Below, in pieces: positions 1 to 64,000 of a stretch of DNA of 64,000 bases (position 1 is the first letter of the stretch; every line of letters begins with the position of its first letter). The translations under genes were made by a program, and so were the position numbers. Source of the DNA: Gloeomargaritales cyanobacterium VI4D9. GTDB lineage: Bacteria > Cyanobacteriota > Cyanobacteriia > Gloeomargaritales > Gloeomargaritaceae. The stretch spans positions 1,959,157 to 2,023,156 of the forward strand of contig OV696605.1 of assembly GCA_927797885.1 (NCBI GenBank). The letters are read 5' to 3'. A model generated the notes under the pieces. The model saw nothing but the letters and a program-made list of their open reading frames with translations. It had not been told where the DNA came from and made no database searches.

Positions 1-1985
1 AAAGCGAATTCCGTTTCTTTTAGCTGGGTAATATCTACTGCTACCCCCAAAATTTGGCAGGGTATGCCTTGATCATTGCGCCGCCAAACACGCTCCTGGC
101 TCAAAAACCACCGCCATTCCCCAGATTTGGTACGCATCCGATAGGCAATCTCCCTTCGTCCGTCATCATTACTTTGGATAAGCTCCCTATCTAGTGCTTG
201 CATCCTTGGTAAATCCTCTGGATGGATTAGCTGAGGAGCCAACTGATTAACCATCGCCTGAATTTCGGCGACCGAGTAGCCAAGCACTAATTCAATTTCA
301 GGATTAACAAAAACATTCCGTTGTTCCACTAAATCATAGACGTAAATGATTGCTTGAGTGGCTATGAGAATCCGATGGAGAAATTCTGCTTGTTGTGCCA
401 GTTGTAACTCAGCATTTTTCTTTTCCGTAATATCCAATAAAATCCCATCCCAGTAGGGTTCACCTTCGGTCTGTTGGCGCATTTGGGAGCGTCCTTGTAT
501 CCATTTCAGCTTGCCCGAAGGGGTAATCACCCGCCATTCACAAAACCAATTGGTTCGGTTCGCAACCGCTGTTTGAATTGAGGATAATAATAAATCTAAA
601 TCCTCTGGGTGAACGCACCTCATCCATATTTCCCTCGGATTAACCTTGATTTCCTCGACAGTGAGTTCAAATATGTCCTCAGCGCCACTACTTAAATAGC
701 TAAAGGAATCGGGATGTTCAGGGGTCGCAGGATGGTAACGATAGACCATGCCTGGGATATTTCCCAACAGGGTACTCAATTGATTCTGAGTTTCCCGCAA
801 TTCCCGTTCCGTTTGTCGTAAAAGCGTAATATCCCGACCAATGGATTGAATGCTTAATAAATGCCCCGTATCATCAAAAATTCCCAAGTTTAACCACTCT
901 ACTTCCAAAACTTGCCCCTGTTTACCCCGCACGGGATTGATATAAGAAAAAATGGGATTTTTGGGGGTTAATTGGCGAATATGTTGCTCTAAAATTTGCA
1001 AATCTTCAGGGTTCAGCACCACCTGCTCCCATTTCATTCCCACTAACTCGGCTGACTCTGAGGAATAGCCCAGAGCTTCATACAAACATCGGTTGGCAAA
1101 GGTAATCGTTTGATCTGGCAAAGAATAGGCTAAAAAATCGGTTTGATATTCAACGATTTGCCGGTATTTTTCTTCATTTTTAGCCAGCATGAACTGGAGC
1201 GTTTGCGCTTCGGTAATATCAGTAAATATCGCAATAAAACCAACGGTCATGCCATCGGGATTGTTAAGGGCTACCGCTTTTTCCTGTAGGTAAACGACAG
1301 AACCATCTTGGCGTTTAAGCCGGTATTCTTCTTTATAGTAGGAAGATTTATGAACCGTTGCTTGCCAGGATTGCATGACCCGTTCCCGATCCTCTGGATG
1401 AAGTAATGTTATCCACCCCCTTCCTAATAGCTCATCAGGCGGCATTTGAAACAATTGTTCCGCTAGATATTCATTGACGTAAATAAAATCCCCCACCGGG
1501 TTTCTCAACGCTACACCGATGGGCAAAACATCGAGTAAAAAATGATACGGTTCATCCGTAAGCGTTGCTAAGGGAAATTCAGATTTTGATTTGTGGTTCC
1601 AGCCGGTGGCGGAGATTACCAAACCCAAATGGGCAGTGAATAATTCCCCTTGAGATGTGACGGGTTCCGCCAGTGGTACCAGCCAATGAGCCACCAACCA
1701 ACCCCATTTTTGTTGACTAAATATAACAGGATAAAACCAAGTTTCCCCGCTCGTATCTGAACGTTTTTCTACCTGCCACGTATCCGGTAATTGCCCAGGG
1801 TGAAACGTTTCCCCACTGCTCAGTACCACCTGTTCATTCCGGTAGAGTGCCAGATGCTGTACCCCCCACCCCTGGCGCAGTTGTTCTAGTCCATCTTGCA
1901 GTACATCTGCTACCACATCCCCCGCCTGTATCCGGCGAGTCATTTCCGTCAACAGGGCATAAAATTCCGTACGATCCACAAGCAC
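1..1985 (-). CDS. Multi-PAS sensor protein, C-terminus beyond window
   Basis: This minus-strand reading frame is open from a GTG at 1985 (or the GTG at 1979, preceded by AGGTG) to the left edge. It starts with a roughly 150-residue GAF-like region (reads MLVDRTEFYALLTEM). Four PAS/PAC units follow at about residues 160-275, 280-400, 405-530 and 535-660. Each has a HPED-type motif (LLHPEDRERV, NPEDLQIL, VHPEDLDLL, IHPEDLPRM), and most end with the PAC signature DIT (FTDITEAQ, GRDITLL, LLDITEKK, AVDITQLK). Such arrays sense small ligands or redox state in the cytoplasm and usually feed a histidine kinase or a GGDEF/EAL output. The output domain is outside the window, so the signalling reaction cannot be named. 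It is divergent from guaB3 with about 200 bp between them. Confidence 0.85.
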   Translation of the reverse strand, partial: MLVDRTEFYALLTEMTRRIQAGDVVADVLQDGLEQLRQGWGVQHLALYRNEQVVLSSGETFHPGQLPDTWQVEKRSDTSGETWFYPVIFSQQKWGWLVAHWLVPLAEPVTSQGELFTAHLGLVISATGWNHKSKSEFPLATLTDEPYHFLLDVLPIGVALRNPVGDFIYVNEYLAEQLFQMPPDELLGRGWITLLHPEDRERVMQSWQATVHKSSYYKEEYRLKRQDGSVVYLQEKAVALNNPDGMTVGFIAIFTDITEAQTLQFMLAKNEEKYRQIVEYQTDFLAYSLPDQTITFANRCLYEALGYSSESAELVGMKWEQVVLNPEDLQILEQHIRQLTPKNPIFSYINPVRGKQGQVLEVEWLNLGIFDDTGHLLSIQSIGRDITLLRQTERELRETQNQLSTLLGNIPGMVYRYHPATPEHPDSFSYLSSGAEDIFELTVEEIKVNPREIWMRCVHPEDLDLLLSSIQTAVANRTNWFCEWRVITPSGKLKWIQGRSQMRQQTEGEPYWDGILLDITEKKNAELQLAQQAEFLHRILIATQAIIYVYDLVEQRNVFVNPEIELVLGYSVAEIQAMVNQLAPQLIHPEDLPRMQALDRELIQSNDDGRREIAYRMRTKSGEWRWFLSQERVWRRNDQGIPCQILGVAVDITQLKETEFA

Positions 1986-2185
1986 TTCACCTATTCCAGA
2001 TGTTCCTGATCTTACAGTATTTTTTTTATGGATGTGGTGAAAAACATTATGGGTGAACAAAGGTTGCTAAAACCTTGATCCCAAACTGAGGATATGGGGA
2101 AAAACCTGTGCTGCTGGTGCCCCCATCCTTTTGACACAACCCATCGGAATTTGTTAACTTAAATAAAATTTAGGGAACGTTGATC

Positions 2186-3355
2186 ATGGAGGCACTCATC
2201 CCGATTGGGCGGAGCAAGCTAGCACGGCGAGCTTACGGTATTGACGAAATCGCCCTCGTTCCGGGGTCAGGCACCCTCGACCCAGCCTTGGCGGACACTA
2301 CTTGGTCCATAGGTGGCATCGTGCGGGAAATTCCCATCATTGCCAGTGCGATGGACGGGGTGGTGGATGGGAATGTGGCGGTGCGGTTGACGGAGTTGGG
2401 GGCGATGGGGGTGCTGAATTTGGAGGGGTTACAAACTCGTTATGAATCCCCGACCCCCATTCTGGAGCGGATTACCCAGGTGGGCAATGAGGAATTTGTG
2501 GGGTTGATGCAGGAGTTGTACCAGGAGCCGATCAAGCCGGAATTGGTCACCGCCCGGATTCAGGAAATTAAGCAACGGGGGGGCATTGCCGCTGTGAGCA
2601 GTACGCCGGGGCGGGCGGCTACCTTGGCACCTTTGGCGGCGCAGGCGGGGGCGGATTTGTTTTTCGTGCAGGCGACGGTGGTCTCCACAGCCCATTTGGC
2701 TTTGCCGGGGGTGGACTCCCTGGATTTACACCGGTTTTGCCAAGAGTTACCCATGCCCGTGGTATTGGGCAACTGTGTCACCTACGAAGTGGCTCTGAAC
2801 CTGATGAAAGCGGGGGCGGCGGCGGTGTTGGTGGGAATTGGTCCGGGGGCAGCCTGTACCTCGCGGGGGGTGTTGGGGGTGGGGGTTCCCCAGGCGACGG
2901 CGGTGGCGGACTGTGCGGCGGCACGGGAGGATTACCACGCTCAAACCGGTCGCTACGTCCCGGTGATTGCCGATGGGGGGCTGGTCACGGGCGGGGATAT
3001 TTGTAAAGCGATTGCCTGCGGGGCGGACGGGGTGATGATCGGTTCCCCCCTGGCACGGGCGCAGGAGGCTCCTGGTCGGGGTTACCACTGGGGCATGGCG
3101 ACCCCTAGCCCGGTTCTCCCCCGAGGCACTCGGATTCGGGTCGGCACCACCGGCACCTTGGCGCAAATTCTGCGGGGACCAGCCCTTCTGGATGACGGCA
3201 CCCACAACCTGCTGGGGGCGTTGAAAAACAGCATGGCAACGGTGGGTGCGAAAAACCTGCGGGAGATGCAACAGACGGAGGTGGTCATTGCCCCGTCCCT
3301 GTTGACCGAGGGGAAAGTCTATCAACGGGCACAGAAACTGGGCATGGGCAAATAA
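2186..3355 (+). CDS. guaB3: GuaB3-type IMP dehydrogenase family protein
   Basis: A protein of about 389 residues with the IMP dehydrogenase TIM-barrel fold but no CBS (Bateman) insert, which is the GuaB3 branch common in cyanobacteria. Visible signatures are the N-terminal [14 protein letters not shown], the phosphate/NAD region [11 protein letters not shown], the active-site loop [15 protein letters not shown] with the catalytic Cys, and [20 protein letters not shown] with GADGVMIG for IMP phosphate binding. Family role: oxidation of IMP to XMP in guanine nucleotide synthesis; the sequence does not measure activity. I chose the ATG at 2186 over the TTG at 2180 because the family begins right after such a Met. 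The next transcribed units are yfr1 and trxA, a conserved cyanobacterial order. Confidence 0.9.
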
Positions 3356-3469
3356 CCGTAATCTATTCATCAGTACAAATACTGTTCACTCTGCCCTGAA
3401 CCTGTGGCTTCAATGTACTGAGGTGACTGGGTTGGCACCGATCCTTAAGAAATACTGACAGGGGACTGG

Positions 3470-3496
3470 TTGCCTCTGAAGAAATTTGTATATAAT
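3470..3496 (+). promoter_or_regulatory. Probable sigma70-type promoter of yfr1
   Basis: A TATAAT hexamer lies at 3491-3496, preceded by TTGCCT at 3470-3475 with a 15-bp spacer. The expected start falls near 3503, where the 5' stem of the Yfr1 RNA begins. The perfect -10 fits the high constitutive expression known for Yfr1. Confidence 0.65.
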
Positions 3497-3502
3497 GATG
3501 GA

Positions 3503-3574
3503 GTGCGGAGACGCAAGTTTCCGTTCACTCCTCACACCACACTCTGGCCTAAGCTGGTGCTTAGGTCTTTTTTT
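3503..3574 (+). ncRNA. yfr1: Yfr1 small regulatory RNA
   Basis: The ultraconserved unpaired Yfr1 core ACTCCTCACACC lies at 3527-3538. It is flanked by a 5' stem (GCGGAGA near 3505-3511 pairing with TTTCCGT at 3518-3524) and a strong 3' terminator hairpin at 3546-3567 followed by a T-run. This is the two-stem plus single-stranded-core architecture of Yfr1. The location between a guaB-like gene and trxA matches the synteny reported across cyanobacteria. Yfr1 acts by base-pairing through the CU-rich core with mRNAs, outer-membrane porin messages being the best-known targets. The 5' end is inferred from the promoter and the 3' end from the terminator. Confidence 0.93.
3546..3574 (+). terminator. 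Rho-independent terminator of yfr1
   Basis: CCTAAGC and GCTTAGG form a perfect stem around a TGGT loop (3548-3565), followed by TCTTTTTTT. It forms the 3' stem of the Yfr1 RNA. Confidence 0.92.
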
Positions 3575-3672
3575 GACCATTTTTTGGTCTGGGGTTGGGG
3601 AGAACGGTGAATGCGGATTTTCGTGATAGGATCAAGAATACTCATTCCCAATCATTCAGAGGATGGATGCTT

Positions 3673-4002
3673 ATGTCAGATGCAGCCCCGGTCACGGATG
3701 CAACCTTTGAGCAGGAGGTAATTCACAGCCCGATTCCGGTGCTGGTTGACTTTTGGGCACCCTGGTGTGGGCCATGTCGCATGGTGGCGCCCGTGGTGGA
3801 TGAGGTGGCGAAGGAATTTGAGGGTCGGGTGAAAGTGCTGAAACTCAACACCGACGACAATCCCAAAACCGCCAACGAGTACGGCATTCGCAGTATCCCG
3901 ACTCTGATGATTTTCAAAGGCGGTCAGAAAGTGGACGTGGTGATGGGGGCAGTGCCCAAAACCACCCTGGTCAAAGCGTTACAACAGCATTTATCAGCAT
4001 AA
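3673..4002 (+). CDS. trxA: Thioredoxin
   Basis: A 109-residue classical m-type thioredoxin with the active-site motif [13 protein letters not shown] at about residues 30-42, the cis-Pro segment [10 protein letters not shown], and the C-terminal glycine region. It reduces disulfides in cytosolic targets using electrons from ferredoxin-thioredoxin reductase. The ATG at 3673 (MSDAAPV) is chosen because upstream in-frame residues are not thioredoxin-like and an AGAGGATGG ribosome-binding sequence precedes it. It is directly downstream of yfr1 and followed closely by rpmB and ispF on the same strand, so the three may be cotranscribed. Confidence 0.95.
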
Positions 4003-4018
4003 AGGAGTACGGTTTACC

Positions 4019-4255
4019 ATGGCACGGCGTTGTCAATTGACCGGCAAACGGGCAAATAATGCCTTTTCCGTCTCCCACTCCCACCGGCGTACCAAGCGGC
4101 TCCAGGAAGTGAATTTGCAGTGGAAGCGGGTTTGGTGGCCGGAGCGGCAACGCTGGGTACGGCTACGGCTCTCCACCCAGGCGATTCGCACCCTGCAGCG
4201 GCGGGGCTTGCAGGCGATGGCTCAGTCAGCGGGGATTGACCTGAATCAACTGTGA
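4019..4255 (+). CDS. rpmB: 50S ribosomal protein L28
   Basis: A 78-residue basic protein starting [16 protein letters not shown], the standard L28 N-terminus, with the conserved segment [20 protein letters not shown]. It is a structural protein of the large ribosomal subunit. An AAGGAG sequence sits just upstream of the ATG. Its stop codon overlaps the GTG start of ispF, which implies translational coupling. Confidence 0.96.
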
Positions 4256-4743
4256 CCCCCCCCTTTCGCATCGGTAATGGGTACGATATTCACCGCCTGG
4301 TGCCGGAACGGGCATTGATCCTGGGGGGTGTGCATATTCCCCATACCCTAGGTTTGTTGGGACATAGTGATGCGGATGTCTTGACTCATGCGGTAATGGA
4401 TGCCCTGTTGGGGGCGTTGGGTTTAGGGGATATTGGGCATTACTTTCCCCCGGATGACCCCCAGTGGACGGGGGCGGACAGTGTGATGCTCTTGACCCAG
4501 GTACGGCGGTGGGTGGCAGAGCACGGCTGGCAGGTGGCGAATGTGGATACGGTGGTGGTGGCGGAGCGACCCAAGCTCAAACCCCACATCCCGGCGATGC
4601 AGGCACGGCTGGCAACGGCTTTGGGCGTAACACCGGCGCAGGTGGGGGTAAAGGCCACCACGAATGAGCGGTTAGGGTCGGTGGGACGGGAGGAAGGAAT
4701 TGCCGCCCATGCGGTGGCTTTATTAGTTCCTACAAGGAGTTGA
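4252..4743 (+). CDS. ispF: 2-C-methyl-D-erythritol 2,4-cyclodiphosphate synthase
   Basis: A 163-residue IspF. The N-terminal [12 protein letters not shown] carries the zinc-binding Asp and His, and [20 protein letters not shown] and [19 protein letters not shown] are family signatures. It cyclises CDP-methylerythritol 2-phosphate with loss of CMP in the plastidic-type MEP isoprenoid pathway, which in cyanobacteria supplies carotenoids, phytol and quinones. Translation starts at GTG 4252, overlapping the rpmB stop by 4 nt. Confidence 0.95.
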
Positions 4744-4884
4744 CGGATTGGGGAAATTTGATTAAGCTTGGAAGCGTTAAACCATTGGTTTATCGCAGGT
4801 CACAGCCTTAATTAGAAAGCCAGTGCTACGATTAAGCCAGGGGGATTGGTAGAAAATTCTTAACTTTTTGGTGAGGCGCATAGT

Positions 4885-5181
4885 ATGAATAAGGAAGAGT
4901 TGGTCACTGAAGTTGCCTCGAAAGCGGGAACCACGAAAAAAGTGGCAGAATCGGTCTTAGATGCTACCCTCGAAGCGATCATTGAATCCGTAGCGGAGGG
5001 GCAAAAGGTGACGCTGGTGGGGTTTGGCTCCTTTGAAGCTCGCAAACGGCAGGCTCGGGAAGGCCGCAACCCCGGCACGGGCGACCCACTCCACATTCCT
5101 GCCAAGACGGTACCGACATTTTCCGCAGGCAAATTATTTCGGGAAAAGGTGGCCGACGGAGGTAACAACGCCCAGGGGTAA
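4885..5181 (+). CDS. hup: HU family DNA-binding protein
   Basis: A 98-residue HU/IHF-type protein: MNKEELVTEVASKAGTTKK at the N-terminus, the core TLVGFGSFEARKRQAREGRN at about residues 45-65, and the arm GTGDPLHIPAKTVPTFSAGK. It binds and bends DNA as a dimer in the nucleoid. A 140-bp gap upstream probably holds its own promoter. It is convergent with recJ, 12 bp away. Confidence 0.95.
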   Translation: MNKEELVTEVASKAGTTKKVAESVLDATLEAIIESVAEGQKVTLVGFGSFEARKRQAREGRNPGTGDPLHIPAKTVPTFSAGKLFREKVADGGNNAQG

Positions 5182-5193
5182 AGCCTGGCTTGG

Positions 5194-7458
5194 TCACGGG
5201 CGATGCCATAGCGTGGGCAATTCGGCCAGGGGGGTGTGGTACCAGGCGTTTAGCTCCGCCAATTCCCCCTGCACCGATTGGGTCTCAGCCCAGTCTTGGC
5301 TATTATACCCTAGTTCCCTCAGCCCGGCGATCCACACCTGGGGGCTGACCCAATGCTGTTGCCCGAGAGCCAGGAGGTTCCAGGGGTGGGGGTTAGGCTG
5401 ACGCAGGGTCTCCCACACCCAGCGGTGTACCTGTGCCACCGTCGGCAGGGGCGGGATGTGGGCATGGACATCATGGACATAGAGAATTTTGGGTTGCGCC
5501 ACCGCCACCAACCAGCGCAGATAAATGGGGGCCGGGGGTAAGCTCCAGAGAATCAACGCCCCATAGGTGCCCCGGGGACGGTCGTAGTCCAGATGGGGGT
5601 GATGGGGCAATTCGGGCCGTTGATAGCCATACAAAAGCAGTTTTTTATCCGTATTTTGGCGTAACAACTGTTCCAGGTTCTCCAAGGGCATGCACAGGGG
5701 CGTATGGGCATGGGCAGGCGCAGGTTTGATTTCTAGTTGGGGGATGGGGTAACGCACCCCTAGGAGTTGTAATTCCAGGGTTGTTTGTCCCTGAAATTCG
5801 TTGGGGCGGAGGGTGTAAGCCATATCCAGCCATTCCGGTAGGGGCACATGGGGCGCCCAATTCCAGGCCAAAACTTTTTTCTCCCCCGTCCCATCCGTCA
5901 CCGTCAATTTGGCGTGATTTTTCTCCTTGCCCATCACCTGTTGCTCCACCACCCGCACCCGCTGGCTCCAGAATTGGGGGGCTGGGTTCGCCATCCCGTA
6001 GGGTTGCAACCGTTGCAGTTCGTCATACAACGTCAGGGTCAGTTCCCCCAACTGCGCCTGGGCGTGCAATTCCACCAAGGGGCGCAGATGATGGGGTTGC
6101 AAACACTGGCGACCAAAGCTCTGGAGCCGTTCCCGCCACTGGGAAAAATGCGCCGCCGACAGCGTAAATCCCCCCGCCGCCCGATGCCCCCCATACCGTT
6201 CCAAAAATTCCCCGCTGGCGTGCAAGGCTTCATACACATGAAACTCAGGAATCCCCCGGGCGGAACCCCGAATCACCGTCTGCGCCTCATCCTCATAGGT
6301 TCCCAAAAACACCGGCACCCCGTACCGCTCCACCAACCGGGAGGCGACAATCCCGATCACCCCATGATGCCAACCGGGTTGCACCAACACCAGCACCGGC
6401 TCCTGGGAAAAATCCGGGGGTTGCTGTTCGCAAATGCCAATGGCTTCCTGCTCAATTTGGCTACACAATTGCCGCCGCCGCAGATTCGTCGCCTCACATT
6501 CCTCTGCCCGTTGGAGCGCCAGGGTTTCATCCTCGGTGGTAAATAATTCGATCACCACCTGGGGGTCGCCAATCCGCCCCACCGCATTGATCCGCGGTCC
6601 TATCTGAAACCCCACATGATCCGGGTTTAATTCCTGCGCCGTCCCCAACCCCGCCACCTGGATCAACGTGCGTACCCCCAACAGCCGGGAACGGGTCAAC
6701 AACCGCAAGCCCTGCTGTACCCAGCGGCGGTTTACTCCGGTCAAGGGGGCAATATCCGCAATCGTCCCCAGCGTACACAGCTCCAACAACGGCTCGGTCA
6801 AATCCTCCCCATAGCCCAAGCGTTCTGCCACCCCCAACCCCAGCAAATAGGCCACCCCCACCCCCGCCAAACTGCTGTAGGGGGAATCCGCCGGGATCAA
6901 CCGGGGGTTCAAAATCGCATGGGCAGGGGGCAACTCCGCCGGGGGTTCGTGGTGGTCGGTCACAATCACCGTCATCCCCAACTCCCGAGCCAGAGCAATC
7001 GGGGCATGGGCGGCAATGCCATTATCTACCGTAATAATAATATCAATACCTTGTTCATAAAATTCTTGGACAATCCGTTCGTTAATTCCATATCCTTCCC
7101 GCATCCGACTGGGAATGGCATAATCCGCCTGTGCCCCCACCCCTCGCAATAACCGCAGTAATAACGATGTACTGGTCATTCCGTCCGCATCATAATCCCC
7201 GCAGATGGCGATGTTTTGCTGTCGTTTCGCCGCCTCTGCCAAAATATCTACAGCTACGGGCAAATCCGTAAAATCCGGGAATGGGGGGGGAAGCGGTTCC
7301 TGGTGGGGGTCAAAAAAACCCTGAATTTCTGCCGCCGTCTGCAACCCCCGGTCAAACAAAATCTGTACAGTCAAGGGGGATAAACCCAGTTCCTGCGCCA
7401 ATTTCACTCGCTCAGGGTAGGTCGGACTGACCAACCATCGTTGTACCGGCCACGTCAT
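5194..7458 (-). CDS. recJ: Single-stranded-DNA-specific exonuclease RecJ
   Basis: A 754-residue RecJ. The DHH domain shows CGDYDADGMTSTSLLLRLL at about residues 80-98, and the DHH motif is VTDHHEPPAELPPAHAILNP near residue 170. The DHHA1 region near residues 375-440 contains GIVASRLVERYGVPVF and YGGHRAAGGFTLS. It degrades single-stranded DNA 5' to 3' in RecF-type recombination and repair. The extended C-terminal part (about residues 560-754) is less conserved and typical of cyanobacterial RecJ. The 3' end faces hup; folB lies 11 bp upstream on the same strand, so the two may be cotranscribed. Confidence 0.95.
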   Translation of the reverse strand: MTWPVQRWLVSPTYPERVKLAQELGLSPLTVQILFDRGLQTAAEIQGFFDPHQEPLPPPFPDFTDLPVAVDILAEAAKRQQNIAICGDYDADGMTSTSLLLRLLRGVGAQADYAIPSRMREGYGINERIVQEFYEQGIDIIITVDNGIAAHAPIALARELGMTVIVTDHHEPPAELPPAHAILNPRLIPADSPYSSLAGVGVAYLLGLGVAERLGYGEDLTEPLLELCTLGTIADIAPLTGVNRRWVQQGLRLLTRSRLLGVRTLIQVAGLGTAQELNPDHVGFQIGPRINAVGRIGDPQVVIELFTTEDETLALQRAEECEATNLRRRQLCSQIEQEAIGICEQQPPDFSQEPVLVLVQPGWHHGVIGIVASRLVERYGVPVFLGTYEDEAQTVIRGSARGIPEFHVYEALHASGEFLERYGGHRAAGGFTLSAAHFSQWRERLQSFGRQCLQPHHLRPLVELHAQAQLGELTLTLYDELQRLQPYGMANPAPQFWSQRVRVVEQQVMGKEKNHAKLTVTDGTGEKKVLAWNWAPHVPLPEWLDMAYTLRPNEFQGQTTLELQLLGVRYPIPQLEIKPAPAHAHTPLCMPLENLEQLLRQNTDKKLLLYGYQRPELPHHPHLDYDRPRGTYGALILWSLPPAPIYLRWLVAVAQPKILYVHDVHAHIPPLPTVAQVHRWVWETLRQPNPHPWNLLALGQQHWVSPQVWIAGLRELGYNSQDWAETQSVQGELAELNAWYHTPLAELPTLWHRP

Positions 7459-7469
7459 CCCAGCGCACC

Positions 7470-7844
7470 TCAGGACTGTACCTGCACTTTACCACGATGC
7501 AGTTCGATACTAATCTGCCCGGTAAAATCGGGAATGGGGGGTGCCACCTTGGTCACCCGCAAGGTCACCGCCTGCACCAAAGGAAATGCCAAAACCTGTT
7601 GGGTCAACACCTGCGCCAGCCGTTCGAGGAGTAAAAACCGCTCAGTTCTAATCGTCGTTTGAATTTGGTCAATCACCCCCCGATAATCCAAAGTATCCCG
7701 TATATCATCCGTTTGACCCGCTTTTTCCAGGCACAATTCCAAACGCACATCCACCGCAAACCATTGTCCCAGGGTGCGTTCCTCCGGTAAAAAACCCGTA
7801 TATCCATAGGCACGGATATTATTTAATACAATCGTGTCTGGCAT
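7470..7844 (-). CDS. folB: Dihydroneopterin aldolase
   Basis: A 124-residue FolB: MPDTIVLNNIRAYGYTGFLPEE carries the family start, the catalytic Glu region GYTGFLPEERTLGQWF, and LLERLAQVLTQQVLAF with the second conserved Glu. It cleaves dihydroneopterin to 6-hydroxymethyl-dihydropterin and glycolaldehyde in folate synthesis. It lies immediately upstream of recJ on the same strand. A family-A repeat lies upstream, between it and gloB. Confidence 0.93.
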   Translation of the reverse strand: MPDTIVLNNIRAYGYTGFLPEERTLGQWFAVDVRLELCLEKAGQTDDIRDTLDYRGVIDQIQTTIRTERFLLLERLAQVLTQQVLAFPLVQAVTLRVTKVAPPIPDFTGQISIELHRGKVQVQS

Positions 7845-7933
7845 TATTTATGTATCCTCACCAAGGGATTAAAACCATCATGTATAGTAATTTTATTTGA
7901 TCAATGCACAAAAATTGCGACTCCTATTCAATT

Positions 7934-8058
7934 CTATAGCAATCCTAAATGAGAATCGAACAGGGGGTCGCAGGGGCACCGCCCCCGTCTTTGGTTCTGA
8001 AAAATTTTTGTATGCCTACGGTACGCAAGCTAATGCAAATCAAGTAGGATTGCTATAG
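7934..8058. repeat. Family-A short inverted-repeat element, copy A1
   Basis: Ends CTATAGCAATCC and GGATTGCTATAG are perfect inverted repeats 125 bp apart. The interior carries a G/C palindrome, GGGGCACCGCCCC, and the segment TTTTTGTATGCCTACGG. Other copies are at 23918, 50902, 52285, 56561 and 63376. It has no coding capacity and looks like a miniature inverted-repeat element (MITE). Confidence 0.85.
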
Positions 8059-8080
8059 TTATGAGTGCTATAGAATCATC

Positions 8081-8851
8081 TTAAAAATGGTCTTTGCGTT
8101 GGCGTAATTGGGTAAACGTTGCCAGGGCAGATTGTGTCCCCATCGCCTGTTGAATCCTCGGTTGATCCCAGCGCAAAAAAGGATTGATTTCCCTTTCTAA
8201 ACCTAATGTACTGGGAATGGTAGCCTGTCCCTCTCGGCGTAACTGTTGTACCTGCTGGGCATAAGTTCTCAGGGCTAGATTCTCCGGTTCAATGCTCAGG
8301 GCAAAGCGTAAATTATTCTCCGTATATTCATGGGCGCACCATATCCGAGTATCCCCAGGTAATGAACGAATTTGCGCCAGAGAATTAAGCATTTGGCCAG
8401 GGGTGCCTTCAAACAAACGACCACATCCCCCCGAAAATAATGTATCCCCAATAAAAAGTTCTCCTGGCTCCTGCGCTGTGGGTAAAAAATAGTAGGCAAT
8501 GTGGGCGCGGGTATGCCCAGGCACAAAATAAATCCTGGCAATTCTGTCTGCAAAATTTATCTGATCCCCTGCTTCTAAAAACACATTTTGTCCCGGAATC
8601 CGACCCCGGTCCTGCGCCCCTCCATAAACCGTTAAATTGGGGAAATAATGCAACAAATCCTGATTGGCACCCACGTGATCCCCGTGATGATGGGTATTCA
8701 AAATAGCGGTTAATTCCAAGCGTTGCGTGCGTAAAAAATCCAGAACCGGTGCGGGTTCCGCTGGGTCAACCACCGCCGCCTGCCCCCCCATTTCATCCCA
8801 GAGGACAAAAATGTAATTATCCCGCAGAGCCGGTAGCCGTTCAATCCGCAT
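8081..8851 (-). CDS. gloB: Hydroxyacylglutathione hydrolase (glyoxalase II)
   Basis: A 256-residue metallo-beta-lactamase-fold protein with the binuclear metal motif [12 protein letters not shown] near residues 52-63. Other glyoxalase II signatures are [29 protein letters not shown] and [15 protein letters not shown]. It hydrolyses S-lactoylglutathione to lactate and glutathione in methylglyoxal detoxification. The start [15 protein letters not shown] is the usual family N-terminus. It is divergent from the parA-like gene, whose ATG is 69 bp away. Confidence 0.95.
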
Positions 8852-8920
8852 CTTTTGCCAATGTCTATTGCCAGTGGTACCCTAATCAATATATCACAGT
8901 GTTACGGTCATGTCAGAGTT

Positions 8921-10333
8921 ATGAAATTATTTAAGAATATCTCCCGCAAAAGTACGGAAAAAGACATCGAACAAAAGCTCGTTATTCCCCTGTTAAAATC
9001 TTGGGGTTATCAGGAATCCGATTGGCAACGGGAAGTATGGCTGGGTCGCAAACGAGCCGATTTCATCCTATGTTTACCAAACCAGACCCCATTCCAAATT
9101 CCCTATCTGGTGATTGAAGTTAAAGCGCCTCGATGTCAGATCAACAATCAAATTTGGCAATTACATGATTATTTACGCCACAGCCAAGCCTTGTTTGGTT
9201 TACTCACCAACGGTTTAGAATTTCAAGTATTTTATCAAAATCATCAAGACATCATCTCCCTGTGCCGATACAATCAACAGGAATTTGCCGATAACTTCCA
9301 GCGGTTCCATATCGTTCTCGGTCGTCCCACCAGCATCCGGGTCAGTCAGTATCTCCAAAAAACTCGTATTGCATTTCACCAACAGGTTATGATAAATTTG
9401 TGCAAGTTTTTCCCCGCCAATGCCCTGACTCCTCCTAATCCCATGACATCTAATGCTTCCAGCCCGACAACCCCAACCTCAGCCATTGTGACTACCGTAT
9501 TTAACAACAAAGGTGGGGTAGGTAAAACCACGACTACAATTAATATGGCTGCCGCCCTCAGCCATTTAGGCAAACGGGTTTTACTCATTGATATTGACCC
9601 GCAGGCAAACTTAACGACGGGTTTGGGAATTGACCCGTTATTAGACGTGGAACAACAAGACAAAAAAGACATTACCCACCTGTTGACTGAGAATGGTGTG
9701 AACGTTGCGGATACGATTATTTCTAAGCGTTGGAATAAAATCGTCTTAGATATTGTACCCTCCCACATTCGTTTGAGTGATATGGAAGCTACTTTGATAC
9801 AAGGCATTGATATTGACCGGGTTTTGGCAAAAAAATTGAGCAAAATCCGTGCGAATTATGATTACATTTTTATTGACCCGCCCCCATCCTTTGGCAAAGT
9901 CAATACTATTTCTTTGATGGCTTCAGATAGCGTTTTAATTCCGACCCAATTGGCACCTTATCCAATTCGAGCATTAGAGTATGTCATGAATCGAATTATG
10001 GCTATTCGTGCGGCACGGGATGGACAATTAAACGTTTTAGGTTTGGCGGTCAGTATGTACAATCGTTCCGCTACCAAACAAGCCTACGAAATGCTTCAGG
10101 AAATGAATCGCATCTTAAATCATCATCCCCTGGGTGCGATGGTGCCGGTCTTTCCTGAAAATACTTGGATACCCCAGCGCAACATTGTCGCCAATACCCC
10201 AGGGAAAGGTTATCCTTTGGCTTGGGCAGAGTATGATAGTAACCTAAGTACGAGTGAGAAAGAAGCGGCTCTGGATGCGTTTAATGCCTATTTAGAGTTA
10301 GCAAAGTATGTGATTCAACTGACAACCCCTTAA
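8921..10333 (+). CDS. HSDR_N-like nuclease domain fused to ParA-type ATPase
   Basis: A 470-residue two-domain protein. Residues about 10-120 resemble the type I restriction subunit R N-terminal fold (HSDR_N): TEKDIEQKLVIPLLKSWGY, then KRADFILCL and YLVIEVKAP, a D...ExK arrangement of the PD-(D/E)XK nuclease type with the acidic residues and Lys retained. After a Pro/Ser/Thr linker (about residues 165-185) comes a full ParA/Soj MinD-type ATPase with deviant Walker A NNKGGVGKTTTTINMA, the switch region LIDIDPQANLTTG and Walker B YDYIFIDPPPSFGK. Typical ParA binds DNA nonspecifically and moves cargo. Here an N-terminal nuclease-like domain replaces the usual short N-terminus. The ParB-like gene starts 8 bp downstream. 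The ATG at 8921 (MKLFKNISRKS) is preferred over the in-frame ATG at 8855. Base composition is lower in GC than neighbouring core genes, suggesting transfer. Function as partition module or defence is unproven. Confidence 0.85.
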   Translation: MKLFKNISRKSTEKDIEQKLVIPLLKSWGYQESDWQREVWLGRKRADFILCLPNQTPFQIPYLVIEVKAPRCQINNQIWQLHDYLRHSQALFGLLTNGLEFQVFYQNHQDIISLCRYNQQEFADNFQRFHIVLGRPTSIRVSQYLQKTRIAFHQQVMINLCKFFPANALTPPNPMTSNASSPTTPTSAIVTTVFNNKGGVGKTTTTINMAAALSHLGKRVLLIDIDPQANLTTGLGIDPLLDVEQQDKKDITHLLTENGVNVADTIISKRWNKIVLDIVPSHIRLSDMEATLIQGIDIDRVLAKKLSKIRANYDYIFIDPPPSFGKVNTISLMASDSVLIPTQLAPYPIRALEYVMNRIMAIRAARDGQLNVLGLAVSMYNRSATKQAYEMLQEMNRILNHHPLGAMVPVFPENTWIPQRNIVANTPGKGYPLAWAEYDSNLSTSEKEAALDAFNAYLELAKYVIQLTTP

Positions 10334-10341
10334 GACCACCA

Positions 10342-11085
10342 ATGGAAACTATTATGAATTACTCTGAAGCCGAACGTCAAAAAATTATCGAATACTTGAA
10401 AGTTAAACCCGTTCATCATGGGCAACTGGATATATCGCAGATTTATGTTCCCGAAAAACAAGTGCTTTCACCACCAGATGGATATGTGGAAATCATCAAT
10501 CATTTCCAGGCTAATTTACATCCGATTGTTGTCCGGCGGACGGATCAATATGGGGAAGATCAGGAGTATGAGTTAATCTATGGTGGGGATTGGTATCAAG
10601 CGGCTAAACGAGCAGGTCTCAAAAAAATCTGGGTTTGGGTATTTGACCTCACCAATGAGCAAATTATACAAATTGACCAATTGCTGAATACAACTGCTCA
10701 GCCCCAGCAACATTCATCTGCATCTATCGTTCACTTATCTACCCAAGAAGTACGCATTATGCTTGCAGAAATTATTGATCAAAAATTCAGAATATTCTCC
10801 CAAGAGTTAGATGAAAAGCTCCGGTTTATAGTACATAATCTTGAGAACCAAATCAATAAAATCCTCGACCGTTTACCTCCCCCACCACCGCCCAAGAAAA
10901 ACATCCATGAAGTTACATTAGCAGAGTTAAAACAACATCCTAAACCTGCTATTAAACGAAATGCCTCAGCTATTTTTAATTTCATCCAAAATCATCCTTC
11001 TCTGAGTAATTTAGAGGATTTAACCCAGGTGAAGGGTGTGGGTAAGGAAACCGTGAAATATCTAGCAGAACACTACACGGTTTAA
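10342..11085 (+). CDS. ParB-like protein with coiled coil and C-terminal HhH
   Basis: A protein of about 245 residues. The N-terminal part (residues about 15-110) resembles a ParB/sulfiredoxin-type nuclease domain: DISQIYVP, then HPIVVRRTDQYG, YELIYGGDWYQAAKRAGLKK and IWVWVFDLTNEQI. A charged helical segment (about 135-180) with heptad spacing ends in a PPPPPP linker. The C-terminus holds a helix-hairpin-helix, LTQVKGVGKETVKYLAEH, a non-sequence-specific DNA-binding element. I see no canonical ParB helix-turn-helix. It lies 8 bp behind the HSDR_N-ParA gene and is surely cotranscribed, so it is the likely partner that stimulates the ATPase or tethers it to DNA. A second ATG at 10354 is also possible. 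The 3' end overlaps the convergent vanY-like gene by 4 bp. Confidence 0.75.
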   Translation: METIMNYSEAERQKIIEYLKVKPVHHGQLDISQIYVPEKQVLSPPDGYVEIINHFQANLHPIVVRRTDQYGEDQEYELIYGGDWYQAAKRAGLKKIWVWVFDLTNEQIIQIDQLLNTTAQPQQHSSASIVHLSTQEVRIMLAEIIDQKFRIFSQELDEKLRFIVHNLENQINKILDRLPPPPPPKKNIHEVTLAELKQHPKPAIKRNASAIFNFIQNHPSLSNLEDLTQVKGVGKETVKYLAEHYTV

Positions 11086-11828
11086 CCCTTGGGATTACTG
11101 CGGGCTTGGGCAAAAACCTGGCGAGCGTAGTCCGAACCCACATACCGCCAGTGCCAGGGTTCATACATCACCCCTTGGGGATTATTGGGTGGATAGGACA
11201 GTTCAAAACCGTAGGTCTGGGCATTTTTTTGTAGCCATTCATAGGCTTGGGTTTTGCCAAACTGTTCGGTAATATCGGGTTTCCCTTCCCCAGCGGCAAA
11301 TCCATTCCCCAAATCAATCGCCAAACCCGTGTGATGTTCGCTGTAACCGGGGGGTGCGCTAATGCGGGCGGCGGCCATTTCTGAACCTTGCTTTTGCACC
11401 TGACGACGGAATAAATCCGCTTGATAATCCACTGTCCGAAAACCGGAAATGGGGATGATCCACAGTCCCCGATCCCGTGCCGCATTCATCAAGCGAAATA
11501 AGGCCAAACCCGCCTCCCGTTCCATTTCCACATAACGCTGATATTCTTTTTGACCATAACTGGCGACCACAATGAGCCGATTCCGGTTGATTTCTGCGTA
11601 GGGAAAATGGCCGTATTTTGTGCCGAGGGGGGTGGACATGGGTTGGGAAATCGTAGGAGCGGGAGTTGGCGTGGGGATGGTAATCGGTGAGGGTGTATTG
11701 GCAAGGGGTAATTTGGCAGGTTCCTGACTTTTCGTCCGATCAGCCAGGGCATAAACCGATGAAATTACAATAATTACCGAAATTAAAACTCCTAAACCGA
11801 ACCAATACCAAGAACGCCAGCGGTGCAT
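11082..11828 (-). CDS. VanY-like D-alanyl-D-alanine carboxypeptidase (M15B)
   Basis: A 248-residue membrane-anchored peptidase. Residues about 5-27 form a signal anchor (WYWFGLGVLISVIIVISSVY), followed by a Pro/Thr-rich spacer. The catalytic domain shows ISGFRTVDYQADLF, then SEHHTGLAIDLGNG with the zinc His and Asp, and EPWHWRYVGSD with the last zinc His. It trims D-Ala from peptidoglycan stem peptides in the periplasm. Its last 4 bases overlap the end of the ParB-like gene on the other strand. Confidence 0.92.
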   Translation of the reverse strand: MHRWRSWYWFGLGVLISVIIVISSVYALADRTKSQEPAKLPLANTPSPITIPTPTPAPTISQPMSTPLGTKYGHFPYAEINRNRLIVVASYGQKEYQRYVEMEREAGLALFRLMNAARDRGLWIIPISGFRTVDYQADLFRRQVQKQGSEMAAARISAPPGYSEHHTGLAIDLGNGFAAGEGKPDITEQFGKTQAYEWLQKNAQTYGFELSYPPNNPQGVMYEPWHWRYVGSDYARQVFAQARSNPKG

Positions 11829-11933
11829 ATCAAAATTAATTGGTTATCCATAGCCGAAACTGTTTGTCATTGTAACCACAGATTTATCAATAAATAAAGG
11901 GTTGACCCTGACCAATCGCAGCGCCAAGCACCT

Positions 11934-12581
11934 TCAAAGGTTAGGTTCCGCCTGGTCTTTGAAAACCTCCTTGAGGGCAGTCCGGGCGGCCAGATGGCTA
12001 CGGGTGGATGCCAGAATTTCCGATTCCCGCCGCAGACGACCCGCCGTATCCTGCATTTCCAAAAGGGCTTGTTGCTCCAGGGGTGCCCCTTGAAAATTGC
12101 TGGCGACCCAGTAGGAAAATTCCCGGGGTAGGGTGGGATATTTTTCAGGTAAATCCACCTCCTGGTCGGTGAGTTTGGCGGATAATTGCACCACATCCTG
12201 AAGAAGTTCCTTCACTTCCTGCGCCAGGGATTGCACATCTTCCGTGGGGGAGGCATCCTCAATCCATTCCACTAGTGCCACCCGAAACGGTTTTTCCCGG
12301 ACGTAATTCAACACCTGAAACCGCTGTTGTCCCAGGGTGAGAATCATCATGCGCCCATCCGGGAGCCGTTCGTAGCGCAAAATTTCCGCACAACAACCGA
12401 CGCTGGCGGGTCGCCCTTCCTGGGGATTCCACATCAGCACCCCAAAGCGTTTGTCCGTCTCCAAAACCGAAGCCATCATCATCCGGTAGCGGTACTCAAA
12501 AATGTGTAGGGGCAGGGGGGAACCGGGGAACAGGACGACCTCCGGCAGGGGAAATACGGGTAACTCACGCAGGCTGGACAT
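11934..12581 (-). CDS. LON peptidase substrate-binding domain protein
   Basis: A 215-residue stand-alone Lon N-terminal domain: MSSLRELPVFPLPEVVLFPGSP is the diagnostic start, followed by LPLHIFEYRYRMMMASVL and FGVLMW. There is no AAA or protease domain. Such proteins are common in cyanobacteria; a role in substrate recognition for proteolysis is only inferred from the domain. A 105-bp gap separates it from vanY and 89-104 bp from the divergent hemB. Confidence 0.92.
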   Translation of the reverse strand: MSSLRELPVFPLPEVVLFPGSPLPLHIFEYRYRMMMASVLETDKRFGVLMWNPQEGRPASVGCCAEILRYERLPDGRMMILTLGQQRFQVLNYVREKPFRVALVEWIEDASPTEDVQSLAQEVKELLQDVVQLSAKLTDQEVDLPEKYPTLPREFSYWVASNFQGAPLEQQALLEMQDTAGRLRRESEILASTRSHLAARTALKEVFKDQAEPNL

Positions 12582-12658
12582 GAGCGGCTTCTGTTACGGG
12601 GTGTTAAGCGTTCTTTGACTACTGTAGCGCACCTGTGGGAAGCAGTAGAGTATATTGA

Positions 12659-13669
<1,011 letters not shown>

Positions 13670-13703
13670 GCATCATTCTGGGGGGAAGTTCTGGGTAGTG
13701 ATT

Positions 13704-14693
13704 ATGAGCATTCACCCTTTCGCAATTAAAGCCTTGACCTTTGGGCGGGTGCGCTACAAACAACTTCGCAATCTCATTGGTTTACCCATCCATACACCCC
13801 AAATTTCCCTAACTCCTACCTATGTTGGTCAAGCCGCAAGTGACGTGATCAAAGAGCATATTGCCAATGATAAACCGTGTTTGATTGGTCGTATAGGCAC
13901 CGCAGAGTTTTATACTTTTTTACGTTATTTGAGCATAAACCAACCCACCCGGTATCCTTTGCAAAAATCAATTGATTATATCTTAAAACAATCAGAATCA
14001 TTTTGGTGGGATGAGCGGGTCAGAATCTCCATGTCTATTTATGTGGGGTTTTTCCCACCTACTGACGATAATCTCAATCGGTTTTGTAAACAACTTTTAG
14101 AAGATATTAAGCACATAGATATTCTCGGCTCTTGGATTGCTGACGAATACCAAATTATCCATTTACTCAACAATCCAATTATTGTACAATTACCAGATTT
14201 AGAACCCTACTACCATGAGCATCCGTGGTCTGAAGCATTGGCAGGTAAAACCGTTTTAGTTATTCATCCCTTTGCTGAAAGTATTCAACGGCAATATGAG
14301 CGGCGAACATTATTATTCCAAGACCCCAAAGTATTACCTGAATTTAACCTGAAAACCTTAAAAGCGGTGCAATCCATTGCCGGTAATCCCTGTGGTTTTG
14401 ATTCTTGGTTTGATGCATTCGATTGGATGTGTGAGCAGATTAATCGCATAGAATTTGACGTAGCGATTATTGGGGCAGGAGCCTACAGCATACCCCTAGC
14501 GGCACACGTTAAACGTTTGGGCAAAAAGGCGGTATATTTGGGGGGAGCGACGCAAATCTTATTTGGTATTCGGGGGAAGCGGTGGGATGAGATGCCCTTT
14601 TTCCAAAAGCTATACAATGAGCATTGGGTGCGCCCTCTCCCCAGTGAAATCCCTGCCAATCACCAGCGGGTAGAAGGTGGCTGTTATTGGTGA
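13704..14693 (+). CDS. GT-D-like glycosyltransferase family protein, copy 1
   Basis: A 329-residue protein that I assign to the GT-D-fold glycosyltransferase group with moderate confidence. It has an N-terminal GQAASDVIKEHIANDKPCL followed by LIGRIGTAEFYTFLRY, a region where such enzymes carry an R-x-G-x-x-E motif. A C-terminal Rossmann-like half contains FDVAIIGAGAYSIPLAAHVK and GKKAVYLGGATQILFG. Probable role: transfer of a sugar to a surface polysaccharide or lipid in the cytoplasm; the substrate is unknown. It is the first of three tandem relatives. From about residue 145 on it is almost identical to copy 2, while the preceding 70 residues and the N-terminus differ, so gene conversion is likely. 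It starts at ATG 13704 after GTG 13698. Confidence 0.75.
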   Translation: MSIHPFAIKALTFGRVRYKQLRNLIGLPIHTPQISLTPTYVGQAASDVIKEHIANDKPCLIGRIGTAEFYTFLRYLSINQPTRYPLQKSIDYILKQSESFWWDERVRISMSIYVGFFPPTDDNLNRFCKQLLEDIKHIDILGSWIADEYQIIHLLNNPIIVQLPDLEPYYHEHPWSEALAGKTVLVIHPFAESIQRQYERRTLLFQDPKVLPEFNLKTLKAVQSIAGNPCGFDSWFDAFDWMCEQINRIEFDVAIIGAGAYSIPLAAHVKRLGKKAVYLGGATQILFGIRGKRWDEMPFFQKLYNEHWVRPLPSEIPANHQRVEGGCYW

Positions 14694-14721
14694 CTTTTAA
14701 GAAACAAGGAAAACGAAATTT

Positions 14722-15759
14722 ATGAACCCAAAAATGATTGAATTTTTAGAGTGGGCAAGGTATCAATACCGTTCTTGTAATGGTAAACTCCACCGATTAA
14801 AAAAACGACTAGGGATTGTCACGAATGACTCAAATAAACCTAGTGAATCTCAAACAAGCAATACATCGCTAAATTTGACTCCAAACTACACTGGTCAAGC
14901 CGCAAGTGACGTGATCAAAGAGCATATTGCTAATGATAAACCGTGTTTGATTGGTCGCATGGGTACTTCAGAGCTTTATCCAGTTTTGCGTTATTTATCT
15001 ATAAGGGAACGAAGACAATATCCCTTGCAAAAGTCTATAAATTATATTCTCGGACGGTCTGAGCCGTTTTGGTGGGATGATAAAGTTATTTCTGATTTGG
15101 TTTTCAATGCAGGTTTTTTCCCGAAAGACTATCTTATAGTTAGCCGCTTTTGTGAGCGACTTTTAGAAGACATTAAATTAATTGATATTTTGGGTTCTTG
15201 GATTGCTGACGAATACCAAATTATCCATTTACTCAACAATCCAATTATTGTGCAATTACCAGATTTAGAACCCTACTACCATGAGCATCCGTGGTCTGAA
15301 GCATTGGCAGGTAAAACCGTTTTAGTTATTCATCCCTTTGCTGAAAGTATTCAACGGCAATATGAGCGGCGAACATTATTATTCCAAGACCCCAAAGTTT
15401 TACCCGAATTTACGTTGAAAACCTTAAAAGCGGTGCAATCCATTGCCGGTAATCCCTGTGGTTTTGATTCTTGGTTTGATGCATTCGATTGGATGTGTGA
15501 GCAGATTAATCGTATAGAATTTGATGTAGCGATTATTGGGGCAGGAGCCTACAGCATACCCCTAGCGGCACACGTTAAACGTTTGGGCAAAAAGGCGGTA
15601 TATTTGGGGGGGGCGACGCAAATCTTATTTGGTATTCGGGGGAAGCGGTGGGATGAGATGCCCTTTTTCCAAAAGCTCTACAATGAATATTGGGTTAGAC
15701 CTCTACCTAGTGAAGTCCCAACTGACCACCAACGGGTTGAGGGGGGCTGTTATTGGTGA
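14722..15759 (+). CDS. GT-D-like glycosyltransferase family protein, copy 2
   Basis: A 345-residue paralogue of the preceding gene, 28 bp downstream on the same strand. It adds a 45-residue N-terminal extension, MNPKMIEFLEWARYQYRS, rich in basic residues, which copy 3 shares and copy 1 lacks. It carries the same LIGRMGTSELYPVLRY motif and the same C-terminal half (GAGAYSIPLAAHV, YLGGATQILFGIRG). Identity to copy 1 is nearly complete at DNA level from about 15198 to 15660 and in a short block around 14890-14960, with clear divergence between them. Function is inferred as sugar transfer; acceptor and donor are not visible. Confidence 0.75.
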   Translation: MNPKMIEFLEWARYQYRSCNGKLHRLKKRLGIVTNDSNKPSESQTSNTSLNLTPNYTGQAASDVIKEHIANDKPCLIGRMGTSELYPVLRYLSIRERRQYPLQKSINYILGRSEPFWWDDKVISDLVFNAGFFPKDYLIVSRFCERLLEDIKLIDILGSWIADEYQIIHLLNNPIIVQLPDLEPYYHEHPWSEALAGKTVLVIHPFAESIQRQYERRTLLFQDPKVLPEFTLKTLKAVQSIAGNPCGFDSWFDAFDWMCEQINRIEFDVAIIGAGAYSIPLAAHVKRLGKKAVYLGGATQILFGIRGKRWDEMPFFQKLYNEYWVRPLPSEVPTDHQRVEGGCYW

Positions 15760-15787
15760 CTTTCAAAAAATAAGGGGAAAGCAATTT

Positions 15788-15950
15788 ATGAACCAAAAAA
15801 CGATTGAATTTTTAGAGTGGGCAAGGTATCAATACCGTTCTTGGAATGGTAAGCTCTACCGGTTAAAAAAACGACTAGGGATTGTCACGAATGACTCAAA
15901 TAAACCTAGTGAATCTCAAACAATCAATATACAGTCTATTTGTCAATTAA
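15788..15950 (+). pseudogene. 5' remnant of third GT-D-like copy, cut by IS5 element
   Basis: ATG at 15788 begins MNQKTIEFLEWARYQYRS, nearly identical to copy 2 for about 45 codons (to about 15923). The sequence then diverges into 27 unrelated bases (CAGTCTATTTGTCAATTAA, also seen in altered form near 63699) and hits the IS5 element end at 15951. The frame continues into the IS and stops at 16027. No 3' part of the gene is found beyond the IS. Confidence 0.85.
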
Positions 15951-17193
15951 GGGCACCTCTATTTATTCAAAATATGAGAACGAAACACAAAAACAGCATA
16001 GCATTGCTCAGTACTTTTTTGTACTAAGATGACTGGGTTTTATAGATTGCTGTAGATATGATTGAAAAGAGACTTAGTAGGGGGTCAAAACTCACAGATT
16101 ATCGGCCAGGGACTGCCGCTCCCAAAACGCATAACGGCGGAAATTATAAGCCAAATTTTTCAAACCAATTGCCGCTTCTACTCTGGTTTTACCAATCAGA
16201 CGCATGAATTTACCCCCAAGACACATCACCCACTGACCAAATACGTGTTCCACCTTGGCTCTCACTTTAGATTTGATGCGATTCTTTTCATTTTGCTCTG
16301 CGGTTAGGGGCTGATTTCGGTAGCCTTTTTCATGGATGTGACTGGTAAATCCAATCCTGGCTAACGTCCATTCTAAATCCGTGCTGTGATAGGCACTATC
16401 TCCCCAGATTTCCGACCCATCAATATCCACCAGTTGACTGAATACTTGTGAGTCATGCACGGAGGCATCCGTGACCACATAATGACGCACAAAACCATAT
16501 TTTACATCCACACTGATATGATTTTTATAGCCAAAATAGCTGACACCATTTTTCTTTACCCAACGGGCATCTCTATCCTTTTGCCGTAAAACCTGGGGTT
16601 TTTCCTCCCATTGCTTAGGAATTTTCCCTTCCTTTACTTCTTGATTTTCTTGCCGAGTATTTCGTTGGACTGGCACGGGAATGAGAGTGGCATCCACAAT
16701 CTGACCAACTTCGACAATATATCCTTTTTCTCTCAGGTAATTATCAAAGTGAGCAAATACTTCTTTGACTAGATCGTGCTTGGCGAGATTATCCCGAAAT
16801 AGCCAGACCGTTTTGGCATCAGGGATAGCGTCTTCGATACCCAATCCTAGGAATTCCATGAACGAGATACGGTCATTCACTTGAAACTCGAGTTCATCGT
16901 CACTAAGGGCATACATTTGTTGGAGAATCAACAATTTAAACATCACAATGACGTCGGTGGGTTTTCGACCCGCATTACTCTTTCTTTCCTTGTCATATAT
17001 GGTTTCTAATATGGGTCGGAAATCTTCCCAGTTAATATTTTCATTGAGCCACTTCAGCATGGGCTTTTTCTGATTGAGTTTTTCCCGCCGCTCTTGCTCA
17101 TCCCAAAATCCTTTTTGACCCATTTTCCCTCTCCACGTCGTTAATACTAATTATCTCACAAATCCCTCCCAAAATCAATTAATAGAGGTGCCC
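15951..17193 (-). mobile_element. IS5-family insertion sequence, copy 1 (1,243 bp)
   Basis: Terminal inverted repeats GGGCACCTCTAT and ATAGAGGTGCCC bound a single transposase gene. TTAA flanks both sides (15947-15950 and 17194-17197), a plausible 4-bp YTAR target duplication as in the IS5 subgroup. It has the same length as the element at 47591-48833, in opposite orientation. By eye the termini are identical, and the transposase proteins are identical. Confidence 0.93.
16092..17123 (-). CDS. IS5-family transposase (copy 1)
   Basis: A 343-residue DDE transposase. The N-terminal segment MGQKGFWDEQERREKL and the IS5 N-terminal domain motif LLILQQMYALSDDELEFQV precede the catalytic core. Core motifs are VDATLIPVP (first Asp), WGDSAYHS (second Asp) and VRAKVEHVFGQW (Glu). 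It looks intact and is identical in protein sequence to the gene at 47661-48692, so it is probably active. Confidence 0.95.
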   Translation of the reverse strand: MGQKGFWDEQERREKLNQKKPMLKWLNENINWEDFRPILETIYDKERKSNAGRKPTDVIVMFKLLILQQMYALSDDELEFQVNDRISFMEFLGLGIEDAIPDAKTVWLFRDNLAKHDLVKEVFAHFDNYLREKGYIVEVGQIVDATLIPVPVQRNTRQENQEVKEGKIPKQWEEKPQVLRQKDRDARWVKKNGVSYFGYKNHISVDVKYGFVRHYVVTDASVHDSQVFSQLVDIDGSEIWGDSAYHSTDLEWTLARIGFTSHIHEKGYRNQPLTAEQNEKNRIKSKVRAKVEHVFGQWVMCLGGKFMRLIGKTRVEAAIGLKNLAYNFRRYAFWERQSLADNL

Positions 17194-17197
17194 TTAA

Positions 17198-17322
17198 GGG
17201 AACCTCTATTTATTGATTTTTGTACTTACACAGCAGGGCTGGAAGCCCTATTCTCTCGCTGGCAATTATCAATAACCCAGGGGTCATTCTCAATAGTTAT
17301 GAATTAATTAATAGAGGTGCCC
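17198..17322. repeat. IS5-related MITE, copy B1
   Basis: Ends GGGAACCTCTATTTATTG and TTAATAGAGGTGCCC match the terminal repeats of the adjacent IS5 element, but only 125 bp lie between them and there is no coding capacity. The left flank is TTAA. Its interior (TTGTACTTACACAGCAGG, TTGGCAATTATCAATA-like) recurs at 51048-51147 and, degraded, at 53372-53455. Confidence 0.85.
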
Positions 17323-17385
17323 TTTAGAGCAATTGGGTTTGCAACCGTATCCTGTAACCCCTTAATAGGCTGTACTTGGATGGCA

Positions 17386-17853
17386 CTATCTCTGCGGCAA
17401 ACCTGCGGGAGTTAAACCCGCCGACAAACCTTGGCTGTAGGCACGAAACCGCTCCAAATCCCCTAGAAGTGTCCGTTCTACGTGGGGACCAACCAACCCA
17501 TCCACCCACTGGCTCACCCAGGCAGGCAAACTGTACGCCACCGTCAGCTTGACCACACAATGCGCCCCCCGGTCATAAAACCGCACCGCCCCCCGATTCG
17601 GCAACCCCGTCACCGATTCCCACTGCATAATTTGGTGGGGAATTTGCTTAACAATCCGTGATTGCCAATTAAAATCCAAGCCCCGGGTCGCCAGATGCCA
17701 ACGGGACAATTCCGGCTGATCCGGCAAAATTTCCACCGACCGAATCCACTGCATCCAGTGGGGAATGCGCTCCAAATCCGACCACAATTCCCACGCCACC
17801 TGCACCGGAATTTCCACATCCACCTGCACCGTATGTTCAAGCCATTCTGCCAT
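17386..17853 (-). CDS. SRPBCC (START-like) family protein, zds partner
   Basis: A 155-residue START-like hydrophobic-ligand fold protein: VDVEIPVQVAWELWSDLERI at the N-terminus and RIPHWMQWIRSV are typical of the polyketide cyclase/dehydrase group. The gene follows zds by 4 bp on the same strand. The same pairing of zds with a small SRPBCC gene is found in other cyanobacteria (slr0940-slr0941 in Synechocystis, from memory). This suggests a role tied to carotene or membrane lipid binding, unproven. Confidence 0.88.
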   Translation of the reverse strand: MAEWLEHTVQVDVEIPVQVAWELWSDLERIPHWMQWIRSVEILPDQPELSRWHLATRGLDFNWQSRIVKQIPHQIMQWESVTGLPNRGAVRFYDRGAHCVVKLTVAYSLPAWVSQWVDGLVGPHVERTLLGDLERFRAYSQGLSAGLTPAGLPQR

Positions 17854-17857
17854 TGGT

Positions 17858-19294
17858 TTACCTCAAAAATGCCAACACTGCCTGCGCTGCCTGTTGCCCG
17901 GAAATCACCGCCCCTTCCATGCTGTCAATGTAGTCCTGTTGCGTGTAACTTCCTGCTAAGAAAAAGTTAGGAATTGGGGTTTTTTGCGGCGGACGAAATG
18001 GTTCCATCCCCGGATTTTCCCGGTATAAAGATTGCGCCAATTTCACCACGCTAAACCAGGTCATATTGAGGGAGCGAGAAGAGGGAAATAACTCCTGAAT
18101 TTGCGCTAGGGCATGGTGGGCAATCTGCTCATTACTCATCGGAATAAACGCATCCCCAGGGGTCAGCACCACCTGCATCAACGACCCTTCCCCCTGCCGG
18201 TAATAATCCGCCGGACTGGTCAATGCCAAATCCGCAAAACAGGAAAAATCCGCATCCGCACTGTAGAGCAAATTGTCCAAACCCGCCGCTTTTGTTAAAC
18301 ATTTTTGCGCCTGGGGGTCTTGCAATTCCGTCACCCAACCATCAAACCGCAACTGCACCGTCACCACTGGCACCGCTTCCAGTTTATAAATCCGGTCAAA
18401 TTCCGCCCACCGCCGCCATTCCTGCGGCAACAACCGCTGAATCCCCGGCACATCACAGGCGGCAATATAAGCATCAGCCGTCACCGTTTCCGTATCTTCT
18501 CCTTGCGCCACAAGTAACCCCGTTACTTCAGTTCCCCTATCGGTTTCTGCAAAAGCAATTTGCCGCACCCGCCGAGATGTGAAAATCTCTCCCCCCCGTG
18601 CCCGAATGTAATCCACAAGGGGCTGATGTAAATAGCGATCCGGCGAACCCTTGAGCATATTCAAACGGGACGCTTCTGTACGGGCGGCGAACATCATAAA
18701 AATCGTCAACATACAGCGGGCAGAAATCTGTTCCGTATCAATGAATCCCAACGCCAAAGCAATCGGATTCCACATCCGTTCTAAACTGTGTTGCGAACCG
18801 CCATGACTGCGAAACCAATCCGCAAAACTCAACCGGTCTAAATCCCGAATCTGTTGCATCGCCCAATCATAATTCACCAATCCTGGCACAATCGGACTGG
18901 TGCCTAATGCCAACGCATTGCGTAACTTATCCCACCAGGTTAATTGGGCTGTGGTAAAAAACGCCTTCAACCCATGAAACGGTGCCCCTAATAAAAAGCG
19001 AAAATCTAAGTTGCCTAACTGCCCACCCCGATTCACAAAAGTATGGACGTGTTCTTTCGGTAACAAATTATCAAACCCACCCACTTTTCGCAGTAAATTA
19101 AACAGATTGTAGTAATTATTAAAAAATACGTGTAAACCCATCTCAATGTGATTGCCCTGTTCATCCTGCCAACTGCCCGCTTTCCCCCCCACAAACCTGC
19201 GCCCTTCGTACAGCGACACCTGATGGCTCGCATCCACCAAGGACACCGCCGCCGCTAAACCCGCCAAACCCGCCCCAACAATCGCTACCCGCAT
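17858..19294 (-). CDS. zds: 9,9'-di-cis-zeta-carotene desaturase
   Basis: A 478-residue FAD amine-oxidase-fold desaturase. The dinucleotide motif [17 protein letters not shown] is at residues 3-19, followed by [14 protein letters not shown] and [17 protein letters not shown], characteristic of CrtQ/Zds. The C-terminal FAD segment reads [19 protein letters not shown]. It converts zeta-carotene to prolycopene on the thylakoid membrane in the plant-type poly-cis carotenoid pathway. The SRPBCC gene follows 4 bp downstream. Upstream it is divergent from aroB. Confidence 0.95.
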
Positions 19295-19464
19295 AGGCTA
19301 AATTTTAACCTGGCTTAACATTTAACGTTCCTTAACATCTTATCTCAGATTTGCAGAACGTCCAGCCCTAGGGAAAACCGTTCCCCAGGGTCGCCGCTTG
19401 GTACTATGGAGAAACGACCCTCACCCGCCGTAACCAAATTCCCATTTGTTCGATGATTTATCCC

Positions 19465-20559
19465 ATGTCCATTACCGTATCCTTAAACGAGCGCAGTTAC
19501 CCGATTTGGATCATCCGTGACGGTCTGCAACGGGCGGGGGAATTGCTCACTGAAATTGGGCTAATCGGGAAGGTATTAATTGTCTCCAACCCAGTGATTT
19601 TTCGGCACTATGGAGAAGCATTATCCACTGCGTTAAGAACCGCTGGTTTTGCTGTGGAATCCTGTATTTTACCCGCAGGTGAACGGTATAAAAATCTGAA
19701 AACGGTAGAACGGATTTATGCCCATTGTGCCCAGCATCGTTTAGAACGTCGTTCCACCCTGATGGCTTTAGGGGGTGGGGTGATTGGTGATATGGCTGGA
19801 TTCGCCGCCGCTACTTGGTTACGGGGGATTCATTTTGTGCAAATTCCCACCAGTTTATTAGCGATGGTAGATGCGTCAATTGGTGGCAAAACCGGGGTCA
19901 ATCATCCCCAAGGCAAGAATTTAATCGGGGCATTTTACCAACCCCAAGCGGTACTGATTGACCCGGATGTATTGCATACTTTACCCGTGCGGGAATACCG
20001 TTCGGGCATGGCGGAAGTGATTAAATACGGGGTGATTTGGGAACCGGAATTATTTACCTTATTGGAATCGCAACCCCGGCTATCTGAGTACCGTTTTTTA
20101 TCCCCGGAAATTCTCGCAAAAATTCTCTATTTTTCCTGTCAAACTAAAGCCACTATTGTCAGCCAGGACGAACGGGAAGGGGGCATCCGTGCGTTACTCA
20201 ACTACGGTCACACAATTGGGCATGGAATTGAAACGGTGACTGGCTATCGTCAGTACACGCATGGGGAAGCCGTCGCTTTGGGAATGATTGCCGCCGGAGA
20301 TATAGCGGTGCAGATGGGTTGGTGGTCAGCAAATGAACAGGAACGGCAAAAAGAATTAATCAACAAAGTCAAACTACCCACGCAACTAAAACCCGATATT
20401 GACCTTGAAGCGATTAAAAATGCCCTCTATTGGGATAAAAAAGTTGAGAAGGGAACCGTGCGGTTTATTTTGCCCCAAAAAATCGGTCAAGCGACCATTA
20501 CCAACCAAGTACCCCCAGCATTCATTCACCACGCTTTAACTCGTTTGTTGGCTCAATAA
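19465..20559 (+). CDS. aroB: 3-dehydroquinate synthase
   Basis: A 364-residue AroB. Signatures are the NAD site LGGGVIGDMAGFAAATWLRG, QIPTSLLAMVDASIGGKTGV, PVREYRSGMAEVIKYG, and LNYGHTIGHGIE carrying zinc ligands. It converts DAHP to 3-dehydroquinate in the shikimate pathway. MSITVSLNERSYPI at 19465 fits the family start; an in-frame ATG at 19453 is four codons upstream. The 3' end overlaps the convergent glycosyltransferase by 7 bp. Confidence 0.95.
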   Translation: MSITVSLNERSYPIWIIRDGLQRAGELLTEIGLIGKVLIVSNPVIFRHYGEALSTALRTAGFAVESCILPAGERYKNLKTVERIYAHCAQHRLERRSTLMALGGGVIGDMAGFAAATWLRGIHFVQIPTSLLAMVDASIGGKTGVNHPQGKNLIGAFYQPQAVLIDPDVLHTLPVREYRSGMAEVIKYGVIWEPELFTLLESQPRLSEYRFLSPEILAKILYFSCQTKATIVSQDEREGGIRALLNYGHTIGHGIETVTGYRQYTHGEAVALGMIAAGDIAVQMGWWSANEQERQKELINKVKLPTQLKPDIDLEAIKNALYWDKKVEKGTVRFILPQKIGQATITNQVPPAFIHHALTRLLAQ

Positions 20560-21692
20560 TAACGACCCCGCCAACGTTTGGGACGGGTTACAGAAGATAA
20601 AATAATGCGTATCACAGCCAAACTATCCGCCAAAGGGGACAACCAAAACAGCCAACTATTTTGATTCCAACCCGCATACACCGGGCAAATTGCCAATAAC
20701 ATTCCCCAGCGGATGAGAACTAAAAATAAATTCACCCAAAATAGGGTTTTATTTACGGGATTGGTGGGCAAAAATAAACTGGTTACACACAACCAAATGG
20801 GCAACCCCTGTACACTTAATAAAAACCAATTATCTCCCCACAATTGAGTAGTGGATGTAGCATCTTTCAAATCTAAGGAACGCCCCCATTCCCGCCACGT
20901 TTCCCAAAATCCCTCATACATCCGCACCCGCAACACCCGTGACCCATCCAAAAAGCCGACTTTATAGCCCTGTTTTGCCACATTTCGTACCCACGTCACA
21001 TCATCACAAAAAGAAGATTTTGCTGTTTCATAACCCTGCATTTTTTCCAAAACCGCCCGGAGCACCAAACAACATTGCCCATTTGCCATCACCCGTTCCG
21101 GTGCCGATGGATTCAGCCCCGTCGCCCCAAACCGGTAAATCAAGGTCATCAGCAAAGCCGGTTGCAACCACCATTCCCCCGGATATTTGAGAATAAATTG
21201 CGGGGACAGTGTGATTACATCATAGTTTTCTTGTATAGCTAATTGCAGCAAAGTAGGCACCAGACCAATTTGGGGACGGGTATCCGCATCCAGATTCAAA
21301 ATCCAAGCACTACCGGGGGAGCTTTGCCGCCAGCCCCAGTCCAATGCCCAAGGTCGTCCCACCCAATCAGCGGGCAAGGGGGGGTCAGACAGCAGGCGAA
21401 TGCGGGGGTCGTGGGTTTGCTGTGCCGCCACCAACTCCCGGGTGCCATCCTGGGAATGGCTATCCACCACCAAAATTTCCCGGACGCTGTAGCCCTGGCG
21501 TTGCACCCCCGCCAAACACGCCCCCAAGCGCTGTACCTCGTTCAACGTGGGAATGACCACACTCACCTGTCCCAAATAGGCGGGAATTTCGGAAGCGGGT
21601 AACAGGGGGGTCGGGCGTTTGATTCCTGGTAATAGCCGTGCCAAAAGCAGAGCCACTGCGGGCAACTGCAATAATAAAAGTATCAAACCCAT
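20553..21692 (-). CDS. cruG: Family 2 glycosyltransferase, CruG-like
   Basis: A 379-residue membrane glycosyltransferase. A short N-terminal hydrophobic segment precedes the GT2 core: VSVVIPTLNEVQRLGACL, LVVDSHSQDGTRELV, and LNLDADTRPQIG as the DxD-type motif. The acceptor region is SFCDDVTWVRNVAKQGYKVG and the W-R-E-W-like motif WETWREWGRSLDL. Three to four hydrophobic segments follow at about residues 265-370. The layout matches cyanobacterial CruG, the carotenoid 2'-O-glycosyltransferase of myxoxanthophyll synthesis. The nearby zds agrees with, but does not prove, carotenoid work. Confidence 0.75.
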   Translation of the reverse strand: MGLILLLLQLPAVALLLARLLPGIKRPTPLLPASEIPAYLGQVSVVIPTLNEVQRLGACLAGVQRQGYSVREILVVDSHSQDGTRELVAAQQTHDPRIRLLSDPPLPADWVGRPWALDWGWRQSSPGSAWILNLDADTRPQIGLVPTLLQLAIQENYDVITLSPQFILKYPGEWWLQPALLMTLIYRFGATGLNPSAPERVMANGQCCLVLRAVLEKMQGYETAKSSFCDDVTWVRNVAKQGYKVGFLDGSRVLRVRMYEGFWETWREWGRSLDLKDATSTTQLWGDNWFLLSVQGLPIWLCVTSLFLPTNPVNKTLFWVNLFLVLIRWGMLLAICPVYAGWNQNSWLFWLSPLADSLAVIRIILSSVTRPKRWRGRYY

Positions 21693-21869
21693 GCGCCGGT
21701 CAGCCTCAGGTGTATGTTCAGTAACCGTTTATCCCACTGAGAAACCTCATTATTTTAGGACAAACGCCAGGAAAATTAACCCTCAGAGGCATTATTATAG
21801 CTAGAAATTGTTTAACAAAGTTTTTATCTTTCAGAGTTGACAAATCTTCTAACCATGATATTTAATGAT

Positions 21870-21964
21870 GGGTACCTCTATAAATTCAGAATTAGGGGTC
21901 GTAGGGGTACTGCCCTATTCCAGCGAGATAACTTTCTGCTGGTGCAAATAATGTAGAGGTATCC
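21870..21964. repeat. IS5-related MITE, copy B5
   Basis: GGGTACCTCTATAAATTC at the left and ATGTAGAGGTATCC at the right are imperfect versions of the IS5 terminal repeats, 95 bp apart. The interior GGGGTCGTAGGGGTACTGCCC resembles the core of the family-A repeats. It lies in the intergenic region before the small secreted protein. Confidence 0.7.
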
Positions 21965-22011
21965 TAATATTAAAATTCTGGTTGCTTAACACTAACATAA
22001 TTGGGGAAAGC

Positions 22012-22362
22012 ATGAAAAGGTTAAGAATCATTGTGATTTGCATATTTGTAGCAATAGGAATCTTTTTGTTTGGAGCCACTGTTTCTGCTCAAAGGACGGG
22101 ACTCTCTGTAGATGAGCGCATTACATCCTTGGAAAAAAAAGTCAGTGCCCTGGAGACTGAAAACCAGCAACTTAAAAAAGAATTGAGTTCTTTGAAAGGC
22201 GATTATGCCAAGCATTACCATCAGCTGAAGGTTTCCATTGGAACGATTTCTCAAATTACCGCAACAACAAAAGAAGGTGGATTACCATTAGTCCTACATA
22301 CATCACTAGGCGAGATAAAGGGTGGCAAAGGTGTTCTGACAGGTGAGCCTCTGCCGAAATAA
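22012..22362 (+). CDS. Small secreted coiled-coil protein
   Basis: A 116-residue protein starting MKRLRIIVICIFVAIGIFLF, a Sec signal peptide with likely cleavage after VSAQ. A coiled coil follows at about residues 35-65 (ITSLEKKVSALETENQQLKK) with regular heptads, then a small tail ending TGEPLPK. I do not recognise a family. The ATG at 22012 is chosen because the signal peptide starts there and GGGGAAAG precedes it. It is a lone gene in a repeat-rich stretch. Confidence 0.6.
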   Translation: MKRLRIIVICIFVAIGIFLFGATVSAQRTGLSVDERITSLEKKVSALETENQQLKKELSSLKGDYAKHYHQLKVSIGTISQITATTKEGGLPLVLHTSLGEIKGGKGVLTGEPLPK

Positions 22363-22443
22363 GGAGTAAAACGTTACAGAACTTTGATTTTTCGGTACAT
22401 TGATTTTGGAGATTCTTGGTTCCAGAACTGATCCACGAAAATT

Positions 22444-22890
22444 ATGTCTGTTATTCCCATGACCCAACCCCTATTTCATCTAGCGTTTCCGGTGGGAGAT
22501 ATTCCCCAAACCAAAATATTTTATGTAGAGGGTTTGGGATGTACACCGGGACGGGAAACCCCCCGTTCTTTGATTCTCAATTTTTATCAGCATCAATTAG
22601 TCGCCCATGTCACCCTGGAGACTCATCCCCAAAAAGGCATTTATCCCCGGCATTTTGGGCTGGTATTTGCAACAGAATCCCAATGGCACGAACTTTACCA
22701 ACGGGCACAGGCACATCAGTTAGCATTTTACCAAGAAGCGAAGTTACGGTTCCCGGATTCTCCCCTGGAACACCGCACGTTCTTCCTCGTTGATCCCTTT
22801 GGCAATTTATTGGAATTTAAGCATTACATTGATCCAGAAGCGATCTTTGGCTGTCAAGAATATAGGCAAATTGGGGATGAGACTGGGTGA
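22444..22890 (+). CDS. VOC family (glyoxalase-like) protein
   Basis: A 148-residue vicinal-oxygen-chelate protein: FHLAFPVGDIPQTKIFYVEG at the start gives the first beta-alpha-beta module with a metal His, and FFLVDPFGNLLEFKHY at the end gives the second with the metal Glu. Related cyanobacterial proteins are annotated as glyoxalases; the substrate is unknown. The start MSVIPMTQPLFHL is plausible; MTQPLFHL at 22459 is an alternative. Confidence 0.88.
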   Translation: MSVIPMTQPLFHLAFPVGDIPQTKIFYVEGLGCTPGRETPRSLILNFYQHQLVAHVTLETHPQKGIYPRHFGLVFATESQWHELYQRAQAHQLAFYQEAKLRFPDSPLEHRTFFLVDPFGNLLEFKHYIDPEAIFGCQEYRQIGDETG

Positions 22891-23149
22891 AATTTTACAG
22901 TAATTTCAGATGAAAAGTTGGCAATAAGACAATTATTCAGCTTTCTTTATTTGCCACGGCCTTTTTACGGTAAATTATAGAGTACGCAGGAATTTTCATT
23001 ACAATTAGCATGAATAAAAAAATCTGGCTCCCCTGGCTTTAGGGTGATAATTTTTTCTAATCAGAGAATGCGGCTAAAGTTCTCGCCCGGAAGTTGTCAA
23101 AACTTAAAAAGCCATAGGCTTGCCTCTTATAGTCATTCCGTTTTAGAAT

Positions 23150-24045
23150 GCGACACTTTCTAGGTATTTGCAATCGCTCTATTCCTTTCCAGGAGAGGGT
23201 TTGTAGGTGAAGGCAAATGTTGCAAACTTGTTTGAAATGACTATAATCTTAGCATTGGGAAAAACTGCTGCCACAACCATGGCTCTACCACACTACGCTA
23301 ATGCGAAAACCACCCCACATATCTACGCTGACTTCCTCTACTTGCTCCCGCACGACCAGCGGTTGCTGCATCAGGGTTTCCATGATCTTTTCCTGCTTGT
23401 GACTAGGAATCATTTCCAGAAGTTTATGCCGGTCAATGTCCGCCACTACCGTTACAAAATTTTTATGCCCTTTACGCTGACTAATCTCATCAATAATCAA
23501 ACGCCTAACCCCTCTCCAGTCCTCGGTTTTTTTTTGAGCATTTTGATGGTTAAATATGCCCTGAACTTGATCAAAACTTAACCCTTCCTCCCGAGCAATT
23601 TGTTCCAGGCTAGAACTCTGAACTTTTTGATAAATATAGGCTTCATAACGGTGGGTGTATCGGCGTTCCCAACCCGCAAAATCAAGCCTCTCTGTAAAAT
23701 AACGTTGGCAGGAAGCACAATAGAATTGACGACGGGAAGGAGATAAACTCGTTTCCCAAAAACGGGTAAATCTCGTATCAAAATAGGACGATTTTGATGA
23801 ATTTGTTGGGTATAGGACAGACACAATTATCCGTCAATAATCTCAATGTCAGATAGACTTCCTGCTCTTGATAAGAACACATTTCCACGGTAACCCCAGG
23901 AATATTCAGCAGAGCATCTATAGCAATCCGATTTGATTAACGAACAGAAATTTCCTAGAACCCAAGACGGGGGCGGTGCCCCTGCGACCCCTATTCCATT
24001 TTCATTTAGGATTGCTATATTTTCATCTAAAACCACAACACTCAT
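23150..24045 (-). pseudogene. ISL3-family transposase, frameshifted and interrupted
   Basis: Read from ATG 24045: MSVVVLDENI, then the family-A repeat at 23918-24020, then DALLNIPGVTVEMCSYQEQE typical of the ISL3 N-terminus. A frameshift leads to QQIHQNRPILIRDLPVFGKR and another to RRQFYCASCQRYFTERLDF (zinc finger). IDEISQRKGHKNFVTVVADI follows with the first catalytic Asp, then VSVDMWGGF, and finally VFPNAKII in another frame. The C-terminal half, including the last catalytic residue, is missing. It cannot encode an active enzyme. Confidence 0.85.
23918..24020. repeat. Family-A short inverted-repeat element, copy A2
   Basis: CTATAGCAATCCG at the left and GGATTGCTATA at the right, 103 bp, with the same G/C core (GGGGGCGGTGCCCC) as other family-A copies. 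It sits inside the ISL3 transposase pseudogene, the only family-A copy here that interrupts a coding sequence, and so demonstrates mobility. Confidence 0.85.
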
Positions 24046-24087
24046 CTTTCTCCCTCCATAAATAACCCTCTCTATTTTAGATAAGAT

Positions 24088-24170
24088 CAACACGGATTAG
24101 TACAAAAAATACTGAGCAATGACCCGCTGTTCTTATATTTTGTTCTCATGCTTTGAATAAATAGAGATGC
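24088..24170. mobile_element. Remnant of IS5-like element end
   Basis: The stretch GTACAAAAAATACTGAGCAA to AATAAATAGAGATGCC resembles the last 70 bp of the intact IS5 elements (for example 48762-48833) with several substitutions. It marks an older, diverged insertion. It abuts a copy of the IS4 terminal repeat at 24171-24184. Confidence 0.7.
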
Positions 24171-24184
24171 CAGAAGTGTTGAAT

Positions 24185-25292
24185 CAGAAGTGTTGAAAGG
24201 TAGGTAAAGGCAGAAAAAGAGGGGTCAAAATATGGTATTCTAATTCATATAAACCAAAACATGAAACAACTATGAAATTCAATTCTTTTCCCGGGATTGT
24301 CAAATTTTTACTCAAAGACCTGCCAACTAATGATTATCCAGTTCTAAATTCTCGCTTATTTTGTTCAATCTGGTTTGCTGGCATTTTAGACAAAGGAATC
24401 AACAGTTTACGGGACTTATTTTACCAATTAAATCATGCGGGCATTAAGGTTGACTTATCCACGTTTTCTAAGGCGAACAAGACAAGAGACCCACAAATTT
24501 TTATGCATCTTTATCATAAATTATTGCATTATATTGAGGAAGCTCATCCTGAAAAGAGGTTGGTTTTATGTCCTTTTGATGCTACCGTAATACCGCTGAT
24601 GAGTAAGTTATTTTGGCTCCAAGGCTATCGCCAAGTAAAGTTAATAACCACTTTGAATCAAGATACGAAATCTACTGGTCATTTAATTGTTAGTCCTGGA
24701 CAGGCACATGAGATTAATTTTGGTGAAGATATTGTGAAAATGCTACCGGAAAATGGAGTCGCAGTCGGGGATAGAGGGTTTTGCAGTCACAAAGTATTTG
24801 AACAATTTATCGAAAATGATGCCCTTTTTATTATCCGTATTAAGTCGAATTGGAAATGGGATGAAAACTATCATATCACCACAGAACGAGGTAAGGCGAG
24901 AGTAGTTTGTTTTGGCAATGTTCAACAGAAAGTAGACTATTATTTAGCTACCAATATTCCTGAGGATGTAATGAGTAATGAAGAGATAGGGGAAGCCTAT
25001 AGACAACGCTGGGCGATAGAGGTACTATGGAAATTTCTAAAGATGAACTTAAAGCTCGATAAAATGATGAGTAAAAATTTGAATGGAATTACCATTCAAA
25101 TTTATGTAATTTTAATAGTTTACTTGATATTGCAACTGTTAAAAGTTCCACGGATGTACGGAAGTAAATTGGCAGATAAGTTCCGATATATACAAATCTT
25201 AATACGGCAGGAGTGGAATTTTGTCCATTGGCTCAATCGGGTCGTCCCACGCCTAAATATGTAAAGTTTTATTGCAGGATTCAACACTTGTG
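24185..25292 (+). mobile_element. IS4-family insertion sequence, copy 1 (1,108 bp)
   Basis: Terminal repeats CAGAAGTGTTGAA (left) and TTCAACACTTGTG (right) bound one transposase gene. The copy at 51167-52274 has the same length and the same transposase protein. No target duplication is visible here: the left flank is an extra IS4-type end (24171-24184), and the right flank runs into a captured gene fragment. This suggests rearrangement after insertion. Confidence 0.92.
24272..25264 (+). CDS. IS4-family transposase (copy 1)
   Basis: A 330-residue DDE transposase with CPFDATVIPLMSKLFW (first Asp), GVAVGDRGFCSHKVF (second Asp), and the IS4 signature Y-x2-R-x3-E-x6-K in YRQRWAIEVLWKFLKMN. All three catalytic residues are present and the frame is intact. 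Its protein sequence is identical to the gene at 51254-52246. AT-rich base composition differs from the host genes. Confidence 0.95.
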   Translation: MKFNSFPGIVKFLLKDLPTNDYPVLNSRLFCSIWFAGILDKGINSLRDLFYQLNHAGIKVDLSTFSKANKTRDPQIFMHLYHKLLHYIEEAHPEKRLVLCPFDATVIPLMSKLFWLQGYRQVKLITTLNQDTKSTGHLIVSPGQAHEINFGEDIVKMLPENGVAVGDRGFCSHKVFEQFIENDALFIIRIKSNWKWDENYHITTERGKARVVCFGNVQQKVDYYLATNIPEDVMSNEEIGEAYRQRWAIEVLWKFLKMNLKLDKMMSKNLNGITIQIYVILIVYLILQLLKVPRMYGSKLADKFRYIQILIRQEWNFVHWLNRVVPRLNM

Positions 25293-25578
25293 GGTTTCCC
25301 CACTGGTGAGGATGACATCATCCAAGCATTGCTCAAAGTTTTCCTTGGGAGCGCAGGGTAGCAACTGGCTAAAAATCACATCCTCAGTGCCACGCAAGAT
25401 GATATTAAGTTGGTTAGAAAAATATAAAACTTCGACGAGAACAAAGGTTACAGGGGCAGGGGGTGGAACTACAGGTGATATAGTTTGCACTTCAAACGCA
25501 CCAATATCCACAGTTATAAACATAATTCTTGGGAAACCTGCACCCTGTTGATCTTCTATAACACCCATTGGAATTAAG
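25293..25578 (-). pseudogene. Captured fragment of a choice-of-anchor-like surface protein gene
   Basis: Between two inverted IS4 elements a minus-strand frame reads GAGFPRIMFITVDIGAFEVQ then a PPPAP-rich linker and NIILRGTEDVIFSQLLPCAP. The VDIGAFEV segment is typical of the C-terminal end of choice-of-anchor or parallel-beta-helix surface proteins. No start is present and both ends are cut by IS sequence. A gene fragment is likely; the exact family is a guess. Confidence 0.45.
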
Positions 25579-26670
25579 CACAAGTGTTGAATCCTGCAAC
25601 AAAACTTTACATATTGAGGCGTGGGATGACCCGATTGAGCCAATGGACAAAATTCCACTCCTGCCGTATTAAAATTTGTATATATCGCAACTTATCTACT
25701 AATTTACTTCCATACATCCGTGGAGCTTTTAATAGTTGCAATATCAAATAAACTATGAGAATTACGTCAATTTGAATCATAATTCCGTTCAAATTTTTAC
25801 TCATCATTTTATCGAGTTTCAAGTGCGTCTTGAGAAACGTCCATAGTACCTCTATCGCCCAGCGTTGTCTGTAGGCTTCCCCTATCTCTTCATTACTCAT
25901 TACATGCTCAGGAATATTGGTAGCTAAATAATAATCTACTTTCTGTTGAACATTACCGAAACAGACCACCCTTACGTTACCCCGTTTGGTGCTGATACGA
26001 TAGTTTTCATACCATTTCCAATTCGACTTAATACGGATAATGAAAAGAGCGTCATTTTCGATAAACTCATCAAATACTTTGTGACTGCAAAACCCTCTAT
26101 CCCCGACTGCGACTCCATTTTCCGGCAATATTTTCACAATATCTTCACCAAAATTAATCTCATGTGCCTGTCCAGGACTAACGATTAAATGACCCGTGGA
26201 TTTCGTATCTTGATTCAAAGTAGTTATTAACTTCACTTGACGATAGCCTTGGAGCCAAAATAATTTACTCATCAGCGGTATTACGGTAGCATCAAAAGGA
26301 CACCAACCTCTTTTCAGGATGAGCTTCCTCAATATAATGCAATAATTTATGATAAAGATGCATTTGTGGGTCTCTTGTCTTGTTCGCCTTAGAAAATGTG
26401 GATAAGTTAACCTTAATGCCCGCATGATTTAATTGGTAAAATAAGTCCCGTAAACTGTTGATCCCTTTGTCTAAAATACCAGTAAACCAAATTGAACAAA
26501 ATAAGCGAGAATACTGGATAATCATTAGTCGGTAGGTCTTTGAGTAAAAATTTGATAATCCCGGGAAAAGAATTGAATTTCATAGTTGTTTTATGTTTCG
26601 GTTTACATGGATCAGAATACCATATTTTGACCCCTCTTTTTCTGCCTTTACCTATCTTTCAACACTTCTG
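25579..26670 (-). mobile_element. Degenerate IS4-family element, inverted relative to copy 1
   Basis: Ends CACAAGTGTTGAA (25579) and TTCAACACTTCTG (26670) match the IS4 terminal repeats. At 1,092 bp it is 16 bp shorter than the intact copies and has many substitutions. With copy 1 it forms an inverted pair around 286 bp. No target duplication is seen at its flanks. Confidence 0.9.
25607..26583 (-). pseudogene. IS4-family transposase, frameshifted
   Basis: From ATG 26583 it starts MKFNSFPGIIKFLLKDLPT like the intact gene. A small deletion at NDYPV shifts the frame, a two-codon deletion occurs at RDPQ-MHLYHK, and another frameshift falls at about 26312 before CPFDATVIPLMSKL. The DDE motifs remain in the 3' part (GVAVGDRGFCSHK, YRQRWAIEVLWTFLK). 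It is not translatable as one protein. Confidence 0.9.
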
Positions 26671-26800
26671 AGGCGATAGTTACAGCTCTTGCATTTATAT
26701 CTCTGTTTTTGGAGAATGAATCCATGCTTGATGATATTTTTATGTCCGCATTTAGGGCAGGCTTCTGGTATTTGACGTAATCAATCTTCACTACACTAAA
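26671..26800 (-). pseudogene. Zinc-finger fragment of an IS1-like transposase
   Basis: One minus-strand frame reads IPEACPKCGHKNIIKHGF then ILQKQRYKCKSCNYR, the CPxCG...KHG...KQRYKCKxC zinc-binding start of IS1/InsA-type transposases. It runs directly into the IS4 terminal repeat at 26670, so the rest was lost or displaced. No convincing start codon is visible. Confidence 0.6.
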
Positions 26801-26833
26801 CATTGCACCATTATAAAGTTGAAACTCTCCAAA

Positions 26834-26853
26834 AATCAATCAATAGAGGTTCC
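26834..26853. repeat. Solo IS5-type terminal repeat
   Basis: AATCAATCAATAGAGGTTCCC-like sequence matches one end of the IS5/MITE family, with no partner end nearby. It lies 18 bp downstream of the fabG stop. Confidence 0.55.
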
Positions 26854-26871
26854 CAATGGCGCAAGAGACTC

Positions 26872-27615
26872 CTAACCCATCACCAAGCCCCCATCAATGT
26901 GAAATACCTGACCGGTGATATAAGCCGCCGCCGGATGCCGTCCCAAAAAGCCAACCAAACCCGCCACTTCCTCCGCCTGGCCATAGCGTCCCAAGGGAAT
27001 CAGTTTGAGTAATTCCTCTTGCTTTAACTCAGCGGTCATTTCCGTGGCGATAAACCCGGGCGCAACCGCATTCACTGTAATGCCCCGGGAGGCATATTCC
27101 TTGGCAACGGTGCGGGTCAGACCAATCACCCCCGCTTTCGCCGCACTGTAATTGGCTTGCCCCGGATTGCCCATGACTCCGGCGATGGAGGTGATATTAA
27201 TGATCCGTCCTGATTTTTGTTTCATCATGATTTTAATGGCGGCACGGGTGCAGTAAAATACCCCGTCTAAATTCAAATTCATAACCTCCCGCCAATCCTC
27301 ATCTTTCATGCGAACCAGTAACCCATCCCGGGTAATACCGGCATTATTCACCAGCACATCCACCCGCCCCCACTGCGCCATCACCTGCTGAAATAGGTGT
27401 TCCACTTGCTCCGATTGGGATACATCCGCCTGCACAAGCAGGGCTTCCCCGCCCAATGCCTGAATTTCCTCAACAACCCCCTGGGCGGCCTCGGCGGAAC
27501 GGCTGTAATTCACCCCAATCCGGGCTTGGGTAGCGGCAAATTCCAGGGCAATGGCTCGCCCAATACCCCGGGAGGCACCGGTAATGATCACTACGGGAGA
27601 TGCGGTCATGGTCAT
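26872..27615 (-). CDS. fabG: 3-oxoacyl-[acyl-carrier-protein] reductase
   Basis: A 247-residue short-chain dehydrogenase: cofactor motif TGASRGIGRAIALEF at about residues 12-26, NNAG in VDVLVNNAGITRDGLLVRM, the catalytic Ser in IINITSIAGVMG, and YSAAKAGVIGLTRT with Tyr and Lys. NADPH-dependent reduction of 3-oxoacyl-ACP in fatty acid elongation. The sequence IEDG-like C-terminus VFHIDGGLVMG is typical. It may be the FabG or the acetoacetyl-CoA reductase-type paralogue; the MRMKDEDW region favours FabG. Confidence 0.92.
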   Translation of the reverse strand: MTMTASPVVIITGASRGIGRAIALEFAATQARIGVNYSRSAEAAQGVVEEIQALGGEALLVQADVSQSEQVEHLFQQVMAQWGRVDVLVNNAGITRDGLLVRMKDEDWREVMNLNLDGVFYCTRAAIKIMMKQKSGRIINITSIAGVMGNPGQANYSAAKAGVIGLTRTVAKEYASRGITVNAVAPGFIATEMTAELKQEELLKLIPLGRYGQAEEVAGLVGFLGRHPAAAYITGQVFHIDGGLVMG

Positions 27616-27667
27616 GGGATAACGATTGAGCCTACTGATTATCCCACAGGACTTTGCCGCTCATGAC

Positions 27668-28966
27668 CTATTTTTTTGTCACTTTTTGCATCAGTTCAAG
27701 AATTTGCTGGTGCATCACCTGGTCCCCCCGATGCTCAAACAGGGAAGCCGCTTTGCGAAAATCCACCAACGCCTCCCGTTTATTACCCAAACGCAGACGG
27801 GCTAACCCCCGGTTCAAATAGGCATCCGCAAAATTTGGGTCTAAACGCAACGTGCGATTGTAATCCTCAATTTCCCCCAACACATCCCCCAAATCAAACC
27901 GAGCCGTCGCCCGATTGTAATAAGCCACCGCATAATCCGGGTTGATCCGAATCGCCTCCGTGTAATCCTCAATCGCCCCCGCCACATCCCCCAAATCAAA
28001 CCGGGCATTCCCCCGCTTGCTGTACACCTCCGCCAAATTCGGGTCCAGTTGCAACGCCACCGTATAGTCCGCCACCGCCTCCGCAATCTGGTTCAAACTG
28101 TGGTACGCAAACCCCCGATTGCTATACCCCCGGGCATCCTCCGGGTTGAGTTGGATCGCCTTGGTATAGTCCGCCACCGCCCCCAGCTTATCCCCCAGCA
28201 TGAACCGGGCAATCCCCCGGTTGTAGTACGCCTCCCCAAACTCCGGGTTAAACCGGATCGCCTCGGAATAATCCTCAATCTCCCGCTGTACCTGCCCCAG
28301 TTCCCCGTAGGCGACCCCCCGATTGTAATACGCCTCCGCCAGGGTCGGATTCAAACGCAGGGCTTCCTGGTAGTCTTGCAGGGCTTCCTGCACCTGTCCC
28401 AGTTCAAAATAGGCACTGCCCCGCTTGTTGTAGGCTTCCGCAAACTCAGGATTGATCTGCAACGCCCGGTCTAAATCCGCCAACCCCGCCCGGTACTGCT
28501 CCAACCCCAGATAAGCCACCCCCCGGTTGTAATACGCCTTGGCATCCTCCGGGTGTAATGCCAGCGCCGCCGTGTAATCCTCAATCGCCTGGGCATAATT
28601 TTTCAGCATCAAATGGGCAAAACCCCGATTGCCATGCGCCTTGGGATCCCGGGGACGCAGGTGAATCGCCTGGGTATAATCCGCCACCGCCCCCTCGTAA
28701 TCCCCCAGCATGAACCGGGCAATCCCCCGATTGTAATACGCCTCCCCAAACCGGGGGTCTAACTGCAGCGCACTGGTATAATCACTCACCGCCCGGCTGT
28801 AATCCCCGATCATGAAATGGGCAAACCCCCGATTATTAAATGCCTTCGCATCCCCCGGATTCACCTGTAATGCCTGGGTGTAATCCAGAATCGCCCCTTG
28901 ATAATCCCCCCGCCGAGCCTTATCAAAAGCCCGAATGAAGAAATTTTCTACAATCATAATGGGCAT
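27668..28966 (-). CDS. Tetratricopeptide repeat protein (about 12 repeats)
   Basis: About 430 residues made almost wholly of 34-residue TPR units with the pattern AYYNRGIARFMLGDYEGAV and DYTQAIHLRPRD; at least twelve are countable. The chosen start is MPIMIVENFFIRAFDKARRG at 28966, since the upstream in-frame residues do not fit a TPR. No signal peptide or catalytic domain is visible. Such solenoids scaffold protein complexes; partners are unknown. DNA-level near-repeats (for example around 28190 and 28700) show recent internal duplication. Confidence 0.9.
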   Translation of the reverse strand: MPIMIVENFFIRAFDKARRGDYQGAILDYTQALQVNPGDAKAFNNRGFAHFMIGDYSRAVSDYTSALQLDPRFGEAYYNRGIARFMLGDYEGAVADYTQAIHLRPRDPKAHGNRGFAHLMLKNYAQAIEDYTAALALHPEDAKAYYNRGVAYLGLEQYRAGLADLDRALQINPEFAEAYNKRGSAYFELGQVQEALQDYQEALRLNPTLAEAYYNRGVAYGELGQVQREIEDYSEAIRFNPEFGEAYYNRGIARFMLGDKLGAVADYTKAIQLNPEDARGYSNRGFAYHSLNQIAEAVADYTVALQLDPNLAEVYSKRGNARFDLGDVAGAIEDYTEAIRINPDYAVAYYNRATARFDLGDVLGEIEDYNRTLRLDPNFADAYLNRGLARLRLGNKREALVDFRKAASLFEHRGDQVMHQQILELMQKVTKK

Positions 28967-29204
28967 CCGCAGGAACGATGAACGGGCATCAAATCCAAAC
29001 CCATGATGACCCAATTACTACCATCATCATAAACATCCACCGGGAAGCGGATTGGCAAGCCATGATCACCTGCAAATTCCTTTCCATCTATTTTCATCTT
29101 AAGTCCCCCGTCCCGTCACAACGGAACTTTTCCCGAACCCTGAGCGTCTTGAGTGGTGAAATTCTAGTTATGTTTAACTCACTTACTACTTAGGAGTGTT
29201 TGCC

Positions 29205-29657
29205 ATGAAAGTCCCCATCCTCACCCTTGCCTTAGTCACCCTGATTGCCCTGCCGGGTACCAGTGCCGAACCGGAACAGGTGCGTCAACTCCTGCGTACC
29301 AACAAATGTGTCAACTGTGACCTGCGGGAAGCCGACCTGCGGCGCATGGAACTGCGGAATGCGGATTTGACCGGGGCTGACCTCACCCGTGCCAACCTGA
29401 GCGGGGCGGATTTGAGCGGTGCCAACTTAGCCGATACGGACCTGCGGGGGGTAAACTTCCGCAACGCCAACCTACGCTATGCCAATTTGAAAGGGGCGGA
29501 CGTGCGGGGAGCGGACTTTACCGGAGCCATCCTCACGGGCACGGAACTAGAAGACTCCATCCGTACCGGCGGATTCATTGACATTCCCGGACGAGCCACC
29601 CTGCGGCAAATGCCCCCCCCTACCCAACCCCTGCGTCGGTTCCCCCTGCCCCGCTAG
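29205..29657 (+). CDS. Secreted pentapeptide-repeat protein
   Basis: A 150-residue protein with an N-terminal signal peptide (VPILTLALVTLIALPGTSA). A Cys pair follows in TNKCVNCDLREADLRRME, then roughly 15 pentapeptide units of the A(D/N)Lxx type (LTGADLTRANLSGADLSGAN) forming a right-handed beta-helix. A proline-rich tail ends PLRRFPLPR. The lumenal or periplasmic location is inferred from the signal. Similar short pentapeptide proteins with a CxxC-like pair occur widely in cyanobacteria; function unknown. ATG 29205 is preceded by TAGGAG. Confidence 0.88.
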   Translation: MKVPILTLALVTLIALPGTSAEPEQVRQLLRTNKCVNCDLREADLRRMELRNADLTGADLTRANLSGADLSGANLADTDLRGVNFRNANLRYANLKGADVRGADFTGAILTGTELEDSIRTGGFIDIPGRATLRQMPPPTQPLRRFPLPR

Positions 29658-29710
29658 TTGCGACCCGGTTCTAGCTGTGCGAACATGGGGGTAATCCCTG
29701 TGGTAAGCTC

Positions 29711-30601
29711 ATGGAACCGCTGGCGCCAGTTGCCCACTATCTAGCCCAAGGGGTTCAGCAAGCCCTGACGGGGGATAGTACGACAGCTCTGGCTTCCCTC
29801 CGTCACGCCCTAGCTCTGCAACCCCACCAGGCGGAAACCCATTTGCTCCAGGCACTCATCTACACCCAGCAGGGGCAATTCCAAGATGCCTTGGCTGCCT
29901 GTCAGCGGGCGTTGTATCTGGAGGATGGACTGACGGAAGCCCTGGTACTGCGAGCCTATTTGTACTGCCTGGGCAAAAAAACCACCCTTGCGCTCCCGGA
30001 TTTAGACCAGGTACAAGCCCTGCGCCCCGACTGGTGGACAGTCTATGCCATCCGTGCCTGGGTTTATACCCGTTTGGAACGCTGGCAGGCGGCGCAGGAG
30101 GATTTACAACGGGCACTGCACCTGGAACCGACCAGTGGGGAAATTTGTTATAATCTAGGGCTGGTTTATCGCGCCCTGGGAGAGAAGGAATTGGCGTTGG
30201 AGTATTGGGGGCGGGCGTTACTGCTCCAACCGGAACTCACCGAAGCCCATGCCCATCGGGCGACCCTCTACCAGGAAATGAAGGATTACCAGCGCAGTCT
30301 GGCGGAATACGACCTCTGGTTACGCCACCACCCCCAGGAACTCAAAGCCTACTACGGGCGGGGAACGGTACGGGCGGCACAGGGAGACCGGGAAGGGGCG
30401 ATTCAGGATTTTAGCCAAGCCTTGCAGTTAAATCCCAACGCCGGGGAAGCTTGGTTCCAGAGGGGGTTGGTCTATTCTCTGTTGGGGCAAACCAGTGCCG
30501 CTTTAGAAGATGCCCGCCGCGCCGCCCAAATTTTCGACAAACAGGGCAATGCCACCGCCTACCATCGGGCACGGGGACTGATTGCCTATCTGCAAAAATG
30601 A
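29711..30601 (+). CDS. Tetratricopeptide repeat protein
   Basis: A 296-residue protein with about seven TPR units (for example AETHLLQALIYTQQGQFQDA, EICYNLGLVYRALGEKELAL, GEAWFQRGLVYSLLGQTSAA). No signal peptide. Its stop overlaps the rqcH start as ATGA, so the two genes are translationally coupled. This links the scaffold loosely to ribosome quality control, an inference from position only. Confidence 0.88.
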   Translation: MEPLAPVAHYLAQGVQQALTGDSTTALASLRHALALQPHQAETHLLQALIYTQQGQFQDALAACQRALYLEDGLTEALVLRAYLYCLGKKTTLALPDLDQVQALRPDWWTVYAIRAWVYTRLERWQAAQEDLQRALHLEPTSGEICYNLGLVYRALGEKELALEYWGRALLLQPELTEAHAHRATLYQEMKDYQRSLAEYDLWLRHHPQELKAYYGRGTVRAAQGDREGAIQDFSQALQLNPNAGEAWFQRGLVYSLLGQTSAALEDARRAAQIFDKQGNATAYHRARGLIAYLQK

Positions 30602-32406
30602 ACCCTGCCAAAAACAGCCTCCAAGCCTGTGACCTCACCACGTTGGTCGCCGTGTGCCAGGAATTGCGCTGGGATTGGGTGCCTGCTCGTATTGAAAAAA
30701 TACTGCAAACGGATAAACATCATCTGTACTTGAACCTGCGTACCCTGCACGGACGGGGTTGGTTGCTCCTCTCTTGGCATCCCCAGGCGAGCCGCCTCCA
30801 CCTCAGCCCTGCGCCCCCCGCCGAGCCGGACACCTTTACCTTTAGTCAACAACTGTGGCAGAAACTGGGGCATCTGGCACTCACCGACCTGCGCCTGAGC
30901 GACCCCTGGGAACGGGTGGTGGATGTGCACTTTGCCCCCCGCCCCGGCGAACCCGCCCAATGGCACCTTTATTTAGAAGTGATGGGACGCTACAGCAACG
31001 CCATCCTCACCCACAGGGACGGCACCATCCTCACCTGCGCCCACCAGGTCAGCGCCCAGGAGTCCCGGGTACGCCCCCTGCAAACCGGCACCCTGTACCA
31101 ATTGCCCCCCAGCTTGACCCAACCCCCACCCCAGCGGCAGGAACCCTTTGAGCGTTGGCACCAGCGGCTGACCTTAATTCCCGTGCCCCTCAGTCGGGCA
31201 TTGCTCCAAAACTACCGGGGACTGAGCATGAAATTGGTGCGGGAAATGGGGTATATGCTTCAGCTTGACCCGGAGCTTCCTGTTCATCAAATAACACCCC
31301 GGCAATGGGAGCAATTATGGGCACTTTGGCAGACCTGGTTAGAAGCATTGCAGGCGCAAAAGTTTACCCCCGGATTAACTGCCCAAGGCTACACCGTGTT
31401 GGGGTGGGGCATCACCCAACCCTATGCAACTATTAGTGAATTACTTCAGGATTATTATCAGCGCCATTTGGGGACACAAACATTCCAACAACAGGTGCAT
31501 CAACTGGGGCAAAAACTGCAAAATCAACAAAAAAAACTGCAACAAAAAGCCCAACTATTCAGCGAAAAACTCAGCCAAGTTACCAACGCCGAATCCTATC
31601 GTACCCAAGCGGATTTACTCATGGCGCATTTGCACGAATGGGAACCCGGAATGCGGGAAATGCAACTACCGGATTTTACCACCGATACCCTCATCACCAT
31701 TCCCATTCCTCCAGAGAAAAACGCCCTGCAAACCGCCCAGGATTTATACAAAAAATATCAAAAACTCAAACGAGCCAACGATACCGTATTACCCCTGCTG
31801 GCAGAAGTTAAAAAACAATTAGCCTACCTAGAACAGGTGGAAACCCTGGTGCAACAATTAGAACTTTCCCCCAATGCTTTAGCAATTTTGGCAGAAATTT
31901 ACAGCGAACTTGCCCAACAGGGTTATGATTGGCAACCCACTTCCTACCGTCCCAATTCTCGACCGAAAACCATTCCCTTTTTAACCTTTGTGACCCCTGA
32001 CGGTCATCCCATTTATGTGGGGCGCAACAATCGCCAAAATGAAGCCCTAACCTTCACCTATGCCAATGATTATGACCTCTGGTTTCACGCCCAGGAAATT
32101 CCGGGGAGCCATGTGATTTTGCGCCTCCCCCCAGGCACTCGCCCCAGTACAGCGGATTTACAGACAACCGCCAACATTGCCGCCTATTACAGCCGCAGTC
32201 GCCATAGCCAGCAAGTGCCTGTGATTTACACCCCCGCCAAATATGTGCAACGCTTGAAAGGTCAACCCCCTGGCACGGTACATTACCGTCAGGAACAGGT
32301 GATTTGGGGTGAACCTGCCCAAGCCCCAATTGAGCAATTAACCTGGCAATATCCCCAGGAACAACAGTCCCAACCCCAACCAAATCAAAAAACACCAGCG
32401 GGTTAG
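30598..32406 (+). CDS. rqcH: Rqc2/RqcH homologue (NFACT family)
   Basis: A 602-residue NFACT protein. The N-terminal domain begins MNPAKNSLQACDLTTLVAVC and contains LEVMGRYSNAILTHRDG. Helix-rich middle regions (about residues 300-420) form the coiled coil, and the C-terminal NFACT-R domain has DLWFHAQEIPGSHVILRLPP and TANIAAYYSRSRHSQQVPVI. It binds stalled 50S-peptidyl-tRNA complexes and adds alanine tails in bacterial ribosome quality control. The start at 30598 overlaps the TPR stop; longer in-frame upstream sequence is the TPR gene in another frame. The last 69 bp overlap the convergent cobD gene. Confidence 0.92.
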   Translation: MNPAKNSLQACDLTTLVAVCQELRWDWVPARIEKILQTDKHHLYLNLRTLHGRGWLLLSWHPQASRLHLSPAPPAEPDTFTFSQQLWQKLGHLALTDLRLSDPWERVVDVHFAPRPGEPAQWHLYLEVMGRYSNAILTHRDGTILTCAHQVSAQESRVRPLQTGTLYQLPPSLTQPPPQRQEPFERWHQRLTLIPVPLSRALLQNYRGLSMKLVREMGYMLQLDPELPVHQITPRQWEQLWALWQTWLEALQAQKFTPGLTAQGYTVLGWGITQPYATISELLQDYYQRHLGTQTFQQQVHQLGQKLQNQQKKLQQKAQLFSEKLSQVTNAESYRTQADLLMAHLHEWEPGMREMQLPDFTTDTLITIPIPPEKNALQTAQDLYKKYQKLKRANDTVLPLLAEVKKQLAYLEQVETLVQQLELSPNALAILAEIYSELAQQGYDWQPTSYRPNSRPKTIPFLTFVTPDGHPIYVGRNNRQNEALTFTYANDYDLWFHAQEIPGSHVILRLPPGTRPSTADLQTTANIAAYYSRSRHSQQVPVIYTPAKYVQRLKGQPPGTVHYRQEQVIWGEPAQAPIEQLTWQYPQEQQSQPQPNQKTPAG

Positions 32407-33324
32407 GGTCAATGCCTGTTTTATCACCGCTGGCGTAATTTCTCGGTGAGATTCCCCCAATTTAGGCTTGATTTTTACCACCCCCCCGTAGGTATTCAAC
32501 CCGCCCAACTGCACCCCCAAAGCGGCGGCATAGCAACATTCACTCCAACCGGAATTGGGACTGGGATCAAAGGGGGCATCCCGACCACAAATGCGCCACA
32601 CATACAGGGGTTTTCCTGATAGGAACCCAATCGTCACGACCACCAAACGACAGGGAAGCCATGTTAGTACATCATCCAGACGGGCACTTGCCCAACCCAG
32701 ATGAGTGTAGGGGGGAGTGCGATAGCCCACCATCGAGTCCAATGTACTTACAGCCTTGTAACCCAAAGCCCACACCGCCGGAGATTGCTCCAGGAATGCT
32801 CCCAACAGCGCATAAAATAGGGGAGCCATCACCCCATCGGTGGCATTTTCACTCACGGTTTCCAGCACCGCCCGCAGGATTTCCGCCCTATCTAAATGTG
32901 CCGTATCCCGTCCCACATACTGACTGAGAATCTGGCGCGCTTGGGGTAAATCCCCTGAATTTAATGGGGTTAATACTGCCATCGCCGCTCGGTGTAAACT
33001 GCGTCCTGCAAAACAACTCGCTAACAGAATGATTTGTAAAATCAGGGCTAAATTCCTATGCCATATTTGAGTGAGCAAAATTAAAGTTACAACACTAGAA
33101 ACGGTAATGCCGATCAGCAAAATAACTAATAAAATACCGGCGATTTTTTCAGCAATTTTCCCCCAATTTCTTGCCCAAATTAACCGACAATAGTTATCAA
33201 TTATCCAACCCATGACCTGAACCGGATGGAGCCATTGGGGTGGGTCACCCACCAAGTAATCTAAAATAGCCGCTCCCAACAAGATAACGAATGCTGTAGT
33301 CCCATCCGTTATAATCCCCAGCAT
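32338..33324 (-). CDS. cobD: Adenosylcobinamide-phosphate synthase CbiB/CobD
   Basis: A 328-residue integral membrane protein with the family start AAILDYLVGDPPQWLHPVQVMG. Conserved blocks are SENATDGVMAPLFYALLGAF and KAVSTLDSMVGYRTPPYTHLGW. Several hydrophobic spans lie at about residues 5-25, 55-100 and 205-225. It attaches the aminopropanol arm to adenosylcobyric acid in (pseudo)cobalamin synthesis. It is the last gene of clpS-uvrB-Anbu-cobD, directly abutting the Anbu gene. Its last 69 bp overlap rqcH on the opposite strand. Confidence 0.93.
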   Translation of the reverse strand: MLGIITDGTTAFVILLGAAILDYLVGDPPQWLHPVQVMGWIIDNYCRLIWARNWGKIAEKIAGILLVILLIGITVSSVVTLILLTQIWHRNLALILQIILLASCFAGRSLHRAAMAVLTPLNSGDLPQARQILSQYVGRDTAHLDRAEILRAVLETVSENATDGVMAPLFYALLGAFLEQSPAVWALGYKAVSTLDSMVGYRTPPYTHLGWASARLDDVLTWLPCRLVVVTIGFLSGKPLYVWRICGRDAPFDPSPNSGWSECCYAAALGVQLGGLNTYGGVVKIKPKLGESHREITPAVIKQALTLTRWCFLIWLGLGLLFLGILPG

Positions 33325-34092
33325 TTAACCAGGATAGTTCCAGCCCGAAACCTCGTTAGAACCGCCCTGCCATTGGGGGTCAGGCATCTGGGCAAACGCC
33401 TGTTTCAGGGATTGTTCCCAGGAGCGGCGCATTTGCAGTAAATACGGGTCACCCAAACGCAATTCCAGCCAATGATTAAGCCGAAAACTATCCCGCTCAT
33501 AAAGCACTAAATGAATGGGCGGACCAACGGAAATATTCGATTTCATGGTGGAATCAATGGACAATAGGGCACATTTGGCGGCGGCTTCTAGGGACGTATG
33601 ATAGGTTAAAGTCCGGTCTAAAATTGGTTTTCCATACTTGGTTTCACCGATTTGCAAAAAAGGGGTTTCCGGGGTGGCGTGAATGCAATTTCCCTGGGGA
33701 TAAATGAGGAATAATTCTGGTTCATCTCCGGGAATTTGTCCCCCTAATAATAAATTACACTGAAAATCAATATGATCTCGCTCCAGCCAAGGGCGATTTT
33801 CCTCCTGAAGTTGGCGCATTTTTTTCCCAATATATGTGGTAATTTCATAAAGCGAACCGAGGGTATGCAAATTCTCCGGGTGTTGGTGATGAATATCCTG
33901 GCGGAGTTGGGCAATCACCGCCTGGGTCATGGCTAAATTTCCAGAGGTGCAGACTAATAAAATCCGTTCTCCGGGTACGGAAAAGTCAAACAATTTTCGA
34001 TAGGTGGAAATATAATCAACCCCTGCATTGGTACGGGAATCAGCCGCCATCACCAAACCCGATTTCGTTAGAATTCCCAAGCAATAGGTCAT
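33325..34092 (-). CDS. Anbu-type bacterial proteasome-like peptidase
   Basis: A 255-residue N-terminal-nucleophile hydrolase: [20 protein letters not shown] exposes Thr2 after Met removal as the nucleophile. [19 protein letters not shown] carries the Lys expected near position 33, and [16 protein letters not shown] carries the conserved SGN motif. Family: Anbu (ancestral beta-subunit), related to HslV and proteasome beta; substrates unknown. Its ATG overlaps the uvrB stop (ATGA), and cobD starts one base after its stop. Confidence 0.9.
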
Positions 34093-36083
34093 CGTTCTGG
34101 GGAAGCGAGTTGTTGCTTCAGTTTTTGGATTTGATCCCGGTAACGAGCCGCCTGTTCAAATTCTAAATTTTGCGCCGCCGTTTGCATCTGTGCCTCTAAT
34201 TCCTGAATTAAACCCGGCAGTTCACTCTTAGGAATCGGGGCGGTTTCATAACTGCCTGGGGATTCTTTCGCCTGTACCCGCCGGGAAAATTCCAAGGTTT
34301 GCAAAATGCGATTGGTGGCTTGACGGCGAATGGGTTGGGGGGTAATGCCATGTTCCTGGTTGTAAGCGATTTGTTTTTGGCGACGGCGTTGGGTTTCCTG
34401 GATGGCTCGTTCCATACTTTCGGTAATCACATCCGCATACAAAATCGCCTGCCCGTTGATATGTCGAGCCGCCCGACCAATGGTTTGAATTAAGGAGCGT
34501 TCGGAACGTAGAAATCCCTCCTTATCCGCATCCAAAATTGCCACCAAAGAAACCTCCGGTAAATCTAGTCCTTCCCGCAGTAAATTCACCCCCACAATCA
34601 CATCACATTCATCCGCCCGTAATCCCTGCAAAATTTCAATCCGCCCAATGGCATCAATTTCCGAATGGAGGTAATTGACCCGCAGGTGATGTTCCTGGAA
34701 ATAACTGGTCAAATCCTCCGCCATGCGCTTGGTTAAGGTGGTGACCAAAACTTTCTCGCCTCGCTGTACCCGCTGGTGAATTTCCCCGGTTAAATCTTCC
34801 ACCTGATTGGTAGTAGGTCGCACATCAATTTCCGGGTCTAATACCCCCGTCGGACGGATGATTAATTCCACCACCTGTTGAGAAATTTCTAACTCCCAAT
34901 CCCCCGGCGTTGCCGATACAAAAATACACTGTTTCACCTTTTGCCAAAATTCATCAGCTTTCAGGGGACGATTATCGGCGGCACTGGGCAATCGAAACCC
35001 ATGTTCAATCAACACCCGTTTGCGCGATTGATCCCCCTCATACATCCCCCGCAATTGGGGCACGGTCACATGGGATTCATCCACAATTAATAACCAGTCT
35101 TCCGGGAAATAATCCACCAAACATTCCGGGGGGGAACCGGGGGGACGACCGGCTAAATGGCGGGAATAGTTCTCCACCCCGTTGCAGTAACCGACAGTAC
35201 GCAAAAGTTCCAAATCGTAGCGGGTGCGTTGCTTGAGCCGTTGGGCTTCTAGGAGTTTATTTTGAGACTCTAAATAAACCAACTGGGCTGTTAATTCCTG
35301 TTCGATATTGATACAGGCTTGCTCCAACTGTTCCTGGGGGGTAACAAAGTGGCGGGCGGGATAGATATTAATTTGCTCAACCCGTTCTAAAATTGCCCCG
35401 GTCACTGGGTCTAGTAATTGGATACTTTCAATTTCATCCCCCCAAAATTCCACACGGATCACCCGGTCTTCGTAGGCGGGACCAATTTCCAAAATATCCC
35501 CCCGCACCCGGAATTTACCCCGCCCCAATTCCACATCATTCCGCTCGTATTGAATGTTCACCAATGCCCGCAAGACTTGGGATGAATCCGCCATTAATCC
35601 TACCTGCAAACGGATGGCGGCATTTAGATATTCGCTGGGAATCCCCAACCCATAAATACAACTAATGGAAGCCACCACAATCACATCCCGCCGTTCAAAT
35701 AAAGACCGGGTGGCGGAATGGCGCAACATATCAATTTCATCATTGATCGAAGCACTTTTAGCAATATAAGTATCGGTGACGGGAATATAGGCTTCGGGTT
35801 GATAGTAATCGTAATAACTAATAAAATATTCCACCGCATTGTCTGGGAAAAATTCCCGCAATTCATTACAAAGCTGGGCGGCGAGGGTTTTATTGTGCGC
35901 CAAAACCAAGGTGGGTCGCCCCACCTGCTCGATGACTTTCGCCATGACAAAGGTTTTCCCCGTCCCCGTTGCCCCCAGGAGGGTTTGGTAGGTATGCCCC
36001 GCCTGGAGTCCCCGCACCATCTGCTGAATGGCTCGGGGTTGGTCGCCGGTGGGGACAAAGGGAGCCTGTACCCGAAAATTCAT
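34089..36083 (-). CDS. uvrB: Excinuclease ABC subunit UvrB
   Basis: A 664-residue UvrB. Walker A in [19 protein letters not shown] is at about residues 36-54, and the beta-hairpin region is [20 protein letters not shown]. The helicase motif [38 protein letters not shown] and [13 protein letters not shown] follow. The C-terminal UVR motif is [20 protein letters not shown]. It verifies damage and prepares incision in nucleotide excision repair. Start ATG overlaps the clpS stop; the stop overlaps the Anbu start. Confidence 0.97.
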
Positions 36084-36388
36084 GCCGCTTCCAGGGGAGC
36101 CATCGTTAACCCTGCCCGTTTGAGTTGTTCATGGTAGAGTTCCGCCGGTTCCTGGGGACCCACCCACACCACCGCCTGCCCCTCGTAATGCACCTGATTG
36201 GTCAATTCCCAGGCACGGTCAGGGGTCATGCAGGGAATGTACTGCACCAGGCAACGGGCGACGTGTTCAAAGGTATTGACATCGTCATTCAAAACAATCA
36301 CCTTGTAGTTCGGGTAATGTTGGCGAACGATTTGACTCCCTTTCTCCGGGAGCACCTGCGTGGACATGGCGACAGGACAGTCAATCAT
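36080..36388 (-). CDS. clpS: ATP-dependent Clp protease adaptor ClpS
   Basis: A 102-residue ClpS. The N-degron pocket motif is [19 protein letters not shown], and a C-terminal segment [20 protein letters not shown] follows. It delivers N-end-rule substrates to Clp[14 protein letters not shown] offers two Met starts, at 36388 and 36367. It is the first gene of a four-gene minus-strand unit with overlapping starts and stops. Confidence 0.93.
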
Positions 36389-36537
36389 AACTCCTCATCC
36401 CCAAAGATGATACAAGTAAATTAGCCCACGCCGAAATTGGCACGGGATTCTGATTCTAGTATAGGGGTTGATTCCAGCAAGGCGGTTTCCCCCGTTAGAC
36501 TACTATCTATTAGTATGGACAAATCACCCGGGCAAAC

Positions 36538-38223
36538 ATGGCGGTGGAACTGCAATTGAGTTGGGAAGACCCAGCCACAAGCACTGTGGAACAACGGCTG
36601 GTCACAGTACCGGTAGCGTTTGGGCGGGATGAACAAGCCATGCGGACAGCGATTAATGACAGCGAGGGCACCCTCGTGGTTTTGCCCCATAAGCAGGTTT
36701 CCCGGTGTCATGCCCTGATTGTGGGCAAGGAGGGCGAACTGGAATTGGTGGATAAGAGTACCAACGGCACGTTTCTGAATGGGCAACACTTTTTGGGCAC
36801 CAACCGCCAGATTCAGGATGGGGATCGCTTCCAAATTGGACCCTACAAAATCGCCCTCAGTACGATAGGCACCCTCCCCCCCTCCCCGTCTATGCGTTTA
36901 CCCGCCGACAGTACAGCGGTTTTGCCGGGGGTGTACCATGATTCCCTCACCGGTCTGCCCAACCGGAATATGTTTATGTCCCTCCTGCAAAACCTGTGGG
37001 AGCGGTTGACGGTGGAAACCAGTTTGCTGTTTGCGGTGGTGCATTTGGATATTGACCGTCTGCAACAGGTGAATGACAGTTTGGGCTACCGGGTGGGGGA
37101 TAAACTGTTAGCCGCCATTGCCCGGCGGTTGCGCCAGCGGTTGGCACCGGGGGACACGGCGGTGCGGTTGGAGGGGGATGAATTTGCCCTGCTGTTGGAA
37201 AGTGTGGCGAATACGGAGGATGCCCTTGCCCTGGTGGAAGCCATCCAGCGGGATTTAGCCGCCGCCTTTACCCTGGAAGACAAAGAAGCCTTTATCACCG
37301 TCAGTATGGGGGTTGCATTTAGCCATGTGCCCGTGAATCAGCCGGAGGACTGGTTGCGGTTTGCCCGGGCGGCGACCAATCGGGCGAAACACTTGGGGCG
37401 GGGGCGTTTGGAAATTTTTCGACCTGGGATGGAGGATTCGGGCAATCGGTTACGCCTGGAGACTGACCTGAGCCGTGCCATCGAACGGGGGGAATTGTCC
37501 CTGCGGTATCAGCCGATTGTGTCCTTGACCAGTGGTCGGATTGTCGGCTTTGAAGCCCTGGTGCGCTGGCATCACCCGGAGACGGGTTGGATTCCCTCTG
37601 ACCAATTGATTAGCATTGCGGAGGAAACCGGGTTAATCATTCCCATCGGTCTGTGGGTTCTGCGAACCGCCTGTCAACAGTTGTGCCAATGGCAAATGCG
37701 ATTCCCCCATGCCCATCCCCTGACCGTGAGCGTCAATGTTTCCAGTAAGCAATTTATCCAGGCGGATTTGGTGGCACAGATTACCGAAGTTTTACAAAAG
37801 ACAGGTTTGCCGGGGAATCATCTCAAATTGGAATTAACGGAAAGTTTATTGATGGAAAGTGAAGAGGCGGCGATTCTCATGTTGTCCCAACTGCGGGAAC
37901 TGGGGGTGCAGATTTTGATGGATGATTTTGGCACCGGGTATTCCAATTTGGCACGGATGCGAACCTTGCCTACGGATGTGGTGAAGGTGGACAAATCCCT
38001 AATTCAATCTTTGGATGGTCAAAATCTTGCCTTTGTGCGGGGCATTGTTGCCCTTGCCCACTCCCTCAGCAAAACGGTGGTGGTTGAGGGTATTGAAACC
38101 CAGGAACAACTGGTACAACTGCGGGAAATGGGTTGTGCCTACGGGCAAGGGTATTTTTTTTCCCCCCCGGTGGACGTTGCCGAAGCGGAAAAACTGCTGG
38201 CTCATCCCCCTAAGTGGTCATGA
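36538..38223 (+). CDS. FHA-GGDEF-EAL cyclic-di-GMP signalling protein
   Basis: A 561-residue protein. The FHA domain at about residues 20-110 reads VTVPVAFGRDEQ then QVSRCHALIVGKEG and STNGTFLNG. The GGDEF domain (about 125-295) has LDIDRLQQVNDSLGYRVGD but an altered signature, RLEGDEFAL, with Glu in place of the first Gly. The EAL domain (about 310-555) keeps all catalytic motifs: FEALVRWHHPE, NVSSKQF, ELTES, MDDFGTGYSNLARM, VKVDKS and VVEGIET. Phosphodiesterase activity is therefore likely, cyclase activity doubtful. FHA implies phospho-Thr control. The protein is cytoplasmic. Confidence 0.93.
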   Translation: MAVELQLSWEDPATSTVEQRLVTVPVAFGRDEQAMRTAINDSEGTLVVLPHKQVSRCHALIVGKEGELELVDKSTNGTFLNGQHFLGTNRQIQDGDRFQIGPYKIALSTIGTLPPSPSMRLPADSTAVLPGVYHDSLTGLPNRNMFMSLLQNLWERLTVETSLLFAVVHLDIDRLQQVNDSLGYRVGDKLLAAIARRLRQRLAPGDTAVRLEGDEFALLLESVANTEDALALVEAIQRDLAAAFTLEDKEAFITVSMGVAFSHVPVNQPEDWLRFARAATNRAKHLGRGRLEIFRPGMEDSGNRLRLETDLSRAIERGELSLRYQPIVSLTSGRIVGFEALVRWHHPETGWIPSDQLISIAEETGLIIPIGLWVLRTACQQLCQWQMRFPHAHPLTVSVNVSSKQFIQADLVAQITEVLQKTGLPGNHLKLELTESLLMESEEAAILMLSQLRELGVQILMDDFGTGYSNLARMRTLPTDVVKVDKSLIQSLDGQNLAFVRGIVALAHSLSKTVVVEGIETQEQLVQLREMGCAYGQGYFFSPPVDVAEAEKLLAHPPKWS

Positions 38224-38303
38224 AGCTACAGCAATTTTTTTAACTGTTGCAACCCTTGATTTTCTAACTCCCATTGCAAGTATGATTGCCATACCCAAAA
38301 ACC

Positions 38304-39452
38304 CTAACTTCGCAATTGAATCGGCATGACCAGATAGGTCATTTTCACATCCCCCAAGGGCGAAAAAATCACCGGGGCGGTGGCGGAATTTAACTGCATT
38401 TGCACCTGGCTGGTGGACATGGCTTTCAAGCCCTCCAAAACGTACTTGACATTGAATGCCACATCCAACGCTTCCCCCTCAATTTCCGCCGGAATTTGCT
38501 CCTGTCCCTGCCCCAACTCCCCCCCCTCCGTCGCCAGGATCACATTGTCCAAATCCAGGGAAAATTTCACCACATTGCGACTGCCCGCCAACACTGCCAA
38601 CCGCTCCAGGGCATGGATCACATCCTCCCGCTCCATCACCACCCGCCGGGCAAACTCCCTGGGGAGCAACTGGCGATAGTTGGGGTACATCCCATCCAAC
38701 AAACGGGTGACCAACCGTTGCTGAAACCCCTCCCCCTGGGGCAGTTGAAAATCCGCCTGGTGGGGTTCCAAGCAAAACCGCACCACCTCCCCTTCATACT
38801 TAGCCAAGAGCCGCTCCACCTCCCGCAGTGCCCTGGCTGGAATCGTGGCGTGTACCGGCTCCCCCCCGCTGGTTACCTCGGTTTCCACAATCGCCAACCG
38901 ATGCCCATCCGTAGCGGCAAATTCCAGGGTTTCACCCCTCGTTTGCAAATGCACCCCGGTCAAAATTTGCTTGGTTTCATCGTTGCTGGCAGCAAATAAC
39001 ACGCCCCGCAAGCCCTGCAAAAACGCTTCCCGATCCAAAGGCATCGCCGTTGCGGTCACTGCCGGTAGGGCGGGAAATTCCTCCCCCGGCAAACCGGCAA
39101 TCTGGTAGGGTCCCGCCAGAGTATCTTTTTTCCTTTCCCGTTCTAAACGCGCACGCACCGTCGCCTGGGTATCGCTGACTTTCAGTTCCACCACCGCCTC
39201 CGGCAAACGGGAAACCAAATCCCCCAACGTGCGGGCGGGCAAGGTGATCATCCCCGCTTCGTAAACCGTCGCTGACAAACGACTTTGCAAGCACAGGGTT
39301 TGGTCAAAGGCACTCAAGGTAAGTTGGGCATCAGCTCCACTCGCTTCAAACAGTACATTCGCCAAAATTGGATTGGTGGGTCGGTTGGCGACGGCACGAC
39401 TAACCACGCTCAGATGGTTGCTCAAATCTTTTTGGGAACAGCTCACATGCAT
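38304..39452 (-). CDS. dnaN: DNA polymerase III beta subunit (sliding clamp)
   Basis: A 382-residue clamp: MHVSCSQKDLSNHLSVVSRA at the start, RPTNPILANVLFEASGADAQ, GLRGVLFAASNDETKQILTG, FAATDGHRLAIVET and C-terminal VIFSPLGDVKMTYLVMPIQL. The Met at 39452 is used, since six extra upstream codons in frame are not conserved. It is transcribed away from the DnaA-box cluster that starts about 90 bp upstream, the usual arrangement at a cyanobacterial origin. Confidence 0.96.
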   Translation of the reverse strand: MHVSCSQKDLSNHLSVVSRAVANRPTNPILANVLFEASGADAQLTLSAFDQTLCLQSRLSATVYEAGMITLPARTLGDLVSRLPEAVVELKVSDTQATVRARLERERKKDTLAGPYQIAGLPGEEFPALPAVTATAMPLDREAFLQGLRGVLFAASNDETKQILTGVHLQTRGETLEFAATDGHRLAIVETEVTSGGEPVHATIPARALREVERLLAKYEGEVVRFCLEPHQADFQLPQGEGFQQRLVTRLLDGMYPNYRQLLPREFARRVVMEREDVIHALERLAVLAGSRNVVKFSLDLDNVILATEGGELGQGQEQIPAEIEGEALDVAFNVKYVLEGLKAMSTSQVQMQLNSATAPVIFSPLGDVKMTYLVMPIQLRS

Positions 39453-39544
39453 ACCGGCAATGTACCCCAAGGTGATGCCATCCTACCACCCCCCTTGCCC
39501 AAGCGTCGCTCTACTCCTGTCTTCAAGAATAAAAATTTTTCTTT

Positions 39545-39820
39545 AGTAGATAGTAGTAGAGCCTGTGGATATGTGGATAACTTTTGTGGATGATTGACGG
39601 CGACGGGGTTTCACACCACCCCCACCTGTGGATAACCTGTGGATAACCTGTGGATAAAATGCCAAGTTATCCACAGCCCCCTTTTTTTATCCACAGCCCC
39701 CCCCGACTTATCCCCAAATAATCCACAGCTTTAGCCCGACTTATCCACAGATTTTTGCCACTTATCCACAACTTATCCACAGGTTTGACCCGAAAAATTG
39801 TAATAATTTTTAATAATCCA
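39545..39820. other. oriC: Probable chromosomal replication origin oriC (DnaA-box cluster)
   Basis: Nine perfect DnaA boxes (TTATCCACA or complement) begin at 39572, 39627, 39638, 39649, 39667, 39687, 39741, 39762 and 39773. Four one-mismatch boxes begin at 39564, 39585, 39708 and 39719. The first group reads TGTGGATAA and the second TTATCCACA, so the cluster has two inward-facing arms with a switch near 39660. Boxes at 39627/39638/39649 and at 39762/39773 are spaced 11 bp apart. A TAG-trinucleotide tract (39545-39560) lies at the left and an AT-rich run (39791-39816) at the right. It lies between dnaN and thiO. Confidence 0.93.
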
Positions 39821-39922
39821 AGTCCTAGCTCTGGGCGGACTATAGTTGTATGATGTCCTAAATTTGTACATAAACTATCTGTAAAGAGATGATAGCCAAT
39901 TACCAGAAAATGACCTAAAAAA

Positions 39923-41017
39923 TTACAGAAGGTTCAGCGTATGACCAAAGCGATCCCATCGGCAAAAGGCCAGTTCGGAAGGCCAAGGGTGACCGTTTAA
40001 GTATTTGCTAATCAAATGAGCGGTGATGGGAGCGAGTAAAATCCCGTTCCGGTAGTGCCCGGTGGCGAGGGTGAGATTTTCCCAGGGGCTAGGGCCGAGA
40101 ATAGGACATTCATCGGGGGTGACTGGTCGGTAGCCCCACCAGGTTTCCAGGATGGGCCAGTCTCGGAGCGGCGGGTAGGTCTGGATAGCCGCCTCTAGGA
40201 GTTGGTGCAATCCCCCGGCGGTGATGCCATCTTGAAAGCCCACATCTTCGCTGGTCGCCCCCACCACCAAGCGTCCATCCCGGCGGGGTACCAGGTAGGC
40301 ACTGGCAAAGACCACCTGATTTAAGCCCGGGGCGTGGGGAGCCTGGAGGGCCAGCATTTGACCTTTGCGGGGGCGGACGGGTAGGGACAAAAGTTTGTAG
40401 GTCCAGGCGCCGGTGGTCAAAACATAATGCCCCGCCTGATGGGAAGCCTCATGGGTAACGACCTGGGTAATTTTGGTGCCTTGGGAGGCGATGCGTACCA
40501 CGGTTTCATGGGAAAAGAACTGCACCCCCAGGGATTGGGCGGCTTGGTACAAAACGGCGTGGAGCAAGCGGTTATCCACCTGACCATCGTTGGGATACCA
40601 CCAACCCCCAATGAAATCTGCCCCCAAACCGGGCTGGTGTTGGTCGAGTTGCTCCCGGTTGAGCCATAGACCCCGGTGGTGACCCCCCGCTTGGCTGGTC
40701 ACCGGCACCACAATTCCACAAGGCCAGTAGCCGGTGGTTTGTCCTGTGCGTTCTTCTAAGTCCTGAATCCAAGCCGGGTAGCACTGTAAACTGGCTTCGC
40801 ACAAATCCCGCATGGCACCGGGGGGAATCTGCTCCGCACCGGGAGCCAACATCCCAGCGGCGGCCTGGGCGGCGGTACCGGGGAAACCCCCATCAATAAT
40901 GCCCACCCGTCCTTGAGTCTTGGCGAGTTCAACGGCAATGCTCAGCCCGATGATGCCTCCCCCAATGATTAAAACATCCATGCTGACGGGTGATAGTTGG
41001 CGTAACTCTATAGCCAT
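39923..41017 (-). CDS. thiO: Glycine oxidase ThiO
   Basis: A 364-residue DAO-family flavoenzyme with the FAD motif VLIIGGGIIGLSIAVELAK at about residues 15-33, AAQAAAGMLAPGAEQIP, GQMLALQAPHAPG and the C-terminal ILGPSPWENLTLATGHYRNG. It oxidises glycine to the imine used in thiazole synthesis for thiamine. Many cyanobacteria fuse ThiO to ThiG; here it is stand-alone. A second Met, MDVLIIGGG at 40981, could be the true start. No TPP riboswitch is recognised upstream. Confidence 0.9.
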   Translation of the reverse strand: MAIELRQLSPVSMDVLIIGGGIIGLSIAVELAKTQGRVGIIDGGFPGTAAQAAAGMLAPGAEQIPPGAMRDLCEASLQCYPAWIQDLEERTGQTTGYWPCGIVVPVTSQAGGHHRGLWLNREQLDQHQPGLGADFIGGWWYPNDGQVDNRLLHAVLYQAAQSLGVQFFSHETVVRIASQGTKITQVVTHEASHQAGHYVLTTGAWTYKLLSLPVRPRKGQMLALQAPHAPGLNQVVFASAYLVPRRDGRLVVGATSEDVGFQDGITAGGLHQLLEAAIQTYPPLRDWPILETWWGYRPVTPDECPILGPSPWENLTLATGHYRNGILLAPITAHLISKYLNGHPWPSELAFCRWDRFGHTLNLL

Positions 41018-41177
41018 CTTAATTAAATTGAAAACGACGGTTCCAGGCGCATTACTCCCGTGTCTTCATATCTATATGGCTGGCAATCTCGCTGGAATTG
41101 TGGGAAAAAACTTCATATTCCCATGCTAGTTCCCAATAGCCTTAATTAAAATTAACTATTCACAAAACCAAGGTAAT

Positions 41178-42164
41178 TTATCCCCACTGGCAGACGACGG
41201 CACCCAGGGTCAAACCCGCCCCAAACCCCGCCAGCACTAAGGTCTGTCCCGGCTGAATCCGCCCATCCCGCACCGCTTCGTCCAACATGATGGGAATGGA
41301 AGCCGCCGAGGTATTGCCGTAATGCGCCAAATTACTGAGCATCCGGGTGGGGGGGACGCTCAATTTTGCCGCCACCGCATCCAAAATCCGTTGATTCGCC
41401 TGATGGAGTACAAAATGATCCACCTGCTGACTGTCCAGCCCCGCCCGAAATAGGGCTTTTTCAATCACCTCCGGCACCCGTTTCACCGCAAATTTATACA
41501 CTTCTTGACCGTTCATCCACACGGGTTGATAGGTGCCGGAATGCACAATCAATTCATCAATCAACGGTTGCGGTTGCCCCTGGTAGGGGAGGGTGAGACA
41601 GGCATTTTGACTGCCATCATTTTGCAATTCAAATCCCAGCAGATGCTCCTCAGGACTGGGCTGTAACACCACCGCCCCCGCCCCATCCCCAAACAAAATA
41701 CAGGTGCGTCGGTCCTGCCAATCCACCCAGCGGGACAGCACATCCGCCCCAATCACCAGGGTTGTGCCGTAGGTGCCCGTGCGTAAAAACTGCGCCGCCG
41801 TCACCACCCCAAACACAAACCCCGAACAGGCCGCTGTCAGGTCAAAGGCCACCGCCCGTTTCGCCCCCAACCGCTCCTGCACCAAACTGGCGGAACCGAA
41901 CAGGTCATCGGGGGTCGAAGTCGCCAGGACAATCAATTCCACATCCAGAGGGGTTAAGCCCGCCGCCGTTAGGGCATTTTCCGCCGCCTGTACCGCCAAA
42001 TCCGTTACCCCTTGCCCCGCCGATACCAAACGCCGGGTGTGAATCCCCGTGCGGGTGGTGATCCATTCGTCATTGGTGTCCACTAACTGGCTCAACTGGT
42101 GGTTATCCAGCACCGGGGATACCTCTGCCCGCCCCGTTCCCGCCCAACGCACCCCCGGCACCAC
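41178..42164 (-). CDS. fabH: 3-oxoacyl-[acyl-carrier-protein] synthase III
   Basis: About 328 residues from a GTG at 42164 that overlaps the plsX stop (TAGTG). Signatures: LVDTNDEWITTRTGIHTRR, the active-site Cys in DLTAACSGFVFGVV, the catalytic His in HFVLHQANQRILDAV, and the Asn in ALSNLAHYGNTSAASIP-like. It condenses acetyl-CoA with malonyl-ACP to start fatty acid synthesis. A longer in-frame ATG at 42302 would add a 46-residue Gly/Arg-rich extension that reads plsX in another frame and is unlike the family, so I reject it. Confidence 0.94.
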   Translation of the reverse strand: MVPGVRWAGTGRAEVSPVLDNHQLSQLVDTNDEWITTRTGIHTRRLVSAGQGVTDLAVQAAENALTAAGLTPLDVELIVLATSTPDDLFGSASLVQERLGAKRAVAFDLTAACSGFVFGVVTAAQFLRTGTYGTTLVIGADVLSRWVDWQDRRTCILFGDGAGAVVLQPSPEEHLLGFELQNDGSQNACLTLPYQGQPQPLIDELIVHSGTYQPVWMNGQEVYKFAVKRVPEVIEKALFRAGLDSQQVDHFVLHQANQRILDAVAAKLSVPPTRMLSNLAHYGNTSAASIPIMLDEAVRDGRIQPGQTLVLAGFGAGLTLGAVVCQWG

Positions 42165-43186
42165 TAACGACCGTCCCGCCGGGTCAGGGCACCCACCTGT
42201 TCCTGCAACCGTTGCACCACCCCTTGCTCCACCGCTTCGGCGGCCAGCCGGATGGCATTGAACACCGAAGGGGCATGGGAACTGCCGTGACCGATCACAC
42301 ACACCCCTGCCACCCCCAGCAGTAAGGCTCCCCCGTGTTCCGCATCATCCAGGCGTTGCTTCACCCGCCGCAAATTTCCCCGCAGGAGGGGCACCCCCAA
42401 CTGCCCCTGCCAGCCCCGGGGCAATTCATCCCGCAGGAGTTGCACAATCACCCGCCCAAACCCTTCGGCAAATTTCAGCAAAATATTCCCCACAAATCCA
42501 TCACAGACCACCACATCGTAGGCACCGGAAATCACATCCCGCCCCTCCGCATTCCCCACAAATTCAATCTGGGGATTTTGCGCCAGTAATTGATACGCCC
42601 GCACGGAAACATCATTCCCCTTGCAGGCTTCCTCGCCGATATTCAGCAACCCCACTTTGGGTGAGGGAATCCCCAACACACATTGGCTGTAGATGGAACC
42701 CATCAGGGCAAATTGGTTCAAAAATTTGGGGCGGCAGTCCACATTCGCCCCCACATCTAATAATAAAACCGACTTATCCGGGAGTAAGGTGGGCAAGGAC
42801 ACCCCAATTGCCGGTCGGTCAATCCCCGGCAACCGCCCCAACTGCAATAATGCCGCCGCCATCGCCGCCCCCGTGTGCCCCGCCGAATAGACCGCATCCG
42901 CCTGCCCGTCCCGCACTAAATTCATCGCCACCGTAATCGAGGCATCCGGTTTCTGGCGTAAAGCGGTCAGGGGTTCCTCGCTCATGCCAATCGCCTCTTG
43001 GGCGGGCACCAGGGTCATCCGGTGCTGATGCGCCGACAACAGGGAGCGCAACCGTTCGGGGTCGCCCACCAAGAGAATATCCGCTGTCAATTCCGCCTGC
43101 GCCCGGAGGGCACCCGTCACTATTTCTTCGGGAGCGTGGTCGCCACCCATCGCATCCACCGCAATCCGGGGCCGTTTTACCGCCAT
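42164..43186 (-). CDS. plsX: Phosphate acyltransferase PlsX
   Basis: About 340 residues: IAVDAMGGDHAPEEIVTGAL is the family start, followed by ADAVYSAGHTGAAMAAALL, SVLLLDVGANVDCRPKFL and YDVVVCDGFVGNILLKFAEG. It makes acyl-phosphate from acyl-ACP for phospholipid synthesis. I use MAVKRPRIAVDAMGG at 43186 rather than the ATG at 43216. It is immediately followed by fabH with overlapping stop and start, a classical plsX-fabH operon. Confidence 0.95.
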   Translation of the reverse strand: MAVKRPRIAVDAMGGDHAPEEIVTGALRAQAELTADILLVGDPERLRSLLSAHQHRMTLVPAQEAIGMSEEPLTALRQKPDASITVAMNLVRDGQADAVYSAGHTGAAMAAALLQLGRLPGIDRPAIGVSLPTLLPDKSVLLLDVGANVDCRPKFLNQFALMGSIYSQCVLGIPSPKVGLLNIGEEACKGNDVSVRAYQLLAQNPQIEFVGNAEGRDVISGAYDVVVCDGFVGNILLKFAEGFGRVIVQLLRDELPRGWQGQLGVPLLRGNLRRVKQRLDDAEHGGALLLGVAGVCVIGHGSSHAPSVFNAIRLAAEAVEQGVVQRLQEQVGALTRRDGR

Positions 43187-43232
43187 GCCGCCATCACCAG
43201 CACATCGGTTAAGCATTTTATCAGAATTCCCC

Positions 43233-43949
43233 TCACCATACCCGCACCTGGGGTTGACCGTTGACCACCTCGCCCACCAGCACCCGCCCCGCTAGACCCA
43301 CAAACAAGCCATTTTCCAACACCCCAGGAATGTTATTAATCTGGGCTTCCAGGCGGGCTGGGTCCGGAATTGCTGCAAATTTTACATCCACCACCATATT
43401 CCCCTGGTCGGTGATCACCGGCCCATCCTTTTTCACCGCCATGCGAATTTCCGGTTCCCCCCCCAGTTTGGCTAAGGCTCGCATCACCGGCACCACCGCC
43501 AGGGGCAACACCTCCACCGGCACGGGAAACGTACTGCCCAACCGTTCCACCAACTTAGACCCATCCACCACCACGATAAATTCCTGCGCCAGGCTATCCA
43601 CAATTTTTTCCCGGGTGTGGGCTGCCCCGCCGCCCTTGATCAGATTTTTCTGGGGGTCCACCTCGTCCGCCCCATCAATCGCCAGGTCAATCTCGCTCAC
43701 CTCATCCAGGGTGGTCAGGGGAATCCCCGCTTGCCGAGCCAACACCGTCGCCTGAAAGGAGGTGGGAATCCCCCGCACCTGTTGAATTTCCCCCCGCTGG
43801 AGCCGCTCCCCCAGGGATTGAATCATAAACGCCGCCGTCGAACCTGTCCCCAGCCCCACCACCATGCCCGATTGCACCCACTGCGCCGCCTGGCGACCGA
43901 CCGCCTGTTTCGCCTGCTTCACCAACTCCGGGGATGCCACCATCACCAC
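43233..43949 (-). CDS. rpiA: Ribose-5-phosphate isomerase A
   Basis: A 238-residue RpiA with [40 protein letters not shown] carrying the catalytic Asp/Glu, and [20 protein letters not shown]. It interconverts ribose-5-phosphate and ribulose-5-phosphate in the Calvin cycle and pentose phosphate pathway. It lies 47 bp upstream of plsX on the same strand and may share its transcript. Confidence 0.95.
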
Positions 43950-44523
43950 ACCTCCACCACTGCCCCCAGCCTACCAAAAAATTGCCTCCAAAAATTCCCT
44001 AAAACCTCCCCATAACGCAACAAGGGCTTGGCTGTCGGATGGAGCCAAACCCTCAGGGTACGATCATCAAGGTATTCAGAATGTGTTTGGTGAACTAAGG
44101 TGGTAATGGACAACACGCCCACTTCCGCATTCCCTCTGATGGTGGCTGAGTCAATCGAGACCCATGTCCAGGACTTAACCCACTCGAGCCAACCAAGAAC
44201 TCTGGGTTAAACCGCCCTCATTTATTGCCACCGAACTCAGAACCTTTTGGAATACCCAACCAAACCTAACATCAATCGGTTCAGCACGGGTTAGACTCAA
44301 TCTGAATCGGAACTGGGTCGGATCTCGACCGGGGCACCTGAGTCTCGATCCGGTTTTCAGGAGGTGTTTCTTAGGTGCCTACTATCAAGATAAAAAATCC
44401 CCTCCCCCCTTGGCAACCCCTATTACATGATTGTGATAACTCTTTGCAGATTGTGACTGGGGGAGATATTTGTTTAATTTCTCGCCGCCTCCCAATTTTG
44501 ATACCCTAGAGATAGCGTTTACG
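43950..44523. other. Intergenic region upstream of secreted protein
   Basis: About 570 bp between rpiA and the secreted protein gene. It is free of recognisable RNA genes. It contains one short open frame with a good ribosome-binding site (listed separately) and GC-rich partly palindromic sequence near 44300-44345 (GGATCTCGACC ... GTCTCGATCC). I cannot assign a function to the rest. Confidence 0.4.
44106..44210 (+). CDS. Possible 34-residue small protein
   Basis: ATG at 44106 preceded by AAGGTGG, reading MDNTPTSAFPLMVAESIETH and ending RTLG at TAA. No homologue is recognised. Evidence is only the good ribosome-binding site, an intact frame and location in an otherwise empty region. It may be chance. 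Confidence 0.25.
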   Translation: MDNTPTSAFPLMVAESIETHVQDLTHSSQPRTLG

Positions 44524-44955
44524 GTGATCCCTGTGTTACGTTTCCTGGTGGCGCTGGTGGCACTTCTGGTCTTTGGGTGGGGGCACATCCAACCCGCCGA
44601 TGCGCTGACGGAAGTGCGGTTGTCCCATTTGCAGGTGGAGGACTGTCCGGCGGACTTGGCGGATGGAGCTGTGACCAGTGGGGGCAATACCCTGCCGGCT
44701 CGCTGTTATTGGCTGACGGGGCAGGCGGAAAATCCCACCAACAAAACGGTTTACGATGCGGATGTGTTTGGGCGGGTTTACGATGCCAACGGGGAACCGG
44801 CTCTGCCCAATCGGGGGCGGGTGGGAACCATCGAGCAGATTCCGCCGGGGGTGAGTGAGTTTCATCTGCCCTTGATGGTACCGGCGGCGCAACCCGCACC
44901 CCTCCAGTTGAGTCAGTTCAAGGCGATGGGCTTTAGTGCCAAGGTACGGCGTTAA
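44524..44955 (+). CDS. Secreted protein of unknown function
   Basis: A protein of about 143 residues starting at GTG 44524 (or GTG 44533). The signal peptide is VLRFLVALVALLVFGWGHI with cleavage likely after QPADA. The mature part has two Cys (QVEDCPADLADG, LPARCYWLTGQ) likely forming a disulfide. An immunoglobulin-like beta pattern follows: NPTNKTVYDADVFGRVYDA, then IPPGVSEFHLPLMVP. This resembles FxLYD-type periplasmic domains, but I do not assert the family. In the 44470 ATG version, the extra N-terminus is not signal-like. Confidence 0.65.
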   Translation: MIPVLRFLVALVALLVFGWGHIQPADALTEVRLSHLQVEDCPADLADGAVTSGGNTLPARCYWLTGQAENPTNKTVYDADVFGRVYDANGEPALPNRGRVGTIEQIPPGVSEFHLPLMVPAAQPAPLQLSQFKAMGFSAKVRR

Positions 44956-45316
44956 CTGGGGGGTGGCCATCCCAAGTGCTTAGTGAATCAATGCAACAAT
45001 CCTGATTAAATCGTCATGCTCTTGAGTCAAGCCAATTGGATATTGATGGTTCTCCTGAGTATTTGGTCATAAGCAGAGTCTGTGCTTCAGCCCCCCTGGC
45101 GAGACAAAAGCGTATCGTTCTACAAATCCAGTAGAGCCACCCATTTTGATAGGATACATAATTCTGAAATTGTCAATACCTCCAATTTACTGAGTTCCCC
45201 GGCGGGTGGGGAAACGTGGGTATGAGACTGAAACCTTTTCCTGATCCGTCCTGATCCATTAACATCAATCAAGCTGGAGTGTTATAGCGTCCTACCCCTT
45301 GTGTGATGAAATAGCC
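44956..45316. other. Intergenic region, no recognised feature
   Basis: About 360 bp without a plausible open frame, tRNA or repeat family member. It presumably contains the promoter of the following glycosyltransferase. Confidence 0.4.
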
Positions 45317-46279
45317 ATGATCGTTTTAACCCACCGATTTGGGCGATTGGGAAATCGTTTATTAATTACCGCTCATCTAATGGCTTATACCCTAGAAACC
45401 CATCACACTCTTATAGATTGGGGACTGGCAGAATATGCCCCCTATTTTGTCGGTACGGCTCCCGACCCCCATGTATTTCGGTTCCCCGTCCGTCGGGATG
45501 TGTGGAATCATCTGCCGGTGAACCAACCCTGGGTAAGAAATACGATTTATACGGGGGTGCGGGCGGTGCGGAAATTGGTGAATTTTTATCCTGCTTTGAA
45601 GTCCCAGGTACAAGTACTACCGGAACCGGGCAAACACTGGGGTAATCCTTTGTTGATTGATGATTTATTGGTCGAAAAAATTCTATTTATCCGGGCGTGG
45701 TATGTCCGGGCACCCCGTTGTTTTAGCAAATATCAAGACACCATTCGGGAATGTTTTACGCCCCTGCCCGTTTATCAAAAACGGATTGAAGCCCTCTTAA
45801 CACCCTTGAGAAATCAATATGATGTGATCGTGGGTTTACATATCCGGGCAGGAGATTATCGCCTATACGGTGGATTTCATGGGTTGGAAATGTGGCGAAT
45901 TGTGATGGAAAAGATGGTCGATTTTTTTCCAGAAAAACGGGTGGGATTTTTAATTTTTTCTGACGAGAATTTTCGAGAGCAAGTGAATATTTTTGCTGAT
46001 TTTTCGGTTCATTTTGGCACGGGTCACGTGGTTGAGGATTTATATGCCTTAGCCCGCTGTGACTATATCATTGCCCCCCCTAGTACCTATAGCAATTGGG
46101 CGGCTTTTTATGGTAAGGTTCCCATCTATCAGGTGGGCTATGTAAAATTGCATACAAATGACCCCGTTTGTCATGATTTAACAGCCAGTCGGCAATACAT
46201 GGAACAAACCATGAGGGAATTGAATCTGGAAAAATTTCGCCGGATTACCTATTTTGTCGATCATCGTATTGACCCCTGA
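45317..46279 (+). CDS. GT11-like (alpha-1,2-fucosyltransferase-type) glycosyltransferase
   Basis: A 320-residue protein with the N-terminal GT11 motif THRFGRLGNRLLITAHLMAY, the GDP-binding motif VIVGLHIRAGDYRLYGG, and the C-terminal EDLYALARCDYIIAPPSTYS followed by NWAAFYGKVPIY. These match the three motifs of alpha-1,2- and 1,6-fucosyltransferases (HxRxGD, then a Ser/Thr-rich nucleotide loop). Donor and acceptor cannot be read from sequence; surface polysaccharide decoration is a fair guess. The start at 45317 is preferred over 45299 because MIVLTHRFGRLGN fits the family. Confidence 0.8.
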   Translation: MIVLTHRFGRLGNRLLITAHLMAYTLETHHTLIDWGLAEYAPYFVGTAPDPHVFRFPVRRDVWNHLPVNQPWVRNTIYTGVRAVRKLVNFYPALKSQVQVLPEPGKHWGNPLLIDDLLVEKILFIRAWYVRAPRCFSKYQDTIRECFTPLPVYQKRIEALLTPLRNQYDVIVGLHIRAGDYRLYGGFHGLEMWRIVMEKMVDFFPEKRVGFLIFSDENFREQVNIFADFSVHFGTGHVVEDLYALARCDYIIAPPSTYSNWAAFYGKVPIYQVGYVKLHTNDPVCHDLTASRQYMEQTMRELNLEKFRRITYFVDHRIDP

Positions 46280-46348
46280 TGAAATATTAAAATTCCCAAG
46301 GTGATGCTATATTAAAGGGCAGTCAATTTGTCTCGGTGTGGGGTCGCA

Positions 46349-47572
46349 ATGAAACGGGCGATGACAACAGCATTACTGCTGGCGTGGGTAGGAGTCGGAT
46401 GTCAGCCAGCATCGGAAGGGTTGCGTTTGGGGGTTTTGTTACCGGCAACGGGGGATTTGTCCCCGATTGGGCAGGGGATGATCCCGGCGGTGCAGTTGTT
46501 GGTGGATCAGGTGAATGCCTGCGGTGGGGTGAATGGTCAGCCGGTGCAGGTGTTTCAGGAGGATGACCAAACCCAGCCGACCGCGGGGGCGGCAGCGATG
46601 ACCAAGTTGGTGGAGGTAAACCGGGTGGGGGGCGTGGTGGGTTCCTTCGCCAGCAGTGTGTCCCAGGCGGCGTTGGATGTGGCGGTGCGGAATCAGGTGC
46701 CGATGGTGTCGCCGGGGAGTACCAGCCCGGAGTTTACCGAGCGGGCGAAAAAGGGAGAATACAAGGGGTTTTGGTTTCGCACGGCTCCCCCGGATACCTA
46801 CCAGGGGGCGGCTTTGGCGCAGTTGGCACGCAAACGGGGGTTGAACCGGGTCAGTACGGTGGTGATTAATAATAGCTATGGGCTGGGGTTTGAACGGGAA
46901 TTTACCCAGGCATTCCGCCAAAAAGGGGGGCAGGTCGTCAACCGTCCCACCCGCTATGACCCCAATGCCAGTACCTTGGAGACGGAAGCCCGCAGTGCCT
47001 TTGCCGGTCAACCCCAGGCGGTGATGGCGGCGGTGTATGCGGAAACCGGGGCGTTACTGCTCAAATCGGCTTATGAACAGGGGTTACTGCCGGGGGTGCA
47101 GGTACTGCTCACGGATGCGGTGCAGTCCGAGGAATTTGTCGCCAGTGTGGGTAAAAATCCCCAAGGGCAATCGTTGATCAGCGGGGCGATTGGTACGGTG
47201 CCGGGAGCGGATGGACCGGCTTTAGCGGCTTTGACTAAACTCTGGCAGGAAAAACGGGGGCAAGCGCCGGGACCCTATATGCCCCAAACCTGGGATGCGG
47301 CGGCGGTGATTCTCTTGGCGGCTCAGGTAGCCGGGAGCAATCGGGGGGTGGACATTGCCCCCAAAATTCGGGAGATTTCCGGGTCAGGGGGTGAGCCAGT
47401 GAGTGATGTATGTCAGGGATTGGCTTTGCTCAAGCAGGGAAAAAAAATTGATTACCAGGGCGCAAGCGGCAATGTGGATTTTGACGAATTTGGGGATGTA
47501 GTCGGCAGTTATGACGTGTGGCAGGTGACACCGGAGGGCAAAATTAAAGTCATTGACCGGGTAATGCCCTAG
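46349..47572 (+). CDS. ABC transporter substrate-binding lipoprotein (amino acid, NatB/LivJ type)
   Basis: About 407 residues with a lipoprotein signal (MKRAMTTALLLAWVGVGC, lipobox Cys). The periplasmic-binding fold type I follows: RLGVLLPATGDLSPIGQGM, VNACGGVNGQPVQVFQEDDQ, VVGSFASSVSQAALDVAVRN and VPMVSPGSTSPEFTERAKKG. Branched-chain or neutral amino acids are the usual ligands (cyanobacterial NatB). No permease or ATPase genes are adjacent. It ends 18 bp before an IS5 element. Confidence 0.88.
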   Translation: MKRAMTTALLLAWVGVGCQPASEGLRLGVLLPATGDLSPIGQGMIPAVQLLVDQVNACGGVNGQPVQVFQEDDQTQPTAGAAAMTKLVEVNRVGGVVGSFASSVSQAALDVAVRNQVPMVSPGSTSPEFTERAKKGEYKGFWFRTAPPDTYQGAALAQLARKRGLNRVSTVVINNSYGLGFEREFTQAFRQKGGQVVNRPTRYDPNASTLETEARSAFAGQPQAVMAAVYAETGALLLKSAYEQGLLPGVQVLLTDAVQSEEFVASVGKNPQGQSLISGAIGTVPGADGPALAALTKLWQEKRGQAPGPYMPQTWDAAAVILLAAQVAGSNRGVDIAPKIREISGSGGEPVSDVCQGLALLKQGKKIDYQGASGNVDFDEFGDVVGSYDVWQVTPEGKIKVIDRVMP

Positions 47573-47590
47573 GTCGTGTTGATCTTTTAT

Positions 47591-48833
47591 GGGCACCTCT
47601 ATTAATTGATTTTGGGAGGGATTTGTGAGATAATTAGTATTAACGACGTGGAGAGGGAAAATGGGTCAAAAAGGATTTTGGGATGAGCAAGAGCGGCGGG
47701 AAAAACTCAATCAGAAAAAGCCCATGCTGAAGTGGCTCAATGAAAATATTAACTGGGAAGATTTCCGACCCATATTAGAAACCATATATGACAAGGAAAG
47801 AAAGAGTAATGCGGGTCGAAAACCCACCGACGTCATTGTGATGTTTAAATTGTTGATTCTCCAACAAATGTATGCCCTTAGTGACGATGAACTCGAGTTT
47901 CAAGTGAATGACCGTATCTCGTTCATGGAATTCCTAGGATTGGGTATCGAAGACGCTATCCCTGATGCCAAAACGGTCTGGCTATTTCGGGATAATCTCG
48001 CCAAGCACGATCTAGTCAAAGAAGTATTTGCTCACTTTGATAATTACCTGAGAGAAAAAGGATATATTGTCGAAGTTGGTCAGATTGTGGATGCCACTCT
48101 CATTCCCGTGCCAGTCCAACGAAATACTCGGCAAGAAAATCAAGAAGTAAAGGAAGGGAAAATTCCTAAGCAATGGGAGGAAAAACCCCAGGTTTTACGG
48201 CAAAAGGATAGAGATGCCCGTTGGGTAAAGAAAAATGGTGTCAGCTATTTTGGCTATAAAAATCATATCAGTGTGGATGTAAAATATGGTTTTGTGCGTC
48301 ATTATGTGGTCACGGATGCCTCCGTGCATGACTCACAAGTATTCAGTCAACTGGTGGATATTGATGGGTCGGAAATCTGGGGAGATAGTGCCTATCACAG
48401 CACGGATTTAGAATGGACGTTAGCCAGGATTGGATTTACCAGTCACATCCATGAAAAAGGCTACCGAAATCAGCCCCTAACCGCAGAGCAAAATGAAAAG
48501 AATCGCATCAAATCTAAAGTGAGAGCCAAGGTGGAACACGTATTTGGTCAGTGGGTGATGTGTCTTGGGGGTAAATTCATGCGTCTGATTGGTAAAACCA
48601 GAGTAGAAGCGGCAATTGGTTTGAAAAATTTGGCTTATAATTTCCGCCGTTATGCGTTTTGGGAGCGGCAGTCCCTGGCCGATAATCTGTGAGTTTTGAC
48701 CCCCTACTAAGTCTCTTTTCAATCATATCTACAGCAATCTATAAAACCCAGTCATCTTAGTACAAAAAAGTACTGAGCAATGCTATGCTGTTTTTGTGTT
48801 TCGTTCTCATATTTTGAATAAATAGAGGTGCCC
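47591..48833 (+). mobile_element. IS5-family insertion sequence, copy 2 (1,243 bp)
   Basis: Same terminal repeats and length as the element at 15951-17193, in opposite orientation. Flanks are TTTTAT at the left and TATAAAT at the right, so only a 3-bp TAT duplication can be argued. It truncates the nuclease-like gene on its right. The left flank GGTCGTGTTGATCTTTTAT recurs near 63579. Confidence 0.93.
47661..48692 (+). CDS. IS5-family transposase (copy 2)
   Basis: A 343-residue DDE transposase identical in protein sequence to the one at 16092-17123 (VDATLIPVP, WGDSAYHS, RAKVEHVFGQW motifs). Intact frame; the complete match between copies points to recent transposition. Confidence 0.95.
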   Translation: MGQKGFWDEQERREKLNQKKPMLKWLNENINWEDFRPILETIYDKERKSNAGRKPTDVIVMFKLLILQQMYALSDDELEFQVNDRISFMEFLGLGIEDAIPDAKTVWLFRDNLAKHDLVKEVFAHFDNYLREKGYIVEVGQIVDATLIPVPVQRNTRQENQEVKEGKIPKQWEEKPQVLRQKDRDARWVKKNGVSYFGYKNHISVDVKYGFVRHYVVTDASVHDSQVFSQLVDIDGSEIWGDSAYHSTDLEWTLARIGFTSHIHEKGYRNQPLTAEQNEKNRIKSKVRAKVEHVFGQWVMCLGGKFMRLIGKTRVEAAIGLKNLAYNFRRYAFWERQSLADNL

Positions 48834-49410
48834 TATAAATAAAGTCTAAAGCCCCCATCAATACCGGTAGGTCATCGAGGGTGTAAAAACGGATGTTAAA
48901 GGTAAAAAAATCACGAACCAATTTACCAAATTGCCAGATTTTACCATCCGTGACAATGCCGTAGATGTCCACCGCCTGGTCATTCATTTTTTGTGCCGCC
49001 ACCATCGCCGCCAAACATTGCCCCCAACCCGCATCAAAATCATTCTTTTTCGCTTCCATCACCAGAAGTAAAGGCTTTTCCAAAACCGTTTTACCTAGGG
49101 GGGAACGCTTGGATACCAAGTAATCCGGTGTTCCCGCCAAGACCTCATCATAACGAATAAACCGATGACTCCAGAGGGAAAAGACATCGGCATAGGGGCG
49201 ATAGGCGGTTTTGAGCACTGGAAAAATTAAGTTTTCCCGAATGGCAAATTCCGACCCATGGGTATCAATAAATTTTTCGGTAAACTCTAGTTCATCCATC
49301 AATTCTTGGCTAACCGCTATCGGGTTCACTTGAATAAAATTCTCACTTTGATATTTAATCAAAAACTGTTCCTGGACTTCCGCAATGGTTGAAAAATCCG
49401 TAAAGGCCAT
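48834..49410 (-). pseudogene. Nuclease-like protein truncated by IS5 element
   Basis: A 192-residue N-terminal portion, MAFTDFSTIAEVQEQFLIKY, with a PD-(D/E)XK-like core: VLAGTPDYLVSKRS, then PLLLVMEAKKNDFDAGWGQC and a following helix LAAMVAAQKMND. The frame passes into the IS end at 48834, gains RAPLFIQNMRTK and stops at 48757. The original C-terminus is not present on the far side of the IS. Original function unknown; restriction or DNA-processing is possible from the fold alone. Truncation may leave a folded core. Confidence 0.75.
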
Positions 49411-49428
49411 AGAAGGCTCCCGATTGAC

Positions 49429-49740
49429 CTATCGTTTCACCTGCACACCCCGCCAAAACGCCACATAGCCCTTGATATTCTGGGCGGCTGGTTTGGGTTC
49501 CGGGTAATACCAAGCGGCATCGGGATTTTCCTTACCGTTGACCGTGACGGTGTAATAATTGGCAACCCCTTTCCAACCACAGGTGGTGTGGGTGTCAGAC
49601 GGGCGAAAATACTCCATTTTCAGGGCGGACGGCGGAAAATACACATTCCCTTCCACCACCTCGTAGTGGTCGCTCTCGGCTAAAACCACCCCTTCCCAAA
49701 CTGCCTGCGCCATCGGAGTACCTACTATGCGGACGGTCAA
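49429..49740 (-). CDS. DUF427 domain-containing protein
   Basis: A 103-residue protein with the DUF427 pattern: VWEGVVLAESDHYEVVEGNV then YFPPSALKMEYFRPSDTHTT, CGWKGVANYYTVTVNGK and the closing AAWYYPEPKPAAQNIKGYVA. The function of this widespread family is unknown. It lies 18 bp upstream of the truncated nuclease-like gene on the same strand. Confidence 0.92.
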   Translation of the reverse strand: MTVRIVGTPMAQAVWEGVVLAESDHYEVVEGNVYFPPSALKMEYFRPSDTHTTCGWKGVANYYTVTVNGKENPDAAWYYPEPKPAAQNIKGYVAFWRGVQVKR

Positions 49741-49782
49741 TTTTATTTTAACTTAATCATTCCGGGCGGGGGAGTCGCTAGG

Positions 49783-50898
49783 ATGGATCAACGGCATGGA
49801 GGGATGGGAATGTTGCCCTGTTTGCGACCGGATTTGGCGACGTTGGCGGTCTATCACCCCCAGGCACGGGAACTGGGGACGGATTGGCTCGACGGCAATG
49901 AGTTTCCGCTGGATTGGCCGGCGCCGCTGAAGGAAAAATTGGTCTGGCTGTACCGCCAGGATATTGCCAACAACCGCTACCCCGATGGCAGTCATGGGGA
50001 GGTGAAGCAGGAATTATGTCATTACATCCAAGAAGGGCTGGGCACGACCCCATCCCCGGTAACGCCCGAATGGCTGACGGTGGGCAATGGTTCCGATGAG
50101 TTGATTCGCTCCCTGTTGATTGCCACCTGTCTGGGGCAAAATGCGGGGATTCTGATTGCGGAACCCACGTTTTCCATGTACAAGATTCTTGCCCGTACCC
50201 TGGGCATCCCCGTTTGGACGGCGGCACGGGATGAACAGTTTGCCATGTGTCTTCCCCAGGCGACGGAATTAATTAACCAGGAACCAATTCGGGTGGTGTT
50301 TGTGGTGCATCCCAATTCCCCCACCGGCAACGGTTTAACGCTTCAGGAACGGGAGTGGTTGCGCCAACTGCCCCCCAAAATCCTGGTGGTGATTGATGAA
50401 GCCTATTTTGAATTTAGCCAGGACACCCTTTTGCCCGATTTGTTGGCGCATCCGAATTGGGTAATTTTACGCACGTTTTCTAAAGGGTTTCGCCTGGCGA
50501 ATTTGCGGGTCGGTTATGCCATTGCCCATCCAGAGGTGATCTGCGCCCTGGAAGCGGTACGTTTGCCCTACAATCTCACCGGGTTTTCCCTGCTGGCGGC
50601 GCACCTGGCTCTTACCCAACGGCGGCAACTGCTCAGCGCTATCCCGGAAATTCTCACCGAGCGGGAACGGTTGTGGGCAGAATTGCAAAAAATCCCCGGA
50701 ATCCAGGTGTGGGTGAGTCAAGCCAATTTTTTGTACTGCCGTTCTACCACCCATCCCCCCGAATGGCTCCATCAACGGTTGCAGGAACTCGGTAGTCTGG
50801 TACGGCACACGGGCGGGGGATTGCGTCTCACGATTGGTACGCCTGCCGAAAACACCCGTTTATTACAACGTCTGCGGCAGGTAGTGCTATCTTTGTAA
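49783..50898 (+). CDS. hisC: Histidinol-phosphate aminotransferase
   Basis: A 371-residue fold-type I PLP aminotransferase: LTVGNGSDELIRSLLIATCL, VVHPNSPTGNGLTLQEREWL, VVIDEAYFEFSQDT and the PLP lysine in ILRTFSKGFRLANLRVGYAI. It converts imidazole acetol-phosphate to histidinol-phosphate. The start could be the ATG at 49810 (MLPCLRPDLATLAVYHP), which fits the family better than 49783. It is divergent from DUF427. Confidence 0.9.
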   Translation: MDQRHGGMGMLPCLRPDLATLAVYHPQARELGTDWLDGNEFPLDWPAPLKEKLVWLYRQDIANNRYPDGSHGEVKQELCHYIQEGLGTTPSPVTPEWLTVGNGSDELIRSLLIATCLGQNAGILIAEPTFSMYKILARTLGIPVWTAARDEQFAMCLPQATELINQEPIRVVFVVHPNSPTGNGLTLQEREWLRQLPPKILVVIDEAYFEFSQDTLLPDLLAHPNWVILRTFSKGFRLANLRVGYAIAHPEVICALEAVRLPYNLTGFSLLAAHLALTQRRQLLSAIPEILTERERLWAELQKIPGIQVWVSQANFLYCRSTTHPPEWLHQRLQELGSLVRHTGGGLRLTIGTPAENTRLLQRLRQVVLSL

Positions 50899-50901
50899 TA
50901 G

Positions 50902-51005
50902 CTATAGCAATCCTAAATGAGAATGAAACAAGGGGTCGCAGGGGCGCCGCCCCTGCATTTGGTTCTAAAAAATTTTTGTTTGAAAATCAAGTAGGATTGC
51001 CATAT
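50902..51005. repeat. Family-A short inverted-repeat element, copy A3
   Basis: CTATAGCAATCCTAAATGAG at the left and GTAGGATTGCCATA at the right, 104 bp, with core GGGGCGCCGCCCC. It starts 4 bp after the hisC stop, so its hairpin could also end transcription. Confidence 0.85.
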
Positions 51006-51047
51006 CATGGGAGTCAAGAGAGCTGGGAAGAAGTTACAGTCTTTTAA

Positions 51048-51147
51048 GGGCACCTCTATTTATTGATTTTTGTACTTACACGGCAGGCTTAAAAGCCGGA
51101 TTCTCTCCTTGGCAATTATCAATAGCCGTGAATTAATAGAGGTGTCC
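51048..51147. repeat. IS5-related MITE, copy B2
   Basis: GGGCACCTCTATTTATTG and TTAATAGAGGTGTCC bound 100 bp. Perfect TTAA flanks lie at both sides (51044-51047 and 51148-51151), the same target type as IS5 copy 1. The interior TTGTACTTACACGGCAGG matches B1 at 17198. Confidence 0.88.
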
Positions 51148-51166
51148 TTAAGTAGTTATGGGATAT

Positions 51167-52274
51167 CAGAAGTGTTGAAAGGTAGGTAAAGGCAGAAAAA
51201 GAGGGGTCAAAATATGGTATTCTAATTCATATAAACCAAAACATGAAACAACTATGAAATTCAATTCTTTTCCCGGGATTGTCAAATTTTTACTCAAAGA
51301 CCTGCCAACTAATGATTATCCAGTTCTAAATTCTCGCTTATTTTGTTCAATCTGGTTTGCTGGCATTTTAGACAAAGGAATCAACAGTTTACGGGACTTA
51401 TTTTACCAATTAAATCATGCGGGCATTAAGGTTGACTTATCCACGTTTTCTAAGGCGAACAAGACAAGAGACCCACAAATTTTTATGCATCTTTATCATA
51501 AATTATTGCATTATATTGAGGAAGCTCATCCTGAAAAGAGGTTGGTTTTATGTCCTTTTGATGCTACCGTAATACCGCTGATGAGTAAGTTATTTTGGCT
51601 CCAAGGCTATCGCCAAGTAAAGTTAATAACCACTTTGAATCAAGATACGAAATCTACTGGTCATTTAATTGTTAGTCCTGGACAGGCACATGAGATTAAT
51701 TTTGGTGAAGATATTGTGAAAATGCTACCGGAAAATGGAGTCGCAGTCGGGGATAGAGGGTTTTGCAGTCACAAAGTATTTGAACAATTTATCGAAAATG
51801 ATGCCCTTTTTATTATCCGTATTAAGTCGAATTGGAAATGGGATGAAAACTATCATATCACCACAGAACGAGGTAAGGCGAGAGTAGTTTGTTTTGGCAA
51901 TGTTCAACAGAAAGTAGACTATTATTTAGCTACCAATATTCCTGAGGATGTAATGAGTAATGAAGAGATAGGGGAAGCCTATAGACAACGCTGGGCGATA
52001 GAGGTACTATGGAAATTTCTAAAGATGAACTTAAAGCTCGATAAAATGATGAGTAAAAATTTGAATGGAATTACCATTCAAATTTATGTAATTTTAATAG
52101 TTTACTTGATATTGCAACTGTTAAAAGTTCCACGGATGTACGGAAGTAAATTGGCAGATAAGTTCCGATATATACAAATCTTAATACGGCAGGAGTGGAA
52201 TTTTGTCCATTGGCTCAATCGGGTCGTCCCACGCCTAAATATGTAAAGTTTTATTGCAGGATTCAACACTTGTG
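51167..52274 (+). mobile_element. IS4-family insertion sequence, copy 2 (1,108 bp)
   Basis: CAGAAGTGTTGAA and TTCAACACTTGTG ends. A perfect 9-bp target duplication, ATGGGATAT, flanks it (51158-51166 and 52275-52283). It inserted next to a family-A repeat (52285). Same length and transposase as 24185-25292. Confidence 0.96.
51254..52246 (+). CDS. IS4-family transposase (copy 2)
   Basis: A 330-residue DDE transposase with protein identical to copy 1 (CPFDATVIPL, VGDRGFCSH, YRQRWAIEVLWKFLK). Intact frame and a clean target duplication indicate recent transposition. Confidence 0.96.
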   Translation: MKFNSFPGIVKFLLKDLPTNDYPVLNSRLFCSIWFAGILDKGINSLRDLFYQLNHAGIKVDLSTFSKANKTRDPQIFMHLYHKLLHYIEEAHPEKRLVLCPFDATVIPLMSKLFWLQGYRQVKLITTLNQDTKSTGHLIVSPGQAHEINFGEDIVKMLPENGVAVGDRGFCSHKVFEQFIENDALFIIRIKSNWKWDENYHITTERGKARVVCFGNVQQKVDYYLATNIPEDVMSNEEIGEAYRQRWAIEVLWKFLKMNLKLDKMMSKNLNGITIQIYVILIVYLILQLLKVPRMYGSKLADKFRYIQILIRQEWNFVHWLNRVVPRLNM

Positions 52275-52284
52275 ATGGGATATG

Positions 52285-52384
52285 TAGCAATCCTATCGGA
52301 GATTGAAACAGCAATCCCATGGGAAGCCCACTGGAAATTGATTTCTATGAGTACCTATTGCGTAATTGTTTAGGATTGCTGTAG
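52285..52384. repeat. Family-A-type repeat, divergent copy A6
   Basis: TAGCAATCCTATCGG at the left and TTTAGGATTGCTGTA at the right form inverted ends 100 bp apart. The interior lacks the usual G/C core, so this is an older or different member. Confidence 0.6.
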
Positions 52385-52482
52385 TTAAAACTCCACTTGC
52401 CGTAAATCAATCATGTTAAGCTTTCAGAATAGGCTTTTTGTGTCCTTTAATTAATAAAACAATAATTCATAGATAGACTTTA

Positions 52483-52602
52483 GGGCATCTCTATTTATTT
52501 GAACCGATGAAAAATCTCATCCTTGGAATGCCCATATTACCCAGAACCAAGGGCGGGGGGTGCCCCCCTGCGACCGCCAATTTACAATTTATAGAGGTGC
52601 CC
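52483..52602. repeat. IS5-related MITE, copy B3 (second internal type)
   Basis: GGGCATCTCTATTTATTTGA at the left and ATTTATAGAGGTGCCC at the right, 120 bp. The interior AAATCTCATCCTTGGAATGC and CCCATATTACCCAGAACCAA recur at 63812-63850, so it is a separate interior type from B1/B2 with the same ends. Confidence 0.82.
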
Positions 52603-52613
52603 TGTATGTTAAT

Positions 52614-53288
52614 CTACAACCTGCGACAGATGTTTTCCCCGTGCGTATCCGTGCCACAGGTCACCCACAATCCATAGACCCGGCTGAGATGCAACACCCG
52701 AGCCGTTTGTTCCGGGCTGGGTCGCCAGGGGTCGGGGTTATGGTAGGCATAGTAGGCTTCCACCCCATCAATTCCCAGGGCACTCGCCGCTGGAATCAAC
52801 TCACTAGCGGGTTTTTTGTAGCGTTCCGGGTGTGCCAGTACCGCCAATCCCCCTGCCCCTTGAATGGCCGTAATCACCGCCGCCGCCGGGTAATCATCCC
52901 CCAAAGGCGTACCCCCTTGCAGATAGGGAGCCATTAGGCCGTGATTGGGGTCAAATCCATAACCCAAAATATGCACTTCCAAATCCAACAATTCACAGCT
53001 AATTTCCACCCCCGACCACAGGATGGGTTTGTGGGGGCTGTTCAACTCCATCAAATAACGATAGGCTCGCTCATACCCCTGCACACTGTGATGGTCGGTG
53101 ATGGCTAAACCCTGCAAGCCACAATTCCACGCCTGCCGAATCACTTCCTCCGGTTCCAGGCGACCATCCGAATGCACCGTATGCAAATGAAAATTATACA
53201 CATCGGGACAACTCCGGGCGTGCAGTCCAGCCAAAGCATCCTTGAGTTGTTTTACCGTCGGTCGTTGCTCGGCTAACGTTGCCGCCAT
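52614..53288 (-). CDS. PHP domain metal-dependent phosphoesterase
   Basis: A protein of about 224 residues starting MAATLAEQRPTVKQLKDALA, preceded by a strong GGGGAGGTGG site, which decides the start over the longer in-frame ATG at 53429. PHP motifs: NFHLHTVHSDGRLEPEEV, LAITDHHSVQGYERAY, GLAVLAHPERYKKPAS and CGTDTHGENICRRL supply His/Asp metal ligands. The substrate is unknown; related proteins hydrolyse phosphoesters of nucleosides or amino-alcohols. It is complete in length for the cyanobacterial subgroup. Confidence 0.88.
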   Translation of the reverse strand: MAATLAEQRPTVKQLKDALAGLHARSCPDVYNFHLHTVHSDGRLEPEEVIRQAWNCGLQGLAITDHHSVQGYERAYRYLMELNSPHKPILWSGVEISCELLDLEVHILGYGFDPNHGLMAPYLQGGTPLGDDYPAAAVITAIQGAGGLAVLAHPERYKKPASELIPAASALGIDGVEAYYAYHNPDPWRPSPEQTARVLHLSRVYGLWVTCGTDTHGENICRRL

Positions 53289-53371
53289 GCCCACCTCCCC
53301 GCTCACAACGTAAAACTTTGTTAAGATTTTACCGTTTATAGCATAGCACGACCTATCAGTTGTGGATAATG

Positions 53372-53455
53372 CCCTCGGAAGCCCCATTCTTTCGTTGGCA
53401 ATTCTCAATAACCCAGGAGTCATTCGCAATAGTTGTGAATTACTAGAGATGCTCT
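53372..53455. repeat. Degraded IS5-related MITE, copy B6
   Basis: TTGGCAATTCTCAATAACCC and CAATAGTTGTGAATTACTAG match the second half of B1 (17245-17322) with scattered changes; only a worn right end, TAGAGATGCTC, is left. Confidence 0.65.
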
Positions 53456-53460
53456 TAATA

Positions 53461-53562
53461 AAGAGGCAAGCTTATGGCTTTTTAAGTTTTGACAACTTCC
53501 GGGCGAGAACTTTAGCCGCATTCTCTGATTAGAAAAAATTATCACCTTAAATCCAGGAGAGC
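53461..53562. repeat. Solo ISL3-type end, inverted copy of 23028-23130
   Basis: The complement of this stretch matches 23028-23130 with only a few differences (GGTGATAATTTTTTCTAATC, GAATGCGGCTAAAGTTCTCG and so on). The outer end, GGCTCTCCTGGATTTAAGG, looks like an ISL3 terminal repeat. No transposase accompanies it. It lies just after the dnaB stop. Confidence 0.75.
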
Positions 53563-53577
53563 CTATGTCTTTAACAC

Positions 53578-54942
53578 CTAATGTTTCATATTGCGGAACT
53601 GGGTGAAACTTGAATCAAATAACATTTTGGCGACCCCGGTTGGCCCATTCCGGTGTTTGGCAATGATCACTTCCGATACGCCCCGTTCGGGGGTGTCCGG
53701 GTTGTAATATTCATCCCGGTACAGCATGATCACCACGTCCGCATCCTGTTCGATACTGCCACTTTCCCGCAAATCCGAGAGCATCGGGCGTTTGTTGGTG
53801 CGATGTTCCACCCCCCGGCTCAACTGGGACAGGACGATCACCGGCACTTGCAATTCCCGGGCGAGGGTTTTTAAGCCCCGGGTTATGCGGGACAATTCCA
53901 GCACCCGGTTGTCGCTATTGGTGCCACTGTCCATCAGTTGCAGGTAATCAATTAAAACCAAGCCCAAACTCCCCTGCTCTGCCTGCAAACGCCGACTTTT
54001 GGAACGGATTTCCATCAACGTGGCACCGGCGGAATCGTCAATAAAGATGGGCAATTGCGCCAAATTGCTGATGGCTTGGTTCAGGTTCGGCCATTCCTGC
54101 TCGGCAATGCGCCCGGTACGCAGACGGGTGCTCTCAATGCGGGCTTCGCTCGCCAACAGACGGTACACCAACTGTTCCTTGGACATTTCCAGACTGAATA
54201 GGGCAACCGGCAGGCGGTGGGTAGCGGCAATGTTGCGGGCGATATTCAGACAAAATGAGGTTTTCCCCATCGAGGGACGACCCGCCACAATGATCAAATC
54301 CGAACGTTGAAACCCTTGGGTAAGGGCATCCAGGTCATAAAACCCGCTGGTAATCCCCGGCGGCAACATATCCTCGGAACGTTGCTCGATTTCCTGCCAG
54401 ATGGTGCTGACCATTTCGGCGGTGGACACCAGTTCCTGCCGGGGTTGGCTTTGACAGATGGCAAAAATATGCTGTTCCGCCTGATCCAAAACCTGCTCGA
54501 TGGGCAAACTGGTTTCATAGCCCAAGCGGAGAATGTCCTGCCCCGCCTGAATCAACTGCCGACGCAGATATTTATCCGCAACCAGGGCGGCATACTGGTC
54601 AATGTTCACCGCACTGACCACCTGCTCCACCAACTGCACCAATTTCGCCGGTCCCCCCACCTTTTCCAACAACCCCTGATCCTGCAACCAGGTGGCAACG
54701 GCGGTCATATCCGTGGGTTTCCCCTGCATGTGCAAACTCAGAGCCGCCCGATAAATATCCTGGTGGGACTGGATGTAAAAAAATTCCGGTTTGAGCAGAT
54801 GGGTAATCCGACTCAGGGCTTCCGGGTCAAGCAAAATCCCCCCCAGGATCGCCTCCTCCGCCGCCACATTTTGCGGGGGCAATTGATGGGGGGAAAAACT
54901 TAATTCGGAACTACGAGGACGGTTGGGCGCATCCGAAAGCAT
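53578..54942 (-). CDS. dnaB: Replicative DNA helicase DnaB
   Basis: A protein of about 454 residues. The N-terminal domain is LPPQNVAAEEAILGGILLDP, Walker A is IIVAGRPSMGKTSFCLNIAR at about residues 215-234, Walker B is LGLVLIDYLQLM, and the RecA-fold motif IVLSQLSRGVEHRTNKRPML follows. It unwinds DNA at the fork and loads on from oriC. No intein is present, unlike several other cyanobacteria. MLSDAPNRPRSS at 54942 is the likely start; an in-frame ATG at 54975 adds 11 residues. Confidence 0.95.
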   Translation of the reverse strand: MLSDAPNRPRSSELSFSPHQLPPQNVAAEEAILGGILLDPEALSRITHLLKPEFFYIQSHQDIYRAALSLHMQGKPTDMTAVATWLQDQGLLEKVGGPAKLVQLVEQVVSAVNIDQYAALVADKYLRRQLIQAGQDILRLGYETSLPIEQVLDQAEQHIFAICQSQPRQELVSTAEMVSTIWQEIEQRSEDMLPPGITSGFYDLDALTQGFQRSDLIIVAGRPSMGKTSFCLNIARNIAATHRLPVALFSLEMSKEQLVYRLLASEARIESTRLRTGRIAEQEWPNLNQAISNLAQLPIFIDDSAGATLMEIRSKSRRLQAEQGSLGLVLIDYLQLMDSGTNSDNRVLELSRITRGLKTLARELQVPVIVLSQLSRGVEHRTNKRPMLSDLRESGSIEQDADVVIMLYRDEYYNPDTPERGVSEVIIAKHRNGPTGVAKMLFDSSFTQFRNMKH

Positions 54943-55004
54943 AGCAGAGCCGTGATTTGCCCCCATTGTAACCAACTGATGAATCTCCTGGGGTCAAGGC
55001 AAAT

Positions 55005-55481
55005 TTAAGCATGACCCTGAAAGTATTGGTTCACCTGACCCACCACCGCATCCACCACACTCTGGTGCTGGAGTTGGGCATCCATTTCCGCTTCCAGGGC
55101 AGCCACCTGCTCCGGGGGAATCTGCAAAAGGGAAATTAATTTCCTATAGGCGGCTTTTTCATCCTCATTCACCAGGGGTTCGCCGGGGGCACGGCTACTG
55201 GCTTGGATGACCGCATAACCCAATTGCAAAACCAGGAATTTTTCCGTGTCACTCTGGAGTTTGGGGACAAGTTCCTCCAGGGGAATATTTTGGGTGACGT
55301 AATCCTGCAATTCCTGACGAAGTTGCGCCTGTTGTGGCTCATCCTGGGCAAACAATTGGGAAAATCGCTCCAGGATCAGGGTACTTTCCTCGGGAGAAAG
55401 CTCCCCATCGCTCCAGGACATAGCCGCCACCACCCGCAGGAGGTTCATCTGCCGGGGGGAAATGCTGGGGTTCGTACTCAT
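55005..55481 (-). CDS. TerB-like (tellurite-resistance domain) protein
   Basis: A 158-residue helical protein: RQMNLLRVVAAMSWSDGELS then PEESTLILERFSQLFAQ, typical of the TerB/DjlA domain that carries a conserved acidic metal site (SDGELS). No other ter genes are adjacent apart from terC 1.2 kb away, which is not evidence of a tellurite operon. Role unknown. Confidence 0.82.
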   Translation of the reverse strand: MSTNPSISPRQMNLLRVVAAMSWSDGELSPEESTLILERFSQLFAQDEPQQAQLRQELQDYVTQNIPLEELVPKLQSDTEKFLVLQLGYAVIQASSRAPGEPLVNEDEKAAYRKLISLLQIPPEQVAALEAEMDAQLQHQSVVDAVVGQVNQYFQGHA

Positions 55482-55585
55482 AAAAAATATCCATTCAGGG
55501 GGTTTATTTGGACGCTACCACAATCCCGGATCATTCCTGACGTTTTGATGAAATTTGTGATGAAATGGGTGAGGCGCACCAGCAA

Positions 55586-56542
55586 CTATTCCAGACGAGT
55601 AACTGCCACCTGGTCGAGCCAATCCCAGGGAAGTTCCGCCCTTGTCCCCTCGGTATCGTTCCGCCAAAGACAGGTAAATGCCCCCGCCCCAGCGCCCGTT
55701 TGCGGCCAGAGGCGATAACAGGGAAACGCCGCCAAATGGGATTGCATGGGGGTCAAAAGCGGCACCGCCACCGCTTGCAAGTGGGGAAAGTTTGCCGACA
55801 ACCACCGGCAATTGTCCTCATTCTCCTGGGGACTGTAGGTGCAGGTCATGTAGGCTAAATAGCCCCCCGGTTTGACCAGTTGCACCGCATTTGCCAGAAT
55901 CCGTCGTTGGCGGTTGGCATTGGTGGCAATGGTACGGGGATGGAAACAACCGGGGTTTTTTTCCCCTTTTGCCAGCAGGGATTGACCGGAGCAAGGGGCA
56001 TCCACCACCACCACATCGGCGGTTTGTCCTAAATGTTGGGCGAGTTGTTGACTATCCTGACGCACAACCAGCCCCGCCACCCGACACCGGCGCAGATTGC
56101 TGACCAACATCCCCAACCGCTTGCCAATCGGCTCATTTACCAAGAGTACCTGGGGTTGCAGATACCGCCACGCCAAGAGTGCCTTGCCCCCCGGAGCGGC
56201 ACAGACATCCACCACCACCGGATTAGGGATGGCAATCGCCCCCAATACTGCCCCGGCAAATACGGAGGATATGTCCAGACAATAATAGTACCCCTGGGCA
56301 TGGTAGGGGTGCCGACCGGGATGGGTATCGGGGGGTAAGCAGTCCACCCAGTCCGGTTGCCAAGCATAGGGGGTTAAGACGGGAAAAGGGGGAGGTTCCG
56401 GGCGCGCACGGCACCAGAGAATCGCCGTAGCCAAGGGCGATGGATTTTGTAATGCGTTGATAAAGTCGTTTTGCGCTAGGGGGTTGTCCGTCCAGAGTTG
56501 TGCCGCTAATTTTGCCAAAAATCGGGGGGTGGTCGTGACCAT
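55586..56542 (-). CDS. RsmB/NOP2-type RNA (cytosine-5) methyltransferase
   Basis: A 318-residue SAM-dependent methyltransferase: VVDVCAAPGGKALLAWRYLQ (SAM site), VVVDAPCSGQSLLAKGEKNP (first Cys), and YLAYMTCTYSPQENEDNCRW with the catalytic Cys in TCTYS. It methylates C5 of a cytidine in rRNA or tRNA; the exact site is not deducible. It lacks the N-terminal NusB-like extension of RsmB/Sun. Confidence 0.9.
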   Translation of the reverse strand: MVTTTPRFLAKLAAQLWTDNPLAQNDFINALQNPSPLATAILWCRARPEPPPFPVLTPYAWQPDWVDCLPPDTHPGRHPYHAQGYYYCLDISSVFAGAVLGAIAIPNPVVVDVCAAPGGKALLAWRYLQPQVLLVNEPIGKRLGMLVSNLRRCRVAGLVVRQDSQQLAQHLGQTADVVVVDAPCSGQSLLAKGEKNPGCFHPRTIATNANRQRRILANAVQLVKPGGYLAYMTCTYSPQENEDNCRWLSANFPHLQAVAVPLLTPMQSHLAAFPCYRLWPQTGAGAGAFTCLWRNDTEGTRAELPWDWLDQVAVTRLE

Positions 56543-56560
56543 GAATAGAGTGTTTCCGAA

Positions 56561-56672
56561 CTATAGCCATCCTAAATAAGCATGGAATAACACCGCCCCC
56601 GTATTGGGTTCTGGAAAATTTTTGTATGCCTACGGCACGCAAGCTCATGTAAATCAAGTAGGATTGCGATAG
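56561..56672. repeat. Family-A short inverted-repeat element, copy A4
   Basis: CTATAGCCATCCTAAATAAG and GTAGGATTGCGATAG bound 112 bp. The inner sequence TTTTTGTATGCCTACGGCAC matches A1. The G/C core is shortened. Confidence 0.82.
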
Positions 56673-56685
56673 ACTCATTCAGGAT

Positions 56686-57387
56686 TTAGGAAGAGAGGGG
56701 AGCCTCAGGATTTCGCTTAGAAAATCCCCACACAAAGAGCATTAAAATTACACTGGTGGTCACCCATTCCGGGGGGATCAATTCGGGGCGAGTGGCTTTC
56801 AGAAGCAACCGCATCCCCACCAAAACCACCGTCGCATACCCCGCATCCTGAAGATGGGTATAAATTTCCAACCAACGGATAAATAAACCTGCCAAAAATC
56901 TCAGGGCAATAATCCCGATGACCCCGCCCAACAGGACGAGCCAGGTTTGTTCCGCCACTGCAATAGCTGTGGTAATACTATCTAAAGAAAATGCCAAATC
57001 CGTTAGGGCTAATGTGGGCACCACCTGCCAAATGGACTCCGCCGGGGTGAGCTTTTTTAATTCCCCATCCCCTTCCTCTTTGCCCCGGGTTCGCACATAG
57101 TTGACCGCTAACCAGAGTAAATACAATCCGCCCGCAATCGAGACCAGGGGAAATTTTAAGACCCAAGTGGCGGTCAAAATCAATAAAATTCGCAAAATGA
57201 AAGCCACACTCAACCCCCAGTTCAAAGCCTGTTGCTCCATTTTGGGGTCATGGAGTGCCTGGACAATGGCGGCTAATGCAATGGCATTATCAGCAGAAAG
57301 TACTGCTTCGAGTAAAATCAAAATCCCAATGATAATCAGGGTTTGGAGTCCAAATTGTTGGGGTAGTTCGATCAGTTGGTCAAGCAT
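56686..57387 (-). CDS. TerC family integral membrane protein
   Basis: A 233-residue membrane protein with about seven hydrophobic spans: ILILLEAVLSADNAIALAAI and LTDLAFSLDSITTAIAVAEQ carry the two conserved acidic motifs. LRFLAGLFIRWLEIYTHL follows. In plants and cyanobacteria TerC-type proteins affect thylakoid membrane insertion or Mn/Ca handling; this gene is not otherwise diagnostic. MLDQLIELPQQFG at 57387 is preferred over an ATG five codons upstream. Confidence 0.9.
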   Translation of the reverse strand: MLDQLIELPQQFGLQTLIIIGILILLEAVLSADNAIALAAIVQALHDPKMEQQALNWGLSVAFILRILLILTATWVLKFPLVSIAGGLYLLWLAVNYVRTRGKEEGDGELKKLTPAESIWQVVPTLALTDLAFSLDSITTAIAVAEQTWLVLLGGVIGIIALRFLAGLFIRWLEIYTHLQDAGYATVVLVGMRLLLKATRPELIPPEWVTTSVILMLFVWGFSKRNPEAPLSS

Positions 57388-57488
57388 GGATTTGGGGGGC
57401 ACAGTATTTCATAATGTAACAGATTGGTGCAAAGGGCGGCGGTTTCCGGCACAGTATTATAGGAAAACTTGTTGTGGAGAATGCCCCG

Positions 57489-57584
57489 ATGGAACTGTCG
57501 GATACTCAGGTGTTTGTGGCGATGGTGGTGGCGTTATTGCCCTTGGCGATGGCGGTGCGCTTAGGCTTGGCTCTGTATAAGTAG
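57489..57584 (+). CDS. psaM: Photosystem I subunit XII (PsaM)
   Basis: A 31-residue open frame: MELSDTQVFVAMVVALLPLA then MAVRLGLALYK. The MxLSDTQ start, single transmembrane helix and ...LYK end are those of PsaM. It is a thylakoid membrane subunit of photosystem I that stabilises trimers in cyanobacteria. A GGAGA site lies 11 bp upstream. It is below normal gene-finder length and easily missed. Confidence 0.93.
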   Translation: MELSDTQVFVAMVVALLPLAMAVRLGLALYK

Positions 57585-57604
57585 CTGTAATTGTACTCGA
57601 TACA

Positions 57605-58156
57605 ATGCTCAAACTTTACGGGGGCAGTCGTTCTCGGGCAGTGATTGTCGCCTGGTACCTAGAGGAACTGCACATCCCCTACGAATTTGTGCGCTTGGAT
57701 ATGGCGGCTGGGGAACACCGGCAAGCCGATTACTTAACCATCAATCCGATGGGCAAGGTGCCGGCGCTGGTGGATGGGGAGACGGTGGTTTGGGAGTCCG
57801 GGGCAATCCTACTGTACTTAGCGGATAAGTACGGACAACTGCCTGGGGAGGTGGGACAACGGGGGCACATCTACCAGTGGGTTCTCTTTAGCAATTCCAC
57901 CCTGGTGCAAGCCCTGGCGCAGGGGGAAAAACGGGAACAGGAAATGGGTAAACTTTTGCCCCCATTACAACAGATTCTCAGTGACCGGGAGTACCTTACT
58001 GGTTCAGAATTGACGGTGGCGGATGTGGCGTTGGGGTCCATTTTGGGGTTTGCAGTGCAGATGTTTGGCTTGGATGTCAGTCCCTACCCAGCGATTAGGG
58101 CGTATTTGCAACGGTGTGGCGAACGCCCCGGGTTTCAAAAGGCAATGGCAAGTTAG
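57605..58156 (+). CDS. Glutathione S-transferase family protein
   Basis: A 183-residue GST fold protein: N-terminal thioredoxin-like LKLYGGSRSRAVIVAWYLEE, NPMGKVPALVDGETVVWESG (cis-Pro and glutathione Ser/Glu motif), and C-terminal helical LTVADVALGSILGFAVQMFG. Shorter than most GSTs (about 200-220). It follows psaM by 20 bp on the same strand. Substrate unknown. Confidence 0.88.
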   Translation: MLKLYGGSRSRAVIVAWYLEELHIPYEFVRLDMAAGEHRQADYLTINPMGKVPALVDGETVVWESGAILLYLADKYGQLPGEVGQRGHIYQWVLFSNSTLVQALAQGEKREQEMGKLLPPLQQILSDREYLTGSELTVADVALGSILGFAVQMFGLDVSPYPAIRAYLQRCGERPGFQKAMAS

Positions 58157-58163
58157 ACCATAG

Positions 58164-58338
58164 CAGAAGTGTTGAATCTTAAGATTTTGAGGGTTTGTGC
58201 CAAAATGTGCATCTAACCTGATGATACAAAACATTGTTATTTAGGAGCTAAATTCTCATTTATAACGAAAAATTTTCTCATTAAGTATTTTGCCTGACTC
58301 GAATTTATGAACTTTTGTTGCGGGGTTCAACACTACTG
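58164..58338. repeat. IS4-related MITE (175 bp)
   Basis: CAGAAGTGTTGAATC at the left and GGTTCAACACTACTG at the right match IS4 terminal repeats, but there is no transposase. Flanks AGACCATAG (58155-58163) and AGACCATCG (58339-58347) are a 9-bp target duplication with one change, the same size as that of IS4 copy 2. Rest of the gap to 58473 shows nothing else recognisable. Confidence 0.88.
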
Positions 58339-58473
58339 AGACCATCGCAGTCCCCCTTGATTTGTGAGTAAAAACTACTGGGTACTTAAAAAATCAAGGG
58401 TTCTGGAGCATCGCCCCGTCCTGGCTCTCAGTAACCCTGTTTTTCACATAAACCGTCTGAGATTGCCATACAT

Positions 58474-60603
58474 CTAGGCAATGGGTTGCCCATCCAGACG
58501 GCGAATCGCCACCACTGCGGGTTTGGGGGGGGCATTGGGGGTACGGGCAGGCCAGTTGGAACCCTGGGGCACCACCCGCTCCTGCCTAAACCGCTCGCCC
58601 TCCTTGGTTTGCATCCGCACCTCTAATGTACGTTTGGCACCGTCTTTGCGGATACCGCCCGCCTCCCCTGGGTGTTGCACGGCTAGAAACAGGGTTTTCC
58701 GGTCATCGCTCAGATAGGGCCCGGTCATTTCGCAGTCCATTGGCCCAATGGCAAACAAGAACGCCTGCCCCGCCTGTGCCCCTTGGGTGGGGATGTACCA
58801 CATGGTGTTGTTGCCATACCGACCAATTCCCGGCACGGCGGCCAGACTGTTCAATCGGGAGGTGGACATATCCGTGACCATCCACAAATCCCCCGCTGAG
58901 TCCACCATCAGGTTATCGGGATTGGCAAACCCGCCGCCGTCTAAACTGGGTTCCCCCCCGGTGGCGACCATCTGCCAGGTGAAGGTCATCGCCGTCGGTT
59001 CCCCTCCCTGCTCCCGCAACGCCATGATCCAGCCAGGTTCATAGGACTTCTGATTGTAGGGTCCAACAAACACCCGTTCATCGGGACCGCCATCCGTACT
59101 GCTGGGGCTACCCGATGTAAAGGCAATGTATAGCGTGCCATCGGCGGCGACCTTGGTATCCTCCGGGCGGGCGGTACAGGTAGCACCGGCGGCATTGGCG
59201 GCGTAGTGGGCATCAATCAAAATCGCCCCCTGCTTTTCCTCCCGGCTCCCCGTGTACAAATCCCCCAGGGTTTTGTACTGCTGTTTGTACTGCTCCACCT
59301 CGCTGGTTGTGGTCACGGGCGCAAAGCCCCCCTCAGGACGTTTAGGCAGGTTGAGCAATCCGCCAGCGTGGACTTCCGGGGGGTCGGGGTTCACCGGCGT
59401 TTCCGGTTGCAGGGGAATCCACCGCCCCGTCCCGTCCGGGTTGAATTTCGCCGCATAGAGCATCCCATCCCGCAACAGGCGAGAATTGTTCTTATCCTGC
59501 GGATTTTGCACCCGCTCCCGGCTGACAAACTTGTATAGATGTCCACCCCGCCGGTCACAGCCGGAGTAAAAGGCGAGGGGTTTCCCAGCAACCACCCGAA
59601 TCCCCACCGCCTCATGGCGATAACGCCCCAACCAGGTGTGTTTGGTGCCCCAGTCCTTGGGATTAGCCGGATCAATTTCCACGATCCAGCCGTACTTATT
59701 CCCCGGCAGACCCAGGGCACTGCCATGACCCGCCAATTCCCCGTCCGCAATGGCAAAGGGGCGGGTTCCAGGGGCGAAGGAGGTGCCATCGCCATACACC
59801 GGCTCCGCCACCAAATACTGGAAATTTTCCTCCGCACTCAACACCGTCCCCCAGGGGGTGGTGCCCCCGGCACAGTTACCAAAAGTGCCGATGATTTTAG
59901 TACCCAGGTTGTCCACATAACCCTGCCCCTGGGTCTTGCGGAAAATCAGGGTAGCGGGTCCGGTTGAGTCCAGATAATTTCCATCCCGCCAGCCGGAAAT
60001 CCCCGAAATCCGCCGATCCGCCGGGCTAGGGGATTTGACCCAACGATTCCCCTCCTGCCGGATCGTCATCACCCCAATCCCCAAATCCTCCAGGGCGGCT
60101 ACGGCAATTTTTTCAATTTGGTCTTTCAACGGGTTTTCCTTGGGCAGGGTATAGGCATCCACCGAACCTTGTTCCAGGGCTTTTTTCACCTCATCAAAGG
60201 GCAGGGCTTCCCCAATCACCTGGGCATAGGTTTCCATCCAGGTGCGGGCGCTGATGTATTCAAAATTGACGGTCAAATAGCCCTGATTGGCACCGGCGGG
60301 GATAAAGGACAAATAATCATTGTTGTACCCAAACCGGCTGTCCCCCAATTTGTCCCCCCAACTGGCAATCACCTCGTAGGTATAACCCTCCGGCAGGACT
60401 AATTCATCCCGCACCTCCACCTGGCGATAGGCGGTTTTTTGTTGCGCCCCCGTCAGCCCGTCCGTGGGCAGGGGCATCACCCCCCGCACTGGCGTAAATT
60501 TCAAAGGGGTCGGCTTGGCTACCGCCGTTTCACCCGTTCCCAAAGCCACTGCCCCCAATCCGCTCGCCAAAAATAACAGAGCTTCCCGCCGTGTGATGTT
60601 CAT
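58474..60603 (-). CDS. phoX: PhoX family alkaline phosphatase
   Basis: About 709 residues starting MNITRREALLFLASGLGAVALG, a Tat signal (twin Arg). The PhoX/DUF839 fold follows: NFEYISARTWMETY, IIGTFGNCAGGTTPWGTVLS, AEENFQYLVAE, NKYGWIVEIDPANP, CDRRGGHLYKFVS and DNLMVDSAGDLWMVTDMSTS. Such enzymes use Ca and Fe to release phosphate from organic esters in the periplasm. I use the Met at 60603. A candidate Pho box lies upstream (60680-60709), which fits control by phosphate starvation. Confidence 0.9.
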   Translation of the reverse strand: MNITRREALLFLASGLGAVALGTGETAVAKPTPLKFTPVRGVMPLPTDGLTGAQQKTAYRQVEVRDELVLPEGYTYEVIASWGDKLGDSRFGYNNDYLSFIPAGANQGYLTVNFEYISARTWMETYAQVIGEALPFDEVKKALEQGSVDAYTLPKENPLKDQIEKIAVAALEDLGIGVMTIRQEGNRWVKSPSPADRRISGISGWRDGNYLDSTGPATLIFRKTQGQGYVDNLGTKIIGTFGNCAGGTTPWGTVLSAEENFQYLVAEPVYGDGTSFAPGTRPFAIADGELAGHGSALGLPGNKYGWIVEIDPANPKDWGTKHTWLGRYRHEAVGIRVVAGKPLAFYSGCDRRGGHLYKFVSRERVQNPQDKNNSRLLRDGMLYAAKFNPDGTGRWIPLQPETPVNPDPPEVHAGGLLNLPKRPEGGFAPVTTTSEVEQYKQQYKTLGDLYTGSREEKQGAILIDAHYAANAAGATCTARPEDTKVAADGTLYIAFTSGSPSSTDGGPDERVFVGPYNQKSYEPGWIMALREQGGEPTAMTFTWQMVATGGEPSLDGGGFANPDNLMVDSAGDLWMVTDMSTSRLNSLAAVPGIGRYGNNTMWYIPTQGAQAGQAFLFAIGPMDCEMTGPYLSDDRKTLFLAVQHPGEAGGIRKDGAKRTLEVRMQTKEGERFRQERVVPQGSNWPARTPNAPPKPAVVAIRRLDGQPIA

Positions 60604-60679
60604 AAGTTCGCCTGCTCTCAAAAATGGTGGGAGTGCGTAAAATTGCTCAGATTATCCCTAATGGCATTTTATAAACCGA

Positions 60680-60709
60680 ATCGCAAATTGAGGTTAAAAG
60701 CCCATTAAG
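60680..60709 (-). promoter_or_regulatory. Candidate Pho box upstream of phoX
   Basis: Read on the phoX strand: CTTAATGG, three bases, TTTAACCT, three bases, TTTGCGAT, that is three 8-mers on an 11-bp period resembling the cyanobacterial repeat PyTTAAPyPy(T/A). The middle one is perfect, the first good, the third weak. TATAAA lies 6 bp further downstream. Distance to the ATG is about 77-106 bp. Confidence 0.55.
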
Positions 60710-60738
60710 GAGCGGTTATCAAAAAACAAATTCAGGAT

Positions 60739-62235
60739 TTATTCGGATTGATCTGGTTGATCTGGGGGTTGGAGCCGTTGCCATGCCTGCTGGATAAATT
60801 GGGACAGCCCCGCCTGTTGGGCTTGCACCTGGCTTTGCACCACCCCTGCCATCCCCGCCGCCCCCCAGCTTTGTTGATTGCGAAAATAGGTGATAAAACT
60901 TAACCCCGCCACCCGGGTTAAATAGGCGGCACTGATACTTTGTACTGCTGATGTTAATACATATCCCGCTAGCGTTGCCTTGAGGGTCCGGCTGACCAAA
61001 CTGGCGACCCCCCGCACAACCCCCAGGGCGGTCAGGGTTTTCGCCAAGGAGAGCGCCAACTCCCGCCCCTGCGCCAAACTGAGATGACAGCCATAGACCT
61101 GCCCCAATTCCACCACCATTTGCGCCTGTACCGCCGCCTGCGCCAGCAAATCCACCCCCGGCAAAGGGGTAAGCCACACCACCCCCGCCCCAATCCATTG
61201 GAACCGCTCCACAATTGCCTCCGCCTGCCGTTGCCGTTGCCGGTCGAGAATCTCCTGCGCCTGTGCGCCCAACCGCTGACATTGCAATAACAAATTATCG
61301 GCAATCAAATCCTCCCCCTCCGTGCGTAAAATTTCCGCCACCCGCCGCAACAGCGGTTCAATCTCCGGGGGGGGCTGGTAGGGTTCCCCGGTGGTGAGGG
61401 TAACCGCAGGGGGGGCACCGGCAATGCCCACCACATCCGTTGGGGCAAGCAGTCCCTGCACCCGTTGGCGAAGTTGGGCGAGCAATTCCTCCTGGTCGCT
61501 GGTGAGGTACAAATCCGTTTTATTGAACGCCAACACCACCCGTTTCCCCTGTTCCCGCAGGTGTTTCAGCACCTCAAATTCCGACTGGCGCAGGTCATTA
61601 TCCACCACAAAAATCACCAAATCCGCCTGAGCCGCCCATTCCCGCGCCTGCTGTTCCCGCGTGGCTCCCGCCGCCGAACCCTCCTGGAGTCCGGGGGTAT
61701 CCATCAGTTCAATCGGACGGGGCACCCCTTTGAGGCGAAACCCGTACACCTGGGCGGTGGTGGTGGTTCCCAAGGTAGCCGCCACTTCCCCGGCGATTCG
61801 TCCTAACAACGTATTGACTAAAGCCGTTTTCCCGGTTGAGGCGGTACCGATGATCACCAGGCGCAGGGGTTGGCGGGCTTGCTGGGCGGCGAGTTCTTGA
61901 TGTTGGGCTTCTAAAACCTGGCGGGCAATCCGGTCTTCAATTTGGGCGAGCTGTTGGGCAATCGCTTCCAATTGGGCACCGACCGCCTGGTGGGGTTGCC
62001 GGGGCATGGGTCGCCGGGTCGGGCGATGACCTACCAACCAAAAAATGCGTACCAAGGTTAGCAGTAATCCCAACACCACCAGCAACACCAATCCCAGCAG
62101 GAGATTAGCGACGGTTGCCCCGCTCAGGGTCAGGATTTGGGTGTACAAACTCAGTAAATTTTGTAGGAATCCCAGCCCCAACATCAGGGTCACGACCAGA
62201 CCTGCCAGGAATAAACCCCATTGCCAACGCCGCAT
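60739..62235 (-). CDS. Membrane-associated GTPase with C-terminal DUF697-like region
   Basis: A protein of about 498 residues. N-terminal hydrophobic segments at about residues 5-60 (WGLFLAGLVVTLMLGLGFL, GLVLLVVLGLLLTLVRIFWL). A GTPase core starts near residue 125: IIGTASTGKTALVNTLLG (P-loop), LMDTPGLQEGSAAG (G3) and VLAFNKTDLYLTSDQEELLA (G4). A helical, Gly/Ala-rich C-terminal region follows (VVELGQVYGCHLSLAQGREL). This resembles cyanobacterial Era-like/DUF697 membrane GTPases, possibly dynamin-like remodelling. Start MRRWQWGLFL at 62235 over 62250. Confidence 0.85.
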   Translation of the reverse strand: MRRWQWGLFLAGLVVTLMLGLGFLQNLLSLYTQILTLSGATVANLLLGLVLLVVLGLLLTLVRIFWLVGHRPTRRPMPRQPHQAVGAQLEAIAQQLAQIEDRIARQVLEAQHQELAAQQARQPLRLVIIGTASTGKTALVNTLLGRIAGEVAATLGTTTTAQVYGFRLKGVPRPIELMDTPGLQEGSAAGATREQQAREWAAQADLVIFVVDNDLRQSEFEVLKHLREQGKRVVLAFNKTDLYLTSDQEELLAQLRQRVQGLLAPTDVVGIAGAPPAVTLTTGEPYQPPPEIEPLLRRVAEILRTEGEDLIADNLLLQCQRLGAQAQEILDRQRQRQAEAIVERFQWIGAGVVWLTPLPGVDLLAQAAVQAQMVVELGQVYGCHLSLAQGRELALSLAKTLTALGVVRGVASLVSRTLKATLAGYVLTSAVQSISAAYLTRVAGLSFITYFRNQQSWGAAGMAGVVQSQVQAQQAGLSQFIQQAWQRLQPPDQPDQSE

Positions 62236-62367
62236 CCTTCCATGACCCAAATAGTCTTAATATAGGTTATTGATTGGGGGATGAAATGGTTGGCAAACCG
62301 GGGGCTAAAAGTTAAGATTTAAAAATTAAGATTAAAGTCATAAACCTGTAGGCGGGGTCAAACAACC

Positions 62368-63363
62368 GTGAACATTGACCGTAGATGGGTTGCTATCGGC
62401 TTTGGTGTCATGCTTGCCTTGAGTGCATCCCCTAGCCCTAGTCAAACCCCCAATACCCGTCCCAATAGCTCGTTACCACTGATTTTAATCGCCAGCGGGG
62501 GAGTGTTGACCCTTGGGGTTCTTGCCCTCTGGTTGCTTTCCCAACGCCAGCCCCCCGCCAGTCCCCCTGCTACACCCGCGGTTTCTGCCGCCCCACCCCC
62601 TGCCCCCCCCAAACCCAACCCGGTCAAACCTCCCAGTCAAGCCAGCATTTTCCTGAACATGGGCAGACAAAAAGCGGAACGGGGCGACCATGAGGAGGCA
62701 ATCAAAGACTTTAACCAGGTGCTTGCCCTCGACCCCCACAATGCGGAAGCCTACTACGAGCGGGGGGTCGCCTACCGACGTTTGCAGAATTATGCCCAAG
62801 CCCTAGCGGACCTGAATCAGGCGATTTTATTTAACCCCACGATGGGAGAAGCCTACTACAATCGGGGGTTAATTCGGTTCAAAGTCAAAGATTATCAACG
62901 GGCGGTGGAGGATTACACCAAAGCCTTAGAATTTAACTCAGAGGCGGCAGAATTTTATCACAATCGTAGCCTCGCTCGCCGCAAATTGGGGGACTACGAA
63001 GGAGCCTCCGCGGATTATAAAAAAGCCCTGGATTTGAACCCCAATTACCGATACATTCACAAGGAAGTCACCACCCACAAACAGCGGATGGGAGCGGATG
63101 ATTTTTACGAACGGGGATTGGTCAAGATGGAAAAAGGGGACTACAAAGGCGCGTTGGAAGAACTCAATCAAGCCCTACGCATGGATACGGATTTAGCTCC
63201 CTGTTATTTTGACCGGGCGAAAGTGCGCCTGGCAATTGGCGACCAAGTGGGGGCAGTGGATGACCTCCGCAAAGCCGCGGATTTATTTTTAGAAATGGGG
63301 GACACGGAGCGGTGTGACCAAGTGACTGAAGTATTAAAAATGCAACGCTTTCGCAATGTTTGA
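62368..63363 (+). CDS. Membrane-anchored TPR protein
   Basis: A 331-residue protein beginning at GTG 62368 (reads MNIDRRWVAIGFGVMLALSA). A signal-like N-terminus is followed by a second hydrophobic span (LPLILIASGGVLTLGVLALWLL, about residues 35-57) and a proline-rich linker. About six TPR units follow (AEAYYERGVAYRRLQNYAQA, EAYYNRGLIRFKVKDYQRAV). It probably exposes a scaffold on the cytoplasmic or periplasmic face; side not certain. Confidence 0.85.
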   Translation: MNIDRRWVAIGFGVMLALSASPSPSQTPNTRPNSSLPLILIASGGVLTLGVLALWLLSQRQPPASPPATPAVSAAPPPAPPKPNPVKPPSQASIFLNMGRQKAERGDHEEAIKDFNQVLALDPHNAEAYYERGVAYRRLQNYAQALADLNQAILFNPTMGEAYYNRGLIRFKVKDYQRAVEDYTKALEFNSEAAEFYHNRSLARRKLGDYEGASADYKKALDLNPNYRYIHKEVTTHKQRMGADDFYERGLVKMEKGDYKGALEELNQALRMDTDLAPCYFDRAKVRLAIGDQVGAVDDLRKAADLFLEMGDTERCDQVTEVLKMQRFRNV

Positions 63364-63375
63364 GCTATGAACATT

Positions 63376-63499
63376 TATAGCAATCCTACTTGATTTACAC
63401 TAGCTTGCGTGCCGTAGGCATACAAGAATTTTCCAGAACCAAATGCGGGGGCAGTGCCCCTGCGACCCCCTGTTTGATTCTCATTGAGGATTGCTATAG
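63376..63499. repeat. Family-A short inverted-repeat element, copy A5
   Basis: TATAGCAATCCTACTTG and GAGGATTGCTATA bound 124 bp, in the opposite orientation to A1 (its interior reads CCGTAGGCATACAAGAA, and its core GGGGGCAGTGCCCC). It starts 13 bp after the TPR gene stop. Confidence 0.85.
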
Positions 63500-63662
63500 C
63501 TACAACAATCCTGCAGGATTCATGTGAATAACAAGACTACTTACAAACAAATGACAGGAGGACACCCTACAACCCTTAGGTCGTGCTGATCTTTTATTTA
63601 AGCCAAAAGAGGGCACCGACCACCTAGAGCAAGCTCAAGAAGTTTCTTGCCAATTTATCAAA

Positions 63663-63889
63663 GGGAACCTCTATTTATTTATTTGAGCCAATCATACAGT
63701 CTATTTATCAATTAAAGGATACAAAAAGTTGCGATTGTCCCAAAGGTTTACCATGATTGACCTACAGCAAGTGGGGTTCAACTGTATCCCATAACCACTC
63801 AAAAGACTGTAAATCTCATCGTTGGCATACCCATATTACCCAGAACCAAGGGAGTTGCGACCGCTAACTTTGAATTGATAGAGGTGCCC
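63663..63889. repeat. Longer IS5-related non-autonomous element, copy B4
   Basis: GGGAACCTCTATTTATTTA at the left and TGATAGAGGTGCCC at the right, 227 bp. The right part shares AAATCTCATCGTTGGCATAC and CCCATATTACCCAGAACCAA with B3. The left part contains CAGTCTATTTATCAATTAA, similar to the sequence beside IS5 copy 1 (15931-15950). No coding capacity. Confidence 0.7.
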
Positions 63890-64000
63890 TTATTATAATT
63901 TTATTACAATTAGTATCATGTCTTCCCAAAGGAGTGGATGCCATTCCAGACGATAGGCTCTCTAAGTCCTTGGTAGTTAATTCCCGCAAAGCCCTATCTC
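63864..64000 (-). CDS. Possible C-terminal end of a gene beyond the window
   Basis: An open minus-strand frame entering from the right edge reads DRALRELTTKDLESLSSGMA then STPLGRHDTNCNKIII, crosses the right end of the B4 element as RAPLSIQ and stops at 63864. Only about 45 codons are visible, so coding status is uncertain. If real, its tail was replaced by the element. Confidence 0.3.
   Translation of the reverse strand, partial: DRALRELTTKDLESLSSGMASTPLGRHDTNCNKIIIRAPLSIQS

Follow-up and report, generated by a model that had tools for sequence, protein, structure and literature searches.

Two adjacent genes in the genome of Gloeomargaritales cyanobacterium VI4D9 constitute a chromosomal two-component DNA-handling system, in which a predicted PD-(D/E)XK nuclease domain fused to a Soj-type ParA ATPase (gene A) is followed by a ParB-fold adaptor carrying an exchangeable C-terminal module (gene B). 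Both lie in a window of 64,000 nucleotides (contig OV696605.1), to the numbering of which all coordinates refer (Table 1). We regard the anatomy of A and B, and their pairing, as practically certain. The parts are of known kinds; their combination and the swapping of the B tail appear to be undescribed in the literature searched and, to our knowledge, ParA ATPases are known as movers or positioners of cargo and not as carriers of nucleases. We tentatively propose that a nucleoid-surfing nuclease-ParA, targeted by cassette-tailed ParB-fold adaptors, destroys foreign or aberrant DNA in cyanobacteria. If true, this fusion and its cassette-swapping partner would tie DNA cutting to the machinery of partition.

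Table 1. Features of the A–B locus, in window coordinates (residues of B refer to the 243-aa form)
Feature	Position	Strand	Basis
Gene A, nuclease-ParA fusion, 470 aa	8921..10333	+	ORF; Pfam HSDR_N_2 and AAA_31; AlphaFold pLDDT 84.7
PD-(D/E)XK (HSDR_N) domain of A, residues ~13–135	8957..9325	+	Pfam; conserved residues; model secondary structure
Helix and low-confidence linker of A between nuclease and ParA, residues ~136–188	9326..9484	+	AlphaFold model
ParA/Soj ATPase domain of A, residues 189–470	9485..10330	+	Pfam; orthologue alignment; Soj fold match
Gene B, ParB-fold adaptor, 247 aa as annotated	10342..11085	+	ORF; homologue alignments
ParB/Srx-fold N-domain of B, residues 21–117	10414..10704	+	Pfam; alignment; AlphaFold; fold match
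Long helix/coiled coil of B, residues 130–173	10741..10872	+	AlphaFold model
ComEA-like HhH C-terminal module of B, residues 181–243	10894..11082	+	NCBIfam; model; fold match

A preliminary description of this DNA had proposed that the first gene joins an HSDR_N-type domain to an intact ParA, and profile and structure comparisons agree with it. Residues 15–106 of A match HSDR_N_2 (E = 1.7e-9, 38.2 bits against a Pfam cut-off of 25) and residues 191–370 match AAA_31 (E = 4.8e-49). AlphaFold models, computed from alignments of 34 (A) and 35 (B) homologues, have mean pLDDT values of 84.7 and 87.3, respectively, falling below 50 in the linker of A at residues 167–185. The ParA part superimposes on Soj with Z ~34–35 and 1.7–2.0 Å over ~254 residues. 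Its Walker A reads NNKGGVGKTTTT and is of the deviant type that marks the ParA of ParABS systems (NNKGGVGKTT here), and the signature lysine K197 and K202 are invariant. As modelled, the ParA domain of A is a complete Soj-type ATPase.

The nuclease domain displays, in the AlphaFold model, the succession H13–27, E35–41, E44–50, E63–67, H74–88 and E92–96, that is, the alpha-beta-beta-beta-alpha-beta order of the PD-(D/E)XK core as far as predicted secondary structure goes, with D47 on the second strand, E66 ending the third and Q80 on the helix that follows. E13, D47, E66 and K68 supply the acidic-acidic-xK set of the superfamily, next to the HSDR_N_2 match above cut-off. The predicted nuclease fold thus rests on the profile, the residues and the order of secondary structures; a sequence search of solved structures with this domain gave BpuSI as the best, weak match (E 0.047) and no confident PDB relative. 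E13, D47, E66, K68 and Q80 are invariant in all 34 clade-1 orthologues, and the first four of them in all 26 proteins of a set comprising both clades (see below) and the plasmid-borne L. boryana form, the position of Q80 being Q, R or K across the 26 proteins of both clades. The acidic and lysine residues are therefore kept in every homologue. Comparison of the VI4D9 genome with its sister G003 gives omega values of 0.125 for the nuclease, 0.055 for ParA, 0.076 for the B N-domain and 0.68 for the B C-terminal module, and on these sequence comparisons purifying selection acts on the first three. A probably carries an active nuclease. The other option raised at the outset, a nuclease fold used only to bind DNA, is weakened by this strict conservation, since a binding-only fold would be expected to lose some of the catalytic residues.

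Gene B had been described as a ParB-like N-domain, a coiled coil and a helix-hairpin-helix (HhH), placed 8 bp after A. The domain plan stands, with ParB_N at residues 58–112 (Pfam, E = 4.4e-7), the ComEA HhH repeat at residues 187–239 (NCBIfam, E = 6.9e-5) and the AlphaFold model in agreement. By fold comparison of the model, the N-domain matches PadC, Noc and ParB (Z ~10) and the C-domain matches ComEA (Z 7.6, 33% identity); the polyproline linker is restricted to close relatives of the window. The 8-bp gap holds for the annotated start (10342), but the homologues begin at the second Met, so that the true start is probably 10354, giving a protein of 243 aa and a gap of 20 bp.

B differs from canonical ParB in its DNA-reading and nucleotide-binding parts. 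Pfam detects no helix-turn-helix (HTH) family in B, and in the model a single long helix connects the ParB fold to the C-terminal module. The GxxR of Box II is replaced by G-G-D-W in the B of the window, mostly by G-[A/G/E]-[D/E]-W in clade 1 and mostly by G-x-x-E in clade 2, and Arg is absent from this position in the aligned B sequences of both clades. Streptomyces ParB no longer binds CTP when its corresponding GERR motif is altered (PMC12207404). In the VI4D9 genome no protein passes the TIGR00180 cut-off for ParB; B is the only match and the only ParB_N-like protein found. A search of this genome for the canonical parS site, which leaves room for a different one, found none with up to 2 mismatches, and the locus contains no inverted repeat of at least 10 nt with arms within 400 bp. 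B as modelled is thus a ParB-fold adaptor devoid of the parS-reading HTH, not a canonical ParB, and the pair offers a genetically testable case for the function of ParB-fold proteins that have neither HTH nor GxxR.

A scan for the B N-domain in 84,980 bacterial and archaeal species returned 39 loci, all cyanobacterial. A lies directly upstream of B in 38 of them, the 39th starting at a contig end, and of 37 pairs measured, 36 have a gap between −32 and +71 bp, with a median of 4 bp. A separate route gives the same picture: among 96 relatives, clade-1 A is present in 24 genomes, 23 of which also have B; the exception (G069) has its A at a contig end, and no B occurs without clade-1 A. Co-occurrence of the two genes, named earlier as a check, is thus nearly complete, and the sequences indicate that A and B are inherited together. 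Searching with the nuclease domain, we found this subfamily in 49 of 145 cyanobacterial genomes, about one third, always in single copy and nearly always within a frame of 450–620 aa. Presence is patchy at short range: of six relatives in the same genus, four lack the pair, which is therefore dispensable. Likely decaying copies were noticed at the loci L121, L120 and L103: Thermosynechococcaceae YX3bin19 has both genes in fragments, Scytolyngbya has a shortened A, and in Cyanosarcina the frame lacks the nuclease part.

Some of the 49 genomes carry members of a second clade, which is distant (~30% identical) and built alike, the HSDR_N-ParA gene preceding that of a ParB_N/coiled-coil/HhH-type partner. 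In this clade the nuclease does not seem indispensable to the ParA–B core, because one genome (G030) encodes a nuclease-less ParA with a clade-2 B (L168, 3003–4592) and another (G088) an extra unfused ParA (L169). G030 additionally encodes both clade-1 genes, the fused A lying 1 Mb from B. G125 has a B of clade-1 type with a Rho_N tail (L170, 5078–6166), placed directly behind a clade-2 A–B pair and with no adjoining clade-1 A. Several lineages also show a separate MinD/ParA-like gene (294–405 aa, NMKGGVGKTT) on the opposite strand upstream of A (L096, L098, L113, L114, L124, L125, L171 and L173), next to A genes of clade 1 and clade 2 alike.

Three classes of B tail can be separated: Rho_N/SAP-like, HhH and a so far unnamed ‘LTW…GFG’ module. 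Tail class changes 10 times over the 33 tips of the A tree, fewer than the mean of 13.6 obtained with shuffled labels, which suggests some inheritance yet much switching. The exchange is clearest at the DNA level in two Nostoc strains, CCCryo 231-06 and NMS2: identity is 87–100% across the upstream region, A and the B N-domain, the B tails are unalignable (HhH_3 versus Rho_N-like), and identity is back at about 85–95% in the gene after B. The two A proteins are 96% identical despite the differing tails, thus A need not change when the B tail does. HhH_3 and the same third module also occur as B tails in the second clade. Taken from these comparisons, the C-terminal module appears as the fast-evolving, interchangeable part of B, and we think it somewhat probable that the tail selects the target DNA. 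Since HhH, SAP and Rho_N modules usually bind without sequence specificity, tail swapping may be neutral rather than re-targeting.

ATP-bound ParA proteins dimerise on nonspecific DNA, and adaptors trigger hydrolysis. On the reading preferred here, A with ATP would form a sandwich dimer on DNA in the manner of ParA, bringing two nuclease domains together. B, dimeric through its predicted coiled coil, would contact ParA by its N-terminal part, and its tail (HhH, Rho_N or third module) would pick a DNA or DNA structure, at which B would trigger ATP turnover and the nuclease would nick or cut. Module swapping in the tail would then alter the target. The purpose would be to survey or restrict DNA that is foreign or aberrant; this role, which we rank first while holding it at somewhat less than even confidence, is suggested by the resemblance of a swapped tail and a constant catalytic core to the split between specificity and motor/nuclease in restriction systems. 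The positioning ATPase with a nuclease for DNA surveillance considered in the preliminary description accordingly remains the best fit and the leading reading, still unproven. If A–B restricts incoming DNA, it may bear on the poor transformability of many cyanobacteria.

The pair shares parts with several known systems. As in chromosomal ParABS (Soj-Spo0J/ParB), a Soj-type ParA (Z ~34) adjoins a ParB-fold gene; here, however, ParA bears a nuclease, B has variable tails in place of HTH and GxxR, and no canonical parS is seen. The N-terminal PD-(D/E)XK domain of A, with its conserved residues, recalls HsdR of type I restriction-modification, but A–B has no SF2 helicase and no HsdM/HsdS, and the ParA ATPase replaces the translocase. 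McdAB and other ParA/MinD-adaptor systems likewise combine a ParA-type ATPase with a small dedicated adaptor from the same operon, an arrangement found here in 38 of 39 loci; McdAB is not known to include a nuclease or an adaptor of ParB fold. The C-terminal HhH of B is 33% identical to Geobacillus stearothermophilus ComEA over 61 aligned residues, the module alone being in common, as B is not a membrane DNA receptor. PadC, the best structural match to B, and orphan ParB-CTPase-fold fusions also join a ParB-fold adaptor to lineage-specific domains. In the main text of a survey of the ParB-CTPase fold, only ParB-DUF3850 fusions are named as consistently beside parA, and HhH/Rho_N fusions beside a nuclease-ParA go unmentioned (Kaljevic et al, 2025; PMC12704722); the A–B pair thus seems not to be described in that main text.

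The flanks of A–B are housekeeping genes that differ by lineage and are the same in close relatives; in the window, they are glyoxalase II and a VanY peptidase. Neither defence islands nor replication genes accompany the pair: the 112 flanking proteins show no enrichment of defence genes, with few PADLOC matches, mostly generic (helicases, ParA-like, TnpB-like), the flanks contain no linked replication genes, and no methylase or HsdM/HsdS recurs beside A–B among the families listed for these 112 proteins. A defence system, also envisaged initially, is possible, but the loci lie outside defence islands. B was not found in viral contigs, where the nuclease domain of A gave a single weak HSDR_N match, without ParA. 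Among the best 5,000 of 72,556 plasmid records, none matches A over 80% of its length, and coverage of both domains is limited to the distant form on L. boryana pLBA. The nuclease domain alone retrieves no clade-1 relative from plasmids, only two distant HsdR_N proteins, one of which adjoins BREX genes.

These data bear on a plasmid-derived partition unit, one of the initial proposals, or an addiction pair in which A is a toxic nuclease and B its restraint, stranded in chromosomes. The distant fused relative on pLBA, the typical occurrence of ParA and ParB genes on plasmids and the close gene overlap, as is typical for TA pairs, would fit such an origin. We nevertheless consider it very unlikely, as no clade-1 pair occurs in plasmids (best 5,000 of 72,556 records), phages or viral contigs, no replication genes are linked, B has no HTH, the flanks are varied housekeeping genes, purifying selection is strong and G030 retains both genes though 1 Mb apart. 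A nucleoid positioning or segregation system, McdAB-like or a divergent ParAB, in which the PD-(D/E)XK domain adds DNA affinity or cuts rarely, would account for a fully Soj-like ParA domain, a B N-domain closest to PadC, Noc and ParB, the single copy per genome, a largely clade-wise inheritance and B as the only ParB_N-like protein found in its genome. The nuclease-less ParA–B pair of G030 also favours it and is the main complication for the surveillance or restriction reading. Such a system is unlikely in our view, given catalytic residues that never decay, the lack of HTH and GxxR in B, the lack of a canonical parS within 2 mismatches in the VI4D9 genome and the dispensability of the pair, missing in four of six same-genus relatives.

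Similarly doubtful is a DNA repair or recombination nuclease, in which the B tail would sense branched, nicked or single-stranded DNA and ParA would bring the nuclease to sites over the nucleoid or set it free there. The pair is patchily distributed inside a single genus, and fast change and swapping of the recognition tail are unusual for a factor with an unchanging substrate, although such HhH modules are found in ComEA, Tex, RuvA, ligase and XPF-like proteins and the loci are chromosomal, single-copy and in housekeeping surroundings. Repair and segregation are possible but less favoured roles, with surveillance or restriction as the preferred one.

Base composition had been described as unlike that of the neighbours, and it is, with a GC content of 43% for A and 39% for B against 47–58% for most window neighbours, though an equally AT-rich composition is seen elsewhere in the window in an IS and a glycosyltransferase-like pair. 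The probable import proposed from this and from the core-gene surroundings is not demonstrated. Between VI4D9 and the sister genome, dS is 0.21 for A and 0.23 for the neighbouring glyoxalase II, hence no sign of recent transfer, and the Nostocales A proteins form one supported clade on the A tree. On these sequence data a recent import is not supported; the low GC is compatible with an older transfer. We found no clean empty insertion site in the genus, which is too rearranged, glyoxalase II and VanY jointly flanking the pair only in VI4D9.

Two further repeated elements were observed in the window. A MITE-like repeat of ~125–130 bp, with 14-bp terminal inverted repeats (CTATAGCAATCCTA...TAGGATTGCTATAG), occurs at 7930–8062, 63376–63499, 56591–56672, 50902–51004 and 23944–24019, and has over 40 matches each in the VI4D9 genome and in several same-genus genomes. 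Downstream of B, two tandem genes (13698–14693 and 14722–15759; 331 and 345 aa) are 86% identical over 297 residues and probably represent a recent tandem duplication; they are followed by a third fragment (15629–16027) and a transposase-like ORF (16092–17123).

Follow-up and report, generated by a model that had tools for sequence, protein, structure and literature searches.

The window, the whole stretch of 64,000 nucleotides that was analysed, corresponds to C1:1959157-2023156 of a single-contig genome of 3.16 Mb. It contains dnaN, which encodes the β subunit of DNA polymerase III (388 aa), with matches to Pfam families PF00712, PF02767 and PF02768 above cut-off. Each of the eight family genomes gives a single dnaN match; at least two dnaN-like genes were observed in G065, G073, G075, G079, G127, G129, G167 and G197, where the extra copies are 35-39% identical to the dnaN of the window among the matches listed. 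The other flank of the region is formed by a gene for an FAD-dependent oxidoreductase of the DAO family (PF01266, E 4.5e-71), which we take to be ThiO-like. The features of the region are as follows.

38304-39470, minus strand: dnaN, DNA polymerase III β subunit
39522-39561, no strand: probable DNA unwinding element, the least stable 40-mer of the region (nearest-neighbour stability)
39544-39559, plus strand: DnaA-trio run TAGTAG-A-TAGTAGTAG, its inner three trios (39551-39559) in register
39564-39580, minus strand: abutted, co-oriented box pair (39564-39572 with one mismatch, 39572-39580 exact; 8-bp step)
39585-39593, minus strand: one-mismatch left-arm box, not kept in all Gloeomargarita species
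39627-39657, minus strand: three exact left-arm boxes at an 11-bp step; 29 of 31 columns invariant in seven Gloeomargarita
39667-39781, plus strand: right arm of seven boxes, five exact; 86 of 115 columns invariant in seven Gloeomargarita
39800-39813, plus strand: GTAATAATTTTTAA, a conserved AT element bordering the array on the right
39923-41017, minus strand: FAD-dependent oxidoreductase

The dnaA gene is encoded at C1:2440790, about 442 kb from the array. Its product is intact, with domains I, III and IV present, and its best solved relative is 8btg, presumably the B. subtilis BUS complex. In an alignment, the equivalents of B. subtilis N187, I190, K222 and R264 are identical and N196 is changed to D; four of the five trio-capture and arginine-finger residues examined are therefore kept.

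Composition and conservation of the DnaA-box array

A search for TTATCCACA within one mismatch returned 13 DnaA boxes between 39564 and 39781 (218 bp), nine of them exact, in agreement with the 13 boxes, nine perfect, in about 220 bp that the initial annotation had counted. It had also described two opposed arms, and the strands and places of all 13 boxes bear this out: six minus-strand boxes come first (starts at 39564, 39572, 39585, 39627, 39638 and 39649), followed by seven plus-strand boxes (starts at 39667, 39687, 39708, 39719, 39741, 39762 and 39773). Such density is not expected by chance, as 60 dinucleotide shuffles of the window gave at most three such sites per 230 bp and no more than two were present in any of 22 stretches taken from elsewhere in the genome. 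Over the whole genome there are 45 exact boxes, nine of which are at this array, while the reversed pattern occurs 12 times; the only other tight group of exact boxes is found at 1.400 Mb.

The 11-bp step noted for the array is exact in three groups (39627/38/49, 39708/19 and 39762/73), whereas the remaining right-arm steps measure 20-22 bp. Overall, the right arm is phased at about 10.65 bp, a fit equalled by 10 of 5000 random placements. Phasing of the left arm is weaker, with 351 of 5000 random placements being as good.

The array is present in all eight family genomes, whose dnaN is 54-95% identical to that of the window, and the right-arm steps are identical across the seven Gloeomargarita. 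Among these seven, 111 of 116 box columns are invariant, compared with 46 of 111 for the bases between boxes; the corresponding values are 17 of 28 for the trio stretch and 16 of 65 for the dnaN-side leader. Given that the box columns are far more invariant than the spacers, we take selection to act on the boxes and, after them, on the two edge elements. The abutted pair reads TGTGGATA(T/A) over 39564-39580, with its two boxes overlapping by one base, and all 17 of its columns are invariant.

For a comparison across the phylum, we examined 80 further dnaN-upstream loci of Cyanobacteriia, drawn from a 194-genome search; adding the eight loci of the family and three origin-like clusters from other places gave a set of 91 loci, in 40 of which four or more exact boxes fall within 400 bp. 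The initial annotation had regarded the cluster as unusually rich and regular; by this comparison it is rich, but not unusually so. Arrays of 12-13 boxes occur also in the sampled origins of G040, G049, G135 and G193, and the two-arm polarity is common to many box-rich cyanobacterial loci. It is also found in Escherichia coli K-12 oriC (L112), whose outermost left box is TGTGGATAA and outermost right box TTATCCACA, as here; the array of the window thus has the bipolar arrangement of the E. coli type, with opposed arms and TGTGGATAA toward the DUE. In E. coli these outermost boxes are named R1 and R4, and the AT-rich element is located outside the left one. The E. coli origin differs in containing two exact boxes and in having mnmG and mioC as neighbours, whereas nine exact boxes lie beside dnaN here. 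Because the polarity recurs in the phylum and in E. coli, the opposed arms do not set this genome apart. The Thermosynechococcus elongatus origin has 12 boxes (PMC4674748), and Synechococcus elongatus oriC shares with the present locus its dense boxes beside dnaN and a dnaA gene far off (PMC7198777, PMC4674748). The box itself is TTATCCACA here, as against TTTTCCACA for most cyanobacteria (PMC4674748). Separately, we observed that in six of 24 origins compared (L029, L049, L073, L082, L084 and L090) the first right-arm box is followed by GTATTTATAC, a short inverted repeat that is absent from Gloeomargarita.

The two edges of the array

On the dnaN side, the 40-mer at 39522-39561 is placed by nearest-neighbour calculation at the 99.9th percentile of the window, at the weak end. 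The inner trios of the adjoining run are separated from the first DnaA box by a four-base spacer. Three TAG trios at spacer 4 were reached in none of 20000 shuffles of the flank, and the TAG trio run is found in all eight family genomes. The BUS has been defined by a DnaA box carrying up to two mismatches together with three or more NAN trios within 16 bp of it (PMC8287927); here, three TAG trios are followed, at spacer 4, by a one-mismatch box and then by an exact box. Bacterial BUS elements share with this locus the co-oriented pair, the short spacer, at least three 3'-GAT-5' trios and the weak duplex (PMC8287927, PMC10721633); the present element differs in the one-base overlap of its pair and in that the motif is found at one array end only. 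Judged by their sequence, the trios, the co-oriented pair and the weak duplex of the left end are a textbook BUS, and this end, on the dnaN side, is the likely melting site. Within the 40 box-rich loci, a run of at least two TAG trios occurs in 19, at one end each and never at both; a clear TAG run is absent from the other 21, so the trio signature is not universal.

The initial annotation had noted an AT-rich run following the boxes. This run is real, and 11 of the 18 columns at 39798-39815 are invariant in the seven Gloeomargarita versus 4 of 45 beyond; the less stable stretch, however, sits on the left, with the trios. No TAG run occurs on the right, and the right-hand run does not look like a BUS and is probably not the main unwinding site. 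Exact matches to GTAATAATTYTTAA occur three times in the genome, at 39800-39813 of the window, C1:1400104 and C1:528321. Copies adjoin each of two DnaA arrays, and the third copy has no nearby box cluster.

It is also conceivable that the array has two outward unwinding sites, with the right element (39798-39815) melting too and one helicase being loaded per arm. That element is conserved in the genus and stands at a fixed distance from the last box pair, and the right side is AT-rich, 39785-39860 containing a weak 40-mer (99.6th percentile). Nevertheless, we regard a second unwinding site as improbable. A run of at least two TAG trios is found at the right end in none of the eight family genomes, and TAG runs at both ends in none of the 40 box-rich loci; in the origins of G040 and G135 the final box of the right arm is not directly followed by AT-rich DNA; and the same 14-mer is found beside the second DnaA array, whose anatomy is not that of an origin. 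A single melting site at the left end remains the preferred reading.

Assignment of the array as oriC

We are highly confident that 39544-39815 is oriC, the DnaA-dependent chromosome origin of the Gloeomargarita species: a box cluster beyond chance adjoins a weak duplex and neighbours dnaN, and the genome encodes an intact DnaA. The boxes, the family conservation, the phylum comparison and the trio run all sustain the initial proposal of a cyanobacterial-type origin beside dnaN. In S. elongatus, oriC lies near dnaN and is bound by DnaA (PMC7198777), and DnaA unwinds its own BUS in vitro (PMC8287927). On the basis of the array anatomy and of these in vitro results, we infer that DnaA binds and opens the array, with helicase loading and a bidirectional start taking place there. 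DnaA would load on the strong, helically phased boxes, forming two oligomers of opposite polarity, one on each arm. The left oligomer would be anchored at the pair 39564-39580 and grow outward over the TAG trios, the trio-bearing strand in this scheme being 5'-TAGTAGTAG-AGCC-TGTGGATA-3'. Opening would then follow in the AT-rich element that separates the boxes from dnaN, where the helicases would be loaded, while the right arm may aid assembly or the placement of the second helicase.

Nucleotide skew was analysed in a sample amounting to 16% of the genome, made up of the window, twenty stretches of 20 kb and two regions neighbouring the second array. In this sample, GC skew follows gene strand and has no mark at the origin, and in a regression of fourfold-site GC skew over 313 ORFs the replication term at the locus has t = 0.11, the best value elsewhere being about 2.1. 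The GC-skew minimum by which the initial annotation proposed to verify the origin thus finds no support at the locus in the 16% sample, and we set GC skew aside as origin evidence, keeping it as a negative result. AT skew is weak; it reaches its largest absolute t (about 3, uncorrected for scanning), among the axes scanned, on the axis between oriC and its antipode, within a broad plateau. S. elongatus is reported to have a regular GC skew, which was not seen in the 16% sample here. Irregular skew is, however, the rule in most cyanobacteria according to PMC7198777, the accessible part of which does not mention Gloeomargarita; for this reason the absent GC-skew signal counts only weakly against an origin at this locus.

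The irregular skew of the sampled genome also bears on the idea that the array is the relic of a former origin, in cells that now replicate from many sites without DnaA. Cyanobacteria that replicate independently of DnaA and have irregular skew are known (PMC7198777), and many-site replication without DnaA has been reported for Synechocystis 6803 and Nostoc 7120. We find a relic very unlikely, given that the boxes and their spacing are under strong selective conservation across the genus and that the box cluster at dnaN, which is down to at most one exact box in many other cyanobacteria, has undergone no such reduction here. That the array controls dnaN as a DnaA titration or regulatory cluster, and is not an origin, is scarcely credible: it does sit upstream of dnaN, and DnaA arrays away from origins exist in the phylum, but the trio run, weak duplex and opposed arms seen here are missing from the array beside DUF2811 described below, and in G034, G179 and G089 the same origin anatomy is displaced from dnaN. 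The loci in question (L220, L222 and L223) each hold a two-armed array with a TAG-trio end, away from dnaN, and probably serve these genomes as their actual origins. We accordingly retain oriC as the reading of the array in the window.

A second DnaA-box array beside DUF2811

The second array, at C1:1400178-1400283, lies outside the window. Its eight boxes span about 106 bp; three are exact and the other five carry one mismatch each, and seven of the eight lie on the same strand. All seven Gloeomargarita contain it, with 5 to 8 boxes each, between the gene for DUF2811 (PF10929) and a GlcE-like gene (loci L009, L201 and L113 in the genome of the window; L115, L116, L202, L205, L206 and L207 in the family). 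TAG trios were not seen in any of the seven Gloeomargarita copies; with no trio run and with boxes nearly all pointing one way in this genus, a second origin was rejected. As a box cluster without an unwinding element, the array resembles datA. The datA, DARS and B. subtilis DnaA-box clusters are non-origin clusters in intergenic DNA, and the second array is like them in both respects; it differs in being tied to one gene, DUF2811, in most families sampled. We also considered and rejected the GlcE gene as the partner of the array: the far-side gene varies, no more than five of 29 loci sharing one, and DUF2811 is constant. With the divergent neighbour changing from genome to genome, it is DUF2811 that the array accompanies.

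Triple boxes were searched for in 80 cyanobacterial genomes, 22 of which contained them. Among eleven triple-box stretches away from dnaN that were examined, a DUF2811 relative adjoins six and does not adjoin the other five, three of which are origin-like. We then assembled 82 DUF2811 upstream regions from 81 genomes, a non-random set made up of the 30 best-scoring regions and others chosen for family spread. At least two boxes occur within 150 bp in 79 of the 82 and at least three in 66, whereas three or more arose by chance in 2 of 1640 dinucleotide shuffles and in none of 29 downstream controls. Steps between neighbouring boxes are mostly 22, 21 or 11 bp. In dnaA-positive genomes, two or more boxes are present in 78 of 80 regions, the exceptions being G205 and G021; G006 was counted as dnaA-positive even though no dnaA match was obtained from its assembly, which is 83% complete.

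Using the HLR1 (RpaB) consensus of PMC11633204, we found matches with at most two mismatches in 33 of the 82 regions, as against 15 of 410 mononucleotide shuffles, an enrichment that we consider suggestive; the best match in the oriC region has three mismatches. A light or redox input through these HLR1-like repeats is possible. Near the second array there is an HLR1-like direct repeat, GTTACATTCCGTTACA (L113, 1355-1375). An Rfam search of the DUF2811 upstream regions of seven loci found no known RNA.

The presence of DUF2811 was compared with that of dnaA, scored by PF08299, across 388 genomes of Cyanobacteriia with a completeness of 95% or more. The dnaA gene is absent in 18, DUF2811 in 15 and both in 13 (Fisher p = 1.5e-18, kinship ignored). 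DUF2811 is present in 368 of 370 dnaA-positive genomes, the exceptions being the assemblies G212 (380 contigs) and G290 (460 contigs), and is retained in five of the 18 dnaA-negative ones (G055, G147, G183, G454 and G467). The 13 genomes without either gene belong to genera g15, g16, g48 and g39 and to four genera of f13; in g15 and g48, sister genomes retain both dnaA and DUF2811. Two upstream regions of dnaA-negative genomes were available in the set. That of G055 has no box but retains the flanking CAATTCTTATT and a TTGACA promoter-like stretch, while its dnaA-positive sister, G121, has kept the boxes; that of G147 has two opposed boxes, and its DUF2811 match carries two stops. The loss of dnaA in several cyanobacterial lineages was already known (PMC7198777). 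DUF2811 has no Pfam relative except itself and no solved relative; a ribbon-helix-helix look, read from the sequence, is not claimed. Among open-licence PMC papers we found no publication on DUF2811 or PF10929, and nothing on Gloeomargarita together with a replication origin, although subscription papers may exist in both cases.

The origin in the window is ordinary in kind and well supported, and it yields a clean, conserved origin map, with its melting end named, for Gloeomargarita, the lineage that is generally positioned beside the plastids. The second array, reached via the box search, is unreported as far as the open-licence papers searched go and matters more than the origin. We hypothesize that cyanobacterial DnaA has two conserved targets, oriC and the phased array upstream of the DUF2811 promoter, and that DUF2811 is a DnaA-controlled partner, kept or lost with dnaA; we judge this to have an even chance of being correct. 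DUF2811 would perhaps act as a feedback regulator of initiation. The gene and its array would stay with dnaA even in lineages without boxes at dnaN, and would be lost or decay once dnaA is lost. The DUF2811 array may be a second conserved job of DnaA and, if so, would offer a reason for DnaA to persist in cyanobacteria that replicate without it, where its role has been called unclear (PMC7198777). With a conserved box array located at a single small gene whose presence follows that of dnaA, this question could be tested directly in laboratory strains of Synechocystis or Nostoc.
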